Source: Candidatus Sphingomonas phytovorans
Lineage (GTDB): Bacteria; Pseudomonadota; Alphaproteobacteria; Sphingomonadales; Sphingomonadaceae
Direction: 5' to 3'
Assembly: GCA_029202385.1 (NCBI GenBank)
Contig: CP119314.1
Span: forward strand, 3,846,501 to 3,910,500
DNA length: 64,000 nucleotides
Part shown: positions 1 through 64,000 of the stretch, piece by piece
Layout of the letters: each line of letters starts with the position of its first letter
How positions within the stretch are numbered: the stretch's first letter is position 1
Program-made: the position numbers and the translations under genes
The notes under the pieces: generated by a model
The model's input: only the letters and a program-made list of their open reading frames with translations
Databases searched by the model: none
What the model was told of the DNA's origin: nothing

Positions 1-653
1 TCGTCGCCCTTCCCGATGCCCTTCGCCGCGACGCCGAGCGCACGCGGCAGTGCCACTGCCCGGCTGCGCTGGTCGTCGTCGAGATAGATGTTGCGCGACG
101 AGAGCGCGAGGCCGTCATCCTCGCGCTGGGTGGGCAGGCCCATGATATCGATCCCGAAATCGAGATCGGCGACCATGCGGCGGATCACCGCGAGCTGCTG
201 GAAATCCTTTTCGCCGAACCACGCGATATCGGGCCGCACCTGGTTGAACAGCTTGGCAACGACCGTCGCGACCCCGTCGAAATGGCCAGGCCGGGCCGCG
301 CCGTCGAGTCCTTCGCTGACTCCGGCGACCGAAACGCTGGTCGCGAAACCGTCCGGATACATCGCCTCGACCGGGGGCATCCAGAGCAGGTCGCAGCCCG
401 CCTCCTTCAACATGCGCGTGTCGGCGGTCTCCTTGCGGGGATAGCGCGACAGGTCCTCGTTCGGGCCGAACTGCTTCGGATTGACGAAGATCGAAGCGAC
501 CACGCGCGTGCCGGGACGCTTCGCCGCCTCGATCAGCGCCATATGCCCGGCATGCAGGGCGCCCATGGTCGGGACGAGCGCGATCGTCGCCCCCTGCTCG
601 CGGAATTCGGCAATCCCGCCACGGAGCAGATCGAGTTGACGGATGGTTTGCAC
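1..653 (-). CDS. panC: Pantothenate synthetase (pantoate--beta-alanine ligase), C-terminus cut by window edge
   Basis: PanC joins pantoate and beta-alanine using ATP, the last step of pantothenate (coenzyme A precursor) synthesis in the cytosol. The reverse-strand frame opens with a GTG at 653 and reads [13 protein letters not shown]. It then shows the family landmarks: [10 protein letters not shown], the HIGH-like nucleotide-binding motif, near residue 30; [16 protein letters not shown]; and SSRNIYL. About 217 residues are visible, against roughly 280 in a full enzyme, so the end lies outside the window. No in-frame ATG fits the conserved N-terminus, hence the GTG start. It is divergent from mipZ. 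Identification is firm. Confidence 0.95.
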
Positions 654-754
654 GCTTGATGGGCCTTCGATAAGGACGGGTAAGGACGGGGCGGGCCTTC
701 TATGGGGCGTGACGCGACCGATCAATACGGCCAATCATCAGGGACACGAGCGAC

Positions 755-1549
755 TTGTCGACGGTTGCACAGAAGCCACATATCATCGTGTTCGCCAACG
801 AGAAGGGCGGCACCGGCAAATCGACGACCGCCGTCCATGTCGCGATCGCACTCGAAGCGCGCGGGGCCAAGGTCTCGGCGCTCGATCTCGACCATCGCCA
901 GCGGACCATGGGCCGCTATCTCGACAACCGACTGGCAACCGCCAAGCGCACCGGTCGCGAACTGAATATCCCGCGCCATGCGACGCATGACGGCGAGAGC
1001 CTCGACCGCTTCACCGAAACGGTCGCGTCCCTCGCCGAGGGCGCCGATTTCCTGGTGATCGACACGCCGGGCCGCGACGACCCCTTCGCGCGCATCGCGG
1101 CGCAGAAGGCCGACACGCTGGTGACGCCGATGAACGACAGCTTCGTCGATTTCGACCTGATCGGCCAGGTCGATCCCGTCACCTACAAGGTGACCCGGCC
1201 GAGCTTCTATGCCGAGCTGATCTGGGACGCGCGCAAGGCGCGCGCCAAGGCCGACGGATCGACGATCGACTGGGTGGTGCTGCGCAACCGGGTCCAGCAT
1301 ATCGAGGCACGCAACATGCGCCGCGTGTCCGAGGCGCTCGACCAGCTCGCCAAGCGGGTCGGCTTCCGGATCATTCCGGGGCTGGGCGAACGCGTGATCT
1401 ACCGTGAGCTCTTCCCCAAGGGCCTCACCATGCTCGACGCGCGCGAGTTCGGCGAGATGGGCCTGGCCCATGTCGCGGCCCGGCAGGAACTGCGCGAGAT
1501 GATGGCGGCGCTCGGCCTGCCCGAGCCAGCGATGCCGCTGTTCGCCTGA
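755..1549 (+). CDS. mipZ: MipZ-like ParA-family ATPase (division-plane positioning)
   Basis: This 264-residue P-loop ATPase of the ParA/MinD superfamily carries the deviant Walker A motif KGGTGKST at residues 17-24. It also has a DLDHRQRT stretch typical of MipZ (Asp-45 region) and a switch-like VIDTPGRDD near residue 100. In Caulobacter, MipZ forms gradients from ParB at the poles and inhibits FtsZ, placing the division site; this role is inferred here from family membership. Translation starts with TTG at 755, because no ATG precedes the beta strand that leads into the P-loop. Its TGA overlaps the next ATG by one base, suggesting coupling to the J-protein gene. An orphan ParA is the less likely alternative. 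Confidence 0.85.
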   Translation: MSTVAQKPHIIVFANEKGGTGKSTTAVHVAIALEARGAKVSALDLDHRQRTMGRYLDNRLATAKRTGRELNIPRHATHDGESLDRFTETVASLAEGADFLVIDTPGRDDPFARIAAQKADTLVTPMNDSFVDFDLIGQVDPVTYKVTRPSFYAELIWDARKARAKADGSTIDWVVLRNRVQHIEARNMRRVSEALDQLAKRVGFRIIPGLGERVIYRELFPKGLTMLDAREFGEMGLAHVAARQELREMMAALGLPEPAMPLFA

Positions 1550-1803
1550 TGGCGAAGCTGCTCTTCATCGGCTTGGCGCTGTTCGGCCTGTGGCTGTACC
1601 TGCGCCGGAACGCCCCCACCCCGCCGATCGACGAGAAGGAAGCGCGCGCCATCCTCGGCGTGAGCAATGCCGCCGATGCCGATGCCATCCGGGCAGCGCA
1701 TCGCCGCCTGGTCGCCGCGGTCCACCCGGATCGCGGCGGATCGGTCGAGCTGGCGCGGCGGATCAACGCGGCGCGCGACGTGTTGCTGAAGCGGCGCGAC
1801 TGA
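1549..1803 (+). CDS. Small membrane-anchored J-domain protein
   Basis: This 84-residue protein has one N-terminal membrane segment (about residues 3-18) followed by a compact J domain. The diagnostic HPD tripeptide, here VHPDRGG, lies near residues 58-64. J proteins stimulate Hsp70 (DnaK) ATPase activity, and the arrangement of one transmembrane helix plus a J domain resembles mitochondrial Pam18/Tim14 and its alphaproteobacterial relatives. The start codon shares one base with the mipZ stop, so the two genes are probably co-translated. The partner Hsp70 client at the membrane cannot be told from the sequence. Confidence 0.85.
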   Translation: MAKLLFIGLALFGLWLYLRRNAPTPPIDEKEARAILGVSNAADADAIRAAHRRLVAAVHPDRGGSVELARRINAARDVLLKRRD

Positions 1804-1869
1804 CCCTTCTCCAATGAACTTTCCCGGCGCTCGCCGATTGGGCGCAGGACATTACCCACAGGAGCCTCG

Positions 1870-3252
1870 ATGACTCACCGGTTCGACCCCACCTCGCTAC
1901 GTGAATATGACATTCGCGGCATCGTCGGAAAGACGCTCGGCCCAGCCGATGCGACCGCGATCGGACGCGGCTTCGCGACACGGGTACGGCGTGCCGGCGG
2001 CACGCGGGTCGCGGTCGGCTATGACGGCCGGGTCTCCTCGCCCGAGCTGGAAGCGGCGCTGATCGACGGCCTGACCGGGAGCGGCGTCGACGTCGTGCGG
2101 GTCGGCATGGGGCCGACGCCGATGCTCTATTATGCAGAGGCGATCCTCGAGGTCGACGGCGGCATCCAGATCACCGGCAGTCATAATCCGGGCGATTACA
2201 ACGGCTTCAAGATGGTGCTCCAGCACCTGCCCTTTTTCGGCGCTGACATCCAGGATCTCGGCCGGCTCGCCGAAGAGGGGGACTGGGAAGAGGGATCGGG
2301 CGAGGTCACCGAAGCCGATATCGTCGACGACTATGTCGGGCGGCTGCTCGCCGGCTATGCCGGTGGCGCCTATCGGATCGGCTGGGACGCAGGCAATGGC
2401 GCGGCCGGGCCGGTGATCGAGAAGCTGACCAAATTGCTGCCCGGCGAGCATCACCTGCTGTTCACCGAGGTCGACGGCACCTTCCCCAACCATCATCCCG
2501 ATCCCACGGACGAGAAGAACCTCGCCGACCTGAAGCGCCTCGTCGCCGAGAAGCAGCTCGATTTCGGCCTGGCATTCGACGGTGACGGCGACCGGATCGG
2601 CGCGATCGACGGCCAGGGCCGGGTGATTTGGGGCGACCAGCTCCTTTCCATCCTGGCCGAGCCGGTGCTGAAGGAGGTGCCCGGCGCGACCATCATCGCC
2701 GATGTGAAGGCGAGCCAGGCGCTGTACGACCGGATCGCCGAGCTCGGGGGCGAACCGCTGATGTGGAAGACCGGCCACAGCCTGATCAAGATGAAGATGA
2801 AGGAGACTCATTCGCCGCTGGCAGGCGAGATGAGCGGGCACATCTTCTTCGCGCATGAATATTACGGGTTCGACGATGCGCAATATGCGGCCGTGCGGCT
2901 GATCCGCGCGGTGCATATGATCGGCAAGTCGATGACCGAGATCCGCGGCGCGATGCCGGCCATGGTCAACACCCCGGAAATGCGGTTCCAGGTCGACGAG
3001 AGCCGCAAGTTCGCGGTGATCGACGAGGTGCTCGACCGGCTCGAGACGGAGGGTGCCGACATCAACCGCACCGACGGCGCACGGGTCAACACGCCCGACG
3101 GCTGGTGGCTGCTGCGCGCGTCGAACACGCAGGACGTGCTGGTCGCGCGCGCCGAGGCAAGGGATCAGGCCGGGCTCGACCGGCTGATGGCGATGATCGA
3201 CGCGCAGCTTGCGGCAAGCGGCATCGTGCGGGGCGAGCAGGCGGGCCATTGA
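1870..3252 (+). CDS. pgmG: Phosphomannomutase/phosphoglucomutase (PgmG type)
   Basis: This 460-residue alpha-D-phosphohexomutase interconverts the 1- and 6-phosphates of glucose or mannose, feeding nucleotide-sugar and exopolysaccharide synthesis. All four active-site loops are visible: the phosphoserine loop TGSHNP at 102-107 (Ser104), the Mg-binding DGDGDR at 237-242, the sugar-specificity loop GEMSGH at 319-324, and the phosphate-binding RASNT at 416-420. The N-terminal [10 protein letters not shown] and the length match the bifunctional enzyme known as PgmG in gellan-producing sphingomonads. An AGGAG-like sequence precedes the ATG at 1870. The exact substrate preference cannot be read from the sequence. 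Confidence 0.92.
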
Positions 3253-3327
3253 GGGAGATGGCCCCTTCCCTGCGGGGGAGAGGCTTTAGGGACTCGCATT
3301 CCGCGCCTCGAACCGCCACGTAAGGGC

Positions 3328-4089
3328 ATGCCTCCCCCTCAGCCCCAGCTTATCCGCGTCGTCGACCTAGAGACAACCGGTCCGGCGCCGCCCGCGCATG
3401 GCGTGTGCGAGATCGGGTGGCAGGACGTTGCGCTCGGCGCCGATGGCCGGTGGGAACTGCACGGCGAGGGCGGGAGCCGCCTGGTCAATCCGGGCCGGCA
3501 GATTCCGCCGATCACGCAGGCGATCCACCATATCCTCGACGAGCAGGTCGCCGACGCACCCTATTGGCATGATGTCGCCCGTGCCGTGCTGGACCCGTGG
3601 CCGCGCCGCGTCGCGCTCGCGGCGCACCGCGCCGATTTCGAGGAGCAATATTGCACGCCCGCGCTCACCCGCAATGCCGACTGGGTATGCACCTGGAAAT
3701 GCGCCATGCGGCTCTGGCCGGACTGCCCGAGCTTCTCCAACCAGGTGCTGCGCTATTGGCGCAAGCCGGAGGGCATCGAGCATGAGCGCGGCCTGCCGGC
3801 GCACCGGGCCTTTCCCGATGCCTATGTCACCGCCTTCCATCTGCGCGACATGCTCAACCAGGTCGGCCTTCCCCAGCTGATCGAATGGTCGAACCTGCCC
3901 GGCCTGCTCCCGCGGGTCCGCCAGGGCCCCGATCGCGGGAAGGACTGGCGCGAGATCGAGGATGAATCGCTCGCGCGCTTCCTGGGCGACCGCGACATCG
4001 ACGTGCGCTTCACCGCCGAGACGGAGCTGGCGCGTCGCCGCGGCGGCGGTGCCGTCGGACGGACCACGCTGCAAGGCGCGCTGTTCTAG
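3328..4089 (+). CDS. DnaQ-like 3'-5' exonuclease (DEDD superfamily)
   Basis: This 253-residue protein opens with VVDLETTG, the Exo I motif of the DEDD exonucleases such as the DNA polymerase III epsilon subunit. A conserved HRADFE (Exo II-like) follows near residue 93, and HRAFPDAYVTA near residue 155 resembles Exo III of the DEDDh subgroup. About 80 C-terminal residues beyond the exonuclease fold have no obvious motif. It is too divergent, and carries no clamp-binding signal I can see, to be called the replicative proofreading subunit. It follows pgmG in the same orientation, with 75 bases between them. Confidence 0.8.
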   Translation: MPPPQPQLIRVVDLETTGPAPPAHGVCEIGWQDVALGADGRWELHGEGGSRLVNPGRQIPPITQAIHHILDEQVADAPYWHDVARAVLDPWPRRVALAAHRADFEEQYCTPALTRNADWVCTWKCAMRLWPDCPSFSNQVLRYWRKPEGIEHERGLPAHRAFPDAYVTAFHLRDMLNQVGLPQLIEWSNLPGLLPRVRQGPDRGKDWREIEDESLARFLGDRDIDVRFTAETELARRRGGGAVGRTTLQGALF

Positions 4090-4140
4090 GCCTGCGCCCG
4101 TCACGCTGGCGTTTCCGGACGGGCGAATCTAGAAACGCCC

Positions 4141-5664
4141 ATGCTCGACAGGCCCATATTCCGAGGAATCGCCCGGCGCTTCGGATGGGCGGAACAGTCG
4201 ATGGGCCGTTTCCTCATCGGATGCATGGTCATCGGTTTCGCCAGCCTGGTCGCCGCGGGGGCAGCCGCCATCTGGTCGACCGGGCGCAACCAGGAACATA
4301 TCCGCGCCGTCAACCACACCTATGAGGTGGAACTGGCCATCTCGCGCGCGGTCGTCCTGATCGAACAGGCCGAGTCGGTACGGCGCGGCTACATCATCGC
4401 CAGGGAGCAGGAATATCTGGACAGCTACAAGAAGATCGCCGCGCAGATCCCGGGCGCGCTGGGCAAGATCGACGAGCTGACCGACGACAATCCCCGCGAA
4501 CGGGCCAATCTCACCCGGCTCAGGCGGCTGGTCGCGGCGATCGAGACACGCCGGGACATCACCAACGGGCTGGTCGAGGCCGGGCGGATCGGGGAGGCGA
4601 TCGACGCCTTCACCGACGAAACCACCGCACGCCGGATGCGCGGCATCCGCAATCTCGGCAAGTCGATGGAGCGCGAGGAACAGCGGCTGCTCACCTTCCG
4701 CGATGCCGAGCAGCGAGCCAGCGTGCGGACCTTTTACGTGACGATCGGCGTCGCCGGCGCGCTGTTGCTGTTCGTCGCGATAGCGTCCCTGCTGACCATC
4801 CAGCGCTACACCCGGGACCTCGCCACGTCGCGCGACGCATTGCGCGATTTCGCTGAATCGCTCGAGGAGCTGGTCGACGAGCGCACCGCTGACCTGACCC
4901 GTGCGAACGAGGAAATTCAGCGCTTCGCCTACATCGTCAGCCACGACCTGCGCGCGCCGCTGGTCAACGTCATGGGCTTCACCGCCGAGCTCGATGCCGC
5001 GATCGGCGCGATCACCGAGCTGATCGACCGCGCCGAGACCAGTGCGCCCGCCATCGTCACCGAGGAAGCGCGTACCGCCGCGCGCCAGGAGATGCCCGAA
5101 GCGATTCGCTTCATCCGCACCTCAACCGAGAAGATGGAAAGGCTGATCAACGCGATCCTCAAGCTGTCGCGCGAGGGTCGGCGCGTCATCGTGCCGGAGC
5201 GGATCGACATGACCGCCCTGGTCGCGACGATCGGCGCGACGCTGCAGCACCTGATCGACGGCAACCAGACCCGGCTGGCAATCCAGGCCACGCTTCCGGA
5301 GATCGTCAGCGACCGGCTGGCGATCGAGCAGATCTTCTCGAACCTGATCGAGAATGCCGTGAAATATCTCAAGCCGGGCAGTCCCGGCGTGATCGAGATC
5401 CGCGGTGTGCGGCATGGCGGGCGCGTGACGTTCGAGGTCAGCGACAACGGCCGCGGGATCGCGCCGGCGGATCACAGCCGGGTGTTCGACCTGTTCCGCC
5501 GGGCCGGCAATCAGGACCAGCCGGGCGAAGGCATCGGCCTGGCGCTCGTCCGTGCCTTGGCGTATCGGCTCGGCGGCGTTATCGATGTGCGTTCCGATCT
5601 CGGCAAAGGCGCGACTTTCCGCCTTTCGCTTCCCACCACGCTCTCCGATGCACAGGGGCATTAG
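4141..5664 (+). CDS. Sensor histidine kinase with CHASE3 domain
   Basis: This 507-residue membrane kinase has a first membrane helix at about 23-45 and a periplasmic four-helix CHASE3-type sensor at about 50-190. It contains the family's ESVRRGYIIARE segment. A second helix follows at 198-221, then a coiled linker, a HisKA dimerisation domain with the phospho-accepting His268 in IVSHDLRAPL, and an ATPase domain with NLIENAVKY (N box) and DNGRGI (G1 box). A roughly 40-residue insertion separates the two HisKA helices, which is unusual. Its stop abuts the ATG of the response regulator at 5665, so the pair is a two-component system. The signal sensed is unknown. Confidence 0.9.
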   Translation: MLDRPIFRGIARRFGWAEQSMGRFLIGCMVIGFASLVAAGAAAIWSTGRNQEHIRAVNHTYEVELAISRAVVLIEQAESVRRGYIIAREQEYLDSYKKIAAQIPGALGKIDELTDDNPRERANLTRLRRLVAAIETRRDITNGLVEAGRIGEAIDAFTDETTARRMRGIRNLGKSMEREEQRLLTFRDAEQRASVRTFYVTIGVAGALLLFVAIASLLTIQRYTRDLATSRDALRDFAESLEELVDERTADLTRANEEIQRFAYIVSHDLRAPLVNVMGFTAELDAAIGAITELIDRAETSAPAIVTEEARTAARQEMPEAIRFIRTSTEKMERLINAILKLSREGRRVIVPERIDMTALVATIGATLQHLIDGNQTRLAIQATLPEIVSDRLAIEQIFSNLIENAVKYLKPGSPGVIEIRGVRHGGRVTFEVSDNGRGIAPADHSRVFDLFRRAGNQDQPGEGIGLALVRALAYRLGGVIDVRSDLGKGATFRLSLPTTLSDAQGH

Positions 5665-6111
5665 ATGAACGATCACCACTCAGTCAGCATCGTGATGATC
5701 GAGGACGATGAAGGTCATGCACGGCTGATCGAGAAGAATATCCGGCGGGCGGGCATTCTGAACGACATCGTCCACTTCACCGACGGGACCCGGGCGCTCG
5801 ACTATCTGTTCAACGACAAGAAGGGGCCGGCGCTGGGCGGCCCGGCCCTGGTGATCCTCGACCTCAACCTGCCCGACATGAACGGCAACGACATCCTGGC
5901 GAAGATCAAGGGCGATGCGACACTGCGGCGCACCCCGGTCGTGGTCCTGACCACCACCGACGACAAGGCGGAGATCGAGCGCAGCTACGATCTCGGCGCG
6001 AACGTCTACATCACCAAGCCGGTCAATTACGAAAGCTTCGCCCAGGCGATCCGCCAGCTTGGCCTGTTCCTGTCGGTGATCAAGGTTCCCGAGGCCGAAG
6101 GGAACTTCTGA
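5665..6111 (+). CDS. Single-domain response regulator (Rcp1-like)
   Basis: This 148-residue stand-alone receiver domain has acidic residues EDD at 13-15, phospho-acceptor Asp66 in VILDLNLPDMNGND, the switch Thr in VVLTTTDD, and Lys118 in YITKPVNY. No output domain follows. The sequence style, with a long loop before the Asp and a KPV ending, is that of Rcp1-like regulators paired with phytochrome-type or CHASE-type kinases. It starts on the base after the kinase stop, so it is the obvious phosphotransfer partner. It probably acts by protein-protein contact rather than by binding DNA. Confidence 0.92.
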   Translation: MNDHHSVSIVMIEDDEGHARLIEKNIRRAGILNDIVHFTDGTRALDYLFNDKKGPALGGPALVILDLNLPDMNGNDILAKIKGDATLRRTPVVVLTTTDDKAEIERSYDLGANVYITKPVNYESFAQAIRQLGLFLSVIKVPEAEGNF

Positions 6112-6112
6112 A

Positions 6113-7123
6113 TCAGGCGGCGAAGCCAGCGAGAAGGCTGGCGACATTGGCGCCGAGCGCGTCCACCGCATAGCCGCCCTCCATCGCGATCACCGTCGGC
6201 CAGCCGCGCGCGGCGATGTCACCACCGAGCACGGCATAGTCCTCCGTCGCGAGCCGGAAGAAGGAGATGGGATCGCCGTCCCACGTATCCGCCCCGAAGC
6301 TGACGACCAGCAGGTCAGGCCCGAACCGGGCAATCGCGTCCAGCGCCGACGCCTGCGCCGCCCTGAACGCATCGAGCCCGGCCCCTTGCGGCAAGGGCAG
6401 GTTGAGCGTGGTACCCGCCCCCTCCGCTTCGCCCGTTTCCTCGGCATGGCCCCAGAAGAAGGGATAGTCAGTCGCCGGATCGGCATGGATCGAGGCATAG
6501 AAGACGTCGCCCCGAGTCCAGAAGATATCCTGCGTGCCATTGCCGTGATGATAGTCCACGTCGAGGATCGCGACCCGCCTCGCCCCGGCATCGCGGGCGG
6601 CCTGGGCGGCGATGGCGGCGGTGTTGAGATAGCAATAGCCGCCGAGATAGTCGGCACCGGCATGGTGACCCGGCGGACGGCACAGCGCGAAGGCGGCGCG
6701 ATCCCCGCCCTGCACCGCGTCGAGCGCAGAAAGGACCGACTGGACGCTCCAATAAGCGGCTTCCCAGGTCTCCCCGGTCAAGGGGGTGGAGGCGTCGAGG
6801 CTGTAGCGGCCGGCGAGCGCGTCGATCCGGTCGAGCTTCAGCGCCCGCCGGGCGACGATCGGCCAGATATAGCCGATCACGTCCCCCGGACGCCCGGCCG
6901 CCGCCCAGCGCGCCGGCCCGGTCCTGAGAAAATCGAGATACCCTGCATCGTGCACCGCGCGGATCGCGGTATCGCCATGATCGACGGGCGCCTCCAGCGT
7001 GCCCAGCGTCTCCGCGATCGCCTCGGCCCGGACCGGCTTTTCAGCATAATCGGCGAAGCCGCCATTGTGCAGCTCCTTCAGGGGAGCATGGGCGAGCTGA
7101 CGGGGGTCGAAGAAACAGCGCAT
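6113..7123 (-). CDS. Histone deacetylase-like / acetylpolyamine amidohydrolase
   Basis: This 336-residue zinc hydrolase belongs to the HDAC/acetylpolyamine aminohydrolase superfamily. Signatures visible are RPPGHHAG (catalytic His-His at 153-154), GYCYLNTAA, the zinc-binding DVDYHHGNGTQ at 188-198, SFGADTWDGDP and MEGGYAVD near the C-terminus. Bacterial members usually deacetylate acetylated polyamines or other small amines rather than proteins. The ETW and SFFR context near DGDP favours the polyamine class, but the substrate is an inference. It converges on the response regulator with one base between the stops. Confidence 0.88.
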   Translation of the reverse strand: MRCFFDPRQLAHAPLKELHNGGFADYAEKPVRAEAIAETLGTLEAPVDHGDTAIRAVHDAGYLDFLRTGPARWAAAGRPGDVIGYIWPIVARRALKLDRIDALAGRYSLDASTPLTGETWEAAYWSVQSVLSALDAVQGGDRAAFALCRPPGHHAGADYLGGYCYLNTAAIAAQAARDAGARRVAILDVDYHHGNGTQDIFWTRGDVFYASIHADPATDYPFFWGHAEETGEAEGAGTTLNLPLPQGAGLDAFRAAQASALDAIARFGPDLLVVSFGADTWDGDPISFFRLATEDYAVLGGDIAARGWPTVIAMEGGYAVDALGANVASLLAGFAA

Positions 7124-7430
7124 CCGGCCTTGTCGCGCGGCGCTGAGACCGGCGCAACCAGATCCAGCAGCGACTCGGCTTTTCCGCGATCAGCCGACAC
7201 CTATTTTTCTTCCGCTGTTATGTTGGATTTTCGTGCCGGATTCCACCAGCATTTACAGTTACTTGGGTCAGCCTTTCCCTGTTATGCATAACAGCGGAAA
7301 AACGGCGGAGAAAAGCGCCGGATTTTCCGCTGAAGCACCGTAAAAAACCCTTCAACATCAATCGACCGTGAGAAAGAGCCGGCCGGAGGGCCGGCGCTTC
7401 GACGCTGCCATGGTCCTTGCCCCGGTTGAA
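7124..7430. promoter_or_regulatory. AT-rich intergenic region with a 13-bp inverted repeat and a palindrome
   Basis: This 307-base gap between two reverse-strand genes is visibly less GC-rich than its surroundings and has no credible gene. It contains TTCCGCTGTTATG at 7210-7222 and its exact reverse complement at 7287-7299. A 14-base palindrome, TGTTATGCATAACA, lies at 7280-7293 and overlaps the right arm. A further TTTTCCGCTG occurs near 7323-7332. These look like binding sites for a dimeric protein, either a regulator of the HDAC-like gene or a recombinase; which one cannot be decided from sequence. Confidence 0.5.
7378..7395 (-). terminator. Putative hairpin terminator after nhaA
   Basis: A perfect 7-bp GC stem (7378-7384 with 7389-7395) with a four-base loop lies 36 bases past the nhaA stop. 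On the reverse strand it is followed by TCTTTCTC, only a weak U tract. A terminator role is plausible, not certain. Confidence 0.5.
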
Positions 7431-8639
7431 TCAGGACGACCTGGTGCGGGAGCCGGCAAGATACAGCACGACGAAACCAACCACCGCGGACAAGATCGAG
7501 CCGGTCAGCACGCCGATCTTCACCTCGTCCATGATCGCGGCATTACCTGGGAAGGCGAGCCCGCCGATGAACAGGCTCATGGTGAAGCCGATCCCGGCGA
7601 GCAGCGCGACGCCATAGATCTGCGCCCAGCTCGCGCCGCGCGGCACCTGCGCGATGCCGAAGCGAACCGCAAGCCAGATGCTGCCGAAAATGCCGAGCTG
7701 CTTGCCGAAGAAAAGCGCGAGGGCAATGCCCAGGACCAGCGGCTCCACCAGGATCGACGGCCCCAGCCCGGCAAGCGACACCCCGGCATTGGCGAACCCG
7801 AACAACGGCACCACGCCATAGGCAACCCAGGGATTAAGCGCGTGTTCGAGTATATGGAGCGGCGAATCACGATGATCGGGCGCGCCCGGCGACCGGCGGA
7901 TCGGGATCGTCATCGCCGCGACGACGCCGGCGATGGTCGCGTGCACCCCCGACATCAGCACGAGCAGCCACAGCAGAGCAAACCCGATCAGATAGGGCCA
8001 GAGCCGTACCACGCCGAACCGGTTCATCGCCGCCATGCCGCCCGCGACGATCGCCGCGCCGGCGAGTGCCAGCAGCGACAGGCCGTGGCTGTAGAAGACC
8101 GCGATGATCGCGACCGCGCCCATGTCGTCGACGATCGCGACGGTGGTCAGGAACAGCTTGAGCGAGGCGGGCACGCGCGGGCCGAGCAGCGCCAGCACGC
8201 CGATGGCGAAGGCGATGTCGGTCGCAGCCGGGATTGCCCAGCCGCTACGCAAGTCCGCCGCGCCACCGGTGATGGCGAGATAGAAGATCGCCGGACAGAT
8301 CATGCCGGCCCCCGCGGCGATGATCGGCATGCGCCGCCGTTCGGGCGAGGCGAGTTGCCCGTCGACCAGCTCCCGCTTGATCTCGAGCCCGACGAGCAGG
8401 AAGAACACCGCCATCAGGGCATCGTTGATCCAGAGATGGACCGTCATCGGCCCGATCGCGGGGGCGAGCACCGGCCCCGTCTCGACGTGCAGCAGGTGGA
8501 AATAATCCTGGGCGAAAGGCGAGTTGGCCGCGACCATCGCCAGCGCCGCCGCAGCGATCAGCAGGATTCCGCCCAGCGCCTCATTGGCGAGGAAGGCACG
8601 CAGGGCCGAGGCGTAACCGCGGCGTTTCGGGCTGCTCAT
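7431..8639 (-). CDS. nhaA: Na+/H+ antiporter NhaA
   Basis: This 402-residue inner-membrane protein with about twelve hydrophobic segments exchanges external protons for cytosolic sodium, protecting against salt and alkaline stress. The ion-binding residues of NhaA are present: the Asp of PAATDIAFAIGVLALLG (equivalent to E. coli Asp133) and the Asp pair in AIVDDMGAV (equivalent to Asp163/Asp164). The motif GLEIKRELVDGQL is also typical. The ATG at 8639 gives the expected N-terminus MSSPKRRGYASALRAF. Nothing nearby suggests an NhaR regulator. Confidence 0.95.
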   Translation of the reverse strand: MSSPKRRGYASALRAFLANEALGGILLIAAAALAMVAANSPFAQDYFHLLHVETGPVLAPAIGPMTVHLWINDALMAVFFLLVGLEIKRELVDGQLASPERRRMPIIAAGAGMICPAIFYLAITGGAADLRSGWAIPAATDIAFAIGVLALLGPRVPASLKLFLTTVAIVDDMGAVAIIAVFYSHGLSLLALAGAAIVAGGMAAMNRFGVVRLWPYLIGFALLWLLVLMSGVHATIAGVVAAMTIPIRRSPGAPDHRDSPLHILEHALNPWVAYGVVPLFGFANAGVSLAGLGPSILVEPLVLGIALALFFGKQLGIFGSIWLAVRFGIAQVPRGASWAQIYGVALLAGIGFTMSLFIGGLAFPGNAAIMDEVKIGVLTGSILSAVVGFVVLYLAGSRTRSS

Positions 8640-8832
8640 GCGCGTCCCCTTTCGCGTCCGCTATGCCGGTTTGTGGCATGTCGTTGCAAGCAAAGCCGGT
8701 GAAACGGAAGCGCCGTGCAATCGACAGTGCACGACCTGCATCATGGCGATTTTCGTTTCGTTGCGTTCACAGCATGATTACATTGTGCAGTGCAGCGTTC
8801 GAGGATTGGAGCGAGACATAAGACGGATTGGC

Positions 8833-9048
8833 GTGAGCCCTTGGATCGAGACGGTCATCGTGATGGCCGCCGCCCTCTGGCTGTTGCTTTTCGTCGCGCC
8901 TGCGCTCTTCAACGCGCATACGTCGACCGGCCTCTGGTCATCGATCTTCCTGTTCCTGCTGAGTCCGCTTGTTCTTGCGGCAATGCTGACGCGCATCGTG
9001 CGCGCGCTGCATGCAACAGGAAAAGACGATGGACGACACATTCGATGA
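8833..9048 (+). CDS. Small two-helix membrane protein, function unknown
   Basis: This frame gives about 71 residues from a GTG at 8833 (MSPWIETVIVM). There are two strongly hydrophobic segments, roughly residues 5-22 and 30-50, and a short basic tail. No family is recognised. Its last 20 bases overlap the start of the SPFH gene (ATG at 9029), which suggests translational coupling and a role linked to that protein. The frame is open further upstream to 8638, but that part reads as non-coding and overlaps the nhaA start. Start choice is uncertain because no strong ribosome-binding site is visible. Confidence 0.5.
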   Translation: MSPWIETVIVMAAALWLLLFVAPALFNAHTSTGLWSSIFLFLLSPLVLAAMLTRIVRALHATGKDDGRHIR

Positions 9049-9922
9049 GGTCCCGGTAGCCCGCAGCCTTGGCCGCTTCACGCGGCGCCGTGGCGCGCTG
9101 ATCGCGGGGATGATGGCACTGGCGATCACGGCGATCTTCCTGACCAATGCGTTCGCGCGCGTGCTGCCGGGTTATGTCGGCATCCGGGTGAACAATATCG
9201 GCGGCAACGCCGGCGTGGTCTCTCAGCCTTTGCCGGTCGGCTGGTATTTCGCCCCTCCCGGCACCAACATCTACGAATACCCCGTCTTTACCCGCACCTA
9301 TAGCTGGACTCGTTCGGCGACCGAACAGACCCGGGTCGACGAGGCCTTCAACTTCCAGGACAAGAACGGGCTGGCGCTGTCGGCCGACGTCGCGGTCGCC
9401 TATCATGTGGACGCAAGCCGCGCGCCGATCCTGTTCCAGCGTTATCGCACCGACATGGACGCGATCATCGCGGGGCCGCTGCGCAATGCCATTCGCAACG
9501 CCATTGTCGAGCGCGGCGCGCAGCTTGGCGTCGAGGAGATATATGGCCCGCACAAGAGCGAGCTGATCCAGACGGCGCTGCGCCACGTCCAGGCCTATTT
9601 CGCGCCGGTCGGCCTTCAGGTCGAGCAGCTCTACTGGGCGGGGAATATCGTCGTGCCGGACGCAGTGCTCCAGCAGATCAACGCGAAGATCGCCAACGAA
9701 CAGCAGGCCCTAGCCGCCCAGGCCAATGTCGCGACCGCGCGGGCCGACGCTGAGGCACGGGTCGCCAAGGCGGAAGGCGATGCCAGGGCGATCCAAGTAG
9801 AGGCCCAGGCGATCCGCACCAATCCGGAAATCGTGAACCTTCGCGCGGTCGAGAAATGGGACGGCAAGCTGCCGACCTATACCGGCGCGAGCGCACCCCT
9901 GCCCTTTATCGGGGCGAAGTAG
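9029..9922 (+). CDS. SPFH/Band 7 (prohibitin-like) membrane protein
   Basis: This roughly 297-residue protein has an N-terminal membrane helix (about residues 26-44) followed by an SPFH domain starting at VLPGYVGIRVNNIGG. Its C-terminal helical tail is rich in Ala, Glu and Arg (AQANVATARADAEARVAKAEGDA) and should form a coiled coil. Such proteins build ring-like membrane scaffolds and often regulate membrane proteases or organise microdomains; the partner here is unknown. An ACAGGA sequence sits eight bases before the ATG at 9029, favouring it over an in-frame ATG at 9011. It is coupled to the small membrane protein upstream. Confidence 0.85.
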   Translation: MDDTFDEVPVARSLGRFTRRRGALIAGMMALAITAIFLTNAFARVLPGYVGIRVNNIGGNAGVVSQPLPVGWYFAPPGTNIYEYPVFTRTYSWTRSATEQTRVDEAFNFQDKNGLALSADVAVAYHVDASRAPILFQRYRTDMDAIIAGPLRNAIRNAIVERGAQLGVEEIYGPHKSELIQTALRHVQAYFAPVGLQVEQLYWAGNIVVPDAVLQQINAKIANEQQALAAQANVATARADAEARVAKAEGDARAIQVEAQAIRTNPEIVNLRAVEKWDGKLPTYTGASAPLPFIGAK

Positions 9923-9938
9923 AGGGGCCGCATTTCGC

Positions 9939-9976
9939 CTCCAACTCCCTCTCCCCTGCGGGAGAGGGAGTTGGAG
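9939..9976. repeat. 17-bp perfect hairpin, extragenic palindrome
   Basis: The arms 9939-9955 and 9960-9976 are exact reverse complements (17 bp) around a four-base loop, CTGC. A related, shorter palindrome of the same CCCTCTCCC type follows near 10069-10092. Such elements are typical of extragenic palindromes in sphingomonads. Lying 17 bases after the SPFH stop, it could also act in termination or mRNA protection. Confidence 0.7.
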
Positions 9977-10110
9977 CGAAGCGGCGGGAGGGCGAGGGGG
10001 AGTGAGGTTCGAGATACTCAGTGACGAGTGTCCCCCTCACCCTTCCCACGCCTTCGGCGCGGGCCCCTTCCCTCTCCCACAAGGGGAGAGGGAGGTTGGG
10101 AGAGGAGGTT

Positions 10111-10593
10111 TCAGAGCTCCCGGAACATCACGAAGGCGTCGACGAAGCCATGGGCCGGATGGTCGAACGCGCGCGGCAAGGTGCCGACGATGTCGAAGCC
10201 GAGCGATTGCCAGAGGCGCACCGCCCGGTCGTTGCTGCTCACCACGAAGTTAAACTGAATTGCCCGGAAGCCGCGTAGCCGCGCGTGATCGATCGAATGC
10301 TCCGCCATGCGTCGCGCCAGGCCACGACCCGTTGCCGCAGCATGAGTCATATAGCCGCAATTGGCGACATGCCTGCCGCCACCGGCCTGATTTGCCCTGA
10401 TATAATAGGTACCGAGCACGACACCGTCTTCCTCGGCGACGAAGGTCTCCCTGTCGGGGCCCATCCAATAGGCAATCGCCCCGGCCTCGGCCATGTCGCG
10501 GTCGAGCGCATAGGTTTCGCCGGCCCCGATCACCGGGCCGATGATCGACCAGATGGCAGCGGCATCGTCAGCCCGGGCGGGCCGTATCGACAT
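10111..10593 (-). CDS. GNAT-family N-acetyltransferase
   Basis: This protein of about 160 residues has the GNAT fold. It begins SIRPARADDAAAIWSII, and the acetyl-CoA-binding motif A region reads ATGRGLARRMAEHSIDHAR near residues 87-105. SSNDRAVRLWQSLGFDIVG matches motif B, the usual C-terminal stretch. The substrate is not deducible. A GGGAGG ribosome-binding site lies between the lysK stop and the ATG at 10593, which decides this start over the ATG at 10605 that overlaps the lysK stop. It is the second gene of a lysK-GNAT pair. Confidence 0.85.
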   Translation of the reverse strand: MSIRPARADDAAAIWSIIGPVIGAGETYALDRDMAEAGAIAYWMGPDRETFVAEEDGVVLGTYYIRANQAGGGRHVANCGYMTHAAATGRGLARRMAEHSIDHARLRGFRAIQFNFVVSSNDRAVRLWQSLGFDIVGTLPRAFDHPAHGFVDAFVMFREL

Positions 10594-10604
10594 CGCGCCT
10601 CCCA

Positions 10605-12188
10605 TCAGCGCGCCAGTGCCTCGGCGATCAGCTTGCGGCTGTTCTCGATGCCGTAAAGCGCGATGAAGCTGCCCATGCGCGGGCCCTGGGATGAACCGAG
10701 CAGCGTCTCGTAGAGCGCCTTGAACCAGTCGCGCAGAGTCTCGAACCCGCTGGTCTTGCCGATCTCATAGACGATGTTCTGGATGTCCTCGGCGCTCGCC
10801 TCGGGCGGCAATGCGGCGAGATCGGCGTCTAGCCGTTCGAGCGCGGCGACCTCCACACCCTCGGGCGCGCGGCGCTGAAGCGTGGGCGCGACGAAATCGC
10901 GACCATAAGCGAGCGCATGGCCGATCAGCCGGTCGAGCTCGGGATAAGCCTCGGGCGTGGCGTCAGGCACATAGTTGGAGAGATAGCTCCATACCTGTTC
11001 CCTGGTCGCATCCCCCATCACGCTGACGAGATTGAGCAACAGCCCGAAGGTGACCGGCAATTCGCCCGTCGGCAGCTTGCCGTCATGGATGTGATGGACC
11101 GGGTTGCCGAGCTTCTCCTTCAGTTCCTGCCCGGCATAATTGCCGCGGAACTGCCAATATTCGTCCACCGCGCGCGGGATGACGCCCATGTGAAGCGACT
11201 TGGCCTTTTTCGGCTCGCGATAGATGTAGAAGGCGAGGCTCTCCTCAGGCCCGTAAGTCAGCCACTCGTCGAGGCTGAGCCCGTTGCCCTTCGACTTGGA
11301 AATCTTCTCGCCCTTTTCGTCGAGGAACATCTCATAGGTGAGTCCCTCGGGCGGGCGGGCGCCGAGCACGCGCGTGATCTTCGACGCCTGGGTGACGCTG
11401 TCGATCAGGTCCTTGCCCGACATCTCGTAGTCGACCTGAAGCGCGGTCCAGCGCATCGCCCAGTCGACCTTCCATTGCAGCTTGGCCATGCCGCCGAGCG
11501 CCGACTGCTCGATCCGGTCGCCCTCATCCATGAAGGCGATGATCCCGGCATCGGCATCGACCACCTCAACCGGCACCTGAAGCACGATGCCCGATTTCGG
11601 GCTGATCGGCAGGATCGGCGAATAGGTCGCGGCACGTTCCGCCCGGAGCGTCGGCAGCATGACATCCATGATCGCCTGGTAGCGCCGGAGGATCAGCTTC
11701 AAGGTCGGGTCGAACCGGCCCGAGGCATATTCAGTGGTCGAGGACAGGAATTCGTAATCGAAGCCATAGCGATCGAGGAAATCGCGCAGCATCGCGTTGT
11801 TGTGATGCGCGAAGCTTTCGAACTTCTCGAACGGATCGGGCACCCTGGTCAGCGGCTTGCCGAGATATTCGGCGAGCATCGCGCGATTGGGGACATTGTC
11901 CGGCACCTTGCGCAGGCCGTCCATGTCGTCGGAAAAGGCCACGAGGCGGGTCGGCATGTCGCTGAGCGCGTGGAAGGCGTTACGCACCATCGTCGTGCGC
12001 AGCACTTCGTTGAAGGTGCCGATATGCGGCAGGCCCGAGGGGCCATAGCCAGTCTCGAACAGCACCGGCGCACCCTGCTTGCCGTCCGGATAGCGTTTCA
12101 GCAGCTTGCGCGCTTCCTCATACGGCCAGGCTTTGGATTCGAGGGCGGCAGACCTGAGGTCGGCGGGGTGGAGTTCGGGTGCAGTCAT
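10605..12188 (-). CDS. lysK: Class I lysyl-tRNA synthetase
   Basis: This 527-residue enzyme charges tRNA-Lys. It belongs to the class I form, found in archaea and alphaproteobacteria, not the common class II LysS. The HIGH-type motif is GPSGLPHIGTFNE near residues 49-61, and the KMSKS loop is KISKSKGN near 283-290; both belong to the class I Rossmann catalytic domain. The C-terminal half is the helical anticodon-binding region. The start at 12188 gives MTAPELHPADLRSAALESKAWPYEEA. The frame stays open to 12830, but that extension crosses a palindromic repeat and is not coding. Confidence 0.95.
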   Translation of the reverse strand: MTAPELHPADLRSAALESKAWPYEEARKLLKRYPDGKQGAPVLFETGYGPSGLPHIGTFNEVLRTTMVRNAFHALSDMPTRLVAFSDDMDGLRKVPDNVPNRAMLAEYLGKPLTRVPDPFEKFESFAHHNNAMLRDFLDRYGFDYEFLSSTTEYASGRFDPTLKLILRRYQAIMDVMLPTLRAERAATYSPILPISPKSGIVLQVPVEVVDADAGIIAFMDEGDRIEQSALGGMAKLQWKVDWAMRWTALQVDYEMSGKDLIDSVTQASKITRVLGARPPEGLTYEMFLDEKGEKISKSKGNGLSLDEWLTYGPEESLAFYIYREPKKAKSLHMGVIPRAVDEYWQFRGNYAGQELKEKLGNPVHHIHDGKLPTGELPVTFGLLLNLVSVMGDATREQVWSYLSNYVPDATPEAYPELDRLIGHALAYGRDFVAPTLQRRAPEGVEVAALERLDADLAALPPEASAEDIQNIVYEIGKTSGFETLRDWFKALYETLLGSSQGPRMGSFIALYGIENSRKLIAEALAR

Positions 12189-12272
12189 GCGGGCGCAGTA
12201 GCGCGGTGGCGGCTGAGCGACAACATAGCCTGATAGCCTGCTTTTCGAGACGCAGCCTTCCGCTTCTATCTC

Positions 12273-12371
12273 CCCCGGCGAAGGCCGGGGCCCAGTTGGG
12301 AAGGCTTGAGTGATTGCGCGCAACGCAAATTCCCAGACGTGCCCCAACCGGGGCCCCGGCCTCCGCCGGGG
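12273..12371. repeat. Inverted repeat element between lysK and the helicase gene
   Basis: A GC-rich arm at 12273-12300 (CCCCGGCGAAGGCCGGGGCC and on) pairs imperfectly with 12342-12371 across a 41-base spacer. The CCCCGGCGAAGGCCGGGGCCC wording is a familiar extragenic palindrome in sphingomonads and other alphaproteobacteria. It separates two divergent genes. Confidence 0.65.
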
Positions 12372-12440
12372 AAGGGAATGGGTGGAAAGTCCCCGAATGC
12401 GACGGGTCGCCGTTGCCAATTCGTTCCATTCGGGCGATGG

Positions 12441-15149
12441 GTGGGCGTGGTCCCACTCCCCTATCCCGCCCTCCACGCAAGCCATAGCGGCATCTGGATC
12501 GCCGATGCCGAGGGCACGCGGCCGATCGGGCGCGGCGAGGCGATCCGGATTGCGGCCGATACGCCGGTGATCGTGCTCAACGCGCCGCTGATCGGGCAGC
12601 GGCTCGGCTATGCCGATCTGTCGGGGCTGGACGTGCTCGAACTGTTCGCCTTTCTCTGCCCGGCGCGCTTCATGGTGCCGACGCCGCGCGGACTGGCGCG
12701 CGAGACCGAGCTTGAGCCGCCGCCCAACGATGCGGACGTCGCCGCATTCCTGCGCGCCGCGACCGCGAAGCTGCTCGACATGCCGGCTGGCGACTGGCCG
12801 GAGCGCGAGGGCGCCTGGACCGCGGCGCAATCGCTATTCCGGCTGCGCTGGACCTGGGCGCCGGTCATCGCCGAGCGGCTACGCAAACCCGCGACCGCCG
12901 AACGCTGGCTGTTCTCGAAGCTACCGGAATGGTCGGAAGGCGCACCGCGACCCGCGCCACGTACCATTTCGCTCGACCCCGAAGAGACCCAGGCAAGGCT
13001 CGCGCGCCTGACCGGCAACGGCGCGGAACAGCGGCCAGGCCAGCGCGCCTTCGCCCAGGCCGCGATGGAGGCGTTCAGCCCGCGCATGGTGCGCGATGAG
13101 CCGAACATGGTGCTGGCCGAGGCAGGCACGGGCATCGGCAAGACGCTTGGCTACCTTGCCCCCGCCTCACTCTGGTCGGAAAAGGCCGGGGGCGCGGTGT
13201 GGGTATCGACCTTCACCAAGGCGTTGCAGCGCCAGCTGGGACATGAAAGCGCGCGGCTGTTCCCCGATCCGGAAATCCGCAAAGCCAGGGTCGTGACGCG
13301 CAAGGGCCGGGAGAATTATCTCTGCCTGCTCAATCTTGAGGATGCCCTGCAGGGCGGGTTCGCCGGGCGCGCGGCAATCCTGGCGCAACTGGTCGCGCGC
13401 TGGGCGGCCTATAGCGCTGACGGCGACATGGTCGGCGGCGACCTGCCCGGCTGGCTGCCGACGCTGTTCCGCCGCAACGGATCGACCGCGCTGACCGACC
13501 GGCGCGGCGAATGCGTCTATGCCGGCTGCCCGCATTACCGGAAATGCTTCATCGAGCGCGCCGCCCGGGCAAGCGCCGAGGCGGATATCGTCATCGCCAA
13601 CCATGCGCTGGTGATGGTCAATGCGGCGCGTGGCCGCGAGCTGGCGACACGGCCGACCCGATACGTATTCGACGAGGGTCACCATATCTTCGACGCGGCG
13701 GATTCGATGTTCTCGACCGCGCTGACCGGGCAGGAGACGATCGAGCTCAGGCGCTGGATCCTCGGCCCCGAATCGGGCGCGCGCGGGCGGCGGCGCGGGC
13801 TGGCGGCGCGGCTTTCCGACGTGGCGAGCTATGACGAAGGCGGCGGAATCGCCATTGCCGACGCGATCAAGGCGGCGGGGACGCTGGCGAGCGACGGGTG
13901 GCTGCAGCGGCTGGGCGAGGGAGCGCCGTTCGGCCCGGTCGAGACCCTGCTCGCGGCGGTGCGCGGGCTGACTTATGCACGCGCCGAGGCGGCGGGCGAT
14001 GCCGGCTATGGCCTGGAAACGGAGCTGGCCGAACCCGATCCGGCCTTGATCGAAGCGGCCGCGCCGGCGGCACAGGCGCTCGATACGCTGGTCCGTCCGC
14101 TCGTCACCCTGGGGCGACGGCTCGAGGCAGTGCTGGCCGAGGCACCCGACTGGATGGACGGCCCCGCCCGCGCGCGGATCGAGGGCGCGATCGCCTCGAT
14201 CGGCTGGCGCGCCGAGACGGTGGCGGCATGGCTCTCCCTGCTCGCCCGGATCGGCGGGCCGGCCACGCCCGACTATGTCGACTGGCTGGCGGTCGACCGG
14301 ATCGAGGGGCGCGAGTACGATATCGGACTTCACCGCCACTGGCTCGACCCGAGCAAGCCGTTCGCCGAAACGGTATTGAAACAGGCGCATGGCGCGCTCG
14401 TCACCTCCGCCACGCTGCGCGGCGGCGGCGACTGGGAGGTGGCCGAGGCGCGGACCGGGGCGCAGCATCTGGTGCGCGGCGCGAGCCGGTTCGAGGCGGT
14501 GAGCCCGTTCGACTATGCGGCGCAGGCCGAGGTGCTGATCGTCACCGATGTGAAGCGCGGCGACATGGGGGCGCTGGCCAACGCCTATGCCCGGCTCGGC
14601 GTCGCCTCGGGCGGGGGCATGCTCGGGCTGTTCACCGCGATCAGGCGGCTGCGCGGGGTGCATGCGCGGATCGCCGACCGGCTCGCCCGGGACGGCCTGC
14701 CGCTCTATGCCCAACATGTCGACCCGATCGACACCGGTACTTTGGTCGATATCTTCCGCGACGACGCCTCCGCCTCGCTGCTCGGCACCGATGCGCTGCG
14801 CGACGGAGTCGATGTGCCGGGCCGGTCGCTGCGGCTGGTGGTGATGGAGGGCGTGCCCTGGCCCAAGCCGACCGTGCTGCATGCCGCGCGACGGCTTGCC
14901 GGGGGCGGCAGCGCCTATGACGACCGAATCGTGCGGGCCCGGCTGGCCCAGGCGTTCGGGCGGCTGATCCGCCGGGCCGACGACCATGGCATCTTCGTCC
15001 TGCTCTCCGCGGCCATGCCGTCGCGGCTGCTCACCGCCTTTCCGCCGGGCGTATCGGTGTCTCGCGTGACCCTGGACGAGGCGGTGCTCCGTGCGGGCCG
15101 TCTTCCTTCCTTCACGAAGGTGGGGCATGAGGCGCGCGAGGAAGCCTGA
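12441..15149 (+). CDS. XPD/DinG-type ATP-dependent DNA helicase
   Basis: This is a superfamily 2 helicase of about 902 residues. Walker A is AEAGTGIGKTLGY and Walker B is the DEGH box in YVFDEGHHIFDA. Between them, four cysteines (YLCLL, GECVYAGC, KCF) are spaced as in the iron-sulfur domain of XPD and DinG. The C-terminal half contains DALRDGVDVPG and an AFGRLIRRADDHG arginine-finger motif (motif VI). The predicted job is unwinding damaged or structured DNA. GTG at 12441 or 12447 is preferred as start because the open frame before it (from 12306) overlaps a palindromic repeat and is proline-rich and non-conserved in style. The start is uncertain by a few codons. Confidence 0.85.
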   Translation: MGVVPLPYPALHASHSGIWIADAEGTRPIGRGEAIRIAADTPVIVLNAPLIGQRLGYADLSGLDVLELFAFLCPARFMVPTPRGLARETELEPPPNDADVAAFLRAATAKLLDMPAGDWPEREGAWTAAQSLFRLRWTWAPVIAERLRKPATAERWLFSKLPEWSEGAPRPAPRTISLDPEETQARLARLTGNGAEQRPGQRAFAQAAMEAFSPRMVRDEPNMVLAEAGTGIGKTLGYLAPASLWSEKAGGAVWVSTFTKALQRQLGHESARLFPDPEIRKARVVTRKGRENYLCLLNLEDALQGGFAGRAAILAQLVARWAAYSADGDMVGGDLPGWLPTLFRRNGSTALTDRRGECVYAGCPHYRKCFIERAARASAEADIVIANHALVMVNAARGRELATRPTRYVFDEGHHIFDAADSMFSTALTGQETIELRRWILGPESGARGRRRGLAARLSDVASYDEGGGIAIADAIKAAGTLASDGWLQRLGEGAPFGPVETLLAAVRGLTYARAEAAGDAGYGLETELAEPDPALIEAAAPAAQALDTLVRPLVTLGRRLEAVLAEAPDWMDGPARARIEGAIASIGWRAETVAAWLSLLARIGGPATPDYVDWLAVDRIEGREYDIGLHRHWLDPSKPFAETVLKQAHGALVTSATLRGGGDWEVAEARTGAQHLVRGASRFEAVSPFDYAAQAEVLIVTDVKRGDMGALANAYARLGVASGGGMLGLFTAIRRLRGVHARIADRLARDGLPLYAQHVDPIDTGTLVDIFRDDASASLLGTDALRDGVDVPGRSLRLVVMEGVPWPKPTVLHAARRLAGGGSAYDDRIVRARLAQAFGRLIRRADDHGIFVLLSAAMPSRLLTAFPPGVSVSRVTLDEAVLRAGRLPSFTKVGHEAREEA

Positions 15150-15166
15150 CGGAGACGCTTGCCGGG

Positions 15167-15709
15167 ATGAAGACGCTGACGCTCCTGCGCCATGCCAAAT
15201 CGGGCTGGGACGATCCGGTGCTGCGCGATTTCGATCGGCCGCTCAACGGCAAGGGCAAGCGCGCGGCCCAGTTGGTCGGGCGCAACTGGCGGACGATGGG
15301 CCTGAAATTCGACCAGGTCGTCGCCTCGCCCGCGGTGCGGGTGATGGAGACGATCGAGCAGGTCGCCACCGGCTATGGCGCCGCGCTGGCGCCCGCCTGG
15401 GACCGGCGAATCTATCTCGCCTCGGCCACGACGCTGCTCGACGTGATCCACGAGTTGCCCGAGGGCGCCGACGACGCGCTGCTGATCGGGCATAATCCGG
15501 GGCTGGAAGATCTGGTGCTGCTGCTGGTACCCGATTCGGACGAGCAGCCGCTGCGCGACGATGTCGAGACCAAGTTTCCGACAGCGAGTACCGCGCAATT
15601 GCGGTTCGCCGTGGAATCATGGCGCGATATCGCGGCGGGCGGTGCGTCGCTGGCGCTGTTCGTGAGGCCCCGCGATCTCGACCCGAGTCTTGGCCCCGAT
15701 CAGGACTGA
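15167..15709 (+). CDS. sixA: SixA-type histidine phosphatase
   Basis: This 180-residue phosphatase of the histidine-phosphatase superfamily has the catalytic RHAKSGWDD motif at residues 8-16 and the second catalytic His in LIGHNPGLEDL. SixA proteins remove phosphate from phosphohistidine in phosphotransfer proteins. The target here is unknown, and the SixA label rests on length and motif spacing. It starts 17 bases after the helicase stop. Its last ten bases overlap the end of the convergent YceD gene. Confidence 0.85.
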   Translation: MKTLTLLRHAKSGWDDPVLRDFDRPLNGKGKRAAQLVGRNWRTMGLKFDQVVASPAVRVMETIEQVATGYGAALAPAWDRRIYLASATTLLDVIHELPEGADDALLIGHNPGLEDLVLLLVPDSDEQPLRDDVETKFPTASTAQLRFAVESWRDIAAGGASLALFVRPRDLDPSLGPDQD

Positions 15710-16239
15710 CCTTTTTCCAGCTTGGCCTTGAGAGCCGCGAGCCCGGCCAGCGCGCCGAGCGGCTTTGCCTCCTCCTCGCTGATCACCCCCGCCTGCTTCA
15801 GCATCGCCGCGGCATTTGGCCCGCGCGGGAAGGGATCGAGCGCAAGCGCCATGGTGTCGGCAGCCGCCTCGCCGAGATCGATCGCGGCGCCGTCGAAGCT
15901 CATCGTATCGAGCGCGTCCTCGCTGAGCTCGACTTCCTCGCCCGCGGGTTCGTCGTCAGCGACGAAGCGCAGCGCGACGGGTTCGTCGACCGAGACGGGA
16001 ATCGGATCGTCGGTAACGACACAGGCCTGCACCACATCCGCCTGGACATTGCCCCGCGCGACAATGCCTGCGGCATCGCGCCGGATGCGGAATCTGCCCT
16101 CGAGCCGGTCGATCGCCTTCAGCCCGAAGCGGACGGCGAGTGCCGCCCGTTCCTCCGCGCTGGCGGAAACCGCGACCTCGCGCTCGCCGTCGCCGATCGC
16201 GTCGATTCGTTCAGGGCGGGAGAATTCGGGAACGCTCAT
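15700..16239 (-). CDS. YceD/DUF177 family protein
   Basis: This 179-residue acidic protein matches the DUF177 (YceD) pattern: an N-terminal EFSRPERID segment, a central RLEGRFRIRRD followed by a cysteine-containing QADVVQACVVTDDPIP, and an acidic stretch ending in LGEAAADTMALALDPFPRGPN. In enterobacteria and plastids the family is linked to 23S rRNA accumulation, and yceD normally precedes rpmF and plsX. Here it follows the CBP3-like chaperone gene with a 4-base ATGA overlap, an arrangement common in alphaproteobacteria. The molecular function is not established. Confidence 0.85.
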   Translation of the reverse strand: MSVPEFSRPERIDAIGDGEREVAVSASAEERAALAVRFGLKAIDRLEGRFRIRRDAAGIVARGNVQADVVQACVVTDDPIPVSVDEPVALRFVADDEPAGEEVELSEDALDTMSFDGAAIDLGEAAADTMALALDPFPRGPNAAAMLKQAGVISEEEAKPLGALAGLAALKAKLEKGQS

Positions 16240-16742
16240 GGCAGGGTTCCCGCGAGCAGCGATGCCGTCGGCGTGGCGGCGAGCGAATCGCGGAAAGACA
16301 TCAGCGAATCGCGCGCATGGGCCAGCGCCGCCGGACCAGGCGGCGTCCCGCGATAGAGGTTGCGGACCAGCGCAGCGTCGAGCGCGGCGGGAGTCGCCGA
16401 ATCGCGATAAGCGCCCAGCCGGCCGCCGAGCATGCTCATCATCTTGCCGATATGCTTGCCGACGACGATGTCGCCGATGCCGATTTCACGAAGCTGGCCG
16501 TCCATGTCCTCGACGAAACGCTCGGTCAGCTTCGCGCTTGGGCCGGCCGCCACGGGATCGTCCTCGAGCCGGAGCAGCACGAAGGACAGGGCCGTCGCCA
16601 CCATATCGAACCGGCCGTCGATGGTGTCGGGCACCGCGCCCGCCTCGTACCAATGAGGTTCCCGGGCACGCGCGACGATCGCGGTATAGAGCGGCAGCGT
16701 CTCCTCATCCCGGCTACCGAACAGCTTCGCGATCCATTGCAC
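16236..16742 (-). CDS. Ubiquinol-cytochrome c chaperone (CBP3-like) family protein
   Basis: This 168-residue protein resembles the CBP3/UQCC chaperone family: a central RFDMVATALSFVLLRLE helix, then TERFVEDMDGQLREIGIGDIVVGKHIGKMM and a GRLGAYRD stretch. In mitochondria CBP3 helps translate and assemble cytochrome b of complex III. A similar role in the cytoplasmic membrane is likely but inferred. It overlaps yceD by four bases in an operon and diverges from bamE, whose start lies 114 bases away. Confidence 0.8.
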   Translation of the reverse strand: MQWIAKLFGSRDEETLPLYTAIVARAREPHWYEAGAVPDTIDGRFDMVATALSFVLLRLEDDPVAAGPSAKLTERFVEDMDGQLREIGIGDIVVGKHIGKMMSMLGGRLGAYRDSATPAALDAALVRNLYRGTPPGPAALAHARDSLMSFRDSLAATPTASLLAGTLP

Positions 16743-16856
16743 GTCTCAAGGTCTCCCGCGCGTGCCCTTGTTTGGCCGCGTTCATCCGCATATTGAGGCT
16801 GACGGCGCATGATGCAATGCACTCGCGTTGCCGCGCTGGCGTGCCTGGAGAGTATG

Positions 16857-17351
16857 ATGAGTGTGATTTCCGCCCGCTTTCTGATGGGCGCCGCCCTGGG
16901 CCTCGCGACAATCGCCGCCGCTGGCTGCACGCCGCTGCGCGCGCATCAGGGCTATGTGCTTGACGTCGATCTGATCAACTCGGTCCAGCCGGGTGTCGAC
17001 AACCGCCAGTCGGTCCTCCAGGTGCTCGGCAAGCCGAGCTTCGCCAGCCAGTTCAACCAGGGCGAATGGTATTATATCGCCCGCGACACGCGCAATTTCG
17101 CCTATAACAACCCCAAGGTGACCAGCCAGACGACGCTGCGCATCAGCTTCGACGCCAGGGGCAATGTGACCTCCGTGACCCGCACGGGCGCCGAGGAGAT
17201 CGCGAAGATCAGGCCGTCGGGCGAGAAGACGCCGACACTTGGCCGCAAGCGCAGCCTGTTCGACGAGCTGTTCGGCAATATCGGCACGGTTGGCGCGGCG
17301 GGCCTGGGCTCGCCGGGCAGCGGGACTGGCGGCGGACGCGACACCCCGTAA
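16857..17351 (+). CDS. bamE: BamE (SmpA/OmlA) outer-membrane assembly lipoprotein
   Basis: This 164-residue lipoprotein has a signal peptide ending in the lipobox AAAGC (Cys24). The BamE core follows: VQPGVDNRQSVLQVLGKPSFASQF, then NQGEWYYIARDTRNFAYNNPKVTSQTTLRISFD. BamE is an accessory subunit of the BAM complex, which inserts beta-barrel proteins such as TpsB into the outer membrane. A GGAG at 16847-16850 suits ATG 16854 or 16857 better than the upstream in-frame ATG at 16809. The glycine-rich tail after residue 140 is low complexity. Confidence 0.9.
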   Translation: MSVISARFLMGAALGLATIAAAGCTPLRAHQGYVLDVDLINSVQPGVDNRQSVLQVLGKPSFASQFNQGEWYYIARDTRNFAYNNPKVTSQTTLRISFDARGNVTSVTRTGAEEIAKIRPSGEKTPTLGRKRSLFDELFGNIGTVGAAGLGSPGSGTGGGRDTP

Positions 17352-17513
17352 TCGTCGCCACGAATCGCGGTGGCGCGGCGGAAGGCCGTCGCCCATGCGT
17401 CATTCTTTCTATCACCTGACTGGCTGGTTCGCGCCCCGTTCAGCGCGAGCCGGCGACAAGGAGGGGCCGCGGCGCCTTTTCAGGCGCCTCCGGGAGAAGA
17501 TGGAGAATCGACG

Positions 17514-18020
17514 ATGCGTAAACTAATCATCCTGACGCTGATGGCCGCCACGGTCCTGCCGACCACGGCCATGGCGCAGTCGAACCGCGAGGTCCGCCAG
17601 GACCGGCGCGACCTGCGCGAGGAGCAGCGCGAGCTAGACCAGGCGCGCCGCCATGGCGACCGCCGCGACATTCGCGACGAGCGCCGCGACGTCCGCGACG
17701 CCCGGCAGGAGCTGCGCGAGGACATTCGCGACCGCGACCGCCGCTGGGGCCGCAACGACTGGAGCGGCTGGCGCGACCGGAATCGCTCGCTGTACGCACG
17801 CGGCAACTGGAACGCGCCGTTCCGCTATTACGCGTTCCGCCCCGGCGTGCGCATCGCGCCGAGCTATTACGGGCCACGCTATTTCATCGCCGATCCGTGG
17901 CGCTATCGCCTGCCGCAAGTGGGGTATAACCAGCGCTGGGTGAGGCATTATAACGACGTGCTGCTGATCGACACGCGTCGCGGCGTCGTGGTCGACGTGA
18001 TCCGCAACTTCTACTGGTAA
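17514..18020 (+). CDS. RcnB-like periplasmic protein
   Basis: This 168-residue exported protein has a signal peptide cleaved near AMA-QSN (residue 22). A highly charged helical stretch follows, made of repeated RRD/RQ units (about residues 25-80). Its C-terminal domain reads RWVRHYNDVLLIDTRRGVVVDVI, the signature of the RcnB family. RcnB modulates nickel/cobalt efflux in E. coli, but family members in sphingomonads are numerous and mostly uncharacterised. No metal transporter gene adjoins it, so a metal role is only a possibility. A GGAG precedes the ATG at 17514, and a strong terminator follows. Confidence 0.8.
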   Translation: MRKLIILTLMAATVLPTTAMAQSNREVRQDRRDLREEQRELDQARRHGDRRDIRDERRDVRDARQELREDIRDRDRRWGRNDWSGWRDRNRSLYARGNWNAPFRYYAFRPGVRIAPSYYGPRYFIADPWRYRLPQVGYNQRWVRHYNDVLLIDTRRGVVVDVIRNFYW

Positions 18021-18052
18021 CCGCACGGGCGGCAATGCCGTCCCGCGCCATG

Positions 18053-18086
18053 GCCGCGTCCGCACCCAGCGGGCGCGGCTTTTTTT
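18053..18086 (+). terminator. Rho-independent terminator after the RcnB-like gene
   Basis: An 11-bp stem, 18053-18063 with 18069-18079 and one G-T pair, has a five-base loop and is followed by seven T (18080-18086). It lies 32 bases past the stop codon and just before the convergent pbpC stop. Confidence 0.9.
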
Positions 18087-18090
18087 ATCT

Positions 18091-20310
18091 TTATCGGACG
18101 GTGAAAAGCACCTGGTCGACCACATGGCCGCCGACATCGACCAGCCTCAGCCGGTGCTGGCCAGGCGCCGCGAGGACCTGGGGTTGCGAATCGGCGGCGC
18201 CGAGATCGCGCCGGTCGAGCAGCAGGCGATGCGCGGTCACTTCTCCCGACACGCCGATCGCGAGCCGCTGGCGATCGGGCGGGATATCCGGATCGATCGC
18301 ATAGACGCTGCCGGCAACCGGATTGGTGATGCGCGGCCGGCGGGCAGCCGGGGGTGCTGACGCGATCTCGGTCTGCGCGGTGCCGGCGAGGAAATATTCA
18401 AGCCGCGGCTGCTCGACATGGTTGGCGAAGCGGATCGCGCGCTGCTCGATGCCCGGCGGGCGCGGCGGTGCGGTGACCTTGCGATCGGCGTTCAGCGCCA
18501 GCATCAGATCGCGCCAGACCGGCGCGGCGCCGCTGGTGCCGGAGACGGCGCGCATCGGATCCCCCTCCAGATTCCCGACCCAAACCGCGACGGTGTAGCG
18601 ATCCGAAAAGCCGATGCACCAATTGTCGCGCATCGCCTTCGACGTACCGGTCTTCACCGCAGCCCAGAAGGGCAGGCGAAGCGCCGAATCCAGCCCGAAG
18701 GTCGCGGCGCGGGCATTGGGATCAGCCATCATGTCGGCGACGATCCAGGCAGCCTGGGGTGTGGTGACCTTGCGCGGCGCATCGTGCGGGGCGTCGGCGG
18801 TGAGGCGGAGCGGCGACCAGCGGCCGCCATTGGCGAGGCTGCGATAGGCATCGGCCTGTTCGAGCAGGGTCACCTCGGCCGAGCCGAGCGCGAGCGAGAA
18901 GCCGTAATATTGGCCGTCCTCGGTCATACCACGATAGCCGGTATCCCATAGCCGATCGCGGAATGGATCGACCCCGACCAGCAACAGGGTGCGGACGGCG
19001 GGCACGTTGAGCGACCCGGCCAGCGCAGAGCGTGCCGAGACCGGCCCCTTGAAGCCGCGATCGTAATTCTGCGGGACATAGAGGCCCGAGGCGGTGTCGA
19101 GCTGGACCGGCGAATCGTCGAGGATGGAGGCCGGGGTGAGATAGCCCTTCTCGATCGCCTGGGCGTAGAGGAAGGGCTTCAGGGTCGAACCGGCCTGGCG
19201 ATAGGCGTTGGCGCCGTCGACCGACGGCGCGGTCGAGGCGCCGCCGATGCCGCCGACATAAGCGAGCACCTCGCCGCTGGCATTGTCGAGCACCACCACC
19301 GCCCCGTCACGGGCACGGGCGCCGCCAAGGCCCTGGAGCTGGCGTTTCAACGCGGTGATCGCGAGTTGCTGGATGCGGCGATCGAGCGTCGTTTTGACGC
19401 GCAGGCCGGGCTTGCGCAGCAGCCGGTCGGAGAGATGCGGCGCGAGGCCTGGGTCGAGCGCGAGGCTGCGCGCCGGGCCGAGCATCGACGCGGCCTCGCC
19501 GGCGAAGCGCGTGCAATCCGCCTCATGCGCAAGGGCGCAGGCGCGGCGGGCGACCCGGTCCGCGGTCGCCTGGGGATCGGGCAGCAAGGCCGCCAGCAAC
19601 AGCGCATCGTCGCGGGCCAGGGCATCGGGGGTCTTGCCGAACAGGCCAAGCGCCGCGGCGGCGATGCCCTGCGCCTCGCCGCGGAAACCCGCCAGGTTGA
19701 GATAGGCCTCGAGGATCTGATCCTTGGTCCAGCCGCGTTCGAGCGCCCAGGCAGCCCGCATCTGGCGGATCTTGTCCCACCACCGGCGGGAGCCGGGCGC
19801 CGCCAGATCGGGCGCGAGATAGCCGGCAAGCTGCATGGTGATGGTGCTGGCGCCCCGCGCGCGTTCCCCCTGCGCCTTGTCGCGCGCCACGCCGGCCAGC
19901 GCGAGCAGGTCGACCCCGCCATGGCCGAGGAAGCGGCGATCCTCGGCGGCGACCAGCGTTTCGCGCGTGACCGGCGAGACCTTGTCGAGCGGCGTCCAGC
20001 CGAGCCGGCGCGCCGCGAAATCGACGCGGGCGCTGTCGATGAGGTTGCCGTCGCGGTCGTAGAGCCAGGCCTCGGACGGATGCCAGGCGGCGCGGACCCG
20101 GGCATAGCCGGGGAGCGGCGGGGGAAGCGTGGCATAGTCGACCACGGCATAGGCCAGCGCGACCAGGCCTACGCCCGCGAAGGTCATGCCCTTTCTGGTG
20201 CGGAGCGCCGCCCACCAGCGGAACAGCAGCGACTCCGCGCGCATCCAGAGCCGCCCGCCAGCCTTCACCGCTTCCGCGCCCGCGGAGAGCAATCTCCCCG
20301 GATCAGGCAA
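18091..20310 (-). CDS. pbpC: Penicillin-binding protein 1C
   Basis: This 739-residue bifunctional peptidoglycan synthase has a membrane anchor at about 42-60 and a GT51 glycosyltransferase domain with catalytic Glu123 in AAEDRRFLGHGG. The transpeptidase domain has Ser375 in STLKP, SLN near 433, and KTGT at 553-556. The C-terminal roughly 90 residues match the PBP1C-specific domain (ITNPVAGSVYAIDPDIP). It polymerises or repairs the wall from the periplasmic side. It lies 12 bases after the alpha-2-macroglobulin gene, the classic pbpC-A2M pair, in which the trap protein is thought to guard the periplasm when the wall is breached. Confidence 0.94.
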   Translation of the reverse strand: MPDPGRLLSAGAEAVKAGGRLWMRAESLLFRWWAALRTRKGMTFAGVGLVALAYAVVDYATLPPPLPGYARVRAAWHPSEAWLYDRDGNLIDSARVDFAARRLGWTPLDKVSPVTRETLVAAEDRRFLGHGGVDLLALAGVARDKAQGERARGASTITMQLAGYLAPDLAAPGSRRWWDKIRQMRAAWALERGWTKDQILEAYLNLAGFRGEAQGIAAAALGLFGKTPDALARDDALLLAALLPDPQATADRVARRACALAHEADCTRFAGEAASMLGPARSLALDPGLAPHLSDRLLRKPGLRVKTTLDRRIQQLAITALKRQLQGLGGARARDGAVVVLDNASGEVLAYVGGIGGASTAPSVDGANAYRQAGSTLKPFLYAQAIEKGYLTPASILDDSPVQLDTASGLYVPQNYDRGFKGPVSARSALAGSLNVPAVRTLLLVGVDPFRDRLWDTGYRGMTEDGQYYGFSLALGSAEVTLLEQADAYRSLANGGRWSPLRLTADAPHDAPRKVTTPQAAWIVADMMADPNARAATFGLDSALRLPFWAAVKTGTSKAMRDNWCIGFSDRYTVAVWVGNLEGDPMRAVSGTSGAAPVWRDLMLALNADRKVTAPPRPPGIEQRAIRFANHVEQPRLEYFLAGTAQTEIASAPPAARRPRITNPVAGSVYAIDPDIPPDRQRLAIGVSGEVTAHRLLLDRRDLGAADSQPQVLAAPGQHRLRLVDVGGHVVDQVLFTVR

Positions 20311-20322
20311 GGCAGCGACTCG

Positions 20323-23300
20323 TCACCGCTGCGCCACCGTCATCGGCGCATTGGGCAGTTGGGCCCGGATCGCTGGCGAATACATCGCCTCGACCCGCGA
20401 CGGCGGCAGGTTGAACCGGCCGGCGCCGTTGAGGCGAACCAGATAGCTGACCGTCAGCTTGCCCCTGGGGAGCCAGGAGAAGAAGGCGCGCCACGATTCA
20501 TTGCCGCGCTCGACATAGGCGAGCTGGGCGCCGACCTCGACGTTCCAGAGCTTGCCGTCGCCGTCGAGCGCGACGAAATCGAAGCCGCCGCCATTGCTGC
20601 CCTGGTCGGCAAGGATCTTCGACTGGCCGCCGAGATCGCCGATGATGGTGCCACCGGCCGGGATCGGATCGTCGATCACCACCCAGTTGCGTTCCGCAGT
20701 CGCCTCTACCGTGATCGTCACCTTCACGACATCACCGCGGGTCAGCACGCCCTTGGTGCGCGCCTGCACCACGTCCATCTTGCGCGACATCCGGTAGCCG
20801 GCATTGAGCGGCTTGGTCAGCGGCACCGCCGCCGAGACCGAGACGCTCGCCCAGGGGCCAGCGCCACCCGATTGCGACAGGCGGAGCGGGGTCTGCGCGG
20901 CGGGGAGCGGGAAACTCGCCTGGCGCAGATCGACCGAAAGCGGCCATGATTTCGACACGGTGCGGCTGCCCAGCACGAGCGAGGTCGTGCCGGCGATCGC
21001 CTCCGCCGGGTAAAGCGTCGCGAACTTGCGCGCGGCGACACTGCCCCAGGCATTGGCCGTTGTCGTATCCCAATGGCCGCGAACCTGGCGCAGCGCGACG
21101 CCGACCATCATCTTCGGCGCATCGTCCTGCCAGCCGGGCCGGCCGAGCGTGGCGAGGAGCGCCTTGATCGACGCCTCGTCGCTTGACGACATCAGCCACC
21201 AGGCCGAACTCGACGCGTCGGTCAGGTCGAGCCGCGTGCCTTCATAGGCGATGCGCGAGCGGATCACCGCCTCCGCCGCCGCCTTCAGCGCCGGGCCGTT
21301 GGCGAGGCCGGGGACCTTGTCGAGCGCCATCAGGTAATCGGCCACGCTCGCGGTCGGCATCTCCTTCGGCGTGATGCTGATCTGGCCGAGCATCGCCGGG
21401 GTGGCGACACCGGCCCGCGCCAGCGCGGTGAAGGCGGCGACCTTTTCGAGACGGACATCGCCATAGGTTTCGTGCCGCAGCCGCCCGTCGAGCACTGCCT
21501 TCAGCCCTTCGATCATGCGCGTGCGCGATGCCTCGGGGATCGGCAGGCCGGCGTCGGCCGTCAGCGAGAGGACATAGGCGGTCAGGATCTCCGACCCCTG
21601 CAGCGTGTCGGACGGCCAGAAGCGCAACAGCCCGTCAGGCGCCTGATAGGTGGGGATAGCCCCCGCCAGCGCGGTCCAGCCAGCTGAATCGCCCAGCGCG
21701 ACGATGCGCGACAGGCGCTGCTCGAAACAGTCATAGGGATAGGCCGACATGAAGGCCCGGACGCCCGCAAGCGGCGGAGCAAGCGTGTCGTCAAGCCTGA
21801 TATCCACCGAACCGCGGCCCGGCAGCGCGCCGGCGGGTGGCGCGATGGGGATCGAAGTGTCGGTGCCGACCCGGGCGAGCGTCGCGGCCCATATCTCGAC
21901 GGGCACGGCCGGGATCACGTCCTGATTGACCGTGAGCTGGTCGACCGCCTTGCCGTTTTCCGCCTTGGCGCTGACATGCCAGCGGAGGTTGGCGATATTG
22001 CCCGGCGCGGTGAGGTTCCAGGCCACCGGCGTCGCGCCGCCGGCCGGGATGACCACCGTCAACGGCTTGCCCTCTGCGACGCGCGGAGTGACGTCGACCG
22101 TGGCCGTGACCTTCATCGGCTTGTCCGAACCATTGCGCAGCGTGAAGCCGGCCGCGAAATAATCGCCGGTGCGGACGAGCGGCGGCAGGCCGGCGAAGAT
22201 CGACAGGTCCTGCGCCGTCCTGACACTCGCCATGCCGGTGCCGAACAATTGCGCGCCGTCGGTGGCGATGGCGACAAGCTTGAACGACGACAAAGCGTCG
22301 CTCATCACCACCGGAATCCTGGCATGGCCGTTCTGGTCGAGCGCGACCCGGCCCTTCCACAGCAGCACCGGCTGGAAATTCTCGCGGTTGAGCCCCGACA
22401 TGTCGTTGCCGCCGCCGCCGCCCGCCTCGACCGCCTTGCGGCCGTAATGGCGCTTGCCGACGACCTGCATCTGAGCGGTCGAGGTGAGGACGGAGAGCGA
22501 GCGCTCGCCCATCATCGCGGTCAGCACGTCCCAGCTTTCATTGGGGGCGAGCTGCAGGATCGCCTCGTCGACGGCCGCGAAGGCGACGTCGGCAGTGGCC
22601 GCGGGCCTGCCGTCGGGGGTCTTCACCTGGACATCGACCTGCGCCGTATCGCGCGCGGCATATTTCTCCCTGTCGGCCTTGACCGCGACCTGGAGCTGAT
22701 GCGCCTCCCAGCCGACCTTCACCTTGGCCATGCCGAGCCGGTAGGCAGGCTTGGCGAGATCGACGAGAGCGGTCGGCTCCGGCGCGGCAGGCGGACCGCC
22801 TGCGAGGCCGAGGCTCTGCGCGATGCCGTGGAGCCAGCTCCAGAAGCCGCCCTGAACGCGACCGCGCACCGCCATGACCGAGACGAACACGTCGGGCGCG
22901 TAGGAGCCCGGCATCTTCACCTCGACCACCGGATCAGTGCCCGACAGGGTCGTCACATAGGAGGCAAGCACGCCCTCGCGCTCGACGGTGACCAGGGCGG
23001 TCGCCTCGCGGAAAGGCATGCGCACCTGGAAGCGCGCTGTCTCGCCCGCCTTGTAGGCGGTCTTTTCGGGCACGACGTCCATCCGGTCGCCATTGTCGCC
23101 GCCGAACCACCAGTCATCGTCGCCGGCGAGCCAGACCGAGCGGGTCGCGCGCGCGACATTGCCGTTGGCGTCAGTCGTGGTCGCGACGGCATAGACCTCG
23201 CCCGAGACGCCGGGGTCGGCCTTGCACTGCGCCATGCCGAGCGAGTCGGTTGTCGCGGTGCAGGTACCGGCCAGCTTCTCCGTCTTCATCTGGTTGTCAT

Positions 23301-26121
23301 AGGCATAGAAGCCGCCGATCAGCCGGCGCCGCGCGGTCAGGATCTTGCGGCTGTAGAGCGCGACCGAGATCTTCTGGTTGGCGAGCGGCTTGCCCGAAGT
23401 ATCGAGCGCGACGAAGCGCAGGCGCAGATCGTCCTGCTTCATCAGCCATCCATCGGTCTTGATGCCGAGCTGCACCGCCGAGGGGAAGATCGGGATTCGG
23501 CGCGATGCGGTCAGCACCTCGCCATTCGCATCCTGATAATCCATCTCGACCAGCATGTCGGTCGCGCCGTCCAGGCCCTGCGGCACCTCGATGACCGACT
23601 TGGCCGTGCCGTCGCCGCCGAGCGTGGCGGGCAGGGTCTGGGTCGGCGGAAGCGGGGTCTGCTCCTCCTCGCCATCGCCGTTGAGCGGGCGCGTCCCTTC
23701 CTGGATCGCGGTGCCGCCGAAGCTGTAGCCGTCATACCCCTCGGGCGTTGAACTCCGCCCGAAATAGCCGACGCGCAGGTCGACCGGCAGGTTGGAGGCA
23801 CCGCCGCCCGAGAGATAACCGACGAACAGGTCGAGCGGCAGCGTCTTCGGCCTGACCGCTGCTTCCTTCGGCCCGGTCACCGTCGCGCGCATGGTGGGCA
23901 GCTTGTAGACGTCGACCTTGAACGACTGGGAGGTGTAGATCGTCTTGTCGCCGACGATCACCTGCAGATCATAATCGCCCATCGGCGCACCCTGCGGCGC
24001 GGTCCAGCTCGATTCGCCGATGCCGTTCGCGTCGATCTTGAGCGGCAGGTCGAACTGGGTGTCGGAGCCACGATGCGACAGGCGCAGGACCCCCTCGAGC
24101 GCGGGCGCCATGCCGAAGCCGGCACCGATCGAGGTACGCAGGATGTGCTTCATGTTGATCGTCTCGCCCTGGCGGACGAGTGCGCGATCGAACACGGTGT
24201 GAAGGATATCGCCCTTGGCCTGATAGCCATAGGGCAAGTCGAAATCATACGGCCGGATGCCGTCGCCCCAGGCAGTCAGGGTGAAGCTGAAATCGTCGCC
24301 CTCGCGCGCCGAAACCATCAGCGGATGCGAACTGCCGTTCTCGCAGCTGCCATAGGTCTCCGGCTCGGGCAGGCCCTGCGGCACGAACACGCCGCCGCTG
24401 GCGTCGGTAATGCCGCGCGCGAGCAGGCCGCCGGTGCAGCTGTCAGTGATGCGCACCACGGCATTGGCGACCGGCTTGCCCGTGTCGAGATGAGTCACCC
24501 AGGCAAGGCTGCGTTCCCGGCCCCATTTGAAATGCACCGCCATGTTGGTGACGAGCGCCGCCGCCGCGACATAGCGCGGCGCCTTGCGGCCGAGCAGCGC
24601 CTGGCCGAGCACCGGACTGGCCAGCTCGACCACATAGAATCCGGGCTTACCGAGCGGGATGCCGACCACCTCGAAATCCTTGCCCTTGCCGGGCAAGCCG
24701 ACCTGCAGCGGCGCACCGCCGGCTCCGGCGAGGATCGATCTGGATCCGGTGTCGTTGACGGTGACCGTCTCGGTGCCCTGCTTGACCTGATGGCTCTCAT
24801 AGCTGCCCGCCTTGTCGACGGTGCGCAGCCATTCGGCGACCTTGCCGTCCGATCCGTCGACGCGCAGCGACTGGCCGGCGACCGGCACGCTCAGGCCCTG
24901 CAGCGATGGCTCGACATTGCGGACGGTGACGGGGAGGACACCCTGCTCCTTCGCCTCGAGGATACCGAAGGGAGCGGCGAACTTCACCAGCGGCGGCGCC
25001 TCGTCGAAGCGGACATCGAGCGGGAAACGCTCGGCATTGGCCAGCGTCCGGCCGCTCTCGTCCTTGATCCCGGCGGGCAGGGTCAGCTTCGCGGCGGTCG
25101 CGGGCGGCAGCGGCGCGGAGAAGGTGACGTTGCTGATCGTCGCCTTCTTCTGTTCGTCCTTGTCGAACACCGGCGCGATCGCCTTGCCGTCGGCGGTGGT
25201 CACGCGGATCTGCTCCGCCATGCTCATCGGAATGGGCGCGGTGAAACGCACATAGGCCTTCTCGACCGGGCTGCACCCGGCCTGGGCATTGACCCGCGAA
25301 CATTCGAAGCGCGCTGTGAAGGGCTTGCGCACGGTATAGTCGAAGCGCTGTTCAGCACCGGCAAGCTTGCCCCCAGTGCCGGCGATATTCGCGCCCCAGA
25401 CCAGCGCCATGTCGCGGCCCGGGGGCAGCGGACGGCGGCATTTGAGCGCGGTGACGGCGGCATAAGCCTTTTGCCGATCGGCCGCATCGGCCGGCACCGC
25501 CGCCGGGAGGCCGGCATTTTCGAGGAAGCTGCGCACGTTCCAGTTGCCGGTGCCCATCTCGCCGAGCAGCTTTCCCGGCACATCGGCCGCAAGCACGTCG
25601 ACTGGAATCTTCTCGCCGATCCCGTCCACCGCGCAATAGGCATTGGCGCCGACCGACGCGGCGGTCGCCGGCATGTTAGCGGCAACGAGGAAGACCTGAT
25701 CCTCCTCGATCTCCCCGTCATATTGCGCCGGCAGGATCGCGCGGGCGACCGGGCCGCCCGCATCGACCTTGAAATCCTGCTGGCCGGTGACGGCATAGCC
25801 CGACACGCTCTTCAGCCCGGTCTTGAGCTTGAAGCTACAGGTCGTGCCGCCGGGGAGCGGACCGCTGAAGTCGTAGACATAGGTCTGCGGATCGACCCAG
25901 CGCCCTTCGCCATCGACCGCGCAGGTGACGCCGAACGGCGACGGCGCCCGGGGATCGCCGAGCGGGACCATCGGCTGGCTGAACCGCGCGGTGAAGGACC
26001 TGATCGAGCCGCCATCGCCGACCCCGGGGGTCGCCATCACCACCTGCGGGCTGTTGTCACCGAGCGCGGCGACGGGCGCGAGCGCCAGTCCGAGCAGTGC
26101 CAGACGCAGTGCGAGCTTCAT
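20323..26121 (-). CDS. Bacterial alpha-2-macroglobulin (YfhM-like), thioester-containing
   Basis: This 1,932-residue periplasmic protease trap has a signal peptide (MKLALRLALLGLALAPVAALG) that lacks a lipobox cysteine, so it may be soluble rather than a lipoprotein. The macroglobulin-like domains run through the first half. The thioester-forming motif CFEQ is at about 1465-1468 inside SAYPYDCFEQRLSR, followed by the helical thioester domain and a receptor-like C-terminus ending in PSRVEAMYSPAIRAQLP. The intact CxEQ means it can covalently trap proteases that cleave its bait region. The start at 26121 is chosen because the open frame upstream (to 26310) lacks export features. It forms an operon with pbpC. 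Confidence 0.93.
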   Translation of the reverse strand: MKLALRLALLGLALAPVAALGDNSPQVVMATPGVGDGGSIRSFTARFSQPMVPLGDPRAPSPFGVTCAVDGEGRWVDPQTYVYDFSGPLPGGTTCSFKLKTGLKSVSGYAVTGQQDFKVDAGGPVARAILPAQYDGEIEEDQVFLVAANMPATAASVGANAYCAVDGIGEKIPVDVLAADVPGKLLGEMGTGNWNVRSFLENAGLPAAVPADAADRQKAYAAVTALKCRRPLPPGRDMALVWGANIAGTGGKLAGAEQRFDYTVRKPFTARFECSRVNAQAGCSPVEKAYVRFTAPIPMSMAEQIRVTTADGKAIAPVFDKDEQKKATISNVTFSAPLPPATAAKLTLPAGIKDESGRTLANAERFPLDVRFDEAPPLVKFAAPFGILEAKEQGVLPVTVRNVEPSLQGLSVPVAGQSLRVDGSDGKVAEWLRTVDKAGSYESHQVKQGTETVTVNDTGSRSILAGAGGAPLQVGLPGKGKDFEVVGIPLGKPGFYVVELASPVLGQALLGRKAPRYVAAAALVTNMAVHFKWGRERSLAWVTHLDTGKPVANAVVRITDSCTGGLLARGITDASGGVFVPQGLPEPETYGSCENGSSHPLMVSAREGDDFSFTLTAWGDGIRPYDFDLPYGYQAKGDILHTVFDRALVRQGETINMKHILRTSIGAGFGMAPALEGVLRLSHRGSDTQFDLPLKIDANGIGESSWTAPQGAPMGDYDLQVIVGDKTIYTSQSFKVDVYKLPTMRATVTGPKEAAVRPKTLPLDLFVGYLSGGGASNLPVDLRVGYFGRSSTPEGYDGYSFGGTAIQEGTRPLNGDGEEEQTPLPPTQTLPATLGGDGTAKSVIEVPQGLDGATDMLVEMDYQDANGEVLTASRRIPIFPSAVQLGIKTDGWLMKQDDLRLRFVALDTSGKPLANQKISVALYSRKILTARRRLIGGFYAYDNQMKTEKLAGTCTATTDSLGMAQCKADPGVSGEVYAVATTTDANGNVARATRSVWLAGDDDWWFGGDNGDRMDVVPEKTAYKAGETARFQVRMPFREATALVTVEREGVLASYVTTLSGTDPVVEVKMPGSYAPDVFVSVMAVRGRVQGGFWSWLHGIAQSLGLAGGPPAAPEPTALVDLAKPAYRLGMAKVKVGWEAHQLQVAVKADREKYAARDTAQVDVQVKTPDGRPAATADVAFAAVDEAILQLAPNESWDVLTAMMGERSLSVLTSTAQMQVVGKRHYGRKAVEAGGGGGNDMSGLNRENFQPVLLWKGRVALDQNGHARIPVVMSDALSSFKLVAIATDGAQLFGTGMASVRTAQDLSIFAGLPPLVRTGDYFAAGFTLRNGSDKPMKVTATVDVTPRVAEGKPLTVVIPAGGATPVAWNLTAPGNIANLRWHVSAKAENGKAVDQLTVNQDVIPAVPVEIWAATLARVGTDTSIPIAPPAGALPGRGSVDIRLDDTLAPPLAGVRAFMSAYPYDCFEQRLSRIVALGDSAGWTALAGAIPTYQAPDGLLRFWPSDTLQGSEILTAYVLSLTADAGLPIPEASRTRMIEGLKAVLDGRLRHETYGDVRLEKVAAFTALARAGVATPAMLGQISITPKEMPTASVADYLMALDKVPGLANGPALKAAAEAVIRSRIAYEGTRLDLTDASSSAWWLMSSSDEASIKALLATLGRPGWQDDAPKMMVGVALRQVRGHWDTTTANAWGSVAARKFATLYPAEAIAGTTSLVLGSRTVSKSWPLSVDLRQASFPLPAAQTPLRLSQSGGAGPWASVSVSAAVPLTKPLNAGYRMSRKMDVVQARTKGVLTRGDVVKVTITVEATAERNWVVIDDPIPAGGTIIGDLGGQSKILADQGSNGGGFDFVALDGDGKLWNVEVGAQLAYVERGNESWRAFFSWLPRGKLTVSYLVRLNGAGRFNLPPSRVEAMYSPAIRAQLPNAPMTVAQR

Positions 26122-26309
26122 CGAACTCTCCCGGAAAGTCGGCCACACGCTAAGGCCCGATACGGGTTCAAGTCCAGCCGGAAGTGGCCGCCCGACGACG
26201 GCAATAACTGGACATCCTTGCCGCGCGTTGCCGCGAACCGCCCGCATCTTGCCGAATTCTCCGCGTCGCGCTTTCCGCGACGCGCCGAACAGGATATCCG
26301 CCTTGGTCA

Positions 26310-27224
26310 ATGGACATCTATCTGCCCATCGCCAACCTGTCGGTGAACGCGCTTGTCATCGTCCTGCTCGGCGGGGGTGTCGGGCTGCTCTCCGGCATGT
26401 TCGGGGTGGGCGGCGGATTCCTGACCACGCCGCTGCTGATCGTCTATGGCATCCCGCCGACCGTCGCCGCCGCCTCGGCCGCGAGCCAGGTGACCGGCGC
26501 GAGCGTCTCCGGCGTGTTCGCGCATATCCGGCGCGGCGGGGTCGATACCAAGATGGGCGGCGTGCTGGTCGCGGGGGGCCTGATCGGCTCGCTGTTCGGC
26601 GGCTGGCTGTTCAAGCTGCTCCAGGCGAGCGGCCAGATCGATACGGTGATCGCGATCGTCTATGTGCTGATGCTCGGCTCGATCGGCGGGCTGATGGCGC
26701 ATGAAAGCTGGACCGCGATCCATGCCAGCCGTACCGGCGCGCCGCCGCGCCCGCGCAAGCGCCGGCACCATCCACTCGTCGCGGCGCTCCCCTTGCGGAC
26801 ACGCTTCTACCGGTCGGGGCTGTACATCTCGCCGCTCGCCCCGCTGCTGCTCGGCTTTTTCGTCGGCATCCTGACCATGCTGCTCGGGATCGGCGGCGGC
26901 TTCATCCTGGTACCGGCGATGCTCTATCTGCTCGGCATGACCACCCAGGTCGTGGTCGGCACCTCGTTGTTCCAGACGCTGTTCGTCACCGCGATGGCGA
27001 CGATGGTCCATGCCACCACCACCAAGGCGGTCGATATCGTGCTGGCGGCGCTGCTGCTGCTCGGGTCGGTCGCGGGCGCTCAGGTCGGCGCGCGCTTCGC
27101 CGCCAAGGTGAAGCCGGAATATCTCCGCCTCGCGCTGGCGGTCATCGTGCTGCTCGTCGCCTTCCGCATCGGCCTGGGTCTGGGCTGGCGGCCGGATGAA
27201 ATCTATTCGGTCGAGCTGTCGTGA
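26310..27224 (+). CDS. TSUP/TauE-SafE family membrane transporter
   Basis: This 304-residue membrane protein has about eight hydrophobic segments in two related halves. Each half carries the family signature: GGGVGLLSGMFGVGGGFLTTPLL near residue 25, and GILTMLLGIGGGFILVPAMLYLLG near residue 190. TSUP proteins export sulfite, sulfoacetate or related anions. The substrate is not evident here. It is divergent from the alpha-2-macroglobulin gene. Its stop overlaps the GTG of the TIGR02186 gene (GTGA), so the two are translated together. Confidence 0.9.
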   Translation: MDIYLPIANLSVNALVIVLLGGGVGLLSGMFGVGGGFLTTPLLIVYGIPPTVAAASAASQVTGASVSGVFAHIRRGGVDTKMGGVLVAGGLIGSLFGGWLFKLLQASGQIDTVIAIVYVLMLGSIGGLMAHESWTAIHASRTGAPPRPRKRRHHPLVAALPLRTRFYRSGLYISPLAPLLLGFFVGILTMLLGIGGGFILVPAMLYLLGMTTQVVVGTSLFQTLFVTAMATMVHATTTKAVDIVLAALLLLGSVAGAQVGARFAAKVKPEYLRLALAVIVLLVAFRIGLGLGWRPDEIYSVELS

Positions 27225-28000
27225 AGTGGGTTCTTGCATCGGGAAGGCGGCGCCTCCTTCTTCTGTTCGTCCCGCTCCTGATGGGGCAGTCCAAACCTGT
27301 CCTGGTGCCCGACGTCTCCCAGCGCGACATCGAGATCGCCTACAGCTTCACCGGTGCCGAATTGCTGCTGTTCGGCGCGATCCTCTATCCCGGCGGCCGG
27401 CTGCCCGATGACGACAAGCCGACCGACATCGTCGTGGTGGTGAAGGGACCGGTCCAGTCGATCCTGGTGCGCGAGAAGGAGAAGGTGGCGGGCATCTGGG
27501 TCAACGCAGCGAGGCTGCGCTACCGCTCAGCGCCAAGCTTCTACGCGATCGCCTCGTCGCGGCCGATCGGCAGGCTGGTCGACGGCCGGACCCAGGCGAT
27601 CTACGAGCTGGGCCTCAACAGCCTGCAATTGTCGCCCGCCAGCAGCGCGCCGACCGCCGAGCAGGATCGTTTCGCGCGCGGGCTGGTCGATCTCAAGCGC
27701 CGTTCCGGCCTGTATTACGAGGCACCGGGCGCGGTCGAGATCACCGACGGCGTGCTCTATCGCGCCCGCGTCTCCATCCCGGCGCGCGTGCCGGTCGGCC
27801 GCTTCACCGCCGAGACCTTCCTGATCCGCGACGGCCGCGTGCTGGCGGCGGCGACGCGCAATATCGACATCCGCAAATCGGGGTTCGAGCGCTTCGTCGC
27901 GCGCTCCGCCGATCGCTGGTCCTTCACCTATGGCCTGACCGCCGTCGCGCTGTCGATCCTGTTCGGCTGGACCGCGGGATGGGTCGCGCGACGGTTCTAG
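27221..28000 (+). CDS. TIGR02186-type membrane-anchored periplasmic protein
   Basis: This 259-residue protein has an N-terminal signal or anchor (LLLLFVPLLMG) and a C-terminal membrane helix near 235-252. Its large periplasmic domain includes DIEIAYSFTGAELLLFGAI and DIVVVVKGP, characteristic of the TIGR02186 family of alphaproteobacteria. Members almost always sit beside a TSUP transporter, as here, so it is likely an accessory subunit; its biochemistry is unknown. The GTG start at 27221 is fixed by the 4-base overlap with the transporter stop. Confidence 0.85.
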   Translation: MKWVLASGRRRLLLLFVPLLMGQSKPVLVPDVSQRDIEIAYSFTGAELLLFGAILYPGGRLPDDDKPTDIVVVVKGPVQSILVREKEKVAGIWVNAARLRYRSAPSFYAIASSRPIGRLVDGRTQAIYELGLNSLQLSPASSAPTAEQDRFARGLVDLKRRSGLYYEAPGAVEITDGVLYRARVSIPARVPVGRFTAETFLIRDGRVLAAATRNIDIRKSGFERFVARSADRWSFTYGLTAVALSILFGWTAGWVARRF

Positions 28001-28073
28001 AGTCGTTTTCAGCGTCGCTGAATCGGTGCCAGACCGCCGCGGTTCCAGCGTTGCTGAAACAGACTCCCGCCCC

Positions 28074-29612
28074 CTATTTGCGCGCGAACCTGTCGCCACC
28101 CAGCTCCAGCGCGGTGATCTGTCCCGCCGACCCGAAGGTGAAGCCCACCGGGGTCTGGCCGAAAATGGTCGCCTGGCCGGGGCTGTTCCACAGCGCCTTG
28201 AACTTGTCCTTGTCCACATGATCGAGCACCGCCGACTCCACCGGACGCGCGAGCACCAGCTTGCCGTCGGCCACCGTGATCGCGATGTCCCCCAGCATGG
28301 CGCTCGAATAGGTGCCGACATAGCGATCGAGCGGCAGGGTGGGGGACGACACCGTTGCCGGCGTCGGGGGCGTCTTTTCGCGCGCGACCCGGGCCGCGTC
28401 GTCGCTTGCCTTTTTCAGGACAGCACTGTGATCGGTCACCGGACCGCCCAGAAAAGCGTCGAGCACGCGCATCTCGACGGCGGTGGGCAGCATCGTCCGC
28501 AAGCCATTGGTCAGCACGACCACGCCGAGCTTCCTGTCGGGTATCATCGCGACGACGCTCTGCATGCCGTCGATCGCGCCGGTATGCGCGACGACCTTCT
28601 GCCCGCGATATTCCTGGATGCCCCAGGCAAGGCCATATTCGCTGAACTTGAAGGTCGCGCTGGCCCCGCCGCGCGGCACGATCTGGCCGGTGTGCATCTC
28701 GGCCAGGGTGGCGGGGGCGATCAGCTGCCTGCCCTCGAACATGCCGCCGCCCAGTTGCAGGCGCACCCACTGCGCCATGTCGCGCGCGGTTGAATTGATC
28801 ACGCCGGCACCGCCGACATTGTCGATCATGCGATAGCCGATCGGCACCATCCTGCCATCGACCAGCACGTGCGGGGTCGCGACATTGGCCAGCCCCTTGA
28901 GATCGGTGATGCTGGTGTAGCTTCGGCGCATGCCGAGCGGTTCGAAGATCCGGCTGGCGATGAACCTGTCATAGCTGATGCCGGCGACGGAGGAGACGAC
29001 CTCACCCGCGACGATGAACATCTCGTTCTGATACTGGAACTGGTTGCGGAAACCGAGCGACTCGGTCTGGAACCGCATCCGCCGGATGATCTCCTTGCGA
29101 TCGAAGCCGGAGCCGTACCAGAGGTTGCCATTGGTGACCACGCCGGTCCGGTGGGACAGCAGGTCGCGAACCGTGGCGTGGCGGGTGACATAGGGATCGT
29201 CCATCTCGAACGACGGCATGTAATCATGCACCGCACCGTCCCAGGCGATCTTCTTTTCGTCGACCAGCATGCCGAGCGCCGCCGCGGTGAATGCCTTGGT
29301 CGTCGAGCCGATCGCGAAGACCGTGTCGGCATCGACCGTTCCGGGCTTTCCTTCCTCACGGACACCGAAGCCCCTGGAATAGACGATCTTGTCGTCCTTC
29401 ACGATCACCACGGACATGCCGGGCACCTGCCAGGTCTGTCGGGCGGTCTCGATATAGGCATCGAGCCCCGCGAGCGCGGCCGGGGTTGCAGGGGCAGCGG
29501 ATGCTGCGGGTGCCGGGGCTGCAGTCTGCGCCAGGGCCGGGATCGCGGGCGCGATCAGGGCCAATGCCGTTGCGGACAGAACGACATGCTTCATTCGCGC
29601 GATCGAGATCAT
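28074..29612 (-). CDS. Exported serine hydrolase of the beta-lactamase / D-alanyl-D-alanine carboxypeptidase class C family
   Basis: This 512-residue secreted enzyme has a signal peptide ending in ALA-QTA. The beta-lactamase fold carries the SxxK motif STTK (Ser103-Lys106), the YxN motif YQN (194-196) and the third-box equivalent HTGAIDG near residue 335. A C-terminal all-beta domain of about 100 residues (PLDRYVGTYSS) resembles DUF3471. Family members hydrolyse D-amino peptides, esters or, rarely, beta-lactams. Nothing here argues for a dedicated resistance enzyme: no AmpR-like regulator is adjacent. An internal ATG at 29594 is an equally good start. Confidence 0.85.
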   Translation of the reverse strand: MISIARMKHVVLSATALALIAPAIPALAQTAAPAPAASAAPATPAALAGLDAYIETARQTWQVPGMSVVIVKDDKIVYSRGFGVREEGKPGTVDADTVFAIGSTTKAFTAAALGMLVDEKKIAWDGAVHDYMPSFEMDDPYVTRHATVRDLLSHRTGVVTNGNLWYGSGFDRKEIIRRMRFQTESLGFRNQFQYQNEMFIVAGEVVSSVAGISYDRFIASRIFEPLGMRRSYTSITDLKGLANVATPHVLVDGRMVPIGYRMIDNVGGAGVINSTARDMAQWVRLQLGGGMFEGRQLIAPATLAEMHTGQIVPRGGASATFKFSEYGLAWGIQEYRGQKVVAHTGAIDGMQSVVAMIPDRKLGVVVLTNGLRTMLPTAVEMRVLDAFLGGPVTDHSAVLKKASDDAARVAREKTPPTPATVSSPTLPLDRYVGTYSSAMLGDIAITVADGKLVLARPVESAVLDHVDKDKFKALWNSPGQATIFGQTPVGFTFGSAGQITALELGGDRFARK

Positions 29613-29879
29613 GATGTGCCCTCTCTTTTATGACGCGTATCATTGATGAAACCACGCCTATTTGCAACCCAATGAAGACGCATTTATCCTGATCAGGTTT
29701 TTATTTCGATTTCAGATAATATGAGCCACGAGCTGGCAAATGGCTCGAAAGGCTTGCCCCGGACGGAAAGGGATTGGCCCATCGGATATGGCCTACGTAT
29801 GCGCCCCATGTCCCGGCACACCCAATATTTACCAGTCACTCGGCATAGCTCGGTTCTTGACACCCGGGGGAACCGAGGA

Positions 29880-31553
29880 ATGACCGAAATGCTGGGCAGC
29901 AACGCTTTCGAAAGAGCAGCTCCCACAAGTGCCGGAATCTCCCCGCAGGACGCGGCGGGGGGCGGCATCGGCATCGTGCTCGAGATCGCCGGATCGAGCA
30001 GCCAGGTGATGCTGGACGCGCGCGCGCTCGACGCCGCCGCGCAGAACAGCGACCCGGTGGCGGCAAGCGCCGGGCAGGTCGGCAGCCAGATCAAGATGCG
30101 TGTCGGCAGCACCTGGCTGATCGCCAATATCCGTTCACTGAAGCTCATGGACGGATCAACCGACCGGATCGCCGCGCAGGTCGATTTCCTCGGCGAGGGC
30201 GACGAGGAGAAGCTGACCGGCAAGCTCTACAAATTCCGTCGCGGCGTGACGCGCTACCCCACCCCGGGATGCCGCGTGTTCCCCGTGACGACCGCCGACC
30301 TGAAGCAGATCTACGCCGCGGACGACCGCGCCAATATCGAGATCGGCACCGTCTATCCGACCCGCGACATCCGCGCCGCGCTGTATGTCGATGCGATGCT
30401 GGGCAAGCATTTCGCGCTGCTGGGATCGACCGGCACCGGCAAGTCGACCGCCGCCGCGCTGATCCTTCACCGGATCTGCGAGCTCGCGCCGCAAGGCCAT
30501 ATCGTGATGGTCGATCCGCACGGCGAATATGGCGCCGCGTTCAAGGACAATGGCGCGACCTTCGACGTGTCCAACCTGCAGATGCCGTACTGGCTGATGA
30601 ATTTCGAGGAGCATTGCGAGGTGTTCGTCACCTCGAGCGGTTCGGAGCATCAGATCGACGCCGACATCCTGGCGAAATGCCTGCTGATGGCGCGCGGCAA
30701 GAGCAGGCTGGGGCAGGAAATCTCCAAGCTGACGGTCGACGCGCCGATCCCCTATCTGCTCAGCGACCTGACCAACCTGATCCAGCTCGAAATGGGCAAG
30801 ATGGACCGGGCCGGCGACACCGCGCCCTATCTTCGGCTCAAGACCAAGATCGAGGAGATCAAGGCCGATCCGCGCTACAGCTTCATGTTCTCCGGCATGC
30901 TGGTCGCCGACACGATGGCGGGTTTCATCGAGCGGATCTTCCGCCTGCCGGGCGACGGCAAGCCGATCTCGATCATCGACGTATCGGGCGTGCCGTCCGA
31001 AATCACCTCGGTCGTGGTCGCCGTGCTCAGCCGCATGGTGTTCGACTATGCGATCTGGTCACGCGGAGAGGCCCAGCGCCCCATCCTGCTCGTCTGCGAG
31101 GAAGCGCATCGCTACATCCCCAACGAACGCAATGCCGACGACAGCTCGGTCGGCCGGATCCTCAGCCGGATCGCCAAGGAGGGCCGCAAATATGGCGTGT
31201 CGCTCGGCCTGATCACGCAGCGGCCGTCGGATCTTGCCGAAGGCGTGCTGTCGCAGCTCGGCACGATCATCTCGATGCGCCTGAACAACGATCGCGACCA
31301 GGCATTCGTCCGCGCGGCCATGCCGGAAGGCGCGCGCGGCTTCCTCGATTCGATCCCGGCGCTGCGCAACCGCGAGTGCATCATCTGCGGCGAAGGCGTC
31401 GCCATCCCGATCCGCGTGTCGTTCGACGGGCTCGAGGAGAACAGGCGCCCCGCATCCGAGGACCCGCTCTTCTCCGAACTGTGGCGCGAAGTCGGCCAGG
31501 AAGACCTGATCATCGGGCGCACGCTCAAGCGCTGGCGATCCCAGGGACGCTGA
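29880..31553 (+). CDS. HerA-like (DUF87) hexameric ATPase
   Basis: This 557-residue protein begins with a HAS-barrel-like beta domain (about 20-140, IGIVLEIAGSSSQVML). A FtsK/HerA-type ATPase follows, with Walker A GSTGTGKST near residue 183, Walker B LLVCEEAHRYIP near residue 407, and a conserved LITQRPSDLAEGVLSQLGT segment. HerA pumps DNA and usually works with the nuclease NurA in archaea or with effector nucleases in bacterial defence. No nuclease, SIR2 or TIR gene is adjacent, so this is a solitary, probably housekeeping, bacterial HerA. ATG 29880 follows a GAGGA. An open upstream frame from 29721 is judged leader sequence. Confidence 0.88.
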   Translation: MTEMLGSNAFERAAPTSAGISPQDAAGGGIGIVLEIAGSSSQVMLDARALDAAAQNSDPVAASAGQVGSQIKMRVGSTWLIANIRSLKLMDGSTDRIAAQVDFLGEGDEEKLTGKLYKFRRGVTRYPTPGCRVFPVTTADLKQIYAADDRANIEIGTVYPTRDIRAALYVDAMLGKHFALLGSTGTGKSTAAALILHRICELAPQGHIVMVDPHGEYGAAFKDNGATFDVSNLQMPYWLMNFEEHCEVFVTSSGSEHQIDADILAKCLLMARGKSRLGQEISKLTVDAPIPYLLSDLTNLIQLEMGKMDRAGDTAPYLRLKTKIEEIKADPRYSFMFSGMLVADTMAGFIERIFRLPGDGKPISIIDVSGVPSEITSVVVAVLSRMVFDYAIWSRGEAQRPILLVCEEAHRYIPNERNADDSSVGRILSRIAKEGRKYGVSLGLITQRPSDLAEGVLSQLGTIISMRLNNDRDQAFVRAAMPEGARGFLDSIPALRNRECIICGEGVAIPIRVSFDGLEENRRPASEDPLFSELWREVGQEDLIIGRTLKRWRSQGR

Positions 31554-31566
31554 TCGCCGGGGCGCC

Positions 31567-32379
31567 TCAGGTCAGCCGCGGCAGCCACATCCCTATCGCG
31601 GCGCCGACGATCCCGATCCCCGTGCCAAGCGTCAGTACCGCCAGCCCGCCCGCCATCGCGTATCGACCGGTCGGCGTCCCGCGATCCTGCGCGCGCAGAT
31701 AGAGTTCGAGCACGGCGAGCGGCACGAGATAGCAGCCGAATGCCCAGAAACGCACGAACGGCCCGTCGAAATCCTTGCCGATGCCGACCGGGCCCTGGTT
31801 GAGCAGAATCCAGCACATCAGCCCGACCCGGAAGAACCATACCCCGCTGACCAGGATGAAGCTGCGCAACGCCCAGCGGCGATGCGCCGCGATCCGGCGC
31901 GCCAAGGCCAGGCGCCACGCGGTGACGGCGGCGACCAGGATGAGCACCCCGTTGATGCTGATCCCGACCCACATCGCCAGGCCGCCCGCGGTACCACGGG
32001 TCCAGACCATATAGAGTCCGGCAAGGCTGATCACGATCGCGGTGAGGATGTACAGCCGCCCGTTCCAGCGATGGAAGGGCAGGAACCGCGCGCGGATCCA
32101 CGGCACGAGCTGGAGCGGCCCGCCGATGGTGATGACCGCAGCCAGCAGCAGATGTGCCGCCAGCACGACATTGCCGACGGTACCGCCGGCGACATAGCCG
32201 CCGACCAGCACGTCGTTCCACTCGGCAAAGGCGCCCCGTGCCGCGGCCCCGCCGTAGAATGCCGCGATATAGATGACGAACAGCCATTGGCCGGCCAGCG
32301 CCGTCAGGAACCAGAACATGCCCGATGCCCGCAAGGCTCTGGCGGCGGTCGCGATCTGCATCGTCTTCGGTTCTTCCAT
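31567..32379 (-). CDS. DUF2306 family membrane protein
   Basis: This 270-residue protein has about seven hydrophobic segments. The DUF2306 pattern is seen in LVPWIRARFLPFHRWNGRLYI, where the conserved histidine may bind a cofactor, and in RIAAHRRWALRSFILVSGVWFFR. The histidine-rich, heme-like arrangement suggests a membrane redox protein, but no function is established. It converges on the HerA gene with 13 bases between them. It diverges from the AraC regulator across about 80 bases, so it is the likeliest target of that regulator. Confidence 0.8.
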   Translation of the reverse strand: MEEPKTMQIATAARALRASGMFWFLTALAGQWLFVIYIAAFYGGAAARGAFAEWNDVLVGGYVAGGTVGNVVLAAHLLLAAVITIGGPLQLVPWIRARFLPFHRWNGRLYILTAIVISLAGLYMVWTRGTAGGLAMWVGISINGVLILVAAVTAWRLALARRIAAHRRWALRSFILVSGVWFFRVGLMCWILLNQGPVGIGKDFDGPFVRFWAFGCYLVPLAVLELYLRAQDRGTPTGRYAMAGGLAVLTLGTGIGIVGAAIGMWLPRLT

Positions 32380-32462
32380 CCTCCGGGCTTTAGTCCGCGC
32401 CGGATTCCGGGCACATGACGCGAACGATCAAAAACATGGCTTTGCGTTGCAGGGGGAGAAGC

Positions 32463-33476
32463 GTGCCCGAACCGACCGTATCAGGGGGGTATGCCCATAA
32501 TCTGATGCAGTTCGCGGTGGCGAAGGGCGCCAGCGCGACGCTGCTTGCCGAACGATCCGGCATCGTGCCCGACGCGCTGGCCGACCCCGATAGTCGCGTG
32601 CCGATGGCCCGCTACGTCGCGCTGATGAAGGCGGCCAAGGAGCTGTGCGACGCGCCCGCCCTGGCGCTCGACCTGGGCGCCGAGAAGGATTTCAAGGAAA
32701 TCTCGGTCGTCGGACTGATCTGCTATGCCGCGCCGACCATGGGCGCAGCGCTGATGGAGCTGAACCGCTTCAGCCGCCTGACCGCCGAGGTCGATATCCC
32801 GGTGAGCGGCGGGCGGTTCCAGCTGACCCCGATCGACGGTGAATTGTGGCTGGTCGACATGCGCAGCGACCCGAACGCCTTTCCCGAAATGACCGAATCG
32901 ACCTGGTCGCGCTTCATTTCCGAGACCATGCGGCATTTCCCCGACGCAGCCTTTGCCAAGGCGGTGCATGTCACCCATGCGGCACCGGACCATGCCGCCG
33001 ACTATGAGCGCGTGCTGAAAGTGCCGGTGACGTTCGGCAGCGACAGGAACGCGATCATGATCGACCCATCCTGGCTGTCGATCGAGCTGCACCAGCCGAA
33101 CCTTTATGTCTTCGGGGTGCTCAGCGAACATGCCGAGCGCCTGCTGAAGAGCCTGGAGAAGGCGACGACGATGCGCGGCCGGGTGGAAAGCCTCGCCATC
33201 CCGCTGCTGCACACCGGCGACCTGACCATGGAGGATATCGCGCGGCAGATCGGCATGAGCCGGCAATCGCTCTATCGCCGCCTGAAGGAAGAGGATGTGC
33301 GCTTCGAAGCGCTGATCGACGATCTGCGCCGCCGGATGGCGCTGCATTATCTGAGCGGCAGGAAGGCGTCGGTGAACGAAACCGCCTATCTGGTCGGCTT
33401 CTCGGACCCGAGTTCCTTTTCAAGGGCGTTCAAGCGCTGGACCGGATCGAGCCCGCGCGGACGCAGAACCGGCTGA
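32463..33476 (+). CDS. AraC-family transcriptional regulator (arabinose-binding-domain type)
   Basis: This 337-residue regulator has an N-terminal ligand-binding domain (about residues 20-200, LAERSGIVPDALADPDSRVPM) of the AraC_binding_2/OruR type. The C-terminal double helix-turn-helix includes LTMEDIARQIGMSRQSLYRRLKEEDVRFEAL and VNETAYLVGFSDPSSFSRAFKRWTG. The GTG at 32463 is chosen because AGGGGGAG lies six bases before it, while the ATG at 32415 has no such site. The inducing ligand is unknown. The divergent DUF2306 gene is the natural candidate target. Confidence 0.9.
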   Translation: MPEPTVSGGYAHNLMQFAVAKGASATLLAERSGIVPDALADPDSRVPMARYVALMKAAKELCDAPALALDLGAEKDFKEISVVGLICYAAPTMGAALMELNRFSRLTAEVDIPVSGGRFQLTPIDGELWLVDMRSDPNAFPEMTESTWSRFISETMRHFPDAAFAKAVHVTHAAPDHAADYERVLKVPVTFGSDRNAIMIDPSWLSIELHQPNLYVFGVLSEHAERLLKSLEKATTMRGRVESLAIPLLHTGDLTMEDIARQIGMSRQSLYRRLKEEDVRFEALIDDLRRRMALHYLSGRKASVNETAYLVGFSDPSSFSRAFKRWTGSSPRGRRTG

Positions 33477-33508
33477 CCGCGGCGGCGGAAACCTGGCCCG
33501 ACCGCCGA

Positions 33509-35056
33509 TCAGTGCGCGCCGGGCTTCACCGCCATCAGGCCGGCATAGCGCGCCTTGAACGCGCGCAATGCCTCGCCGGTGAGCTGGGCCATGCTTGAGA
33601 AGGACATCGAGCGCGGATTGACCGCGACGCCGTTCTTCCACACCTCCCAATGAAGGTGCGGGCCGGTCGACAGGCCGGTCGAGCCGACATAGCCGATGAC
33701 CTGGCCGGCCGAGACGCGCGTACCGGTATGCACCGCGATTCGGCTCATATGGCCATAGCCGGTACCGATACCGCCGCCATGCGCGAGCTTCACGAAATTG
33801 CCATAGCCGGCGTTGCGCCCGGCAAAGGCGACGACGCCACCCATCGCGGCATGGATCGGCGAACCATAGGGCGCACCGATATCGAGCCCCTTGTGCATCC
33901 GGGTGAAGCCGAGCAGCGGGTGACGGCGCAAGCCGAAAGTCGAGGTGATATGGCCGGCGACGGGCATGCCCATCGTCCCGTGCCGTTCATACTGGCCCGA
34001 CGCCTCATACCATTGGCCGTCATTCCATTTGAGGAGCTGGGTCTTCTTGCGGCCCTGGTCGAGGCCAGCGAACATCAGGTTGCCGATCTGGACTTCGCCG
34101 GTCGCGGCGCGAGCCTGTTCGACGATGATGTCAAAGGTGTCGCCGGCACCGACGTCGCGGCCGACCGACAGGCGCGTCGCCATTGCCTTGATGTAGGATT
34201 CGACGATCTTGGCGGGAACGCCTGCAGCCCTGGCCGAGCGGTAGAGGCTTCGGCCGGCCAGGCCCTGGAAGCGGGCGGGCGTATGATCGATCACGATCGG
34301 ATGGCGCGCCAGGGCGAGCGCGCCGTTCACGCGCGACACGCTGAGGTTGAGATCGAAGCGCGCGCGGAAGGACAGGAGATCGAGCGGACGGGCGACATTG
34401 CGGTTCGGGCGTCGCCCGAGCGTCATGTCGATCGGCGTGCCGGGCTTGATATCGCCAAGGCCGACCGCGCCCGAGACGAGCCGGGCGGTGGCGGTGGCGT
34501 CACCTTCCGAAACACCCGCGCGCTGCAGGACGCGGGTGAAGCTGTCGCCATTGCCGAACAGGGTGGTGATATCGACGATCGGGCGTTCGGGCGTCTGGCT
34601 GAGCGGCGCGACAAGGTCATTCGCCGCCATATGGCGCCCGGTATCGGCACCCCAGGCAAGCGGCGCGATCGACTGGGCGCGCGCCTCGTCCCAGGCATCG
34701 CCGTCGAGCGCGGCCGGCGCGGCGCCGATGATCTTCGTGTCGAAGCCCGGGGCGAGCATCCAGCCGGCGGTGCAGAGCGCGGCGCAGGTCGCGGCACCCC
34801 GCCACCAGTCGAGCGAGCCGATCTGCGATCCGAGATCGGGTGCCCAGTCGATACGGGCGATCGCGTCGCGCAGCCGCTCGAGCGTGCTCGGCTCCGCCAT
34901 CGGCACGATGGCCCGGCCGAACGACAGGGTAGCGGTACCCCCCGCCTGATCTGAGCCATGATCGCTGCGCAAGAACAAAGGCTGTCCGCCCCCAGATCGC
35001 GGCGCCGTCTGAAAAAAAGAACCCCCCGGCGCGAGGTCGTATGACTGTGGCGACAT
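33509..35056 (-). CDS. M23-family (LytM-like) cell-wall metallopeptidase
   Basis: This 515-residue envelope protein has a hydrophobic segment near 88-107, a long periplasmic region containing two OapA/LysM-like modules (GNGDSFTRVLQRAGVSEGDA near 165), and a C-terminal M23 domain. Zinc ligands are in GFTRMHKGLDIGAPYG (HxxxD) and in the HLHWEV motif near residue 462. Such enzymes cut glycine-containing or meso-DAP cross-bridges, or act as inactive activators of amidases; the intact ligands favour activity. The ATG at 35056 is the first of the frame, but the N-terminal 50 residues look poorly conserved, so MAEPSTLERLRDAI (about 34900) is a real alternative start. Confidence 0.86.
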   Translation of the reverse strand: MSPQSYDLAPGGSFFQTAPRSGGGQPLFLRSDHGSDQAGGTATLSFGRAIVPMAEPSTLERLRDAIARIDWAPDLGSQIGSLDWWRGAATCAALCTAGWMLAPGFDTKIIGAAPAALDGDAWDEARAQSIAPLAWGADTGRHMAANDLVAPLSQTPERPIVDITTLFGNGDSFTRVLQRAGVSEGDATATARLVSGAVGLGDIKPGTPIDMTLGRRPNRNVARPLDLLSFRARFDLNLSVSRVNGALALARHPIVIDHTPARFQGLAGRSLYRSARAAGVPAKIVESYIKAMATRLSVGRDVGAGDTFDIIVEQARAATGEVQIGNLMFAGLDQGRKKTQLLKWNDGQWYEASGQYERHGTMGMPVAGHITSTFGLRRHPLLGFTRMHKGLDIGAPYGSPIHAAMGGVVAFAGRNAGYGNFVKLAHGGGIGTGYGHMSRIAVHTGTRVSAGQVIGYVGSTGLSTGPHLHWEVWKNGVAVNPRSMSFSSMAQLTGEALRAFKARYAGLMAVKPGAH

Positions 35057-35204
35057 TCTCCTAAAGTCAAATTAAGGAATGTCCCGGGGCGGGGCCCGCG
35101 CGGCGAAGCGTGGCGGCCCTGCGACAAGGGGTTATCAACCGAATCCGCCAGCTATTCGATATGGTTAGCGTTGTTTTTGACGCTGGCAGGTTGCGCAGGG
35201 GCGA

Positions 35205-37745
35205 TTGGCACGCGATGTTGCCTTCACGATGAGTCGCGACACCGAACGTCCGGTCACCGCTGTGCTGGGCCCGACCAATACCGGCAAGACCCATTTGGCG
35301 GTCGAACGGCTGTGCGGCCATTCGAGCGGCATGATCGGCTTTCCGCTGCGCCTGCTGGCGCGCGAGGTCTATGACCGGGTGGTCAGGATCAAGGGCGCGA
35401 ACCAGGTCGCGCTGATCACCGGCGAGGAGAAGATCGTCCCGAAGGACGCGCGCTGGTTCCTATGTACCGCTGAATCGATGCCACTGGATCGCGACCTGGC
35501 CTTTGTCGGGATCGACGAGGCGCAACTCGGCGCCGATCCCGAGCGCGGCCATGTCTTCACTGACCGGATCCTCCGCGCGCGGGGCCGTGAGGAGACGATG
35601 ATCCTCGGATCGGAAGCGCTCCGGCCGATGCTCAAGGCGCTGGTGCCGGGGATCGACATCCTCAACCGGCCGCGTTTCTCGACGCTCAGCTATGCCGGCG
35701 CGCGAAAGATCTCCCGGCTGCCCAAGCGCTCCGCCATCGTCGCCTTCTCGGCCGAGGAGGTCTATGCCGTGGCCGAGATGCTGCGGCGCCTGCGCGGCGG
35801 CGCCGCAGTGGTGATGGGCGCGCTGTCCCCGCGCACGCGCAACGCCCAGGTCGCGATGTTCCAGGCCGGCGAGGTCGACTATCTGGTCGCGACCGACGCG
35901 ATCGGCATGGGCCTCAACATGGATGTGGCGCATGTCGCCTTCGCCAGTCTCGACAAGTTCGACGGCCATCGCCAGCGCCGGCTGACCGTGGCGGAGATGG
36001 CGCAGATCGCCGGCCGCGCGGGACGGCACCAGCGCGACGGGACGTTCGGCGCGCTGGTCGAGGAAGGGCCGGGCGCCTTTACGCCGGAGGAAGTGCTGGC
36101 GATCGAGGAGCATCGCTTCCCGGGGCTCGACTTCCTCTACTGGCGCGACGGCGACCCCGACATGGCGAGCATCGACGCGCTCGTCGCCAGCCTGGAGGCT
36201 CGGCCTGCCGAGCGGGTGCTGCGCGCAGCGCCGCAGGCGACCGACCTCGCCGTGCTCAAGCGGCTGGCCGAGGAGGACTGGGTGCGCGACCGTGTGCGCT
36301 CCCCGGCGATGGTCAGGCGGCTATGGGCGGCGGCGGGACTGCCCGATTTCCGCAAGCTCGGCGTCGATCCGCATGCCCGCTTCGCCGGACGGGTGTTCGG
36401 GCATCTCAGCGAGGGACATGGCCATATCCCGCACACCTGGTTCGCGGAGGAGATCGCGCAGCTCGACAATGTCGCGGGCGATGTCGAGACGCTGGCCGGG
36501 CGGATCGCGGCGGCGCGGAGCTGGGCGTATATCGCCAACCGGCCCGACTGGCTGGCCGACCCCGTCCATTGGGCCGGCCGGGCGGCAGCGGTCGAGGAAC
36601 GGCTGTCCGACGCGCTGCACCTCAGCCTGACCCAGCGGTTCGTCGACAAGCGGACGACGATGCTGCTGCGCCAGATCGGCGCCGACAAGGGCGCCCTGCC
36701 GGTGACGATCGGGCCCGAAGGCGAGGTGATGGTCGAGGAGCATGCGATCGGGCGGCTCGACGGCTTCCGCTTCACCGTCGCCGCCGACGCGCGGCATGCC
36801 GACAAGAGGCTGCTGCTCGCCGCGGCCGAACGCCGCCTGGGCGACGAGCGGGCGCGGCGGGGCGAAGCGCTGGCTGCCGCCGCCGATACGGCGCTGGCGA
36901 TCGACGACAATGGACCGCCGGCAATTCTGTGGAACGGGCTGAAAGTCGCCGGACTGGCGACCGGACCGTCACTCGCCCGGCCGCGCCTGACGCTGGACCG
37001 TGCGCTCGACTGCCTCGAACGCGGGTTGCAGGCCAGGGTGCGGGCCCGGCTTGAGGACTGGATAGCCGGCCAGATAGAGCGGCGCCTGCCCGGGCTGGTC
37101 GCGCTCGATACAGCGCAGCGCGATCCTTCGGCGACGCCGCCGCTCCGCGCCGTGGCCGCCGCCCTGGTCGGGGCGGGCGGGATCGTCGCGCGGGGCGGGA
37201 TCGACGCCGCGGTGGATTCGCTCGACGCGGTGGCCCGCAAGAGGCTGCGCGCGGTCGGCGTGACGATCGGGGCGCTCGACCTGTTCGACCAGCGGCTGCT
37301 CAAGCCCGGCCCGGCGCGATGGCGGCGGATGCTGATCGCGGCGCAGGCGGCACGCGCACCGGGGGCAGCACCGCCCGATGGCGCGACGGTGCTCGCCCGC
37401 GGCGCCCCGGGCGCGACGCTCGCCGACGGCTTTCGCCCACTCGGCAACCAGGCGGTACGGGTCGATCTGGCCGAGCGGATCGCCCGGGCCGCGCATGAGG
37501 CGCGCGCCGGGCGGAAGCCCTTCGCCCCCGACCCTGCGCTCGCCACCTCGATCGGCGTGACGCCCGAAACGCTCGCGCGGCTGATGGCGGCGCTTGGTTT
37601 CCGCATGGCCCCGGCACGGGAAGAACCGGTACAGGCAGGGGCGCCGCGCTGGGTATGGCGGGGACTCACCCGTGCCAAGGTGGCGCCGCCGCCACGCGAC
37701 AATGCCTTTGCGGCGCTGGCGGGGCTTCGCTCGACGCATGGCTAG
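35205..37745 (+). CDS. SUV3-like DEAD/DEAH-box RNA/DNA helicase
   Basis: This protein of about 846 residues is a superfamily 2 helicase of the mitochondrial SUV3 type, common in alphaproteobacteria. Walker A is GPTNTGKTH near residue 22, the Walker B box is DEAQ in FVGIDEAQLGAD, and motif VI is AQIAGRAGRHQRDGTFG. A long, variable C-terminal half rich in Ala and Arg follows. SUV3 works in RNA turnover with an exoribonuclease. The bacterial function is inferred. A TTG at 35205 with AGGG upstream is used; ATG 35229 (MSRDTERPVTAV) is an alternative that keeps the entire catalytic core. Confidence 0.87.
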   Translation: MARDVAFTMSRDTERPVTAVLGPTNTGKTHLAVERLCGHSSGMIGFPLRLLAREVYDRVVRIKGANQVALITGEEKIVPKDARWFLCTAESMPLDRDLAFVGIDEAQLGADPERGHVFTDRILRARGREETMILGSEALRPMLKALVPGIDILNRPRFSTLSYAGARKISRLPKRSAIVAFSAEEVYAVAEMLRRLRGGAAVVMGALSPRTRNAQVAMFQAGEVDYLVATDAIGMGLNMDVAHVAFASLDKFDGHRQRRLTVAEMAQIAGRAGRHQRDGTFGALVEEGPGAFTPEEVLAIEEHRFPGLDFLYWRDGDPDMASIDALVASLEARPAERVLRAAPQATDLAVLKRLAEEDWVRDRVRSPAMVRRLWAAAGLPDFRKLGVDPHARFAGRVFGHLSEGHGHIPHTWFAEEIAQLDNVAGDVETLAGRIAAARSWAYIANRPDWLADPVHWAGRAAAVEERLSDALHLSLTQRFVDKRTTMLLRQIGADKGALPVTIGPEGEVMVEEHAIGRLDGFRFTVAADARHADKRLLLAAAERRLGDERARRGEALAAAADTALAIDDNGPPAILWNGLKVAGLATGPSLARPRLTLDRALDCLERGLQARVRARLEDWIAGQIERRLPGLVALDTAQRDPSATPPLRAVAAALVGAGGIVARGGIDAAVDSLDAVARKRLRAVGVTIGALDLFDQRLLKPGPARWRRMLIAAQAARAPGAAPPDGATVLARGAPGATLADGFRPLGNQAVRVDLAERIARAAHEARAGRKPFAPDPALATSIGVTPETLARLMAALGFRMAPAREEPVQAGAPRWVWRGLTRAKVAPPPRDNAFAALAGLRSTHG

Positions 37746-37791
37746 TATCGGGGCTAGCGTCGGGACTAGCATCGGGGCTGGCGGCCAGACG

Positions 37792-38073
37792 ATGCGGCTC
37801 GACCGGTTCCTCTGGTTCGCGCGGCTCGCAAAAACGCGCAGCGCCGCCCAGAAGATCGCCGGCGAGGGCCGGCTCCGGCTCGACGGGCGTGCGATCGACC
37901 GCGCCCATGCAAGCGTTCGCATCGGCAGCGTGCTGGCCTTTGTCCAGGGCGACAGGGTACGCGCGATCCGGGTGGAGGCGCTGCCGCCACGGCGGGGCCC
38001 CGCACCCGAGGCACGCGCCTGCTACACCGACCTCGTCATTGAGAACGTCTCGCATCAGGCTTCGGGCGATTGA
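37792..38073 (+). CDS. S4-domain RNA-binding protein (Hsp15-like)
   Basis: This small basic protein of about 93 residues has an S4 RNA-binding domain beginning [33 protein letters not shown], close to Hsp15 (HslR), which binds stalled 50S subunits carrying nascent chains. A second start at 37738 overlaps the helicase stop and would add 18 residues made of three (A/T)S(I/V)G units, encoded by three 12-base tandem repeats at 37741-37776. Because the S4 fold begins at 37792, that start is preferred, but coupling to the helicase through 37738 is possible. Confidence 0.85.
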
Positions 38074-38144
38074 CGACGGCGGCGACGGGGCATAGCAGAC
38101 GGGCGTTTCGTCGGACCCGTGTGTTCCGAGCTGGGGAGTTTGCA

Positions 38145-38486
38145 ATGACCTACGTCGTCACCGATGCCTGCATTCGCTGCAAGTACATGGACTGCGTCGA
38201 GGTTTGTCCGGTCGATTGCTTCTATGAAGGCGAGAACATGCTGGTGATCAACCCCAGCGAATGCATCGATTGCGGCGTATGCGAGCCCGAATGCCCGGCC
38301 GAGGCGATCCTGCCCGATACCGAGAGCGGCCTGGAAAAATGGCTCGAGCTGAACAACAGCTTCTCGTCGCAATGGCCCAATGTGACACGCAAGGCAGACC
38401 AGACTCCCGCCGACGCCGACGAGCATAAGGGCGAAGAAGGCAAGTACGACAAATACTTCTCGCCGGAGGCCGGCAAGGGCGACTGA
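38145..38486 (+). CDS. fdxA: 7Fe ferredoxin (FdxA type)
   Basis: This 113-residue ferredoxin has clusters of cysteines in the order [17 protein letters not shown] and then [12 protein letters not shown]. That pattern gives one 3Fe-4S and one 4Fe-4S centre, as in Azotobacter FdI and alphaproteobacterial FdxA. It carries electrons in the cytosol; the partners are not evident here. The acidic C-terminal tail ([18 protein letters not shown]) is typical of the family. ATG 38145 follows GGGGAG. A partly paired stem-loop near 38524-38548 lies just after the gene and may terminate it. Confidence 0.93.
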
Positions 38487-38715
38487 TCAGCGGCTCTTTT
38501 CGTCGCATCCATACTATTTTTCGCACGCACGGCCCGGAACGGGCCTAGTGCGGCTGGTAATTTTATTACGACTCTGCTACATGAGGTAGGACGGAGGCGC
38601 GGATTCGCGTCATCCGGCTGGAGACGTTTAAATCAACACCCCCTTATCGCGCGCACGCAGCAACGCTGCTGACGCGCACCCTCAGGGGAACCAGTCCACG
38701 GAAAGGCTCAACGGA

Positions 38716-39249
38716 ATGGCTGCCAAGGCGCTGTCCTTCGACGTCGGCGATTATGTCGTTTACCCCAAGCACGGCGTTGGCCGTGTCATCGAGCTGCAGC
38801 GGCAGGAAATCGCCGGCATGCAACTCGAACTCTATGTTCTCCGCTTCGAGAAGGAGCGCATGACGCTCCGCGTACCGACCAACAAGGCCGAGAGCGTCGG
38901 CATGCGCAAGCTGTCATCCGACAAGACGCTGCGCGAGGCGCTCGACACGCTGACCGGCAAGCCGCGCGTGAAGCGCACCATGTGGTCGCGCCGCGCCCAG
39001 GAATATGAAGCGAAGATCAATTCGGGCGACCTGGTGTCGATCGCCGAAGTGGTCCGCGACCTGTTCCGCGCCGACGACCAGCCCGAGCAGAGCTATTCGG
39101 AGCGCCAGATCTTCGAAGCGGCAACCAGCCGCCTCGCGCGCGAACTCGCCGCGATGGAGCAGGTCGACGAACCGACGGCTCAGGAAAAGATCCTGGAGAT
39201 CCTGCGCAAGGCCGCGGCGATCCACAACAAGGACAAGACGCCCGCCTGA
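38716..39249 (+). CDS. carD: CarD-family transcriptional regulator
   Basis: This 177-residue CarD/CdnL-type factor begins FDVGDYVVYPKHGVGRVIEL, the RNA polymerase-interacting (Tudor-like) domain. A helical DNA-binding half with the conserved WSRRAQEYEAKINSGDL follows. CarD binds the RNAP beta subunit and stabilises open complexes at promoters with weak -10 flanks, including rRNA promoters. The 229 bases between fdxA and this ATG hold no other gene. They contain AT-rich stretches near 38560-38570 and 38628-38635 where its promoter could lie. A strong terminator ends the transcript. Confidence 0.93.
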   Translation: MAAKALSFDVGDYVVYPKHGVGRVIELQRQEIAGMQLELYVLRFEKERMTLRVPTNKAESVGMRKLSSDKTLREALDTLTGKPRVKRTMWSRRAQEYEAKINSGDLVSIAEVVRDLFRADDQPEQSYSERQIFEAATSRLARELAAMEQVDEPTAQEKILEILRKAAAIHNKDKTPA

Positions 39250-39278
39250 TCGCGGCGTCCGATCCGGAACCAGCAAGA

Positions 39279-39307
39279 GGGGCGGCCGGCAACGGCCGCC
39301 CCTTTTT
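39279..39307 (+). terminator. Rho-independent terminator after carD
   Basis: A perfect 9-bp GC stem, 39279-39287 with 39294-39302, has a six-base loop followed by five T, 30 bases after the carD stop. Confidence 0.93.
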
Positions 39308-39309
39308 CG

Positions 39310-39366
39310 TTGACCCTTTTCATTTGCGCACGCTTTATGGGTGTGTTATTCAAACAATACACACAC
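39310..39366 (+). promoter_or_regulatory. Promoter and operator-like dyad upstream of the DUF2807 genes
   Basis: TTGACC at 39310-39315 and TTTATG at 39334-39339 have an 18-base spacer and suit a sigma-70 promoter. Immediately downstream, 39341-39366 reads GTGTGTTATT-CAAAC-AATACACACAC, an imperfect inverted repeat covering the predicted start site. That position is typical of a repressor operator, and GTGT/ACAC dyads of this kind are bound by some GntR/YtrA-type regulators; the protein itself is not encoded nearby. GGAGGA at 39368-39373 is the ribosome-binding site. Confidence 0.6.
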
Positions 39367-39376
39367 GGAGGATATC

Positions 39377-40126
39377 ATGCGTCTCATTGCCCTGATCGCG
39401 GCCCTGCCGCTGACCGCCATTCCACTGGCGGCCTGCTCGTTCACATCGGGCGGCAATGATTCCAAGCCCGGCGTCACCGGATCGGGCAGCGGCACCACGC
39501 GCAGTTATTCAGTGGCCAATTTCACCGGAGTCGCACTACGCGGATCCGACGATGTCGACGTGCGCGTCGGCACCGGTTTCTCCGTGCGCGCCGAAGGGCC
39601 TTCGGAGGAACTCGATCGACTCAAGATCGAAAAAGTCGGCGACACGCTTCGGATCGGCCGGATCAACCGCGACGGCTTCAATTGGGGCGGCAGCCACAAG
39701 GGCGTGAAGGTCTTCGTGACCATGCCACGCATCGCCGAAGCGAGCATTGCCGGTTCCGGCAACCTGGCGGTCGACCGGGTCGAGGGCCAGAGCTTCAGCG
39801 GCTCAAGCGCCGGATCGGGCAATCTCGATGTAGCAGCGGTCAACGTCGAGACCGGCAAATTCTCGATCGCCGGATCGGGCAGCATGAAGCTGAAAGGCAA
39901 CGCCAGGAAGCTGACGATCGACGTCACCGGATCGGGCGATGTCGACGCGCCGGGACTGACCGCCCAGGGCGCCGAGGTATCGGTCGCCGGATCAGGCAGC
40001 GTGCGCGCCGCCGTGAAGGGCGGCGCGGCGGTATCGGTCGTTGGGTCGGGCGATGTCGATCTTGGGCCGGGAGCCCGCTGCGCAACCTCCAAGAAGGGGT
40101 CCGGCGAGGTGAAATGCGGTAGCTGA
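39377..40126 (+). CDS. DUF2807 (head GIN) lipoprotein
   Basis: This 249-residue lipoprotein has a signal peptide with lipobox PLAAC (Cys15) and a DUF2807 domain. The domain contains regularly spaced GSG turns (SIAGSGNL, SSAGSGNLDV, SIAGSGSMKL, DVTGSGDVDA, SVAGSGSVRA, SVVGSGDVDL), which should form a right-handed beta-helix like that of putative auto-transporter adhesins. It is probably displayed on the envelope; no ligand is known. It is the first gene of a two-gene unit of related proteins behind the promoter/dyad. Confidence 0.85.
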   Translation: MRLIALIAALPLTAIPLAACSFTSGGNDSKPGVTGSGSGTTRSYSVANFTGVALRGSDDVDVRVGTGFSVRAEGPSEELDRLKIEKVGDTLRIGRINRDGFNWGGSHKGVKVFVTMPRIAEASIAGSGNLAVDRVEGQSFSGSSAGSGNLDVAAVNVETGKFSIAGSGSMKLKGNARKLTIDVTGSGDVDAPGLTAQGAEVSVAGSGSVRAAVKGGAAVSVVGSGDVDLGPGARCATSKKGSGEVKCGS

Positions 40127-40166
40127 GCCTCTTGCCTGAAACCGCGATTGGGCCGATGCCGGGCGG

Positions 40167-40877
40167 ATGATCCGTCATCTGTCCGCGCTGGCCCTGCTGC
40201 TTCTGCCGATGTCGGCGGGCGCGGCAAACCGAGTCTATGCGATCGGCAGCTTCGACCGAGTCCGCGTTGACGGGCCGTTCGAGGTCAAGCTTATGACGGG
40301 CAAGTCGCCGGGTGCGCGCGCCGATGGTGACACCCGGGCGGTCGATACGCTCGATGTCCGCGTCGAAGGGACAACCCTGATCGTCCGGGCCAGCGCGAAC
40401 GGCTGGGGCGAACAATCAGGCGGGAGGAGCGTGAGCGCACCGGTGATCAGCATCTCGACGCTGGCCATCCGCAGTGCGACCCTTATCGGCGGCGGCAGGC
40501 TGAGCGTCGCCGGCGCGGTCAAGGGCCAGCGGATCGACCTGCAGGTGACGGGCAGCGGCACGCTCGACGCGGCAGCGCTCGATGCCGATCAACTCAACGC
40601 CACCCTGGTCGGATCGGGCGGCATCAAGCTTGGCGGACGGGCGGCCAAGGTCCGGCTGATGACCAATGGGACGGGCGGGATCGACGCCGTACCGCTGAGG
40701 GCAGACGATCTCATCCTGCTGCTCGACGGCCCCGGTGAAATACGCGCGACCGCCCGTTTCACCGCCAACGTCACCTCGACCGGCCTGGGATCGGTTACCG
40801 TCTATGGCAAGCCGGCCTGCACGGTGAAGGCGATCGCGGGCGGCCCGGTGAGTTGCGGCAAGCAGGCCGCCCCCTAG
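40167..40877 (+). CDS. Second DUF2807-like exported beta-helix protein
   Basis: This 236-residue exported protein has signal peptide MIRHLSALALLLLPMSAGAAN and a DUF2807-like body: YAIGSFDRVRVDGPFEVKL, then repeated turns TLIGGGRLSVAG, QVTGSGTLDAAA, TLVGSGGIKLGG and ITSTGLGSVTV-like ends. It follows the first DUF2807 gene by 40 bases in the same direction and is its divergent paralogue. Unlike the first protein it lacks a lipobox, so it may be periplasmic or secreted. Function is unknown. Confidence 0.8.
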   Translation: MIRHLSALALLLLPMSAGAANRVYAIGSFDRVRVDGPFEVKLMTGKSPGARADGDTRAVDTLDVRVEGTTLIVRASANGWGEQSGGRSVSAPVISISTLAIRSATLIGGGRLSVAGAVKGQRIDLQVTGSGTLDAAALDADQLNATLVGSGGIKLGGRAAKVRLMTNGTGGIDAVPLRADDLILLLDGPGEIRATARFTANVTSTGLGSVTVYGKPACTVKAIAGGPVSCGKQAAP

Positions 40878-41096
40878 GCCGAATCGACAGTCACGTTATC
40901 GGGACGATGGCAGCGAAGAGAAGGGTTCGCGCGGAGGGCGCCGAGACCGCGGAGTTCATTCCCGGACTCGATCGCCATCCACCCGCAAGCAGCCTATTTG
41001 TGAATGTGTTTGTCATCGCAAACCGCCCATGCGGCTGACCGGACCTTCTCAGCGTCCTCCGCGCCTCTGCGCGAACCATCTTAGAGTCTGATGACG

Positions 41097-41703
41097 TTAC
41101 GTTGACGTGTATCCTGAGTTGACGAGGTAGTTGCGGCATTCTGCGGGGCTGAAGGCGTCGAGGAGAGTGCCGATACGTCGCCATGTTGCCTCATGTGTTC
41201 GCTCGGCGGCTTTGCGCATGAGATGCTTGAGCTTGGCGAAGACCTGCTCGATCGGGTTCAGATCCGGCGAGTATGGCGGGAGGAACAAGAGGCGGGCGCC
41301 TGCGGCGCGGATTGCCTTTCGAACAGCCGGCTGTTTGTGGCTGCTCAGATTGTCCATGATGACGACATCGCCGGGCGAGAGTGTGGGCAAGAGGCACTGC
41401 TCGACATAATCGGTGAAGCTCTGGCCGTTGACGGGCTGATCGAGCACGCAGGGCGCATCGATCCTGTCGCAGCGAAGGGCCGCCAGGAAGGTCATGGTTC
41501 GCCAATGTCCATAAGGCACCTTGGCATGAAGCCGCTGCCCCTTGGGAGCCCAGCCCCTGAGCGGTGCCATGTTGGTTTTCGCCCAGGTCTCGTCGATGAA
41601 GACGAGCCGGGTGGGGTCAAGCCGGCCCTGATACTTCTTCCACTGCTCGCGCCGCCTGGCGATCTTCGGCCTGAGTTGCTCGGCCGGCAGTACGCTTTTT
41701 TTT
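41097..41703 (-). CDS. IS630 transposase, catalytic part (second frame)
   Basis: This frame continues the transposase after the A8 run at 41696-41703. It reads LPAEQLRPKIARRREQWKKYQG and then the DDE catalytic domain: first Asp in LVFIDETWAKTN, second Asp in VVIMDNLSSHK, and Glu in LPPYSPDLNPIEQVFAKLK. All three acidic residues are present. There is no good start codon before the catalytic Asp; the first ATG at 41570 would lose it. Expression therefore needs a frame change from the upstream frame by +1, for example by transcriptional slippage that drops one A. Confidence 0.85.
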
Positions 41704-42039
41704 GAAGCTCAACCCCTCGGCATGGACGAAGCGCCAGACCTGAACATAATCGACCTGAACCCCGCGCTCGGCGAGTTCGGCCACGAGGCCGCGCAGCGTG
41801 AAGTCGGTGGCGGCTCTCTCCAGGAGCCAGTCGCGGTTGGCGCCCGACAGGATACCCACACGATGGCCGCCCATCTGTCCCGGCGCCACGCTGCCTGTCT
41901 CACGCACGCGTTGAACCCATTTGATCGCCGAACTCGGGGCCACGCCAAAACGCGCCGCTGCCGCGGGGCGCGTCATCCCTTCCTCTATCACCGCTGATAC
42001 CACCCGCTTCCGCAGGTCCATCGAATAAGGTCGTGCCAT
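41617..42039 (-). CDS. IS630 transposase, helix-turn-helix part (first frame)
   Basis: These 140 residues begin MARPYSMDLRKRVVSAVIEEG after a GGAGG ribosome-binding site, which decides the start at 42039. They contain the DNA-binding helix-turn-helix (MTRPAAAARFGVAPSSAIKWVQR) and a second HTH-like region (RGLVAELAERGVQVDYVQVWRF). The frame passes through FKKK at the A8 run and ends 26 codons later after EEVSGPA. A +1 change at the A run would join it to the catalytic frame. Confidence 0.85.
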   Translation of the reverse strand: MARPYSMDLRKRVVSAVIEEGMTRPAAAARFGVAPSSAIKWVQRVRETGSVAPGQMGGHRVGILSGANRDWLLERAATDFTLRGLVAELAERGVQVDYVQVWRFVHAEGLSFKKKRTAGRATQAEDRQAARAVEEVSGPA

Positions 42040-42144
42040 GCCTGCTGGCCTCCAAATCCCAGCAAGCATCTTGAATCAGAAAAATACCCAAAACGGAATC
42101 CACAAAGATTCAGTCTCACGTCATCCCGCTCTAGATCGTCGGAT

Positions 42145-42276
42145 CCGTTCGCCCCGAGTAGCTGTCGAGCGTGTCGAGATGGCGTATCGAGGGGCAGCTG
42201 TTCCGCACTTCAATTGTACCTCGATACGAGCTCTCGATACGGCTGCGCCTACTCGATCTCTACTCGGCACGAACGG
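42145..42276. repeat. Inverted-repeat element (REP-like) beside the IS
   Basis: CCGTTCG..CCGAGTAG..TCGAG..GTATCGAGG on the left (42145 onward) is mirrored on the right by CCTCGATACGAG..TCTACTCGG..CGAACGG, ending at 42276. The wording resembles the repetitive palindromes widespread in sphingomonads. It begins 13 bases beyond the IS end. The rest of 42277-42381 shows no gene. Confidence 0.6.
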
Positions 42277-42381
42277 GGAGGTGGTTCTGATTTAGCGCTC
42301 GATGCACCAGCGCCGCCGACGGGCCAGTTCCGAATGTCGATCCGACCCAGGACGCGCACCCTAAATCAAGCCCAGCCCGGC

Positions 42382-42449
42382 AGCTTGCCCATCAGCGCGG
42401 GCGGCATCTGATCGCCCACCGCCATGTCGCCGTCGAGATCGGCCGGCGC
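42382..42449 (-). pseudogene. Diverged duplicate of the DUF1489 3' end
   Basis: This 68-base stretch matches 43139-43206, the last codons of the DUF1489 gene, at about 63 of 68 positions and in the same orientation. Translated on the reverse strand it gives PADLDGDMAVGDQMPPALMGKL, against PADLDGDMVVGDQMPAALMGKL in the intact gene. It marks the far edge of a segment inserted behind DUF1489. Confidence 0.85.
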
Positions 42450-42463
42450 GGCACCGAAACTTT

Positions 42464-42799
42464 TTAGGGATTCACCACTATATACAACACGGTCTCACTT
42501 CCTGAATCAACCGAACAAGTTCCTGTTCCAGCAATATAAACCGGTCTACCCGTCGCAAAAGCGGTAAGGATATTCGCTTGGGTTGCTTGCCCCCCGGCCG
42601 TACTGACATCGACAGCCCATCGACCCAGATATGCACAGGATGGCGCTGAGGTTCGCGCGCCATTTTGAGAAAATATAAACTGCCCCGCTGGGAATGATAT
42701 GGTTTGCGTAATTAATCCAGCACTTGCCGTTCCCGCTGATGCGGGCTGCGCAAACAGCATCAATGTACAAATTGAAAAATATTTAGCCCTGCGTCCCAC
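42464..42799 (-). CDS. Small secreted protein, family of unknown function
   Basis: This 111-residue protein starts at GTG 42799 after AGGGGGG, a strong ribosome-binding site. It has a signal peptide (KYFSICTLMLFAQPASA) and a compact domain with two cysteines: SAPSCAYLGRWAVDVSTAGGQATQANILTAFATGRPVYIAGTGTCSVDSGSETVLYIVV. Small exported proteins with this cysteine-RW-GTGTC pattern occur in several proteobacteria, but I know no function. Codon use is less GC-biased than in neighbouring genes. It is the only credible gene in the inserted segment, so transfer from elsewhere is likely. Confidence 0.65.
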   Translation of the reverse strand: MGRRAKYFSICTLMLFAQPASAGTASAGLITQTISFPAGQFIFSQNGARTSAPSCAYLGRWAVDVSTAGGQATQANILTAFATGRPVYIAGTGTCSVDSGSETVLYIVVNP

Positions 42800-43116
42800 G
42801 GAATCCCCCCTGAACTTGGCTGCGAGCAATCAACCTGGCCCGGAAGCCGGAATCGATCCGTACGACCCGACAGGCAGCGGGCTTATCGCCACATGGCCGA
42901 CCGAGAACGTCGCACAGCAACACCGGCAATGCCCGTTTCGCCTATGCGATGGATAGCGGCTCGGCATATAGAAGAAGCAGCGAAAACTGGGGGGATCTCG
43001 TCAGCATCGTCCATGCTTTGTGACAATACGGGTCCGGTTCGCGCTTGTCAGATATATTGGACTGCCAAGCATATCAGGGCGACATCCATATCTCCCCAAC
43101 CCATCGGAAGGCCAAT
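42800..43116. other. Low-GC stretch without an identifiable gene
   Basis: These 317 bases belong to the inserted segment. A short forward frame ending with TGA at 43021 reads NARFAYAMDSGSAYRRSSENWGDLVSIVHAL in pieces and may be the tail of a lost gene, but it has no start or recognisable family. Otherwise I see no promoter, RNA or gene. Confidence 0.4.
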
Positions 43117-43521
43117 CTAGATCAGCCCAAGCCCCGCGAGCTTGCCCATCAGTGCCGCCGGCATCTGATCGCCCACCACCATGTCGCCGTCGAGATCGGC
43201 GGGCGCATCCGCATCTTCGAGATAGCGCCAGCCCTGGTGCGCACGTTTGGGCCTTGCCTGGGTGAGGATCAGCTTCGGATCGATATGGATTGCCACCCGG
43301 CCGCCCTCCGCCTCACCGAATCGCAGGATCGGCGAGCGCGCGATGAGCTGATGCTTGATGATCCAGAACAGCGACCCCTGCCCTGCAATCTCCTCGTGAC
43401 GCTTGGGAAGATAGCGCGTGGTCAGGAACACCGGCCCGGCCTCGGCACGGAGAAGCAGCCGTTCGGCGAGATGGTCGACGCCGGTGGCGCCGAACGCAAC
43501 CTTGGTAATATGCAGTGCCAT
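43117..43521 (-). CDS. DUF1489 family protein
   Basis: This 134-residue cytosolic protein starts MALHITKVAFGATGVDHLAERL and has the conserved core FLTTRYLPKRHEEIAGQGSLFWIIKHQLIARSPILRF of DUF1489, a family almost confined to alphaproteobacteria and without a known role. It lies 24 bases after mgtE, so the two are probably one transcript. Its last codons are duplicated 757 bases away (42382-42449), suggesting that DNA entered at the end of this gene and left it with an intact but possibly replaced C-terminus. Confidence 0.85.
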   Translation of the reverse strand: MALHITKVAFGATGVDHLAERLLLRAEAGPVFLTTRYLPKRHEEIAGQGSLFWIIKHQLIARSPILRFGEAEGGRVAIHIDPKLILTQARPKRAHQGWRYLEDADAPADLDGDMVVGDQMPAALMGKLAGLGLI

Positions 43522-43545
43522 TTCAGCGATCTGGGAAGCCGGGGG

Positions 43546-44952
43546 TCAGCCGCCAAGGCCCCATAAGGTGGCGAGGCCGAGGAACGAGAAGAATCCCATC
43601 ACGTCAGTCATCATCGTCACGAATACCGCCGACGACACGGCTGGATCGACCCCGGCGCGTTCGAGGCCGACCGGCACCAGCACGCCCGACAGGCCGGCGA
43701 TCACGTTGTTGATGACCATCGCCATCGCAATGACGATGGCGAGATCGCCATTGCCGAAGACGAGATAGGTGCCGAGCCCGATCAGCAGGCCGAGCATCGA
43801 GCCGTTGGCCGCCGCGATGCTGAATTCCCGGAAGATCATACGCCGCGTGTTGGAACTGGTCAGCTGGTTGGTGGCGAGCGCGCGCACCACCACCGCGAGC
43901 GTCTGGGTCCCGGCATTGCCGCCCATCCCGGAAACGATCGGCATCAGCACCGCGAGCAGGGCGAAGCGCCCGATCTCGCCCTGGAACAACCCGACCACCG
44001 AAGCGGCAAGCATCGCCGTGCCGAGATTGACGATCAGCCAGGTGATCCGCGTCCGCACGGTCAGCCGGATCGGCTCGTTGATGTCGCCCTCACCCGCGCC
44101 GGACAGGCGCAGGATATCCTCGCCAGCCTCTTCGGAGATGATGTGGACGATGTCGTCGACGGTGATCATGCCGACCAGCCGCCCGCCCGAATCGACCACC
44201 GCCGCCGAGATCAGCGCGTATTTCTGGAAACGGAGCGCGACTTCCTCCTGGTCCATGTCGACCGGGACGAGCGTCTGCTCCCGCTTCATCACGTCGCCGA
44301 TCGACACGGTGCGCGGCGCGCGCAGGATCCAGGAGAGCTGGCAGGTGCCGACCGGCTTGTGAGACGGGCCGACCACGAAGATCTCCCAGAAATCGGTCGT
44401 CAGTTCCTCATGGCCGCGCAGATAGTCGAGCGCGTCGCCGACGCTCCAATGTTCCGGCACCGCGATCAGCTCGCGCTGCATCAAGCGGCCGGCGGATTCC
44501 TCCGGATAGGACAGCGCCTCCTCGATCGCGGCGCGGTCGTCCGGATCGAGCGCGCGGAGCACGGCCTTCTGGTCGTCCTCCTCCATGTCCTCGATGATCG
44601 CAACGGCGTCGTCGGTATCGAGCTCCGAGGCGATATCCGCGACTTCGTGCGGTTCGAGCGCGTCGATCAGGTCCTCGCGGACATAATCGTTCATCTCGGC
44701 GAACACGTCAGCGTCGAGCAGGTCGGTGATCGCCTTGGCGAGATCCGCGCGTTCTTCGTGCGGGGTCAGCTCGAACAGGTCGGCGATGTCGGCCGGGTGG
44801 AGCGGCTCGACCAGCGCGCGTGCAGCCTCGGTATCGCCGGCATCGACCGCATCGAGCACGGCACGGACGAATTCGGGCTTCAGCCGGTCGTCCTCGTCGA
44901 GCTGGCCGGTCTCGGCTTCATCCTCGGCGTGGCTCAGTTCGGTCTCGTTCAT
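43546..44952 (-). CDS. mgtE: Magnesium transporter MgtE
   Basis: This 468-residue Mg2+ channel has a cytosolic N domain (superhelical, AEARALVEPLHPADIADLFELTP), a CBS-domain pair at about 140-265, a connecting helix, and five membrane segments from about 295. The transmembrane domain includes the selectivity-region signature LMPIVSGMGGNAGTQTLAVVVRAL. MgtE senses cytosolic Mg2+ through its acidic N and CBS domains and closes when levels are high. The ATG at 44952 has GGGAGG before it. The frame upstream to 45075 is not needed. DUF1489 follows in the operon. Confidence 0.95.
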   Translation of the reverse strand: MNETELSHAEDEAETGQLDEDDRLKPEFVRAVLDAVDAGDTEAARALVEPLHPADIADLFELTPHEERADLAKAITDLLDADVFAEMNDYVREDLIDALEPHEVADIASELDTDDAVAIIEDMEEDDQKAVLRALDPDDRAAIEEALSYPEESAGRLMQRELIAVPEHWSVGDALDYLRGHEELTTDFWEIFVVGPSHKPVGTCQLSWILRAPRTVSIGDVMKREQTLVPVDMDQEEVALRFQKYALISAAVVDSGGRLVGMITVDDIVHIISEEAGEDILRLSGAGEGDINEPIRLTVRTRITWLIVNLGTAMLAASVVGLFQGEIGRFALLAVLMPIVSGMGGNAGTQTLAVVVRALATNQLTSSNTRRMIFREFSIAAANGSMLGLLIGLGTYLVFGNGDLAIVIAMAMVINNVIAGLSGVLVPVGLERAGVDPAVSSAVFVTMMTDVMGFFSFLGLATLWGLGG

Positions 44953-45149
44953 CCTGACCTCCCATAGCCGTACGACGCCAGCCTCTAACCTCCCGCGCGG
45001 CCAAAGCCAAATCGCCATGACAGCATTTGCGATGCGATCGAAAACCGCCGCATCGACTGGCCGGCCCATGGCCATTCGGCGTTCCCTGCCATTGCGGATA
45101 TCGAAGACGGTCCCTAGGTGCGGGGACCTTATTTCTTCAGGAGCCCGAC

Positions 45150-45605
<456 letters not shown>

Positions 45606-45612
45606 ACCTGAT

Positions 45613-45702
45613 TCTCTCCCCTTCAGGGGAGCCGTAAGGGGGTGGGGGAACGTCTGGATTAGTCCCCCACCCCAACCCCTCCCCTGAAGGGGAGGGGCTT
45701 TT
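45613..45702 (+). terminator. Palindrome cluster with terminator after the cyclophilin gene
   Basis: The last hairpin pairs 45676-45684 with 45689-45697 (9 bp, perfect, loop TGAA) and is followed by CTTTT, a good terminator. Before it, a related stem (CTCCCCTTCAGGGGAG near 45615-45631) and GGGGGTGGGG/CCCCACCCC arms make a composite extragenic palindrome. Confidence 0.8.
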
Positions 45703-45710
45703 AAGGAGGG

Positions 45711-46601
45711 TCACACTTCCGGGTCGCCGATCGTTTCGATCAGCCAGTCGTGGAACAATCGCACGGGCCGCTGCGCCAGCGAGCGGGGTCGGCAGGCGAA
45801 CCAGTAGCTGTACGGGCTCTCCACCGCGATATCGAACAGCTTCACCAGCCGGTCGTCATGCGCGTCCTCGAAATGGCTTTCGTGCATGAAGGCGATGCCG
45901 AGCCCCTGCGCCGCCGCCTCGAGCATCAGCGCGCCCGAATCGAAATGGTCGATCGCCAGCGGCTCGAGATCGTCGAGCTTCGCGGCACGGCGCCACGCGG
46001 TGAACGTATCGGGCATGTCGCGGTGGACGAGCGCGGTGAGCCCGGCGAGCTGTTCAGGCCGGGTAACCGGATTAGCGCCCTCGACCAGCGCCCGCGCACC
46101 GATGACATAGACCGAATTGCGGTCGAGCCGCTTGCCGTACAGGGCCGGATCGATCTCCCGCGCGAGCGCGATCACCGCATCGAGGCCGTCGCCCAGCCGG
46201 GCAAGGCCATGCGCGGCCGTGTCGATGTCGAGATGCAGTTCCGGATGCTTCGCGCGCAGCTCGGCCAGGCGCGGGAACAGGCGCTGCGACGCGAACAGCG
46301 GCAGGATGCCGAGCCGAAGCCGCAGCACGTCGGTGCCGCTGGTCATCATCTCGACCGCATCGGACAGACTGTCCAGCGCTGGCGCGATCTGCTGGAGCAG
46401 GCGTTCGCCATCGGCATTCAGCACCACCGCCTGGTGGCGGCGATCGAACAAGGGCTTGCCGATGAAGCGCTCGAGCGCCTGGATCCGGCGGCTGAGCGCT
46501 GGCGGCGACAGCGCAAGCTCCTGCGACGCGGCCTTGATCGAGCCGAGGCGCGCAACCTGGACGAACGCCTCGATCGCGGTCAGAGGCGGCAATCTGCGCA
46601 T
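45711..46601 (-). CDS. LysR-family transcriptional regulator (GcvA-like)
   Basis: This 296-residue regulator has an N-terminal winged helix, LPPLTAIEAFVQVARLGSIKAASQELALSPPALSRRIQALERFIGKPLFDRR, and a periplasmic-binding-like effector domain. The effector domain begins DVLRLRLGILPLFASQRLFPRL, which is the wording of GcvA-type members. No divergent catabolic gene is present, so its target and ligand are unknown. The following 345 bases to the AAA gene hold a possible small RNA. Confidence 0.9.
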   Translation of the reverse strand: MRRLPPLTAIEAFVQVARLGSIKAASQELALSPPALSRRIQALERFIGKPLFDRRHQAVVLNADGERLLQQIAPALDSLSDAVEMMTSGTDVLRLRLGILPLFASQRLFPRLAELRAKHPELHLDIDTAAHGLARLGDGLDAVIALAREIDPALYGKRLDRNSVYVIGARALVEGANPVTRPEQLAGLTALVHRDMPDTFTAWRRAAKLDDLEPLAIDHFDSGALMLEAAAQGLGIAFMHESHFEDAHDDRLVKLFDIAVESPYSYWFACRPRSLAQRPVRLFHDWLIETIGDPEV

Positions 46602-46732
46602 GGTGTCAGCGTTCCCTTCACACGCGCATTGTGCGCTGCATCATATACCCTGCGTTCCAAATCTATCATCGTCCCTCGCAGGATTGCCAGCAATGATTGC
46701 ATCGAACGCAATTGCATAGACTCGTTTCGCAC

Positions 46733-46829
46733 TTGCAGCATAATCCGCTGCGCCGCATATAGGCGAGGCCTTTCAGGCATCCTCTCCTAAAACTTTCAAG
46801 GCCGGCCCTTTGGGGCTGGCCCTTTTTTT
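46733..46829 (+). ncRNA. Putative small RNA or leader transcript with its own promoter and terminator
   Basis: TTGCAG (46733-46738) and CATATA (46756-46761) with a 17-base spacer could be a promoter giving a transcript from about 46768. That transcript would have a short GCCTTTCAGGC hairpin, an unpaired pyrimidine-rich CCTCTCCTAAAACTTTC, and a terminator whose 9-bp stem is 46800-46808 with 46813-46821, followed after one C by seven T (46823-46829). No forward gene lies before the terminator. The CUCUCC loop could pair with Shine-Dalgarno sequences. Nothing proves it is transcribed; a terminated leader of the downstream AAA gene is the alternative. Confidence 0.45.
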
Positions 46830-46861
46830 GCCTGCTTCCAGTGGCTTACCTGAAGCAGGCA
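46829..46861 (+). promoter_or_regulatory. Second hairpin upstream of the Cdc48-like gene
   Basis: TGCCTGCTTC (46829-46838) and GAAGCAGGCA (46852-46861) form a perfect 10-bp inverted repeat with a 13-base loop, directly after the terminator T run. It may be an operator or part of a leader for the AAA gene starting at 46947. Confidence 0.45.
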
Positions 46862-46946
46862 ACCCTCCCCTCTATCTGCCCCTCGTATCTTCGGAACCAC
46901 CATCCTATCTCGCGCGCTCAACATTGCGTTCTCGAGGGGATCTCAC

Positions 46947-49241
46947 ATGGCCGATGGCGAAGCGCCGATTCGGAAATTGCAGGTGGCGAATGCCCGGCCC
47001 GAAGACAGCGGCCGCGGGCTGGCGCATGTCCCGCGCGCGTTGATGGCGGCGCTTGGCATCGGCGAAGGCGATGTGATCGAGATCGTCGGCAAGTCGACCA
47101 CCCCGGCGCGCGCGGTCGCGCCCTATGCCGAGGACGAGGGGCTTGAGATCATCCGGATCGATGGCCTGCAGCGCGCCAATGCCGGCGCCGGCTCGGGCGA
47201 TTTCGTCGAGGTGCGCAAGGTCGAATCCAAGCCGGCGACCCGAATCGTCTTCGCCCCCGCACAGCAGAATCTTCGGCTCGAAGGGTCGTCCAACGCGCTG
47301 AAGCGCACCTTTTTCGGCCGGCCGGTCACCCAGGGCGACGTGGTCGCGACCGCCGGGCAGCAGCGCGTCGACAACATGCCCCCGGGCGTTCAGCAATTCC
47401 TCCGCGCGCCGGCCTATGCGCTGCAGGAGATCCGGCTCGCGGTGATCGCAACCTCGCCCAAGGGCGTCGTCCATGTCGACGAGAATACCGAGATCGAGCT
47501 TCGCCCAGAATATGAGGAGCCGAAGGAGGCCCGCCGCGCCGACGTCACCTATGACGATATCGGCGGCATGGGACAGACGATCGACCAGCTCCGCGAGATG
47601 GTGGAGCTGCCGCTGCGCTACCCCGAGCTGTTCCAGCGGCTGGGCGTCGATCCGCCCAAGGGCGTGCTGCTCCATGGGCCGCCCGGCACCGGCAAGACCC
47701 GCCTTGCCCGCGCCGTCGCCAATGAAAGCGCGGCCGAGTTCTTCCTGATCAACGGCCCGGAGATCATGGGATCGGCCTATGGCGAATCCGAGGGCAAGCT
47801 GCGCCAGGTGTTCGAGGAGGCGGCCAAGAACGCACCCTCCATCGTGTTCATCGACGAGATCGATTCGATCGCACCAAAGCGCGGGCAGGTCTCCGGCGAG
47901 GCAGAGAAGCGCCTCGTCGCGCAGCTGCTGACGCTGATGGACGGACTGGAAGCGCGCGCCAATGTCGTGGTGATCGCCGCGACCAATCGGCCCGAGGCGA
48001 TCGACGAGGCGCTGCGGCGTCCCGGCCGGTTCGACCGCGAGATCGTCGTCGGCGTGCCCGACGAGCGCGGCCGGCGCGAGATCCTTGGCATCCACACCCG
48101 CGGCATGCCGCTTGGCCACAAGGTCGACCTGAACGAGCTGGCGCGGACCACCTATGGGTTCGTCGGCGCCGATCTGGCGGCGCTGGCCCGCGAGGCGGCG
48201 ATCGAGGCGGTGCGCAAGATCATGCCGCGCCTCAACCTCGCCGAGGGCACCATCCCGCCCGAAGTGCTCGATACGCTGGCGGTGACGCGCGAGGACTTCC
48301 TCGATGCGCTGAAACGCGTCCAGCCAAGCGCGATGCGCGAGGTGATGGTCGAAGCGCCGCGCGTGCGCTGGGAAGATGTCGGCGGGCTCGACAAGGCCCA
48401 GTCGCGCCTCAAGGAGGGCGTCGAGCTGCCGCTGAAGGACCCGGACGCGTTCCGCCGGCTCGGCATCCGTCCGGCTAAGGGCTTCCTGCTCTATGGCCCG
48501 CCCGGCACCGGCAAGACCTTGCTAGCCAAGGCAGTCGCGCGCGAGGCCGAGGCGAACTTCATCGCCACCAAATCGTCCGACCTGCTGAGCAAATGGTATG
48601 GCGAATCCGAGCAGCAGATCGCCCGGCTGTTCGCCCGCGCGCGGCAGGTGGCACCGTGCGTGATCTTCATCGACGAGCTCGATTCGCTGGTGCCCGCCCG
48701 CGGCGGCGGCCTGGGCGAGCCCCAGGTCACCGAACGCGTGGTCAACACCATCCTGGCCGAGATGGACGGGCTGGAGGAACTCCAGTCGGTCGTGGTGATC
48801 GGCGCGACCAACCGCCCCAACCTGATCGACCCGGCCCTGTTGCGGCCGGGCCGCTTCGACGAGCTGGTCTATGTCGGCGTGCCCGACAAGGCCGGGCGGC
48901 GGCGCATCCTGGCGATCCAGACCGGCAGGATGCCGCTCGCCGACGATGTCGATCTGGATGAGATGGCCAGCCGGACCGAACGCTTCACCGGTGCCGACCT
49001 GGAGGATTTAGTCCGCCGGGCGGGTCTGGTCGCGCTGCGTCAATCCCTGTCGGTCGCCGAGGTGACCATGGCGCATTTCGAGGAAGCGCTGGAGGATTCC
49101 CGCGCCTCGGTGACGCCGGACATGGAGCGCGAATATGAGCAGATGGCGGCGCGGCTGAAGCAGGAAGCATCGGCCATCCAGCCGATCGGCTTCATCTCCC
49201 CCGGCCAGCTCCGTCCGCACGGGCCGAAGGGAGCCGACTGA
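46947..49241 (+). CDS. Cdc48/p97-type AAA+ ATPase
   Basis: This 764-residue protein has the complete Cdc48/VAT layout. An N-terminal double-psi-barrel/cradle domain (about 10-195, [24 protein letters not shown]) is followed by D1, with GPPGTGKT near 245 and [12 protein letters not shown] near 301. D2 has GPPGTGKT near 518 and [15 protein letters not shown] near 573, each with a second region of homology ending in RPGRFD. Such hexamers thread and unfold proteins. They are universal in archaea and eukaryotes but patchy in bacteria. AGGGG precedes the ATG. No ubiquitin-like or proteasome gene is nearby, so its clients are unknown. Confidence 0.93.
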
Positions 49242-49291
49242 AGGCCAATCCAAGCATTGCCCGGGTCGAACTCAGCCGTTCGCGTCGATGG

Positions 49292-50620
49292 TTATTCGGG
49301 ACGAACGGGCACGGAGGGCGGATCGAGTCTCGACCCGGCCGAATCCCGCAACGCGACCCAGCAATAGCCGAACAGGAGAATGAGCGCCGCACCTGCTGTC
49401 AGATAGGGCAGCGCGTGCTGCGCTTCGTACAGGCCGACCCCGATCGATGGCCCGAGCACGAAAGACGCGCCGTTGATCGAGGTCACCTTGCCCGCGACCG
49501 AGCCCTGCGCCGCATGGCCGACGGCGAGCGACGAACCTGCGGTGAAGCCGGGCCGGGTAAAGCCGAAGCCGATCGAGGCAAGCGCATAAGCGGTCGCGAT
49601 GCCATAGAGCGAGGTCGCGAGTCCGGTCAGCGCGCAGCCCGCCGCGCCGACGACAAGGCCGACCAGGATCAGCTGGCGCGGACGCATGTCGAGCAGCGGG
49701 ATGATGCCCCATTGGACCAGCAATGCGGCGCCGGCGCCCATCATCAGCACGATCCCGGTCGGCTGGAGCGCGTCGGCCGGCGCGAGGTGAAGCCGGTCGA
49801 TCACGAGGAAACCGACCGCCTGGCTGGTCATCGCCTGGGCGTGGCCCATCACCAGTCCGGCGACCATCCAGGCGCGGACGCGCGGATCGAAATAGCCGAC
49901 TCGCTCGCTGTTCGGCTCGATCGCCGCGGTGATGCTCGCGCCTGAACTCTGCCCGCCGATCGAGGGATAGGCATTGGCCGCGCCGTGCGTGCCCGGTTGC
50001 GGCGTCCGGTCATTGGGCAGGCGCTTGAGCACCGCGACATAGATGCCGGTCGCGAACAGCGCGAAGATGAAGGCGGGGCCGGACAGGCCGATCTCCACCG
50101 CGCCGATGCTGCCGAGGATCAGGAACGGCGCGATCGCTGGCCCGAGGATCGTGCCGAGCCCGAAGGCCGAGCCGAGCAGGGTGAGCGCCCGGGTCCGTTC
50201 CTCGCGGCTGGTGCGCCCGGCGACCAGCGCCTGGACCGCCGGCGGCGCGGCGGACCCGAATGTTCCATAAATCAGCCGGCCGCCGATGAAGCAGATGAAC
50301 GCCGCGGTGCCGCTGATCCAGCCATTGATCCCCGCGGCGAGAAAGATGCCGCAGAGCAGCAGCGACACGCAGAAGCCGCCGACGCCGAGCAGGATCATCG
50401 CGCGCCGGCCATGCCGGTCCGAGCGGTTGGCCCAATAGGGCGCCGCGATCACCCAGAGCAGGGCCGATACCGAGAATGCCGCCGCAACGGCGCTGTCGGG
50501 GACTTTCAACGATCGGCCGAGGGCGGGCAGCACCGATTGCAGCGCGGTGTTGCCGGCGGCGATCGTGAGCATCACCAGGAACAGCAACGCGAAATCGCGG
50601 TTGACCGCGGGCGTCTTCAA
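49292..50620 (-). CDS. Major facilitator superfamily drug exporter (TetA/TCR-like)
   Basis: This 442-residue protein has twelve predicted membrane segments. The MFS motif A equivalent is PYWANRSDRHGRRAMILLGVGGF between helices 2 and 3, and LGSAFGLGTILGPAIAPFL resembles motif C of the 12-helix drug antiporters. A hydrophilic central loop of about 45 residues (KRLPNDRTPQPGTHG) separates the halves. The substrate is unknown. Its ATG overlaps the stop of the small monooxygenase by four bases, an operon suggesting export or detoxification of an aromatic or quinone-like compound; that is inference. Confidence 0.86.
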   Translation of the reverse strand: MKTPAVNRDFALLFLVMLTIAAGNTALQSVLPALGRSLKVPDSAVAAAFSVSALLWVIAAPYWANRSDRHGRRAMILLGVGGFCVSLLLCGIFLAAGINGWISGTAAFICFIGGRLIYGTFGSAAPPAVQALVAGRTSREERTRALTLLGSAFGLGTILGPAIAPFLILGSIGAVEIGLSGPAFIFALFATGIYVAVLKRLPNDRTPQPGTHGAANAYPSIGGQSSGASITAAIEPNSERVGYFDPRVRAWMVAGLVMGHAQAMTSQAVGFLVIDRLHLAPADALQPTGIVLMMGAGAALLVQWGIIPLLDMRPRQLILVGLVVGAAGCALTGLATSLYGIATAYALASIGFGFTRPGFTAGSSLAVGHAAQGSVAGKVTSINGASFVLGPSIGVGLYEAQHALPYLTAGAALILLFGYCWVALRDSAGSRLDPPSVPVRPE

Positions 50621-50964
50621 GCCCGGTCCCTGGCCTTTTCCCCGGCCCTTTCCCAGGCGTAGGAGCGCTGCGCCGCGCAGACGATCACTTCATAGCTCTC
50701 ATACCAGCGCGCACGCCCGGTATCGCGGATCACCTTGTGCTCGGGATGGTCGCGCCAGGCGAGCGCCGCAGCCTCGTCGGCCCAGAAGCTGAGCGTGATG
50801 CCGAGCCCGTCGGGCCCGCGCGTGCTTTCGATTCCGCGATAGCCCGGCTGGGTCGCGGCGAGCGAATCCATCGCCCCGGCCGCCTCGGCATAGCCGGCAT
50901 CGTCCGCGACAGTCCGGCGCGAAAGGAAGATCACCACGATCTGGCCAGTCCGGTCGTCGCGCAT
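50617..50964 (-). CDS. Antibiotic biosynthesis monooxygenase (ABM) domain protein
   Basis: This 115-residue single-domain protein has the ferredoxin-like ABM fold: VVIFLSRRTVADDAGYAEAAGAM, LAATQPGYRGIESTRGPDGLGITLSFWADEAAALAWRDHPEHKVIRDTGRARWYESYEV. Members act as cofactor-free monooxygenases or heme-degrading enzymes. The conserved WRDHPEH is typical of those found beside exporters. It is the first gene of the pair with the MFS exporter. The true substrate is not known. Confidence 0.83.
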   Translation of the reverse strand: MRDDRTGQIVVIFLSRRTVADDAGYAEAAGAMDSLAATQPGYRGIESTRGPDGLGITLSFWADEAAALAWRDHPEHKVIRDTGRARWYESYEVIVCAAQRSYAWERAGEKARDRA

Positions 50965-51101
50965 GCGCCTCGCTTAAACGCTTCGGGTCCATGCGCAACC
51001 CCGAACGGGACGCATGCGGGACAGGGCGCGGACCCTAAGACTTGAATGTTCGTTACAGGATTGCGACAGATATCCGTGAATCACGAAAACAAGGATCGCC
51101 A

Positions 51102-51716
51102 GTGACCGTTTCAACCACTGCCGCGCGACGCCAGCGCAGGGCCGCCGCCGGAGTGTCCTCACCCTGGGCCATGTTTTTGAAAGGGTTCATGAAACATCCG
51201 GTGATGGTGGGATCGATCGTCCCCTCCTCGGGCAAGCTGATCCGCAAGATGCTTGGGCCGGTGGACTGGAAGAACACCAGATTGTTCGTCGAATACGGCC
51301 CCGGCGTCGGCACCTTCTGCCCGCATGTGCTTGAACGGCTCGCCCCGGACGCGACCTATCTCGCGATCGACACTAACCCCGATTTCATCCGCTATCTGCG
51401 CCACGAGATCACCGACCCCCGCTTCCTGGCGGTCGGCGGATCGGCGGCCGACGTGCGCCAGATCATCGAGGATCACGGTTTCGACCATGCCGACTATGTG
51501 CTGTCGGGGTTGCCCTTCTCGACGCTTCCCGCCGGCGTCGGCGACGCGATCGGCCAGGCGACCGCCGACGTGCTCCGGCCGGGCGGCGCCTTCCTGGTCT
51601 ATCAGTTCTCGCCCAAGTGCCGCGACTTCATCGAGCCCTATATCCCGAAGGTCGACCACGACATGGAATGGTGGAATGTACCGCCGGCCCAGCTCTACTG
51701 GGCCTGGAAGGAATAA
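51102..51716 (+). CDS. SAM-dependent methyltransferase, phospholipid N-methyltransferase-like
   Basis: This protein of about 204 residues has SAM-binding motif I in RLFVEYGPGVGTFCPHVLERL and an acidic second strand AIDTNPDF. An N-terminal FMKHPVMVGSIVPSSGKLIRKML matches the membrane-binding helix of Rhodobacter-type phosphatidylethanolamine N-methyltransferases (PmtA) and their rRNA-methylase-like relatives. It may make methylated phospholipids, but the target lipid is inferred. GTG 51102 is chosen because AAGGA lies seven bases before it. It converges on the phospholipase D-type gene, three bases away. Confidence 0.8.
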   Translation: MTVSTTAARRQRRAAAGVSSPWAMFLKGFMKHPVMVGSIVPSSGKLIRKMLGPVDWKNTRLFVEYGPGVGTFCPHVLERLAPDATYLAIDTNPDFIRYLRHEITDPRFLAVGGSAADVRQIIEDHGFDHADYVLSGLPFSTLPAGVGDAIGQATADVLRPGGAFLVYQFSPKCRDFIEPYIPKVDHDMEWWNVPPAQLYWAWKE

Positions 51717-51719
51717 AGA

Positions 51720-52895
51720 TCAGGGCCTGCGGAGCCGTCGGCGCGGCCCGAAATTGAGCCCCTTCGTCACATTATAGTCGAGCACGGTCATCACGAAGAA
51801 GGCCACCGCCTGCTTCGTGCGGACCCACCAGTTGGTGCGGGCCTTGTACAGCGCCGTGGTGATCCGTTCCGACTGGGCGACCTCCCCGTCGACATAGGCG
51901 CGGACATGGGCGGCGAAGACCTTGTCGTCGATTCGCAGCATCATCTCGAGGTTGAGGAACAGGCTGCGGATGTCGTAATTGGCCGAGCCGATATAGACCA
52001 CGTCGTCGATCACGAAGAGCTTCGTATGGAGCTTGGTCGGCTGATATTCGTAGATTTCGACCCGCTTGCGCAGCAGCCCGGCATAGGTGAAGCGCGACGC
52101 CCAGATCGCAGCCCCATGATCGTTCTTCGACGGCAGCACGATTCGCACCCGGCCCCGCATGCCCGCGCGGTCGAGCCGCTTGAGCATGCCGGGGCTTGGC
52201 GCGAAATACCCCGCGATGATGTCGATCGCCTGGGCGCTTTCCAGATCCCGCTTCACTGCCCGCGCCCAGGGCGACAGCCGCCGTGTCGGTCCGCCGAACA
52301 GCCAGCGCGTCCTGCCCTCTGGCTCGCTCCATGTGCCGAGCGCGCGGCGGAGCGAGCGTAGCGGCGCCCTGGGTTGCTTCGACCAGCGCGACAGCGCATC
52401 GAAATAGCCGGCGATATGCTCCGCGGCGGGGCCTTCCACCAGGAGCCCGAGATCGCGCCATGCCTGTTCGGCCGGCGTGCCGAAATAGCTGTCCTGCACG
52501 TTGAAGCCGCCGATGATCGCGCGTGCCTCGTCCGCCAGCGCGAGCTTCTGATGGTTGCGCAACAAATAGCGGCGGCCCCAGCGCGGCACGAAGCGGCAGA
52601 CATCGACCCCGGCCCGGCGCAGCGGCTCGAAGAAATGATTCTGCTCGGCATGCTCGCTACCCAGCCCGTCGACCACCAGCGACACGGCGACACCCCGCGC
52701 CGCCGCATCGAGCATCGCCTGCCGCACCCGCGCGCCAGCGTCGTCGTCGACATAGATGTAATAGATGATCCGAAGCGTGCGCCTGGCCCCGGCGATCAGG
52801 GCGATCAGCGCCTCGAGCCGGCGCGGCCCGGTATCCAGCATGGTGAGCGTGTTGCCGTCGACGGTGAAGCTCGGCTGGACGGCAGGTTCGGTCAT
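51720..52895 (-). CDS. Phospholipase D-family protein, cardiolipin synthase-like
   Basis: This protein of about 391 residues has two HKD catalytic motifs: HQKLALAD (in RNHQKLALADEARAIIGGFN) and HTKLFVID (in LHTKLFVIDDVVYIGSANYD). It lacks the N-terminal membrane helices of the usual cardiolipin synthase A, resembling ClsB/ClsC-type enzymes. It likely transfers phosphatidyl groups between phospholipids or alcohols. Start 52895 (MTEPAVQ) is preferred to 52916. The neighbouring methyltransferase gene suggests a phospholipid-remodelling context. Confidence 0.87.
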   Translation of the reverse strand: MTEPAVQPSFTVDGNTLTMLDTGPRRLEALIALIAGARRTLRIIYYIYVDDDAGARVRQAMLDAAARGVAVSLVVDGLGSEHAEQNHFFEPLRRAGVDVCRFVPRWGRRYLLRNHQKLALADEARAIIGGFNVQDSYFGTPAEQAWRDLGLLVEGPAAEHIAGYFDALSRWSKQPRAPLRSLRRALGTWSEPEGRTRWLFGGPTRRLSPWARAVKRDLESAQAIDIIAGYFAPSPGMLKRLDRAGMRGRVRIVLPSKNDHGAAIWASRFTYAGLLRKRVEIYEYQPTKLHTKLFVIDDVVYIGSANYDIRSLFLNLEMMLRIDDKVFAAHVRAYVDGEVAQSERITTALYKARTNWWVRTKQAVAFFVMTVLDYNVTKGLNFGPRRRLRRP

Positions 52896-52940
52896 CTTGC
52901 AGATGTGGCCGCGCATCGGGACGGGGGCAAGCCGGATTCC

Positions 52941-52969
52941 TTGACTCTTGGCGGTGCGGGCCCTAGATC
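52941..52969 (+). promoter_or_regulatory. Sigma-70-type promoter of rpoZ
   Basis: TTGACT (52941-52946) and TAGATC (52964-52969) have a 17-base spacer and lie 41 bases before the rpoZ ATG. The same -10, TAGATC, and the same spacing occur before the tRNA-Gln gene. Confidence 0.7.
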
Positions 52970-53010
52970 GCCGGTCTTCATTCTATCGTTGTTTGCGAAG
53001 GAAGCCATTC

Positions 53011-53355
53011 ATGGCGCGCGTCACTGTCGAGGATTGCGTCGACAAGATTCCCAACCGGTTCGATCTGGTGCTGTTCGCGGCCCAGCGTGCGCGGCAGATT
53101 TCCGGCGGCGCCGACCTGACGATCGACCGCGATCGCGACAAGAACCCGGTCGTCGCCTTGCGCGAGATCGCCGAAGAGACGGTGCGTCCGAATCACCTGG
53201 AGGAAGCAGTCGTTTCCGGCCTTCAGCGGGTCCAGGTCGACGACGAGGACACGCCCGACGAGATCGGCAGCCTGGCAGCATCGGCGGAGGCGCTTCGCCT
53301 CACCGCCGCCGCGCCGCCGCGCAACCAGAATCTGGGCGGCGACTACGAGGGCTGA
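53011..53355 (+). CDS. rpoZ: RNA polymerase omega subunit
   Basis: This 114-residue omega subunit starts [33 protein letters not shown], with the conserved NRFDLV..A..RARQ helix that clamps the beta' subunit, and continues [14 protein letters not shown]. Omega helps assemble and stabilise the core polymerase and in many bacteria helps ppGpp binding. The C-terminal acidic and disordered tail is typical of alphaproteobacteria. It has its own promoter and a strong terminator, so it is monocistronic. Confidence 0.96.
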
Positions 53356-53381
53356 GCCCCGCAGTCTTTACCGATATGAAG

Positions 53382-53409
53382 AGCCCGCGGAGCGATCCGC
53401 GGGCTTTTT
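53382..53409 (+). terminator. Rho-independent terminator after rpoZ
   Basis: A perfect 10-bp stem, 53382-53391 with 53396-53405, has the loop GCGA and runs into five T (53405-53409), 26 bases past the stop. Confidence 0.95.
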
Positions 53410-53496
53410 CATGCTTGTTGATGCTCCCGCCCGGCCGGGTGATCCCGCCGTCACCCTGGCCCTCTCGACAGGACCGAGACGTCGCGAGGTGACGTC

Positions 53497-54192
53497 CTAC
53501 TGATCCACAGGCTCCTGAGGCACCGCTTCACGCCGGCCCTTGAAGCCCTGCGCCACGACATACCATTCGGACGAGCCCTTGCGGCTGGCGGGCGGCTTGG
53601 CGTGCTTCACCGTCCTGAAGTTGCGCTTCAGCTCGGTGACCAGTGATGCATCGGCGCCGCCGGCGAACACCTTGCCGATAAAGGCGCCACCCGGCTCGAG
53701 CACGTCGATCGCGAAAGCAAGGCCCGCCTCGACCAGCGCCATCGTCCTGAGCGCGTCGGTCTGGGGATGCCCCACCGTGTTGGCCGCCATGTCCGACAGC
53801 ACCAGGTCGGGCGCACCGCCCAGGGCCTCGGTGAGCGCCGCGGGCGCTGCATCGTCCATGAAATCCATCTGGAAGATGGTCACATCGTCGATCGGATCGA
53901 CCGGCAGCAGATCGATCCCGACGATCGCGATCTTGGGCGAGCGCCGCCGCACCACCTGGCTCCAGCCGCCGGGCGCGATGCCGAGATCGACCACGCGCTT
54001 CACCCCCCGGAGGAAGCCGAAGCGCTCGTCGAGCTCGATCAGCTTGTAGGCGGCGCGGCTGCGATAGCCCTCCGCCTTGGCACGCTTCACGTACGGATCG
54101 TTGAGCTGGCGATCGAGCCAGCGCGTCGATTGCGCGGTGCGCCGCCGCGCCGTCTTGACGCGGACTCGAAGCCCGCCGCCGTCCTTGCTCAC
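53497..54192 (-). CDS. rlmE: 23S rRNA (uridine-2'-O)-methyltransferase RlmE (RrmJ/FtsJ)
   Basis: This protein of about 231 residues is the FtsJ-type methyltransferase that modifies U2552 of 23S rRNA. SAM motif I is VVDLGIAPGGWSQVV, and the K-D-K-E catalytic tetrad is visible: Lys50 in SRAAYKLIELDE, Asp in VLSDMAAN, Lys in FIGKVFAGG and Glu in SSEWYVV. The GTG at 54192 with AAGGTG before it is preferred; a GTG at 54219 inside the ppx end is the alternative. It follows the ppx/gppA gene by ten bases, and the two are likely co-transcribed. Confidence 0.93.
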   Translation of the reverse strand: MSKDGGGLRVRVKTARRRTAQSTRWLDRQLNDPYVKRAKAEGYRSRAAYKLIELDERFGFLRGVKRVVDLGIAPGGWSQVVRRRSPKIAIVGIDLLPVDPIDDVTIFQMDFMDDAAPAALTEALGGAPDLVLSDMAANTVGHPQTDALRTMALVEAGLAFAIDVLEPGGAFIGKVFAGGADASLVTELKRNFRTVKHAKPPASRKGSSEWYVVAQGFKGRREAVPQEPVDQ

Positions 54193-54202
54193 AATGTCAC
54201 CT

Positions 54203-55258
54203 TCATAGCGCCTTCCCACCGATCAGCCGGCGCAAAATGCCTTCGCGGATACCGCGATCGGCCACGCCCAGCCGTTCGGCGGGCCACAGATCGAGGATCG
54301 TCTCTAGGATCGCACAACCGGCAACGACCAGATCGGCGCGCTCGTTGCCGATACAGGGCAGGGTCGCGCGTTCGGCCAGGCTCATCCGCGACAGGTCGGC
54401 GCTGATCCGCCGCATCGAGGCAGCCGGCACGATCAGCCCGTCGACCGCCGAGCGATCATAATGCGACAGGCCGAGATGCACGCTGGCAAGCGTCGTCACC
54501 GTGCCGCTGGTGCCGAGCAGCCGCGGTCGTTCCATGCCGCGCGGCAAGCGCCCGGCAAAGCCGGCGAAGCTGTCCGCGACGAGGCTGCGCATCGCCGCGT
54601 AGGCGGCGGCAAGCCCGTCCGGCCCAGTCCCGCCACCAGCGAACTCGGTAAGCGACACCACGCCCCAGGGCGCGCTGTGCCAGTCGAGCACGACCGGTAC
54701 CTTGGGTCGCGTATCGACCAGCACCAGCTCGGTCGAGCCGCCGCCGATGTCGAACACCAGCGCCGGGTCCTCGCCCGGCTCGATCAGCGCGTGGCATCCG
54801 AGCACGGCGAGCCGCGCCTCCTCCTCCGCCGAGATGATGTCGAGATGGATGCCCGTTTCGTCATAGGCGCGCGCGATGAATTCAGGCCCGTTGCTGGCGC
54901 GGCGGCACGCCTCGGTCGCGACCGAACGCGACAGGGCGACGTTGCGACGCTTGAGCTTGTCGGCACAGACCTTCAGCGCGGCCAGGGTACGATCGATCGC
55001 CGCGTCGCTGAGCCTTCCGGTCGCGGCGAGCCCTTCGCCCAGCCGGACGATTCGCGAAAAGGCGTCGACCACCGCGAAGCCGTTGCCCTGCGGCCGCGCG
55101 ATGAGCAGGCGGCAATTGTTGGTGCCGAGGTCAAGCGCCGCGAAATGGCGCGCCTCCGGCCAACGCGCGCGTCCCGCCCCGGTGACCTTGCCGGGGATCG
55201 GCGCCGAACGGGCAGGTCTTTCCTGCCGGTACGGCATCTTGGGCGAATGATCCCCCAT
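54203..55258 (-). CDS. Exopolyphosphatase / pppGpp phosphatase (Ppx/GppA family)
   Basis: This 351-residue ASKHA-fold phosphatase has the phosphate-1 motif FAALDLGTNNCRLLIA near residue 40, the FDIGGGSTELVLVD phosphate-2 motif near 168, and LLGTSGTVTTLASVHL. It hydrolyses polyphosphate or pppGpp and may set stringent-response levels. Its single-domain length matches the short alphaproteobacterial form, which lacks the HD domain of E. coli Ppx. It precedes rlmE. Confidence 0.9.
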   Translation of the reverse strand: MGDHSPKMPYRQERPARSAPIPGKVTGAGRARWPEARHFAALDLGTNNCRLLIARPQGNGFAVVDAFSRIVRLGEGLAATGRLSDAAIDRTLAALKVCADKLKRRNVALSRSVATEACRRASNGPEFIARAYDETGIHLDIISAEEEARLAVLGCHALIEPGEDPALVFDIGGGSTELVLVDTRPKVPVVLDWHSAPWGVVSLTEFAGGGTGPDGLAAAYAAMRSLVADSFAGFAGRLPRGMERPRLLGTSGTVTTLASVHLGLSHYDRSAVDGLIVPAASMRRISADLSRMSLAERATLPCIGNERADLVVAGCAILETILDLWPAERLGVADRGIREGILRRLIGGKAL

Positions 55259-55375
55259 GCCGTGTGTACTCGCTTTTATGTTCTGCCGTCGCGGCGACCG
55301 GAAAGGCCGCCGTTCGGTGCTTGAAGCAAAGGGTAGCGCAGGCAGTGCCGTGCGGCAAGCAGCGCGCGGCGTTGG

Positions 55376-55404
55376 TTGACAGCCCCGGCCTCGCCCCCTA
55401 GATC
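55376..55404 (+). promoter_or_regulatory. Promoter of tRNA-Gln
   Basis: TTGACA (55376-55381), a 17-base spacer and TAGATC (55399-55404) lie 11 bases before the tRNA. The spacing and perfect -35 make this the strongest promoter visible in the window. Confidence 0.8.
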
Positions 55405-55415
55405 GCCCCCCACGT

Positions 55416-55489
55416 TGCCCCGTCGTCTAATGGTAAGACTACGGACTCTGACTCCGTCTATTGAGGTTCGAATCCTCACGGGGCATCCA
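55416..55489 (+). tRNA. tRNA-Gln (anticodon CTG)
   Basis: The cloverleaf is complete. The acceptor arms TGCCCCG and CGGGGCA pair, the D arm is GTC-TAATGGTA-GAC, the anticodon stem ACGGA/TCCGT holds the loop CTCTGAC with anticodon CTG, and the T arm contains GGTTCGAATCC. The discriminator base T and an encoded CCA end the gene at 55489. Downstream bases (55490-55676) hold a short CCGGA/TCCGG hairpin but no integrase or direct repeat of the tRNA end, so no integration is seen. Confidence 0.95.
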
Positions 55490-55676
55490 TCTCCACCAGC
55501 CATCCATGAGAAGTAGCCGGATAATTTTCCGGACGGCGGAATGCATTCCCGCATCATTCCCCATCCCGTCACGAGTCTCGATGATCGGGCGGCGCAGGCG
55601 CTGGCATGCGAGGCGTACCGCCCTTCCAGCAAGCCTTCGGGTATTTACACCGCGCTCCCGTTTTTCCCCATCGGGT

Positions 55677-56591
55677 TCACGCGCTCTTTTGCGCGGACTC
55701 CTGGAGTGCGAGGGCCATGCCGTGGACGATATCAACGCCCGCCACTGATTCGGCCACCCAACGCTGAACCGAGTCCCAAAGCTCGTCCCGCACTTCGATG
55801 AAGAGGCCCGGTGGATCGCTCGATCGCAGCCAGCCCCGGTCGGCGGCGCCTTGCAGCACGTTGCGCGCATGCGTGCGCGATACGCCGCCGAGCGCCGCCG
55901 CGCGAGTATAGAAGCCCGGTCCGGTGCGATGGTCCGGCGCGTCGCGCACCTCCTGAATCAGCACCATCAACAGGCGCGTGCCGACGCTTTCGCGGATGAA
56001 ATAGTCGGCAGGCGGGTTGCCGCCGACGATGCGGTCGGCAATCTCGAGCGTGGTGAGCGAGGCGGTGCGATAGGCGCGCTGATAGACCGGGTCCTGCCGC
56101 ATCGCGCCGTGATAGTCGCCGTCGGGATAAAGCAGGGCGAGCGGTGCGTGGAACACCTGAAGCCATTCGCGATCCGCGGCGAGCATCTTCTCGGTCGGCT
56201 GCAGGATGCGGACCCGCGCATCGAGCGGTGAGCGGCGCGTGGTCAGGAAGTCTTCATCCCGCAGGCTGGTGACGAAGTCGGTGATACCGCGCCCCGGTTC
56301 GATGCACAGACGCGGCAACAAGGCGTTAAGTCGTTTCATGGTCAGCCAGGTTTCCGGCCGGTCGCTTCGCTCCCCCGCGGCGAGGCAGACGATCAACATG
56401 AAGGTCACGCCGCGATCATATTCGATCAATGACCGCAGCCGGTGATCATGGCCGAACAATGACACGAGCCCGTCGACGAGGCAGGCCACAGCCTCCGAGA
56501 AGCGCGGATGTGCGCGCAGTGTCTCCGGGGTGTGGAAAGAAGGAATGGCGACAGCCGGGTCGATCGACTGCTCGATTGGCGATGTCTTCAA
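55677..56591 (-). CDS. Probable transcriptional regulator with two winged-helix-like regions
   Basis: I cannot place this 304-residue protein in a named family. Two segments look like winged helices: residues 85-130 (MKRLNALLPRLCIEPGRGITDFVTSLRDEDFLTTRRSPLDARVRIL in MarR style, with a wing-like DARVR) and residues 225-265 (ALGGVSRTHARNVLQGAADRGWL). No membrane or signal sequence is seen. It is divergent from the two-partner secretion gene tpsA with 447 bases between, and is therefore the best candidate for control of that locus. A DNA-binding role is inferred from pattern only. Confidence 0.6.
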   Translation of the reverse strand: MKTSPIEQSIDPAVAIPSFHTPETLRAHPRFSEAVACLVDGLVSLFGHDHRLRSLIEYDRGVTFMLIVCLAAGERSDRPETWLTMKRLNALLPRLCIEPGRGITDFVTSLRDEDFLTTRRSPLDARVRILQPTEKMLAADREWLQVFHAPLALLYPDGDYHGAMRQDPVYQRAYRTASLTTLEIADRIVGGNPPADYFIRESVGTRLLMVLIQEVRDAPDHRTGPGFYTRAAALGGVSRTHARNVLQGAADRGWLRSSDPPGLFIEVRDELWDSVQRWVAESVAGVDIVHGMALALQESAQKSA

Positions 56592-57038
56592 GCTGCTGAC
56601 CTCCTACGAGCCGTGCCGCACGGCGAGAGACCGGGCTGCCCTGTTACGTGAATCTCCCGCGATCATCGGATCGCGCGGATGCCAACACAACCAAAATGGT
56701 TGAATAATATCACGGATTCGTTTCGCCAGGCCCGCCACGTGCGACCGATGAGTGTCACGCAGGTCATGTGGAGGGGTGACGGAGGCACTCGATCAGGACG
56801 GCCGCTGGATGGCCAGGGATGTCTTCTCCGGGATCGTTCCCCACGGAAATGCGCACAACGCCCGGTTTTTTCCTCCACATCGGAAGGGCCATCGCGGACG
56901 CTGCTCAACCCGCCATGATCCGGTCGGATCAGCCGCGCCGGAATAGTCCGCTTGTGTTCCGTTGAGTGGCGCCGAGGTTAGAATAGTTAAGGCTCCCCTA
57001 AGGTCCAGGCATGCGCCCGGCTTTCCGGTGGGGGATTC
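56592..57038. promoter_or_regulatory. Long intergenic region between the regulator-like gene and tpsA
   Basis: These 447 bases carry no gene. Near 56695-56712 an AT-rich patch (TGGTTGAATAATATC) and near 56977-56995 another (GTTAGAATAGTTAAGG) are possible promoter regions for the two divergent genes. A GGGGGA ribosome-binding site lies just before the tpsA ATG. The unusual length suggests regulation, but no clear operator is visible. Confidence 0.4.
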
Positions 57039-60000
57039 ATGCAGCGTCATTCCTTGGTCCGCTCGGCTGGACGTAGCCGCGCGCTCGCGACAAGCATTCT
57101 GGTGCGTGCGGCCATCTGCGCGTGCGTAAACGGCGTGGGCGCAACGGGTGCGCAGGCACAGACGGCGCTGCCCGCGGGCGGGGTCGTGGCGTCGGGCACC
57201 GCGACGATCGCGACCGCCCCCGACAGCGTCACGATAACGCAAACGACGGCGCGCGCGATCGTCAACTGGAACAGTTTCAACGTCGCGTCAGGCAACAGCG
57301 TGGTGTTCCACCAGCCCGATGCGGGCAGCGCGACCCTGAACCGAGTGACAGGTACGATGGGATCGGAAATCTCCGGGCAGGTTCGCGCCAACGGTTCGGT
57401 CTATCTCGTCAATCCTAACGGCATCGCAATCACCTCGACCGGCAACGTCAGTACCGGTGGTGGCTTCGTCGCCTCGACGCTGGCGATCAGCGATGCCGAC
57501 TTCGAGGCCGGGCGCCTGAACTTCACTGGATCCGGCGCATCGGCCCGCGTGGCGAACGGCGGAACGATCGATGCGGGGCAGGGAAGCTATGTCGCGCTGC
57601 TTGGCGGATCGGTCGGCAATAGCGGAACGATCAGCGTGGCCTATGGCCGTGTCGGCCTTGCCTCCGGCGAAAGCATCACGCTCGATCTCAACGGCGACGG
57701 CTTCATGCAGGTCGCGGTGCCGACCACCGCCGTCGGCAGCACCGCCTTGATCGACATGGCGGGCACGATCAACGCCAGCGGCGGCATTGTCGAGCTCAGG
57801 GCGGCGACGGTGCGCGATGCGGTTCGCAACGTGATCAACCTGACCGGGGACATCAATGCCGATAGCGCGATCGGCAACGGGGGCACGATCATCCTGCATG
57901 GCGGCGACGGTGGATCAGTCAATTTCGCCGGCACACTTTCGGCGCGCGCCACCGGGACGACGGGTGATGGCGGCTTCATCGAGACGTCGGGCGCGAACAT
58001 TTTCTTCACCGGCCTGCGCGTCGATACCTCGGCGGCCGGCGGCATGACCGGCACCTGGCTGATCGACCCGGTCGACCTGACCGTCGATGCGGGCGCCGCC
58101 GCGACGATCAGCGCCAATCTCGCCAGCAACAACGTCACGCTCGAAACCACTGGCAGCAGCGCGGCCGGCGCGGGCAATCAGACACCCGGCGCGGGCGACA
58201 TCACGATCGACAGCGCCGTCACCTGGACCAGCACCAACAGCTTCACGCTACGCGCCTATAACAATATCAACATCAACGCCGCGATCACCGGCACCAATGG
58301 CGGGCTGGCGCTCAGTGCCGGCAACGCCTCTCCCCGCATGGGCCTGATCAACGCGACCGGCGCGGTCGATGTCGGGCTGTTCAATCTCCTCAATGGCGGC
58401 TGGTCGCAGAACAGCGCGGCGCTGCCATTCTTCCACGCGACCGATTTCCGCTTCAGCTTCGCCAATGCCAGTTTCCGGCGCGTGACCGGCGGTGATGGCA
58501 CCACGAACACGCCATTCACCATCGAGGACGTCTATGGCCTGCAGGGGATCGCCTCGGCGAACCAGCTCGCGCGCCAGTTCGTGCTGACCGCCGACATCGA
58601 CGCCAGCGGCACGGCGCTGTGGAACAATGGCGCCGGTTTCGATCCCATTGCGCTTTCCGCACCGGTCTATTTTACCGGCGCCTTTGACGGCAGGTCCCAC
58701 GTCATCTCGGGCCTGACGATCAACCGCCCGACGAGCGATTATGTCGGTCTGTTCAGCGGCATCGACAGTTCGGCCACGATCAGCAATCTTACCCTGACCG
58801 GCCTGAATATCGCCGGTCGGAGCCTGACTGCCGGCCTGACGGGCTATATGGGGTCGACCAACAACCGGATCACCAACGTGCACGTCGCCGGCACCGTTGC
58901 CGGCGTGGGCAGCACCGCCGGCAATATCGGTGGCCTCGTGGGCCAGCAGCTCCGCGGTACAACCAGCAATTCGTCCTCCGCCGTTAATGTATCCGGCGTC
59001 GCGCGGGTCGGCAGCCTGATCGGAACGGTCACCGGCACGGTGACAAATTCCTGGGCCAGCGGCACTGCCAGGGCGACCGGATCGGGTGGCGGCGCCTTTG
59101 TCGGCGGCCTGATCGGCGAATTGACGGGTGGTACCGTCAGCAATTCCTACGCCACCGGCACGGCGACACTCGCCAGCACTGGTAACAACGGCAGCGCGGG
59201 CGGACTGGTCGGGAACGTCGCGTCGAACAGCCTTGTCAATAATTCCTACGCCACCGGCCGTGTGTCGAGCAATTCGATCAACGGCAATGTCGGTGCTGGC
59301 GGGCTGGTCGGCACGCTCAACGCGAGCCGCATCCAGAACGCCTATGCGACTGGCGCCGTCGCCGGAGGCCAGAATGTCGGCGGTCTGGTCGGTAACGTGA
59401 TCGGCGCGTCCAGTTCGATCAACGGCGCCTATGCCGCTGGCGAAGTATCGACATCGATGGTGGGCTACCAGGTCGGCGGCGTGGTCGCCCGGCTGGTCGC
59501 CGGCTCGGTCGCCAATGCCTACTGGGACAACTATTCGACGCGGCAAAACAACGCCTTCACCACAGCCACCGGCACCGCGAGCAACGTGTCCGCGATCACT
59601 TCAGATCCGAACCAGTCGGGCGCGGCGAACTATGCCTACAAGGCAGGCGCCTATGCCAATCTTGCGGCGGCGGCCGGTATCGGCACCGCGACCCCGACCG
59701 GCTTCGTGTTCCTGGCGGGCAATTCGACGCGGCCGTTCCTTGCCTTCGAAGTGCCGACCAGCTTCACCACGACAACGGATGCCGGCGGGCGTCTGCTGAT
59801 CTCCAACAGCCACCAGTTGCAGTTGATCGGCTATGATCAGGCGCGCCTGTCGGGCAGCTACAGCCTGGCCGGCACTATCGACCTGGCTGAAACCGGTGCG
59901 GTCGTCGCGGGGACCCCGGGCTCCTATTCGGGCATGTGGTCCAGCGCCGGCTTCGTGCCGATCGGTACCGATGGCCTCGGCAATGTCTGGAACGGCACCG

Positions 60001-60809
60001 GCCATGCCCTGCTCGCGAGCATCGCCAGCGGCACCTACGGCTTCACCGGTACGCTCGACGGCAACGGCTTCACGTTGTCCAACCTGCGCATCAACCGTTC
60101 CTCGATCAAGAATGTCGGGCTGTTCGGCCTGTCTTCGGGCACGCTGAGCAATCTCAATGTGAGCGGCAGCGTCAGCGGCCTGAACGGCGTCGGCGGGCTG
60201 GTCGGGATGCTCTATAATGGCGGCAGCGTCAGCGGGAGCAATAGCGCGGTCAACGTCACTGGCAACAATCTGGTCGGCGGCCTGGTCGGCAACCAGAATG
60301 ACGGATCGAGCATCACCCGAAGCAGCGCCAGCGGCACGGTCAGCGGCGTCAACAATGTCGGCGGACTGGTCGGCTATGCTTCGGGCGCGACGATCACGCG
60401 GTCGTTCGCGACCGGCACCGTGGCGGGCACCAACTATGTCGGCGGGCTGATCGGCTATCAGTATAATTCGACCACTGCCAACAGCTATACCACCGGTCAG
60501 GTCGGTGCATCGACCAATACCGCGGGCGGGCTGATCGGCTATCTCTATGGCGGCAGCCTGACCAATAGCTATTCGACCGGGCTGGTGATCGGCCCGCGAG
60601 GCGCAGGTGGACTGATCGGGCAGGGGACGAACGGCGCAACCGTCACGAGTTCCTACTGGAGTATCCTGACCAGCGGGCAGGCGACCAGTGCCGGAGGCAC
60701 CGGCCTGACCACGACGCAGATGCAGTCCCCCCTCAGCTATGCCGGGTGGGACTTTGTCACGATCTGGAATGCTCCCGTCGCTAGCGCCCCTCCGGCACTC
60801 CGCCCCTGA
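57039..60809 (+). CDS. Two-partner secretion exoprotein (TpsA), hemagglutinin-type with GLUG repeats
   Basis: This 1,256-residue exported protein has an extended signal peptide with a long charged N-region (cleavage near AQA-QTA, residue 41). A TPS secretion domain (about 45-260) includes NWNSFNVASGNSVVFHQPD and VNPNGIAI, the NPNG motif recognised by the TpsB partner. After a spacer, two blocks of GLUG repeats (about 600-830 and 1020-1220) give roughly twelve GG(L/V/I)(V/I)G units separated by NSYATG-like linkers, forming a beta-helix. The role is likely adhesion, biofilm or contact inhibition. No toxin domain or immunity gene is visible at the end. Confidence 0.92.
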   Translation: MQRHSLVRSAGRSRALATSILVRAAICACVNGVGATGAQAQTALPAGGVVASGTATIATAPDSVTITQTTARAIVNWNSFNVASGNSVVFHQPDAGSATLNRVTGTMGSEISGQVRANGSVYLVNPNGIAITSTGNVSTGGGFVASTLAISDADFEAGRLNFTGSGASARVANGGTIDAGQGSYVALLGGSVGNSGTISVAYGRVGLASGESITLDLNGDGFMQVAVPTTAVGSTALIDMAGTINASGGIVELRAATVRDAVRNVINLTGDINADSAIGNGGTIILHGGDGGSVNFAGTLSARATGTTGDGGFIETSGANIFFTGLRVDTSAAGGMTGTWLIDPVDLTVDAGAAATISANLASNNVTLETTGSSAAGAGNQTPGAGDITIDSAVTWTSTNSFTLRAYNNININAAITGTNGGLALSAGNASPRMGLINATGAVDVGLFNLLNGGWSQNSAALPFFHATDFRFSFANASFRRVTGGDGTTNTPFTIEDVYGLQGIASANQLARQFVLTADIDASGTALWNNGAGFDPIALSAPVYFTGAFDGRSHVISGLTINRPTSDYVGLFSGIDSSATISNLTLTGLNIAGRSLTAGLTGYMGSTNNRITNVHVAGTVAGVGSTAGNIGGLVGQQLRGTTSNSSSAVNVSGVARVGSLIGTVTGTVTNSWASGTARATGSGGGAFVGGLIGELTGGTVSNSYATGTATLASTGNNGSAGGLVGNVASNSLVNNSYATGRVSSNSINGNVGAGGLVGTLNASRIQNAYATGAVAGGQNVGGLVGNVIGASSSINGAYAAGEVSTSMVGYQVGGVVARLVAGSVANAYWDNYSTRQNNAFTTATGTASNVSAITSDPNQSGAANYAYKAGAYANLAAAAGIGTATPTGFVFLAGNSTRPFLAFEVPTSFTTTTDAGGRLLISNSHQLQLIGYDQARLSGSYSLAGTIDLAETGAVVAGTPGSYSGMWSSAGFVPIGTDGLGNVWNGTGHALLASIASGTYGFTGTLDGNGFTLSNLRINRSSIKNVGLFGLSSGTLSNLNVSGSVSGLNGVGGLVGMLYNGGSVSGSNSAVNVTGNNLVGGLVGNQNDGSSITRSSASGTVSGVNNVGGLVGYASGATITRSFATGTVAGTNYVGGLIGYQYNSTTANSYTTGQVGASTNTAGGLIGYLYGGSLTNSYSTGLVIGPRGAGGLIGQGTNGATVTSSYWSILTSGQATSAGGTGLTTTQMQSPLSYAGWDFVTIWNAPVASAPPALRP

Positions 60810-60836
60810 CCCCCCTCCTTTCGCGAGACCGAAACG

Positions 60837-61001
60837 ATGACCGTCCACGACAATCACCACATCCCCGACGCAGCACCGGCGCCCAGGCGGCCCTGGACGA
60901 CGCCCAGGCTCGAAACGCTCGGCAGCATGAACGACACCATGCTGGATGCCACCCAGCCACCCAATGACGGATCGGCATCGCCCAGCCTCCACGCTTCCTG
61001 A
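60837..61001 (+). CDS. 54-residue peptide with a lasso-precursor-like leader, between tpsA and tpsB
   Basis: ATG 60837 opens a 54-codon frame ending at TGA 60999. The peptide contains RRPWTTPRLETLGSMNDT and ends MLDATQPPNDGSASPSLHAS. Residues 20-29 (WTTPRLETLG) match the leader consensus of lasso-peptide precursors, YxxPxLxxxG, with Trp for Tyr. A Thr follows the Gly by five places, one fewer than usual. The tail has an Asp nine residues after Leu36, which would allow a ring, but it does not begin with Gly. The ORF lies 27 bases after tpsA and is co-directional with tpsA and tpsB. Only a weak GAGA ribosome-binding site is seen, and no lasso enzymes are present in the window. Confidence 0.55.
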   Translation: MTVHDNHHIPDAAPAPRRPWTTPRLETLGSMNDTMLDATQPPNDGSASPSLHAS

Positions 61002-61143
61002 ACCATACGCCACCCTTCGTGAATGAAGACGATCGCGATCGATACCGTGGCGGGAAGCGTGTTTCAGCGCTTGGGACAACGGCTTGATCCGTCGTCGCGG
61101 GCATAGGAGCGCCGGTGGCGGAGGGGGAGGGGGAGTTTCGCTA

Positions 61144-62844
61144 GTGCGGCGCACGCGTCTCATCCTGTCGGCCGCGGGTATCGCAGGCTTTGTCACCGCA
61201 TGTCCGGCACTGTCGCAATCGACCGCGCCGAGTTCGATCACCCCACCGACCCTGAAGCCGCCACCGCCTGTCAACGACAATGCGACCATCATCCAACAGA
61301 CCGAAGGGCTGACCGCCCCGAAGGGTGCCGAAGGCCTGACCGTGCTGATTGAAGGTATCGATGCCGAGGGCAGCTTTGCCGATGTAGCGCGGGAAACGGA
61401 GGCGATCGTCGCTCAGGTCGTCGGCCGTCAAGTAACGCTGGCTCGACTCTATGCCGTGGCGTCGGCCATTGAGGCGGCACATGCCCGGGCTGGCTATGTG
61501 CTGGCGCGCGTCGCAGTGCCGCCCCAGCAGATCACCAATGGCGGGCGCTTCCGTATCCTCGTGATCGACGGTTTCATCGAGAGTATCGATGTCTCCGCCG
61601 TGCCCGAGCGGGTCCGCCATAGCGTCGCGGCGCGGGCGGCGGCGCTGACCGGGCGACGCCACCTGAAGATCGGCGAGATCGAGCGCCCCCTGCTGCTGGC
61701 AGGCGAGACACCCGGCCTGACACTGACATCGACGCTGACGCGCGGCCTGGAACAGGGCGGCACCCGATTGCTGCTAAGCGGACGGCAAAGGATCACTTCG
61801 GGCAGCCTGTCAGTGGAGAACGGGTTTGCGCCTGCGTTGGGCCGGTTTGGCGTGACGGCCCAGGCGTCCCTCAATTCGGTCTTCGGGCTTGGCGAGCAGA
61901 TCTACGGCTTCGCGGTTGGCGGATACGACCTGCCCGGGAATTTCTATGGGGACGCCCCGGTTCGCGTGCTGGGCGGTGGCATCAATCTCGCGCCCGGCGA
62001 AGCGCGTTTCTCGATCAATCCGGAAGTCACCTTTTCGCGCACCCAGCCGCGGACCCGGCCGGGCGTGCCGACAACGCGGGGCAATCTGCGTCGCCTGTCG
62101 CTGCGCGGCGGCTTCGTGGTCGAGAAGTCGCGCCGGCAAAATCTTTCACTGAGCGGCGCGATCGAACAGATTCGGGAATCGAATGACGCGATCGAGTTCG
62201 GCGCTCGCCTAAGTCTCGATCGCTTCATGGTCGGCCGGCTGGGCGCGACCTATTCAGCGGCCCTGTCCGGTGGCGGGAGGGTGGCGGCGTCGGTGCAGGT
62301 CAGCCAAGGGCTCGGGGGACTCGATAGCGATGCCTTGCCGGCCGGCGTGCTTCCCTCGCGACAGGGCGCGGCGACCGATTTCACCAAAGCGACACTGGCA
62401 TACCGCCTCGCCATGCCCATCGGTGCCGGATTCGAATTCAGCCTTGCGGCCACGGGGCAGACATCGTTCGGCCGGCCGCTGTTCCGATCGGAACAGACGG
62501 CGCTTGAGGGAAACGATGGGCTGTCCGCCTATGTCGGCGGCGAAACGGCTGTCGATGCGGGGATCGTCACGCGGGCACAACTTGCGCGGCATTTCGCATT
62601 CGGCCGACGCAAATGGTTGCGACTATCGCCCTTTCTGTTCGGCGCTGCCGGCAAAGGCTGGATCGAGCGAGCGACGGCGGTCGAACGCCCAGACCTTACC
62701 GCAGTCAATCTGGGCGCTGGCCTCCGTGGCGCGATTCCCAAAACCGGACTGGGATTCTCGCTGGAATATGCGCGGGGTGTTTCTGCGGTGAAGCAGTTCA
62801 ATGATGTGGATCGGGTCGCGATATCCGCTTCGACGGTTTTTTGA
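61144..62844 (+). CDS. Two-partner secretion outer-membrane transporter (TpsB, FhaC/ShlB-like)
   Basis: This 566-residue protein has a signal peptide (cleavage near LSQ-STA), a POTRA domain (about 75-160, ARAGYVLARVAVPPQQITNGGRFRILVIDGFIESI), a second POTRA-like stretch, and a 16-strand beta-barrel to the C-terminal Phe that BAM recognises. It exports the TpsA partner to the cell surface. GTG 61144 is preferred because GGGGGAG precedes it; the in-frame ATG at 61084 would add a glycine-rich leader. It belongs to the FhaC family, although the conserved loop motif of the family was not checked residue by residue. Confidence 0.9.
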   Translation: MRRTRLILSAAGIAGFVTACPALSQSTAPSSITPPTLKPPPPVNDNATIIQQTEGLTAPKGAEGLTVLIEGIDAEGSFADVARETEAIVAQVVGRQVTLARLYAVASAIEAAHARAGYVLARVAVPPQQITNGGRFRILVIDGFIESIDVSAVPERVRHSVAARAAALTGRRHLKIGEIERPLLLAGETPGLTLTSTLTRGLEQGGTRLLLSGRQRITSGSLSVENGFAPALGRFGVTAQASLNSVFGLGEQIYGFAVGGYDLPGNFYGDAPVRVLGGGINLAPGEARFSINPEVTFSRTQPRTRPGVPTTRGNLRRLSLRGGFVVEKSRRQNLSLSGAIEQIRESNDAIEFGARLSLDRFMVGRLGATYSAALSGGGRVAASVQVSQGLGGLDSDALPAGVLPSRQGAATDFTKATLAYRLAMPIGAGFEFSLAATGQTSFGRPLFRSEQTALEGNDGLSAYVGGETAVDAGIVTRAQLARHFAFGRRKWLRLSPFLFGAAGKGWIERATAVERPDLTAVNLGAGLRGAIPKTGLGFSLEYARGVSAVKQFNDVDRVAISASTVF

Positions 62845-62869
62845 GCGACATGCTTCGCCAGCGGCGGCC

Positions 62870-63016
62870 TCAGACGGGCTTCTCGGCCTCCAGTCGACTC
62901 AGCGCTTCCCGGATCGGGGTCTGCGAAATGCCGAGCTTGCGCGCGACCGCGTCGATGCCGATCCAGGTCCCCGGTGCGATCTCCATGGTAACCAGCGTCG
63001 ACGGGAGATGCTCATG
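62870..63016 (-). pseudogene. Truncated FadR-type GntR regulator fragment
   Basis: This frame gives 48 residues, MSISRPTLVTMEIAPGTWIGIDAVARKLGISQTPIREALSRLEAEKPV, then stops. IDAVARKLGISQTPIREALSRLEAE is the recognition-helix region of FCD-type GntR proteins, which normally continue with the wing (GLV...) and a ligand-binding domain of about 150 residues. Those are missing, so it is a remnant or a short stub. The neighbouring HutC-type regulator is of a different GntR subfamily, so this is not a piece of that gene. Confidence 0.75.
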
Positions 63017-63072
63017 CGCCCAGGCGACAAGGGTCGGAACCGGAACCACGGCCTGTCATCGGCCGGGGTGAA

Positions 63073-63831
63073 TCACCCCCGGACGTCGAGATCGACATGC
63101 ACGCGGATCGCGTCGTGCCGCCAATATTCCTGATCATATTCCACCACGCGCCCGTCCGCCGCGATGCTGGTGCGCACCACCAGCAGGCCCGGCGTGCCGG
63201 GCTTCACCCCCAGAGCGTCGGCGGCGAACTTGACCAGTGCGCAGGGCCGCATGTCGACCCGGTTGCGCACCACCGTAAGACCATAGTCGCCGGTGAGGAT
63301 CTGGGTGAGCGAGCCGTCGAGCGAACGATCGACGAGGCCGGGCGCCATGGACGGATCGACGATGATCCGTTCGACCAGTACGGCGCGGCCGTCGATCGAG
63401 CGGCGGCGATGAAGGTTGTAGAGCGGCGTGCCGGGCGCGGTGCGGAAGATATCGGCAACCGCGGGCGGCGCGGGCACCAGATCCTTGCTCAGCGTCTCGG
63501 TCGCCGGAATTCGCCCCTGCTCAGCGACATAGGTCATGAAGCCCGACCAGCGCGTGGGATTGTACGTCACCGCCGGCGGGGAGACGAACCAGCCGCTGCG
63601 GTCGCGCCGGTAGATCAGCCCTTCGGCCTCGAGCTGGAACAGGGCCTCGCGGATGGTGCCGCGTGCCGCTCCGCTGTCCCCCTGGAACTGACGCTCGGAC
63701 GGCAGCTTCGATCCCGGTGCGAGCTTGCCCATCTCGATGCCGAGCGCGATCTGGTCGCGTAGCGCCAGATATTGCGGACCATCCGCGGTGTCGCCCTTGG
63801 CGATCGGAGTGAGTTCGAGTTCGCTTCGCAT
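63073..63831 (-). CDS. GntR-family transcriptional regulator, HutC/UTRA type
   Basis: This 252-residue regulator has an N-terminal GntR winged helix (YLALRDQIALGIEMGKLAPGSKLPSERQFQGDSGAARGTIREALFQLEAEGLIYRRDRSGWFV) and a C-terminal UTRA ligand domain (about 100-245, PLYNLHRRRSIDGRAVLVERIIVDPSMAPGL). HutC-type proteins repress catabolic or phosphonate genes until a ligand binds. The target is probably upstream, beyond the window. The 169 bases from 63832 to the end hold no recognisable gene. Confidence 0.9.
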   Translation of the reverse strand: MRSELELTPIAKGDTADGPQYLALRDQIALGIEMGKLAPGSKLPSERQFQGDSGAARGTIREALFQLEAEGLIYRRDRSGWFVSPPAVTYNPTRWSGFMTYVAEQGRIPATETLSKDLVPAPPAVADIFRTAPGTPLYNLHRRRSIDGRAVLVERIIVDPSMAPGLVDRSLDGSLTQILTGDYGLTVVRNRVDMRPCALVKFAADALGVKPGTPGLLVVRTSIAADGRVVEYDQEYWRHDAIRVHVDLDVRG

Positions 63832-64000
63832 GGTGCCTGGACTGGAGATGACAGTGGGTGCGGAGGCAGGTCAAGCCGAAGCCGCCGAGCAGCGACGCAA
63901 AGCCCCGAAATCCTTGATCGGATTCAGTTCGACACCGTATGTTTCAGGCTCGGAGACCTGCTGCTACAGGCTTTTCGGGACTTGCCGAATTCACTCACGG

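Follow-up and report, generated by a model that had tools for sequence, protein, structure and literature searches.

An open reading frame of 54 codons, situated between the two genes of a two-partner secretion (TPS) operon in Candidatus Sphingomonas phytovorans, probably encodes (we put the probability at roughly 0.7) a functional, paeninodin-like precursor of the lasso type, the product of which would be phosphorylated, perhaps sulfated, matured in trans, and active together with the exoprotein TpsA. The gene lies in the 64,000-nucleotide stretch of contig CP119314.1 analyzed here (the window), and candidate enzymes are encoded at a second tps locus of the same genome. The structure of the product, the removal of its leader, its export and its function are all predicted. 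In the scheme that we propose, PqqD from the second tps locus would bind the leader of the window peptide in trans, the HprK-like kinase would phosphorylate the C-terminal Ser54, a B2 peptidase from another cluster would remove the leader, AsnB would close a nine-residue ring from residue 36 to Asp44, and the sulfotransferase may add sulfate. According to the accessible part of PMC9266682, SyanK, an HprK-like kinase of Sphingobium, phosphorylates the C-terminal Ser of its own precursor. The product would work with the C-terminal repeat region of TpsA at the cell surface; this joint action is suggested because tpsA and the peptide gene are neighbours in three TpsB lineages and have been copied together as a cassette.

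The window TPS pair lies on the forward strand, as do all features described below for this locus. tpsA (57039..60809) encodes an exoprotein of 1256 amino acids with an N-terminal TPS secretion domain (residues 44–290) and GLUG repeats towards the C-terminus, and tpsB (61144..62844) encodes an outer-membrane transporter with POTRA and ShlB/FhaC domains; the frame of tpsB begins with a GTG at 61144 and is open from a TTG at 61084. Pfam matches identify both as partners of two-partner secretion (PF05860, 2.1e-24; POTRA_2, 3.7e-11; ShlB, 6e-9). Between the tpsA stop at 60809 and the tpsB GTG at 61144 is a gap of 334 bases, and the ORF at 60837..61001 within it is translated as MTVHDNHHIPDAAPAPRRPWTTPRLETLGSMNDTMLDATQPPNDGSASPSLHAS, with WTTPRLETLG at residues 20–29 and Thr at residue 34, exactly as the first-pass annotation had described. 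The predicted leader comprises residues 1–35 (60837..60941) and ends in T34-M35, a cleavage point placed by means of the lasso Thr(-2) rule given in the accessible text of PMC10368454. Within the leader, WTTPRL (60894..60911) represents the WxxPxL motif, which is expected to bind the RRE protein (PqqD, or B1) from the role described in the available portions of PMC13381572 and PMC10368454; the lasso leader motif claimed at first pass is present, but as the WxxPxL variant and not as YxxP. The predicted core, LDATQPPNDGSASPSLHAS, would occupy 60942..60998, and includes Asp44 as core residue 9 (60966-60968) and the C-terminal Ser54 (60996-60998).

The start, frame and stop of the peptide ORF are kept in the orthologue of a conspecific genome (G491) and in the paralogues. 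Six pairwise comparisons among four copies gave dN/dS values of 0.10–0.23, and equally few amino-acid changes arose in 0.02% to 3.2% of trials in which the same number of changes was placed at random. Loss of the frame in related loci, or a ratio near one, had been named beforehand as evidence against a gene, and neither was found. Thus, the ORF is more than a chance frame, and these data show that it is a real gene under purifying selection. A scan of 60700-61200 for a promoter or terminator found none, a kind of scan that cannot decide co-transcription, and a search of plasmid records with the peptide gave no match at E 0.1.

A paralogue of the peptide, 87% identical, was found at C1:1187527 behind a second tpsA, 2.7 Mb from the window locus. 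There, a tpsB-tpsA-peptide unit is divergent from genes for a LuxR-type response regulator, a histidine kinase, an HprK-like kinase, a sulfotransferase (PF00685), PqqD (PF05402) and AsnB. Outside the window, genes were called mechanically, as ORFs picked by codon composition, and homologues in the neighbourhoods were called by phmmer or with profiles built in this analysis. Genome searches listed two Transglut_core3, twelve Asn_synthase and seven PqqD places, all of them outside the window, in agreement with the earlier statement that the window has no B1, B2 or C gene. Since PqqD and AsnB are encoded at the second locus, B1 and C do exist outside the window. The expectation that any maturation enzymes would lie elsewhere in the genome thus holds for B1 and C at the second tps locus, whereas B2 genes occur at other loci only, and the maturation enzymes of the window peptide seem to be shared between the two tps loci.

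The best NCBIfam match of AsnB is the lasso cyclase model NF033535 (E 6.9e-33), at 114 bits against a cut-off of 525; the protein scores 56 bits in Pfam, and a hydroxyamidotransferase is its only relative among solved structures at E 1e-5. Cys2 is a feature of glutamine-hydrolysing asparagine synthases; the start of AsnB is without Cys2, and its SGGLDS loop is kept. When six PqqD proteins encoded in this genome were combined into a profile, its best relatives among solved structures were lasso B1 proteins (9x90, TbiB1). The HprK-like kinase carries LHASAV...GKST...SDD, that is, the H...GKS...DD pattern, and scores 32 bits against the 200-bit cut-off of HprK_rel_A; at E 0.01 it has no match in Pfam. 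Among the neighbours of the TPS-linked enzymes, no exporter gene was noticed. This genome has at least seven loci for cyclase-like AsnB proteins (G000:C1 310k, 1174k, 1442k, 2408k, 3775k, 4598k and 4987k), six of which also have PqqD, with small WxxP ORFs at several; the seventh PqqD is at 492k.

Ten members of the peptide family were aligned, one of them lacking its N-terminus at a contig end: eight follow a tpsA, one lies in the enzyme cluster of G491, and one in a cluster of a further genome, G628. Trp20, Pro23, the Asp at core position 9 and the C-terminal Ser are invariant (10/10). All ten agree with the leader motif [Y/W]xxPx[L/V/I/F/A], as worded in the accessible part of PMC13381572, the sixth position being L, I or V. 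Residue -2 is Thr in eight members and Val in two, within the range known for lasso precursors (Thr, or Ile/Val), and a penultimate Ile or Val was already known in Sphingomonadales from what is available of PMC10368454. An acidic ring acceptor (Asp or Glu at core 7–9) is likewise present throughout as Asp at core 9, counted from the -2 residue. PqqD and AsnB genes, corresponding to B1 and C, adjoin the paralogue in this genome and family members in G491, G596 and G628, and an asnB gene adjoins the peptide in G516. The invariant Ser is accompanied by a gene for an HprK-like kinase, the activity of which is predicted.

Against the NCBIfam paeninodin model NF033524, the window peptide reached 11.6 bits, so that the lasso-model scan proposed earlier did give a match, but one below the cut-off of 27. 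Seven other peptides, two of them without their first residues, were scanned against lasso models: one (L036) matched weakly at 15.4 bits (cut-off 33), and six did not match. Outside this genome, a profile of the ten peptides found 22 matches at E 0.02 in 397 genomes of the family; 17 of these lie within 1.5 kb of homologues of AsnB, PqqD, B2 or HprK, and five do not, which links the peptides of the TPS loci with the family's lasso precursors. The single peptide as query matched ten of the 397 genomes at E 0.01, including its own. Six of the nine other matches contain internal stop codons; two (L036 and L037) adjoin lasso genes, and the match in L030, a 33-residue frame with unrelated neighbours, was dropped. 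As far as sequence can tell, the first-pass reading of the ORF as a RiPP precursor, of the lasso type, is borne out by this conserved family and by the paralogue beside PqqD, AsnB, HprK-like and sulfotransferase genes.

Other precursor types were seen in these searches. Eleven loci (L097, L100, L106, L109, L112, L120, L123-L126 and L128) encode precursors with WxxPxLxxxGxxxDVAG and Gln at core 8; five of these (L097, L100, L106, L109 and L112) have no Asp or Glu at core 7–9, where a ring acceptor would be expected, yet AsnB adjoins them, in most cases with PqqD as well. At L072, L073 and L074, a WxxP peptide is encoded directly upstream of close AsnB relatives, and PqqD, kinase and B2 genes were not found within 20 kb.

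The most serious alternative, although we judge it a good deal less likely than the lasso reading, is an RRE-dependent RiPP that is not a lasso peptide, with the leader kept and the peptide phosphorylated, sulfated or otherwise modified, and unthreaded, as in RRE/HprK/NTase families without lasso enzymes. Among the ten members, core residue 1 is never Gly: this species has Leu or Gln there, Ser and Ala also occur, and G628 has Pro, which would be a poor ring nucleophile. Furthermore, no B2 gene adjoins the enzyme clusters in the four TPS-linked genomes, whose B2 domains sit elsewhere. Bacillota also have RiPPs with RRE, HprK-like and NTase proteins, and only about one-third of their SpI peptidase genes were linked to lasso enzymes, according to the accessible part of PMC13381572. 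However, a non-lasso product does not sit well with the retention of a cyclase-like AsnB in all four TPS-linked genomes, with the invariant Asp at core 9, or with Thr or Val at -2 in every member, and each of the five genomes checked has B2 genes at other loci: PF13471 was located at two places in this genome, both away from the TPS-linked cluster, and at two to five in every one of four relatives, one of those in G628 being inside the peptide's own cluster. We therefore retain the lasso-type precursor as the better explanation.

DNA alignment of the two tps loci of this genome (59472..61014 against L014:161-1705) revealed a shared cassette that consists of the 3' part of tpsA, from codon 812, plus the peptide ORF, with 88.5% identity over 1,549 alignment positions. 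At the protein level, identity is high from about TpsA residue 841, and the cassette ends sharply 13 nt past the peptide stop. Outside it, stretches of the TpsA proteins are only 38–57% alike, and the two TpsB proteins 38%. The homology extends over the 3' end of tpsA and the peptide and no further, so that the peptide belongs with tpsA and not with tpsB; it also follows tpsA in G596 and in Sphingomonas sp. ERG5 (G516). This amends the first-pass annotation, which had described the peptide gene as embedded between tpsA and tpsB. Judging from the alignment, the peptide was copied together with the TpsA C-terminal repeats, as one cassette and without tpsB, at least once. Since G491 shares the cassette, a single copying event older than the split from G491 is indicated.

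The direction of this event is suggested by ERG5. The TpsA encoded on a 4-kb contig of that strain is about 90% like the window TpsA over residues 721–840, where our second TpsA reaches 38–52%, and is therefore of the window type. Over residues 901–1256, this window-type TpsA is 58–73% like ours, whereas the TpsA of the ERG5 enzyme locus is 75–92% like ours. Our C-terminal part is thus closer to that of the ERG5 enzyme locus, which is what copying of the block in our lineage, out of the enzyme locus and into the window locus, would produce.

The cassette allows a bolder proposal, which we offer only tentatively and think improbable, of a contact- or surface-based system: the TPS adhesin may carry or display a lasso-type peptide, with the TpsA C-terminal module and the peptide forming an exchangeable cargo cassette, perhaps joined by AsnB. 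Such a layout would be comparable to CdiA-CT/CdiI, except that the partner would be a modified peptide of ribosomal origin. The older suggestion that the TPS machinery has taken over the leader as a handle gained no support of its own. Another reading is that the TPS system is CDI-like and the peptide its small immunity or accessory protein, with the TpsA C-terminus and the small gene as an exchangeable toxin–immunity cassette; the position right after tpsA and the co-copying of the two between TPS loci do resemble CdiA-CT/CdiI. We rate this as very unlikely, because Pfam detected no toxin domain in TpsA (only the TPS and GLUG domains and a weak M26_N match), and the partner is a 54-residue peptide that has the RRE leader motif, ends in Ser and is adjoined by RiPP enzymes in relatives.

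A search for the peptide at other sphingomonad TPS loci, as first proposed from the window, brought the tpsA-peptide neighbours to eight in four genomes, those of this genome and one that is split being counted. In G596, a different species, all genes of the order tpsA-peptide-tpsB-tpsA-peptide-hprK-pqqD-asnB lie on the same strand; each peptide frame shares bases with the end of the tpsA before it, and the second with the start of hprK as well. The 4-kb contig of ERG5 carries a tpsA end, the peptide, and asnB on the opposite strand. The other tpsA of ERG5 is on a contig with genes for PqqD, sulfotransferase, HprK, histidine kinase and response regulator; after this tpsA comes a peptide gene of which the contig end leaves only the start, and a truncated member of the peptide family is at the end of another contig. 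G491 has both peptide copies and a third relative (L152:11641-11796), which lies on the opposite strand between hprK and the histidine kinase gene; in our genome these two genes are 12 bases apart. In G628, the family member is beside PqqD, B2, AsnB and HprK-like genes, and TPS genes were not found. A sulfotransferase is present in three, and a cyclase-like AsnB in all four, of the TPS-linked genomes. A chance or decaying ORF carried along by duplication is hardly credible: the frame is short and without a curated-family match above cut-off, but its start, stop, motif and C-terminal Ser are kept, its dN/dS is low, it overlaps hprK and tpsA in G596, and it recurs beside tpsA eight times, in four genomes and three TpsB lineages.

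TpsB relatives occur in 28 of 295 genomes of the genus, at 32 places, and the neighbourhoods were read at 21. These neighbourhoods, together with a profile of five peptides, placed the peptide beside TPS genes in only four of the 295 genomes (G000, the present one, G491, G516 and G596). Searched in all 295 genomes, the profile matched 25 places at E 0.05; nine belong to these four genomes, and no further TPS locus was found among the places read. The 16 other places have E-values of 0.0049 and up; five were examined, yielding one real precursor (that of G628), while the other four were rejected as matches inside frames unlike precursors. A cyclase search gave 73 places at E 1e-40; 60 of the 71 outside this genome were fetched, six of them incomplete because of contig ends or stretch length. 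With seven loci of this genome, this makes 67 cyclase loci, of which 36 have B2 and only one, our own, has a TPS pair. The same search in plasmid records gave no match at E 1e-40. The arrangement is thus rare, with the peptide beside TPS genes in four genomes and a TPS pair at one of 67 cyclase loci.

In a TpsB tree, peptide-bearing loci appear in three separate places, and no peptide was found at the relatives between them. In contrast, the TPS-linked cyclases form one clade (SH-aLRT 100, in a quick tree without bootstrap), next to which falls a cluster with B1, B2, C, kinase and NTase. Most simply, a TPS system would have been joined by a complete lasso cluster, from which B2 and NTase were lost, and the peptide would have spread among TPS loci.

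Sulfotransferase-type lasso clusters have further neighbours. Phage-tail-collar (PF07484) genes are near six of the 14 cyclase loci with a sulfotransferase (at least 200 bits), namely L016, L018, L085, L087, L090 and L099, and near none of the 53 loci without one. Directly after two collar genes, L090 has one WxxP peptide and L099 three, a layout like that of tpsA and its peptide. Beside the sulfotransferase-type cluster of L090 is a gene (L090:3125-6439) for a large membrane protein with permease, FG-GAP and ASPIC/UnbV domains (Pfam); proteins that resemble it by eye are encoded beside such clusters at L092:5207-8503 and L129:5425-6438, and the three may be an exporter or a partner.

The usual view of lasso peptides is that compact A-B-C clusters make them as free products. 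In the present case, a precursor of the lasso type is inherited next to the part of a secreted adhesin gene that encodes the C-terminus, and was copied along with it. Should the product act on the adhesin or together with it, lasso-type peptides would gain a surface role, and the purpose of phosphorylated, sulfotransferase-linked lasso clusters could be tested by single-gene deletions. Our literature search, which left most subscription papers outside, found, among the papers listed, no report joining lasso peptides with two-partner secretion or filamentous hemagglutinin, or modified peptides with two-partner secretion; PMC4661593, the one listed paper with both lasso peptides and two-partner secretion, names them as separate systems in its accessible part. 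A sulfotransferase gene in some Bacillota lasso clusters was already known from the available text of PMC8498205. We found no earlier description of a lasso-type precursor paired with an adhesin-gene tail, and we regard the pairing as a variant of lasso-type RiPPs and not as a separate class.

The closest known systems are the phosphorylated lasso peptides of the paeninodin-like and SyanA-SyanK type, from Sphingobium yanoikuyae and Bacillota. They share with ours the WxxPxL leader, Thr(-2), an acidic residue at core 9, the C-terminal Ser, PqqD (B1), AsnB (C) and an HprK-like kinase with H...GKS...DD. However, the present loci lack an adjacent B2, three of the four genomes have a sulfotransferase, the precursor gene lies behind one for a TPS exoprotein, core residue 1 in this species is Leu or Gln, and the enzymes for the window locus are at another locus. 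The Bradymonas lasso peptide BsfA, with a penultimate Ile, is similar in its non-Thr residue at this position (Val in G596) and in its kinase and RRE, but its kinase target is Ser3 and a B2 protein acts there, as stated in the accessible text of PMC10368454, whereas ours has a TPS context. The LPP family of RiPPs likewise combines RRE and an HprK-like kinase with a Y/WxxP leader, but belongs to Bacillota and uses an SpI peptidase and NTase, with no TPS genes described in the available part of PMC13381572. TPS/CDI loci, finally, have tpsB, tpsA and a small gene right after tpsA, with the TpsA C-terminus and the small gene copied together, as in our cassette; in contrast, TpsA here has no toxin domain in Pfam, and the small gene is an RRE-type precursor.
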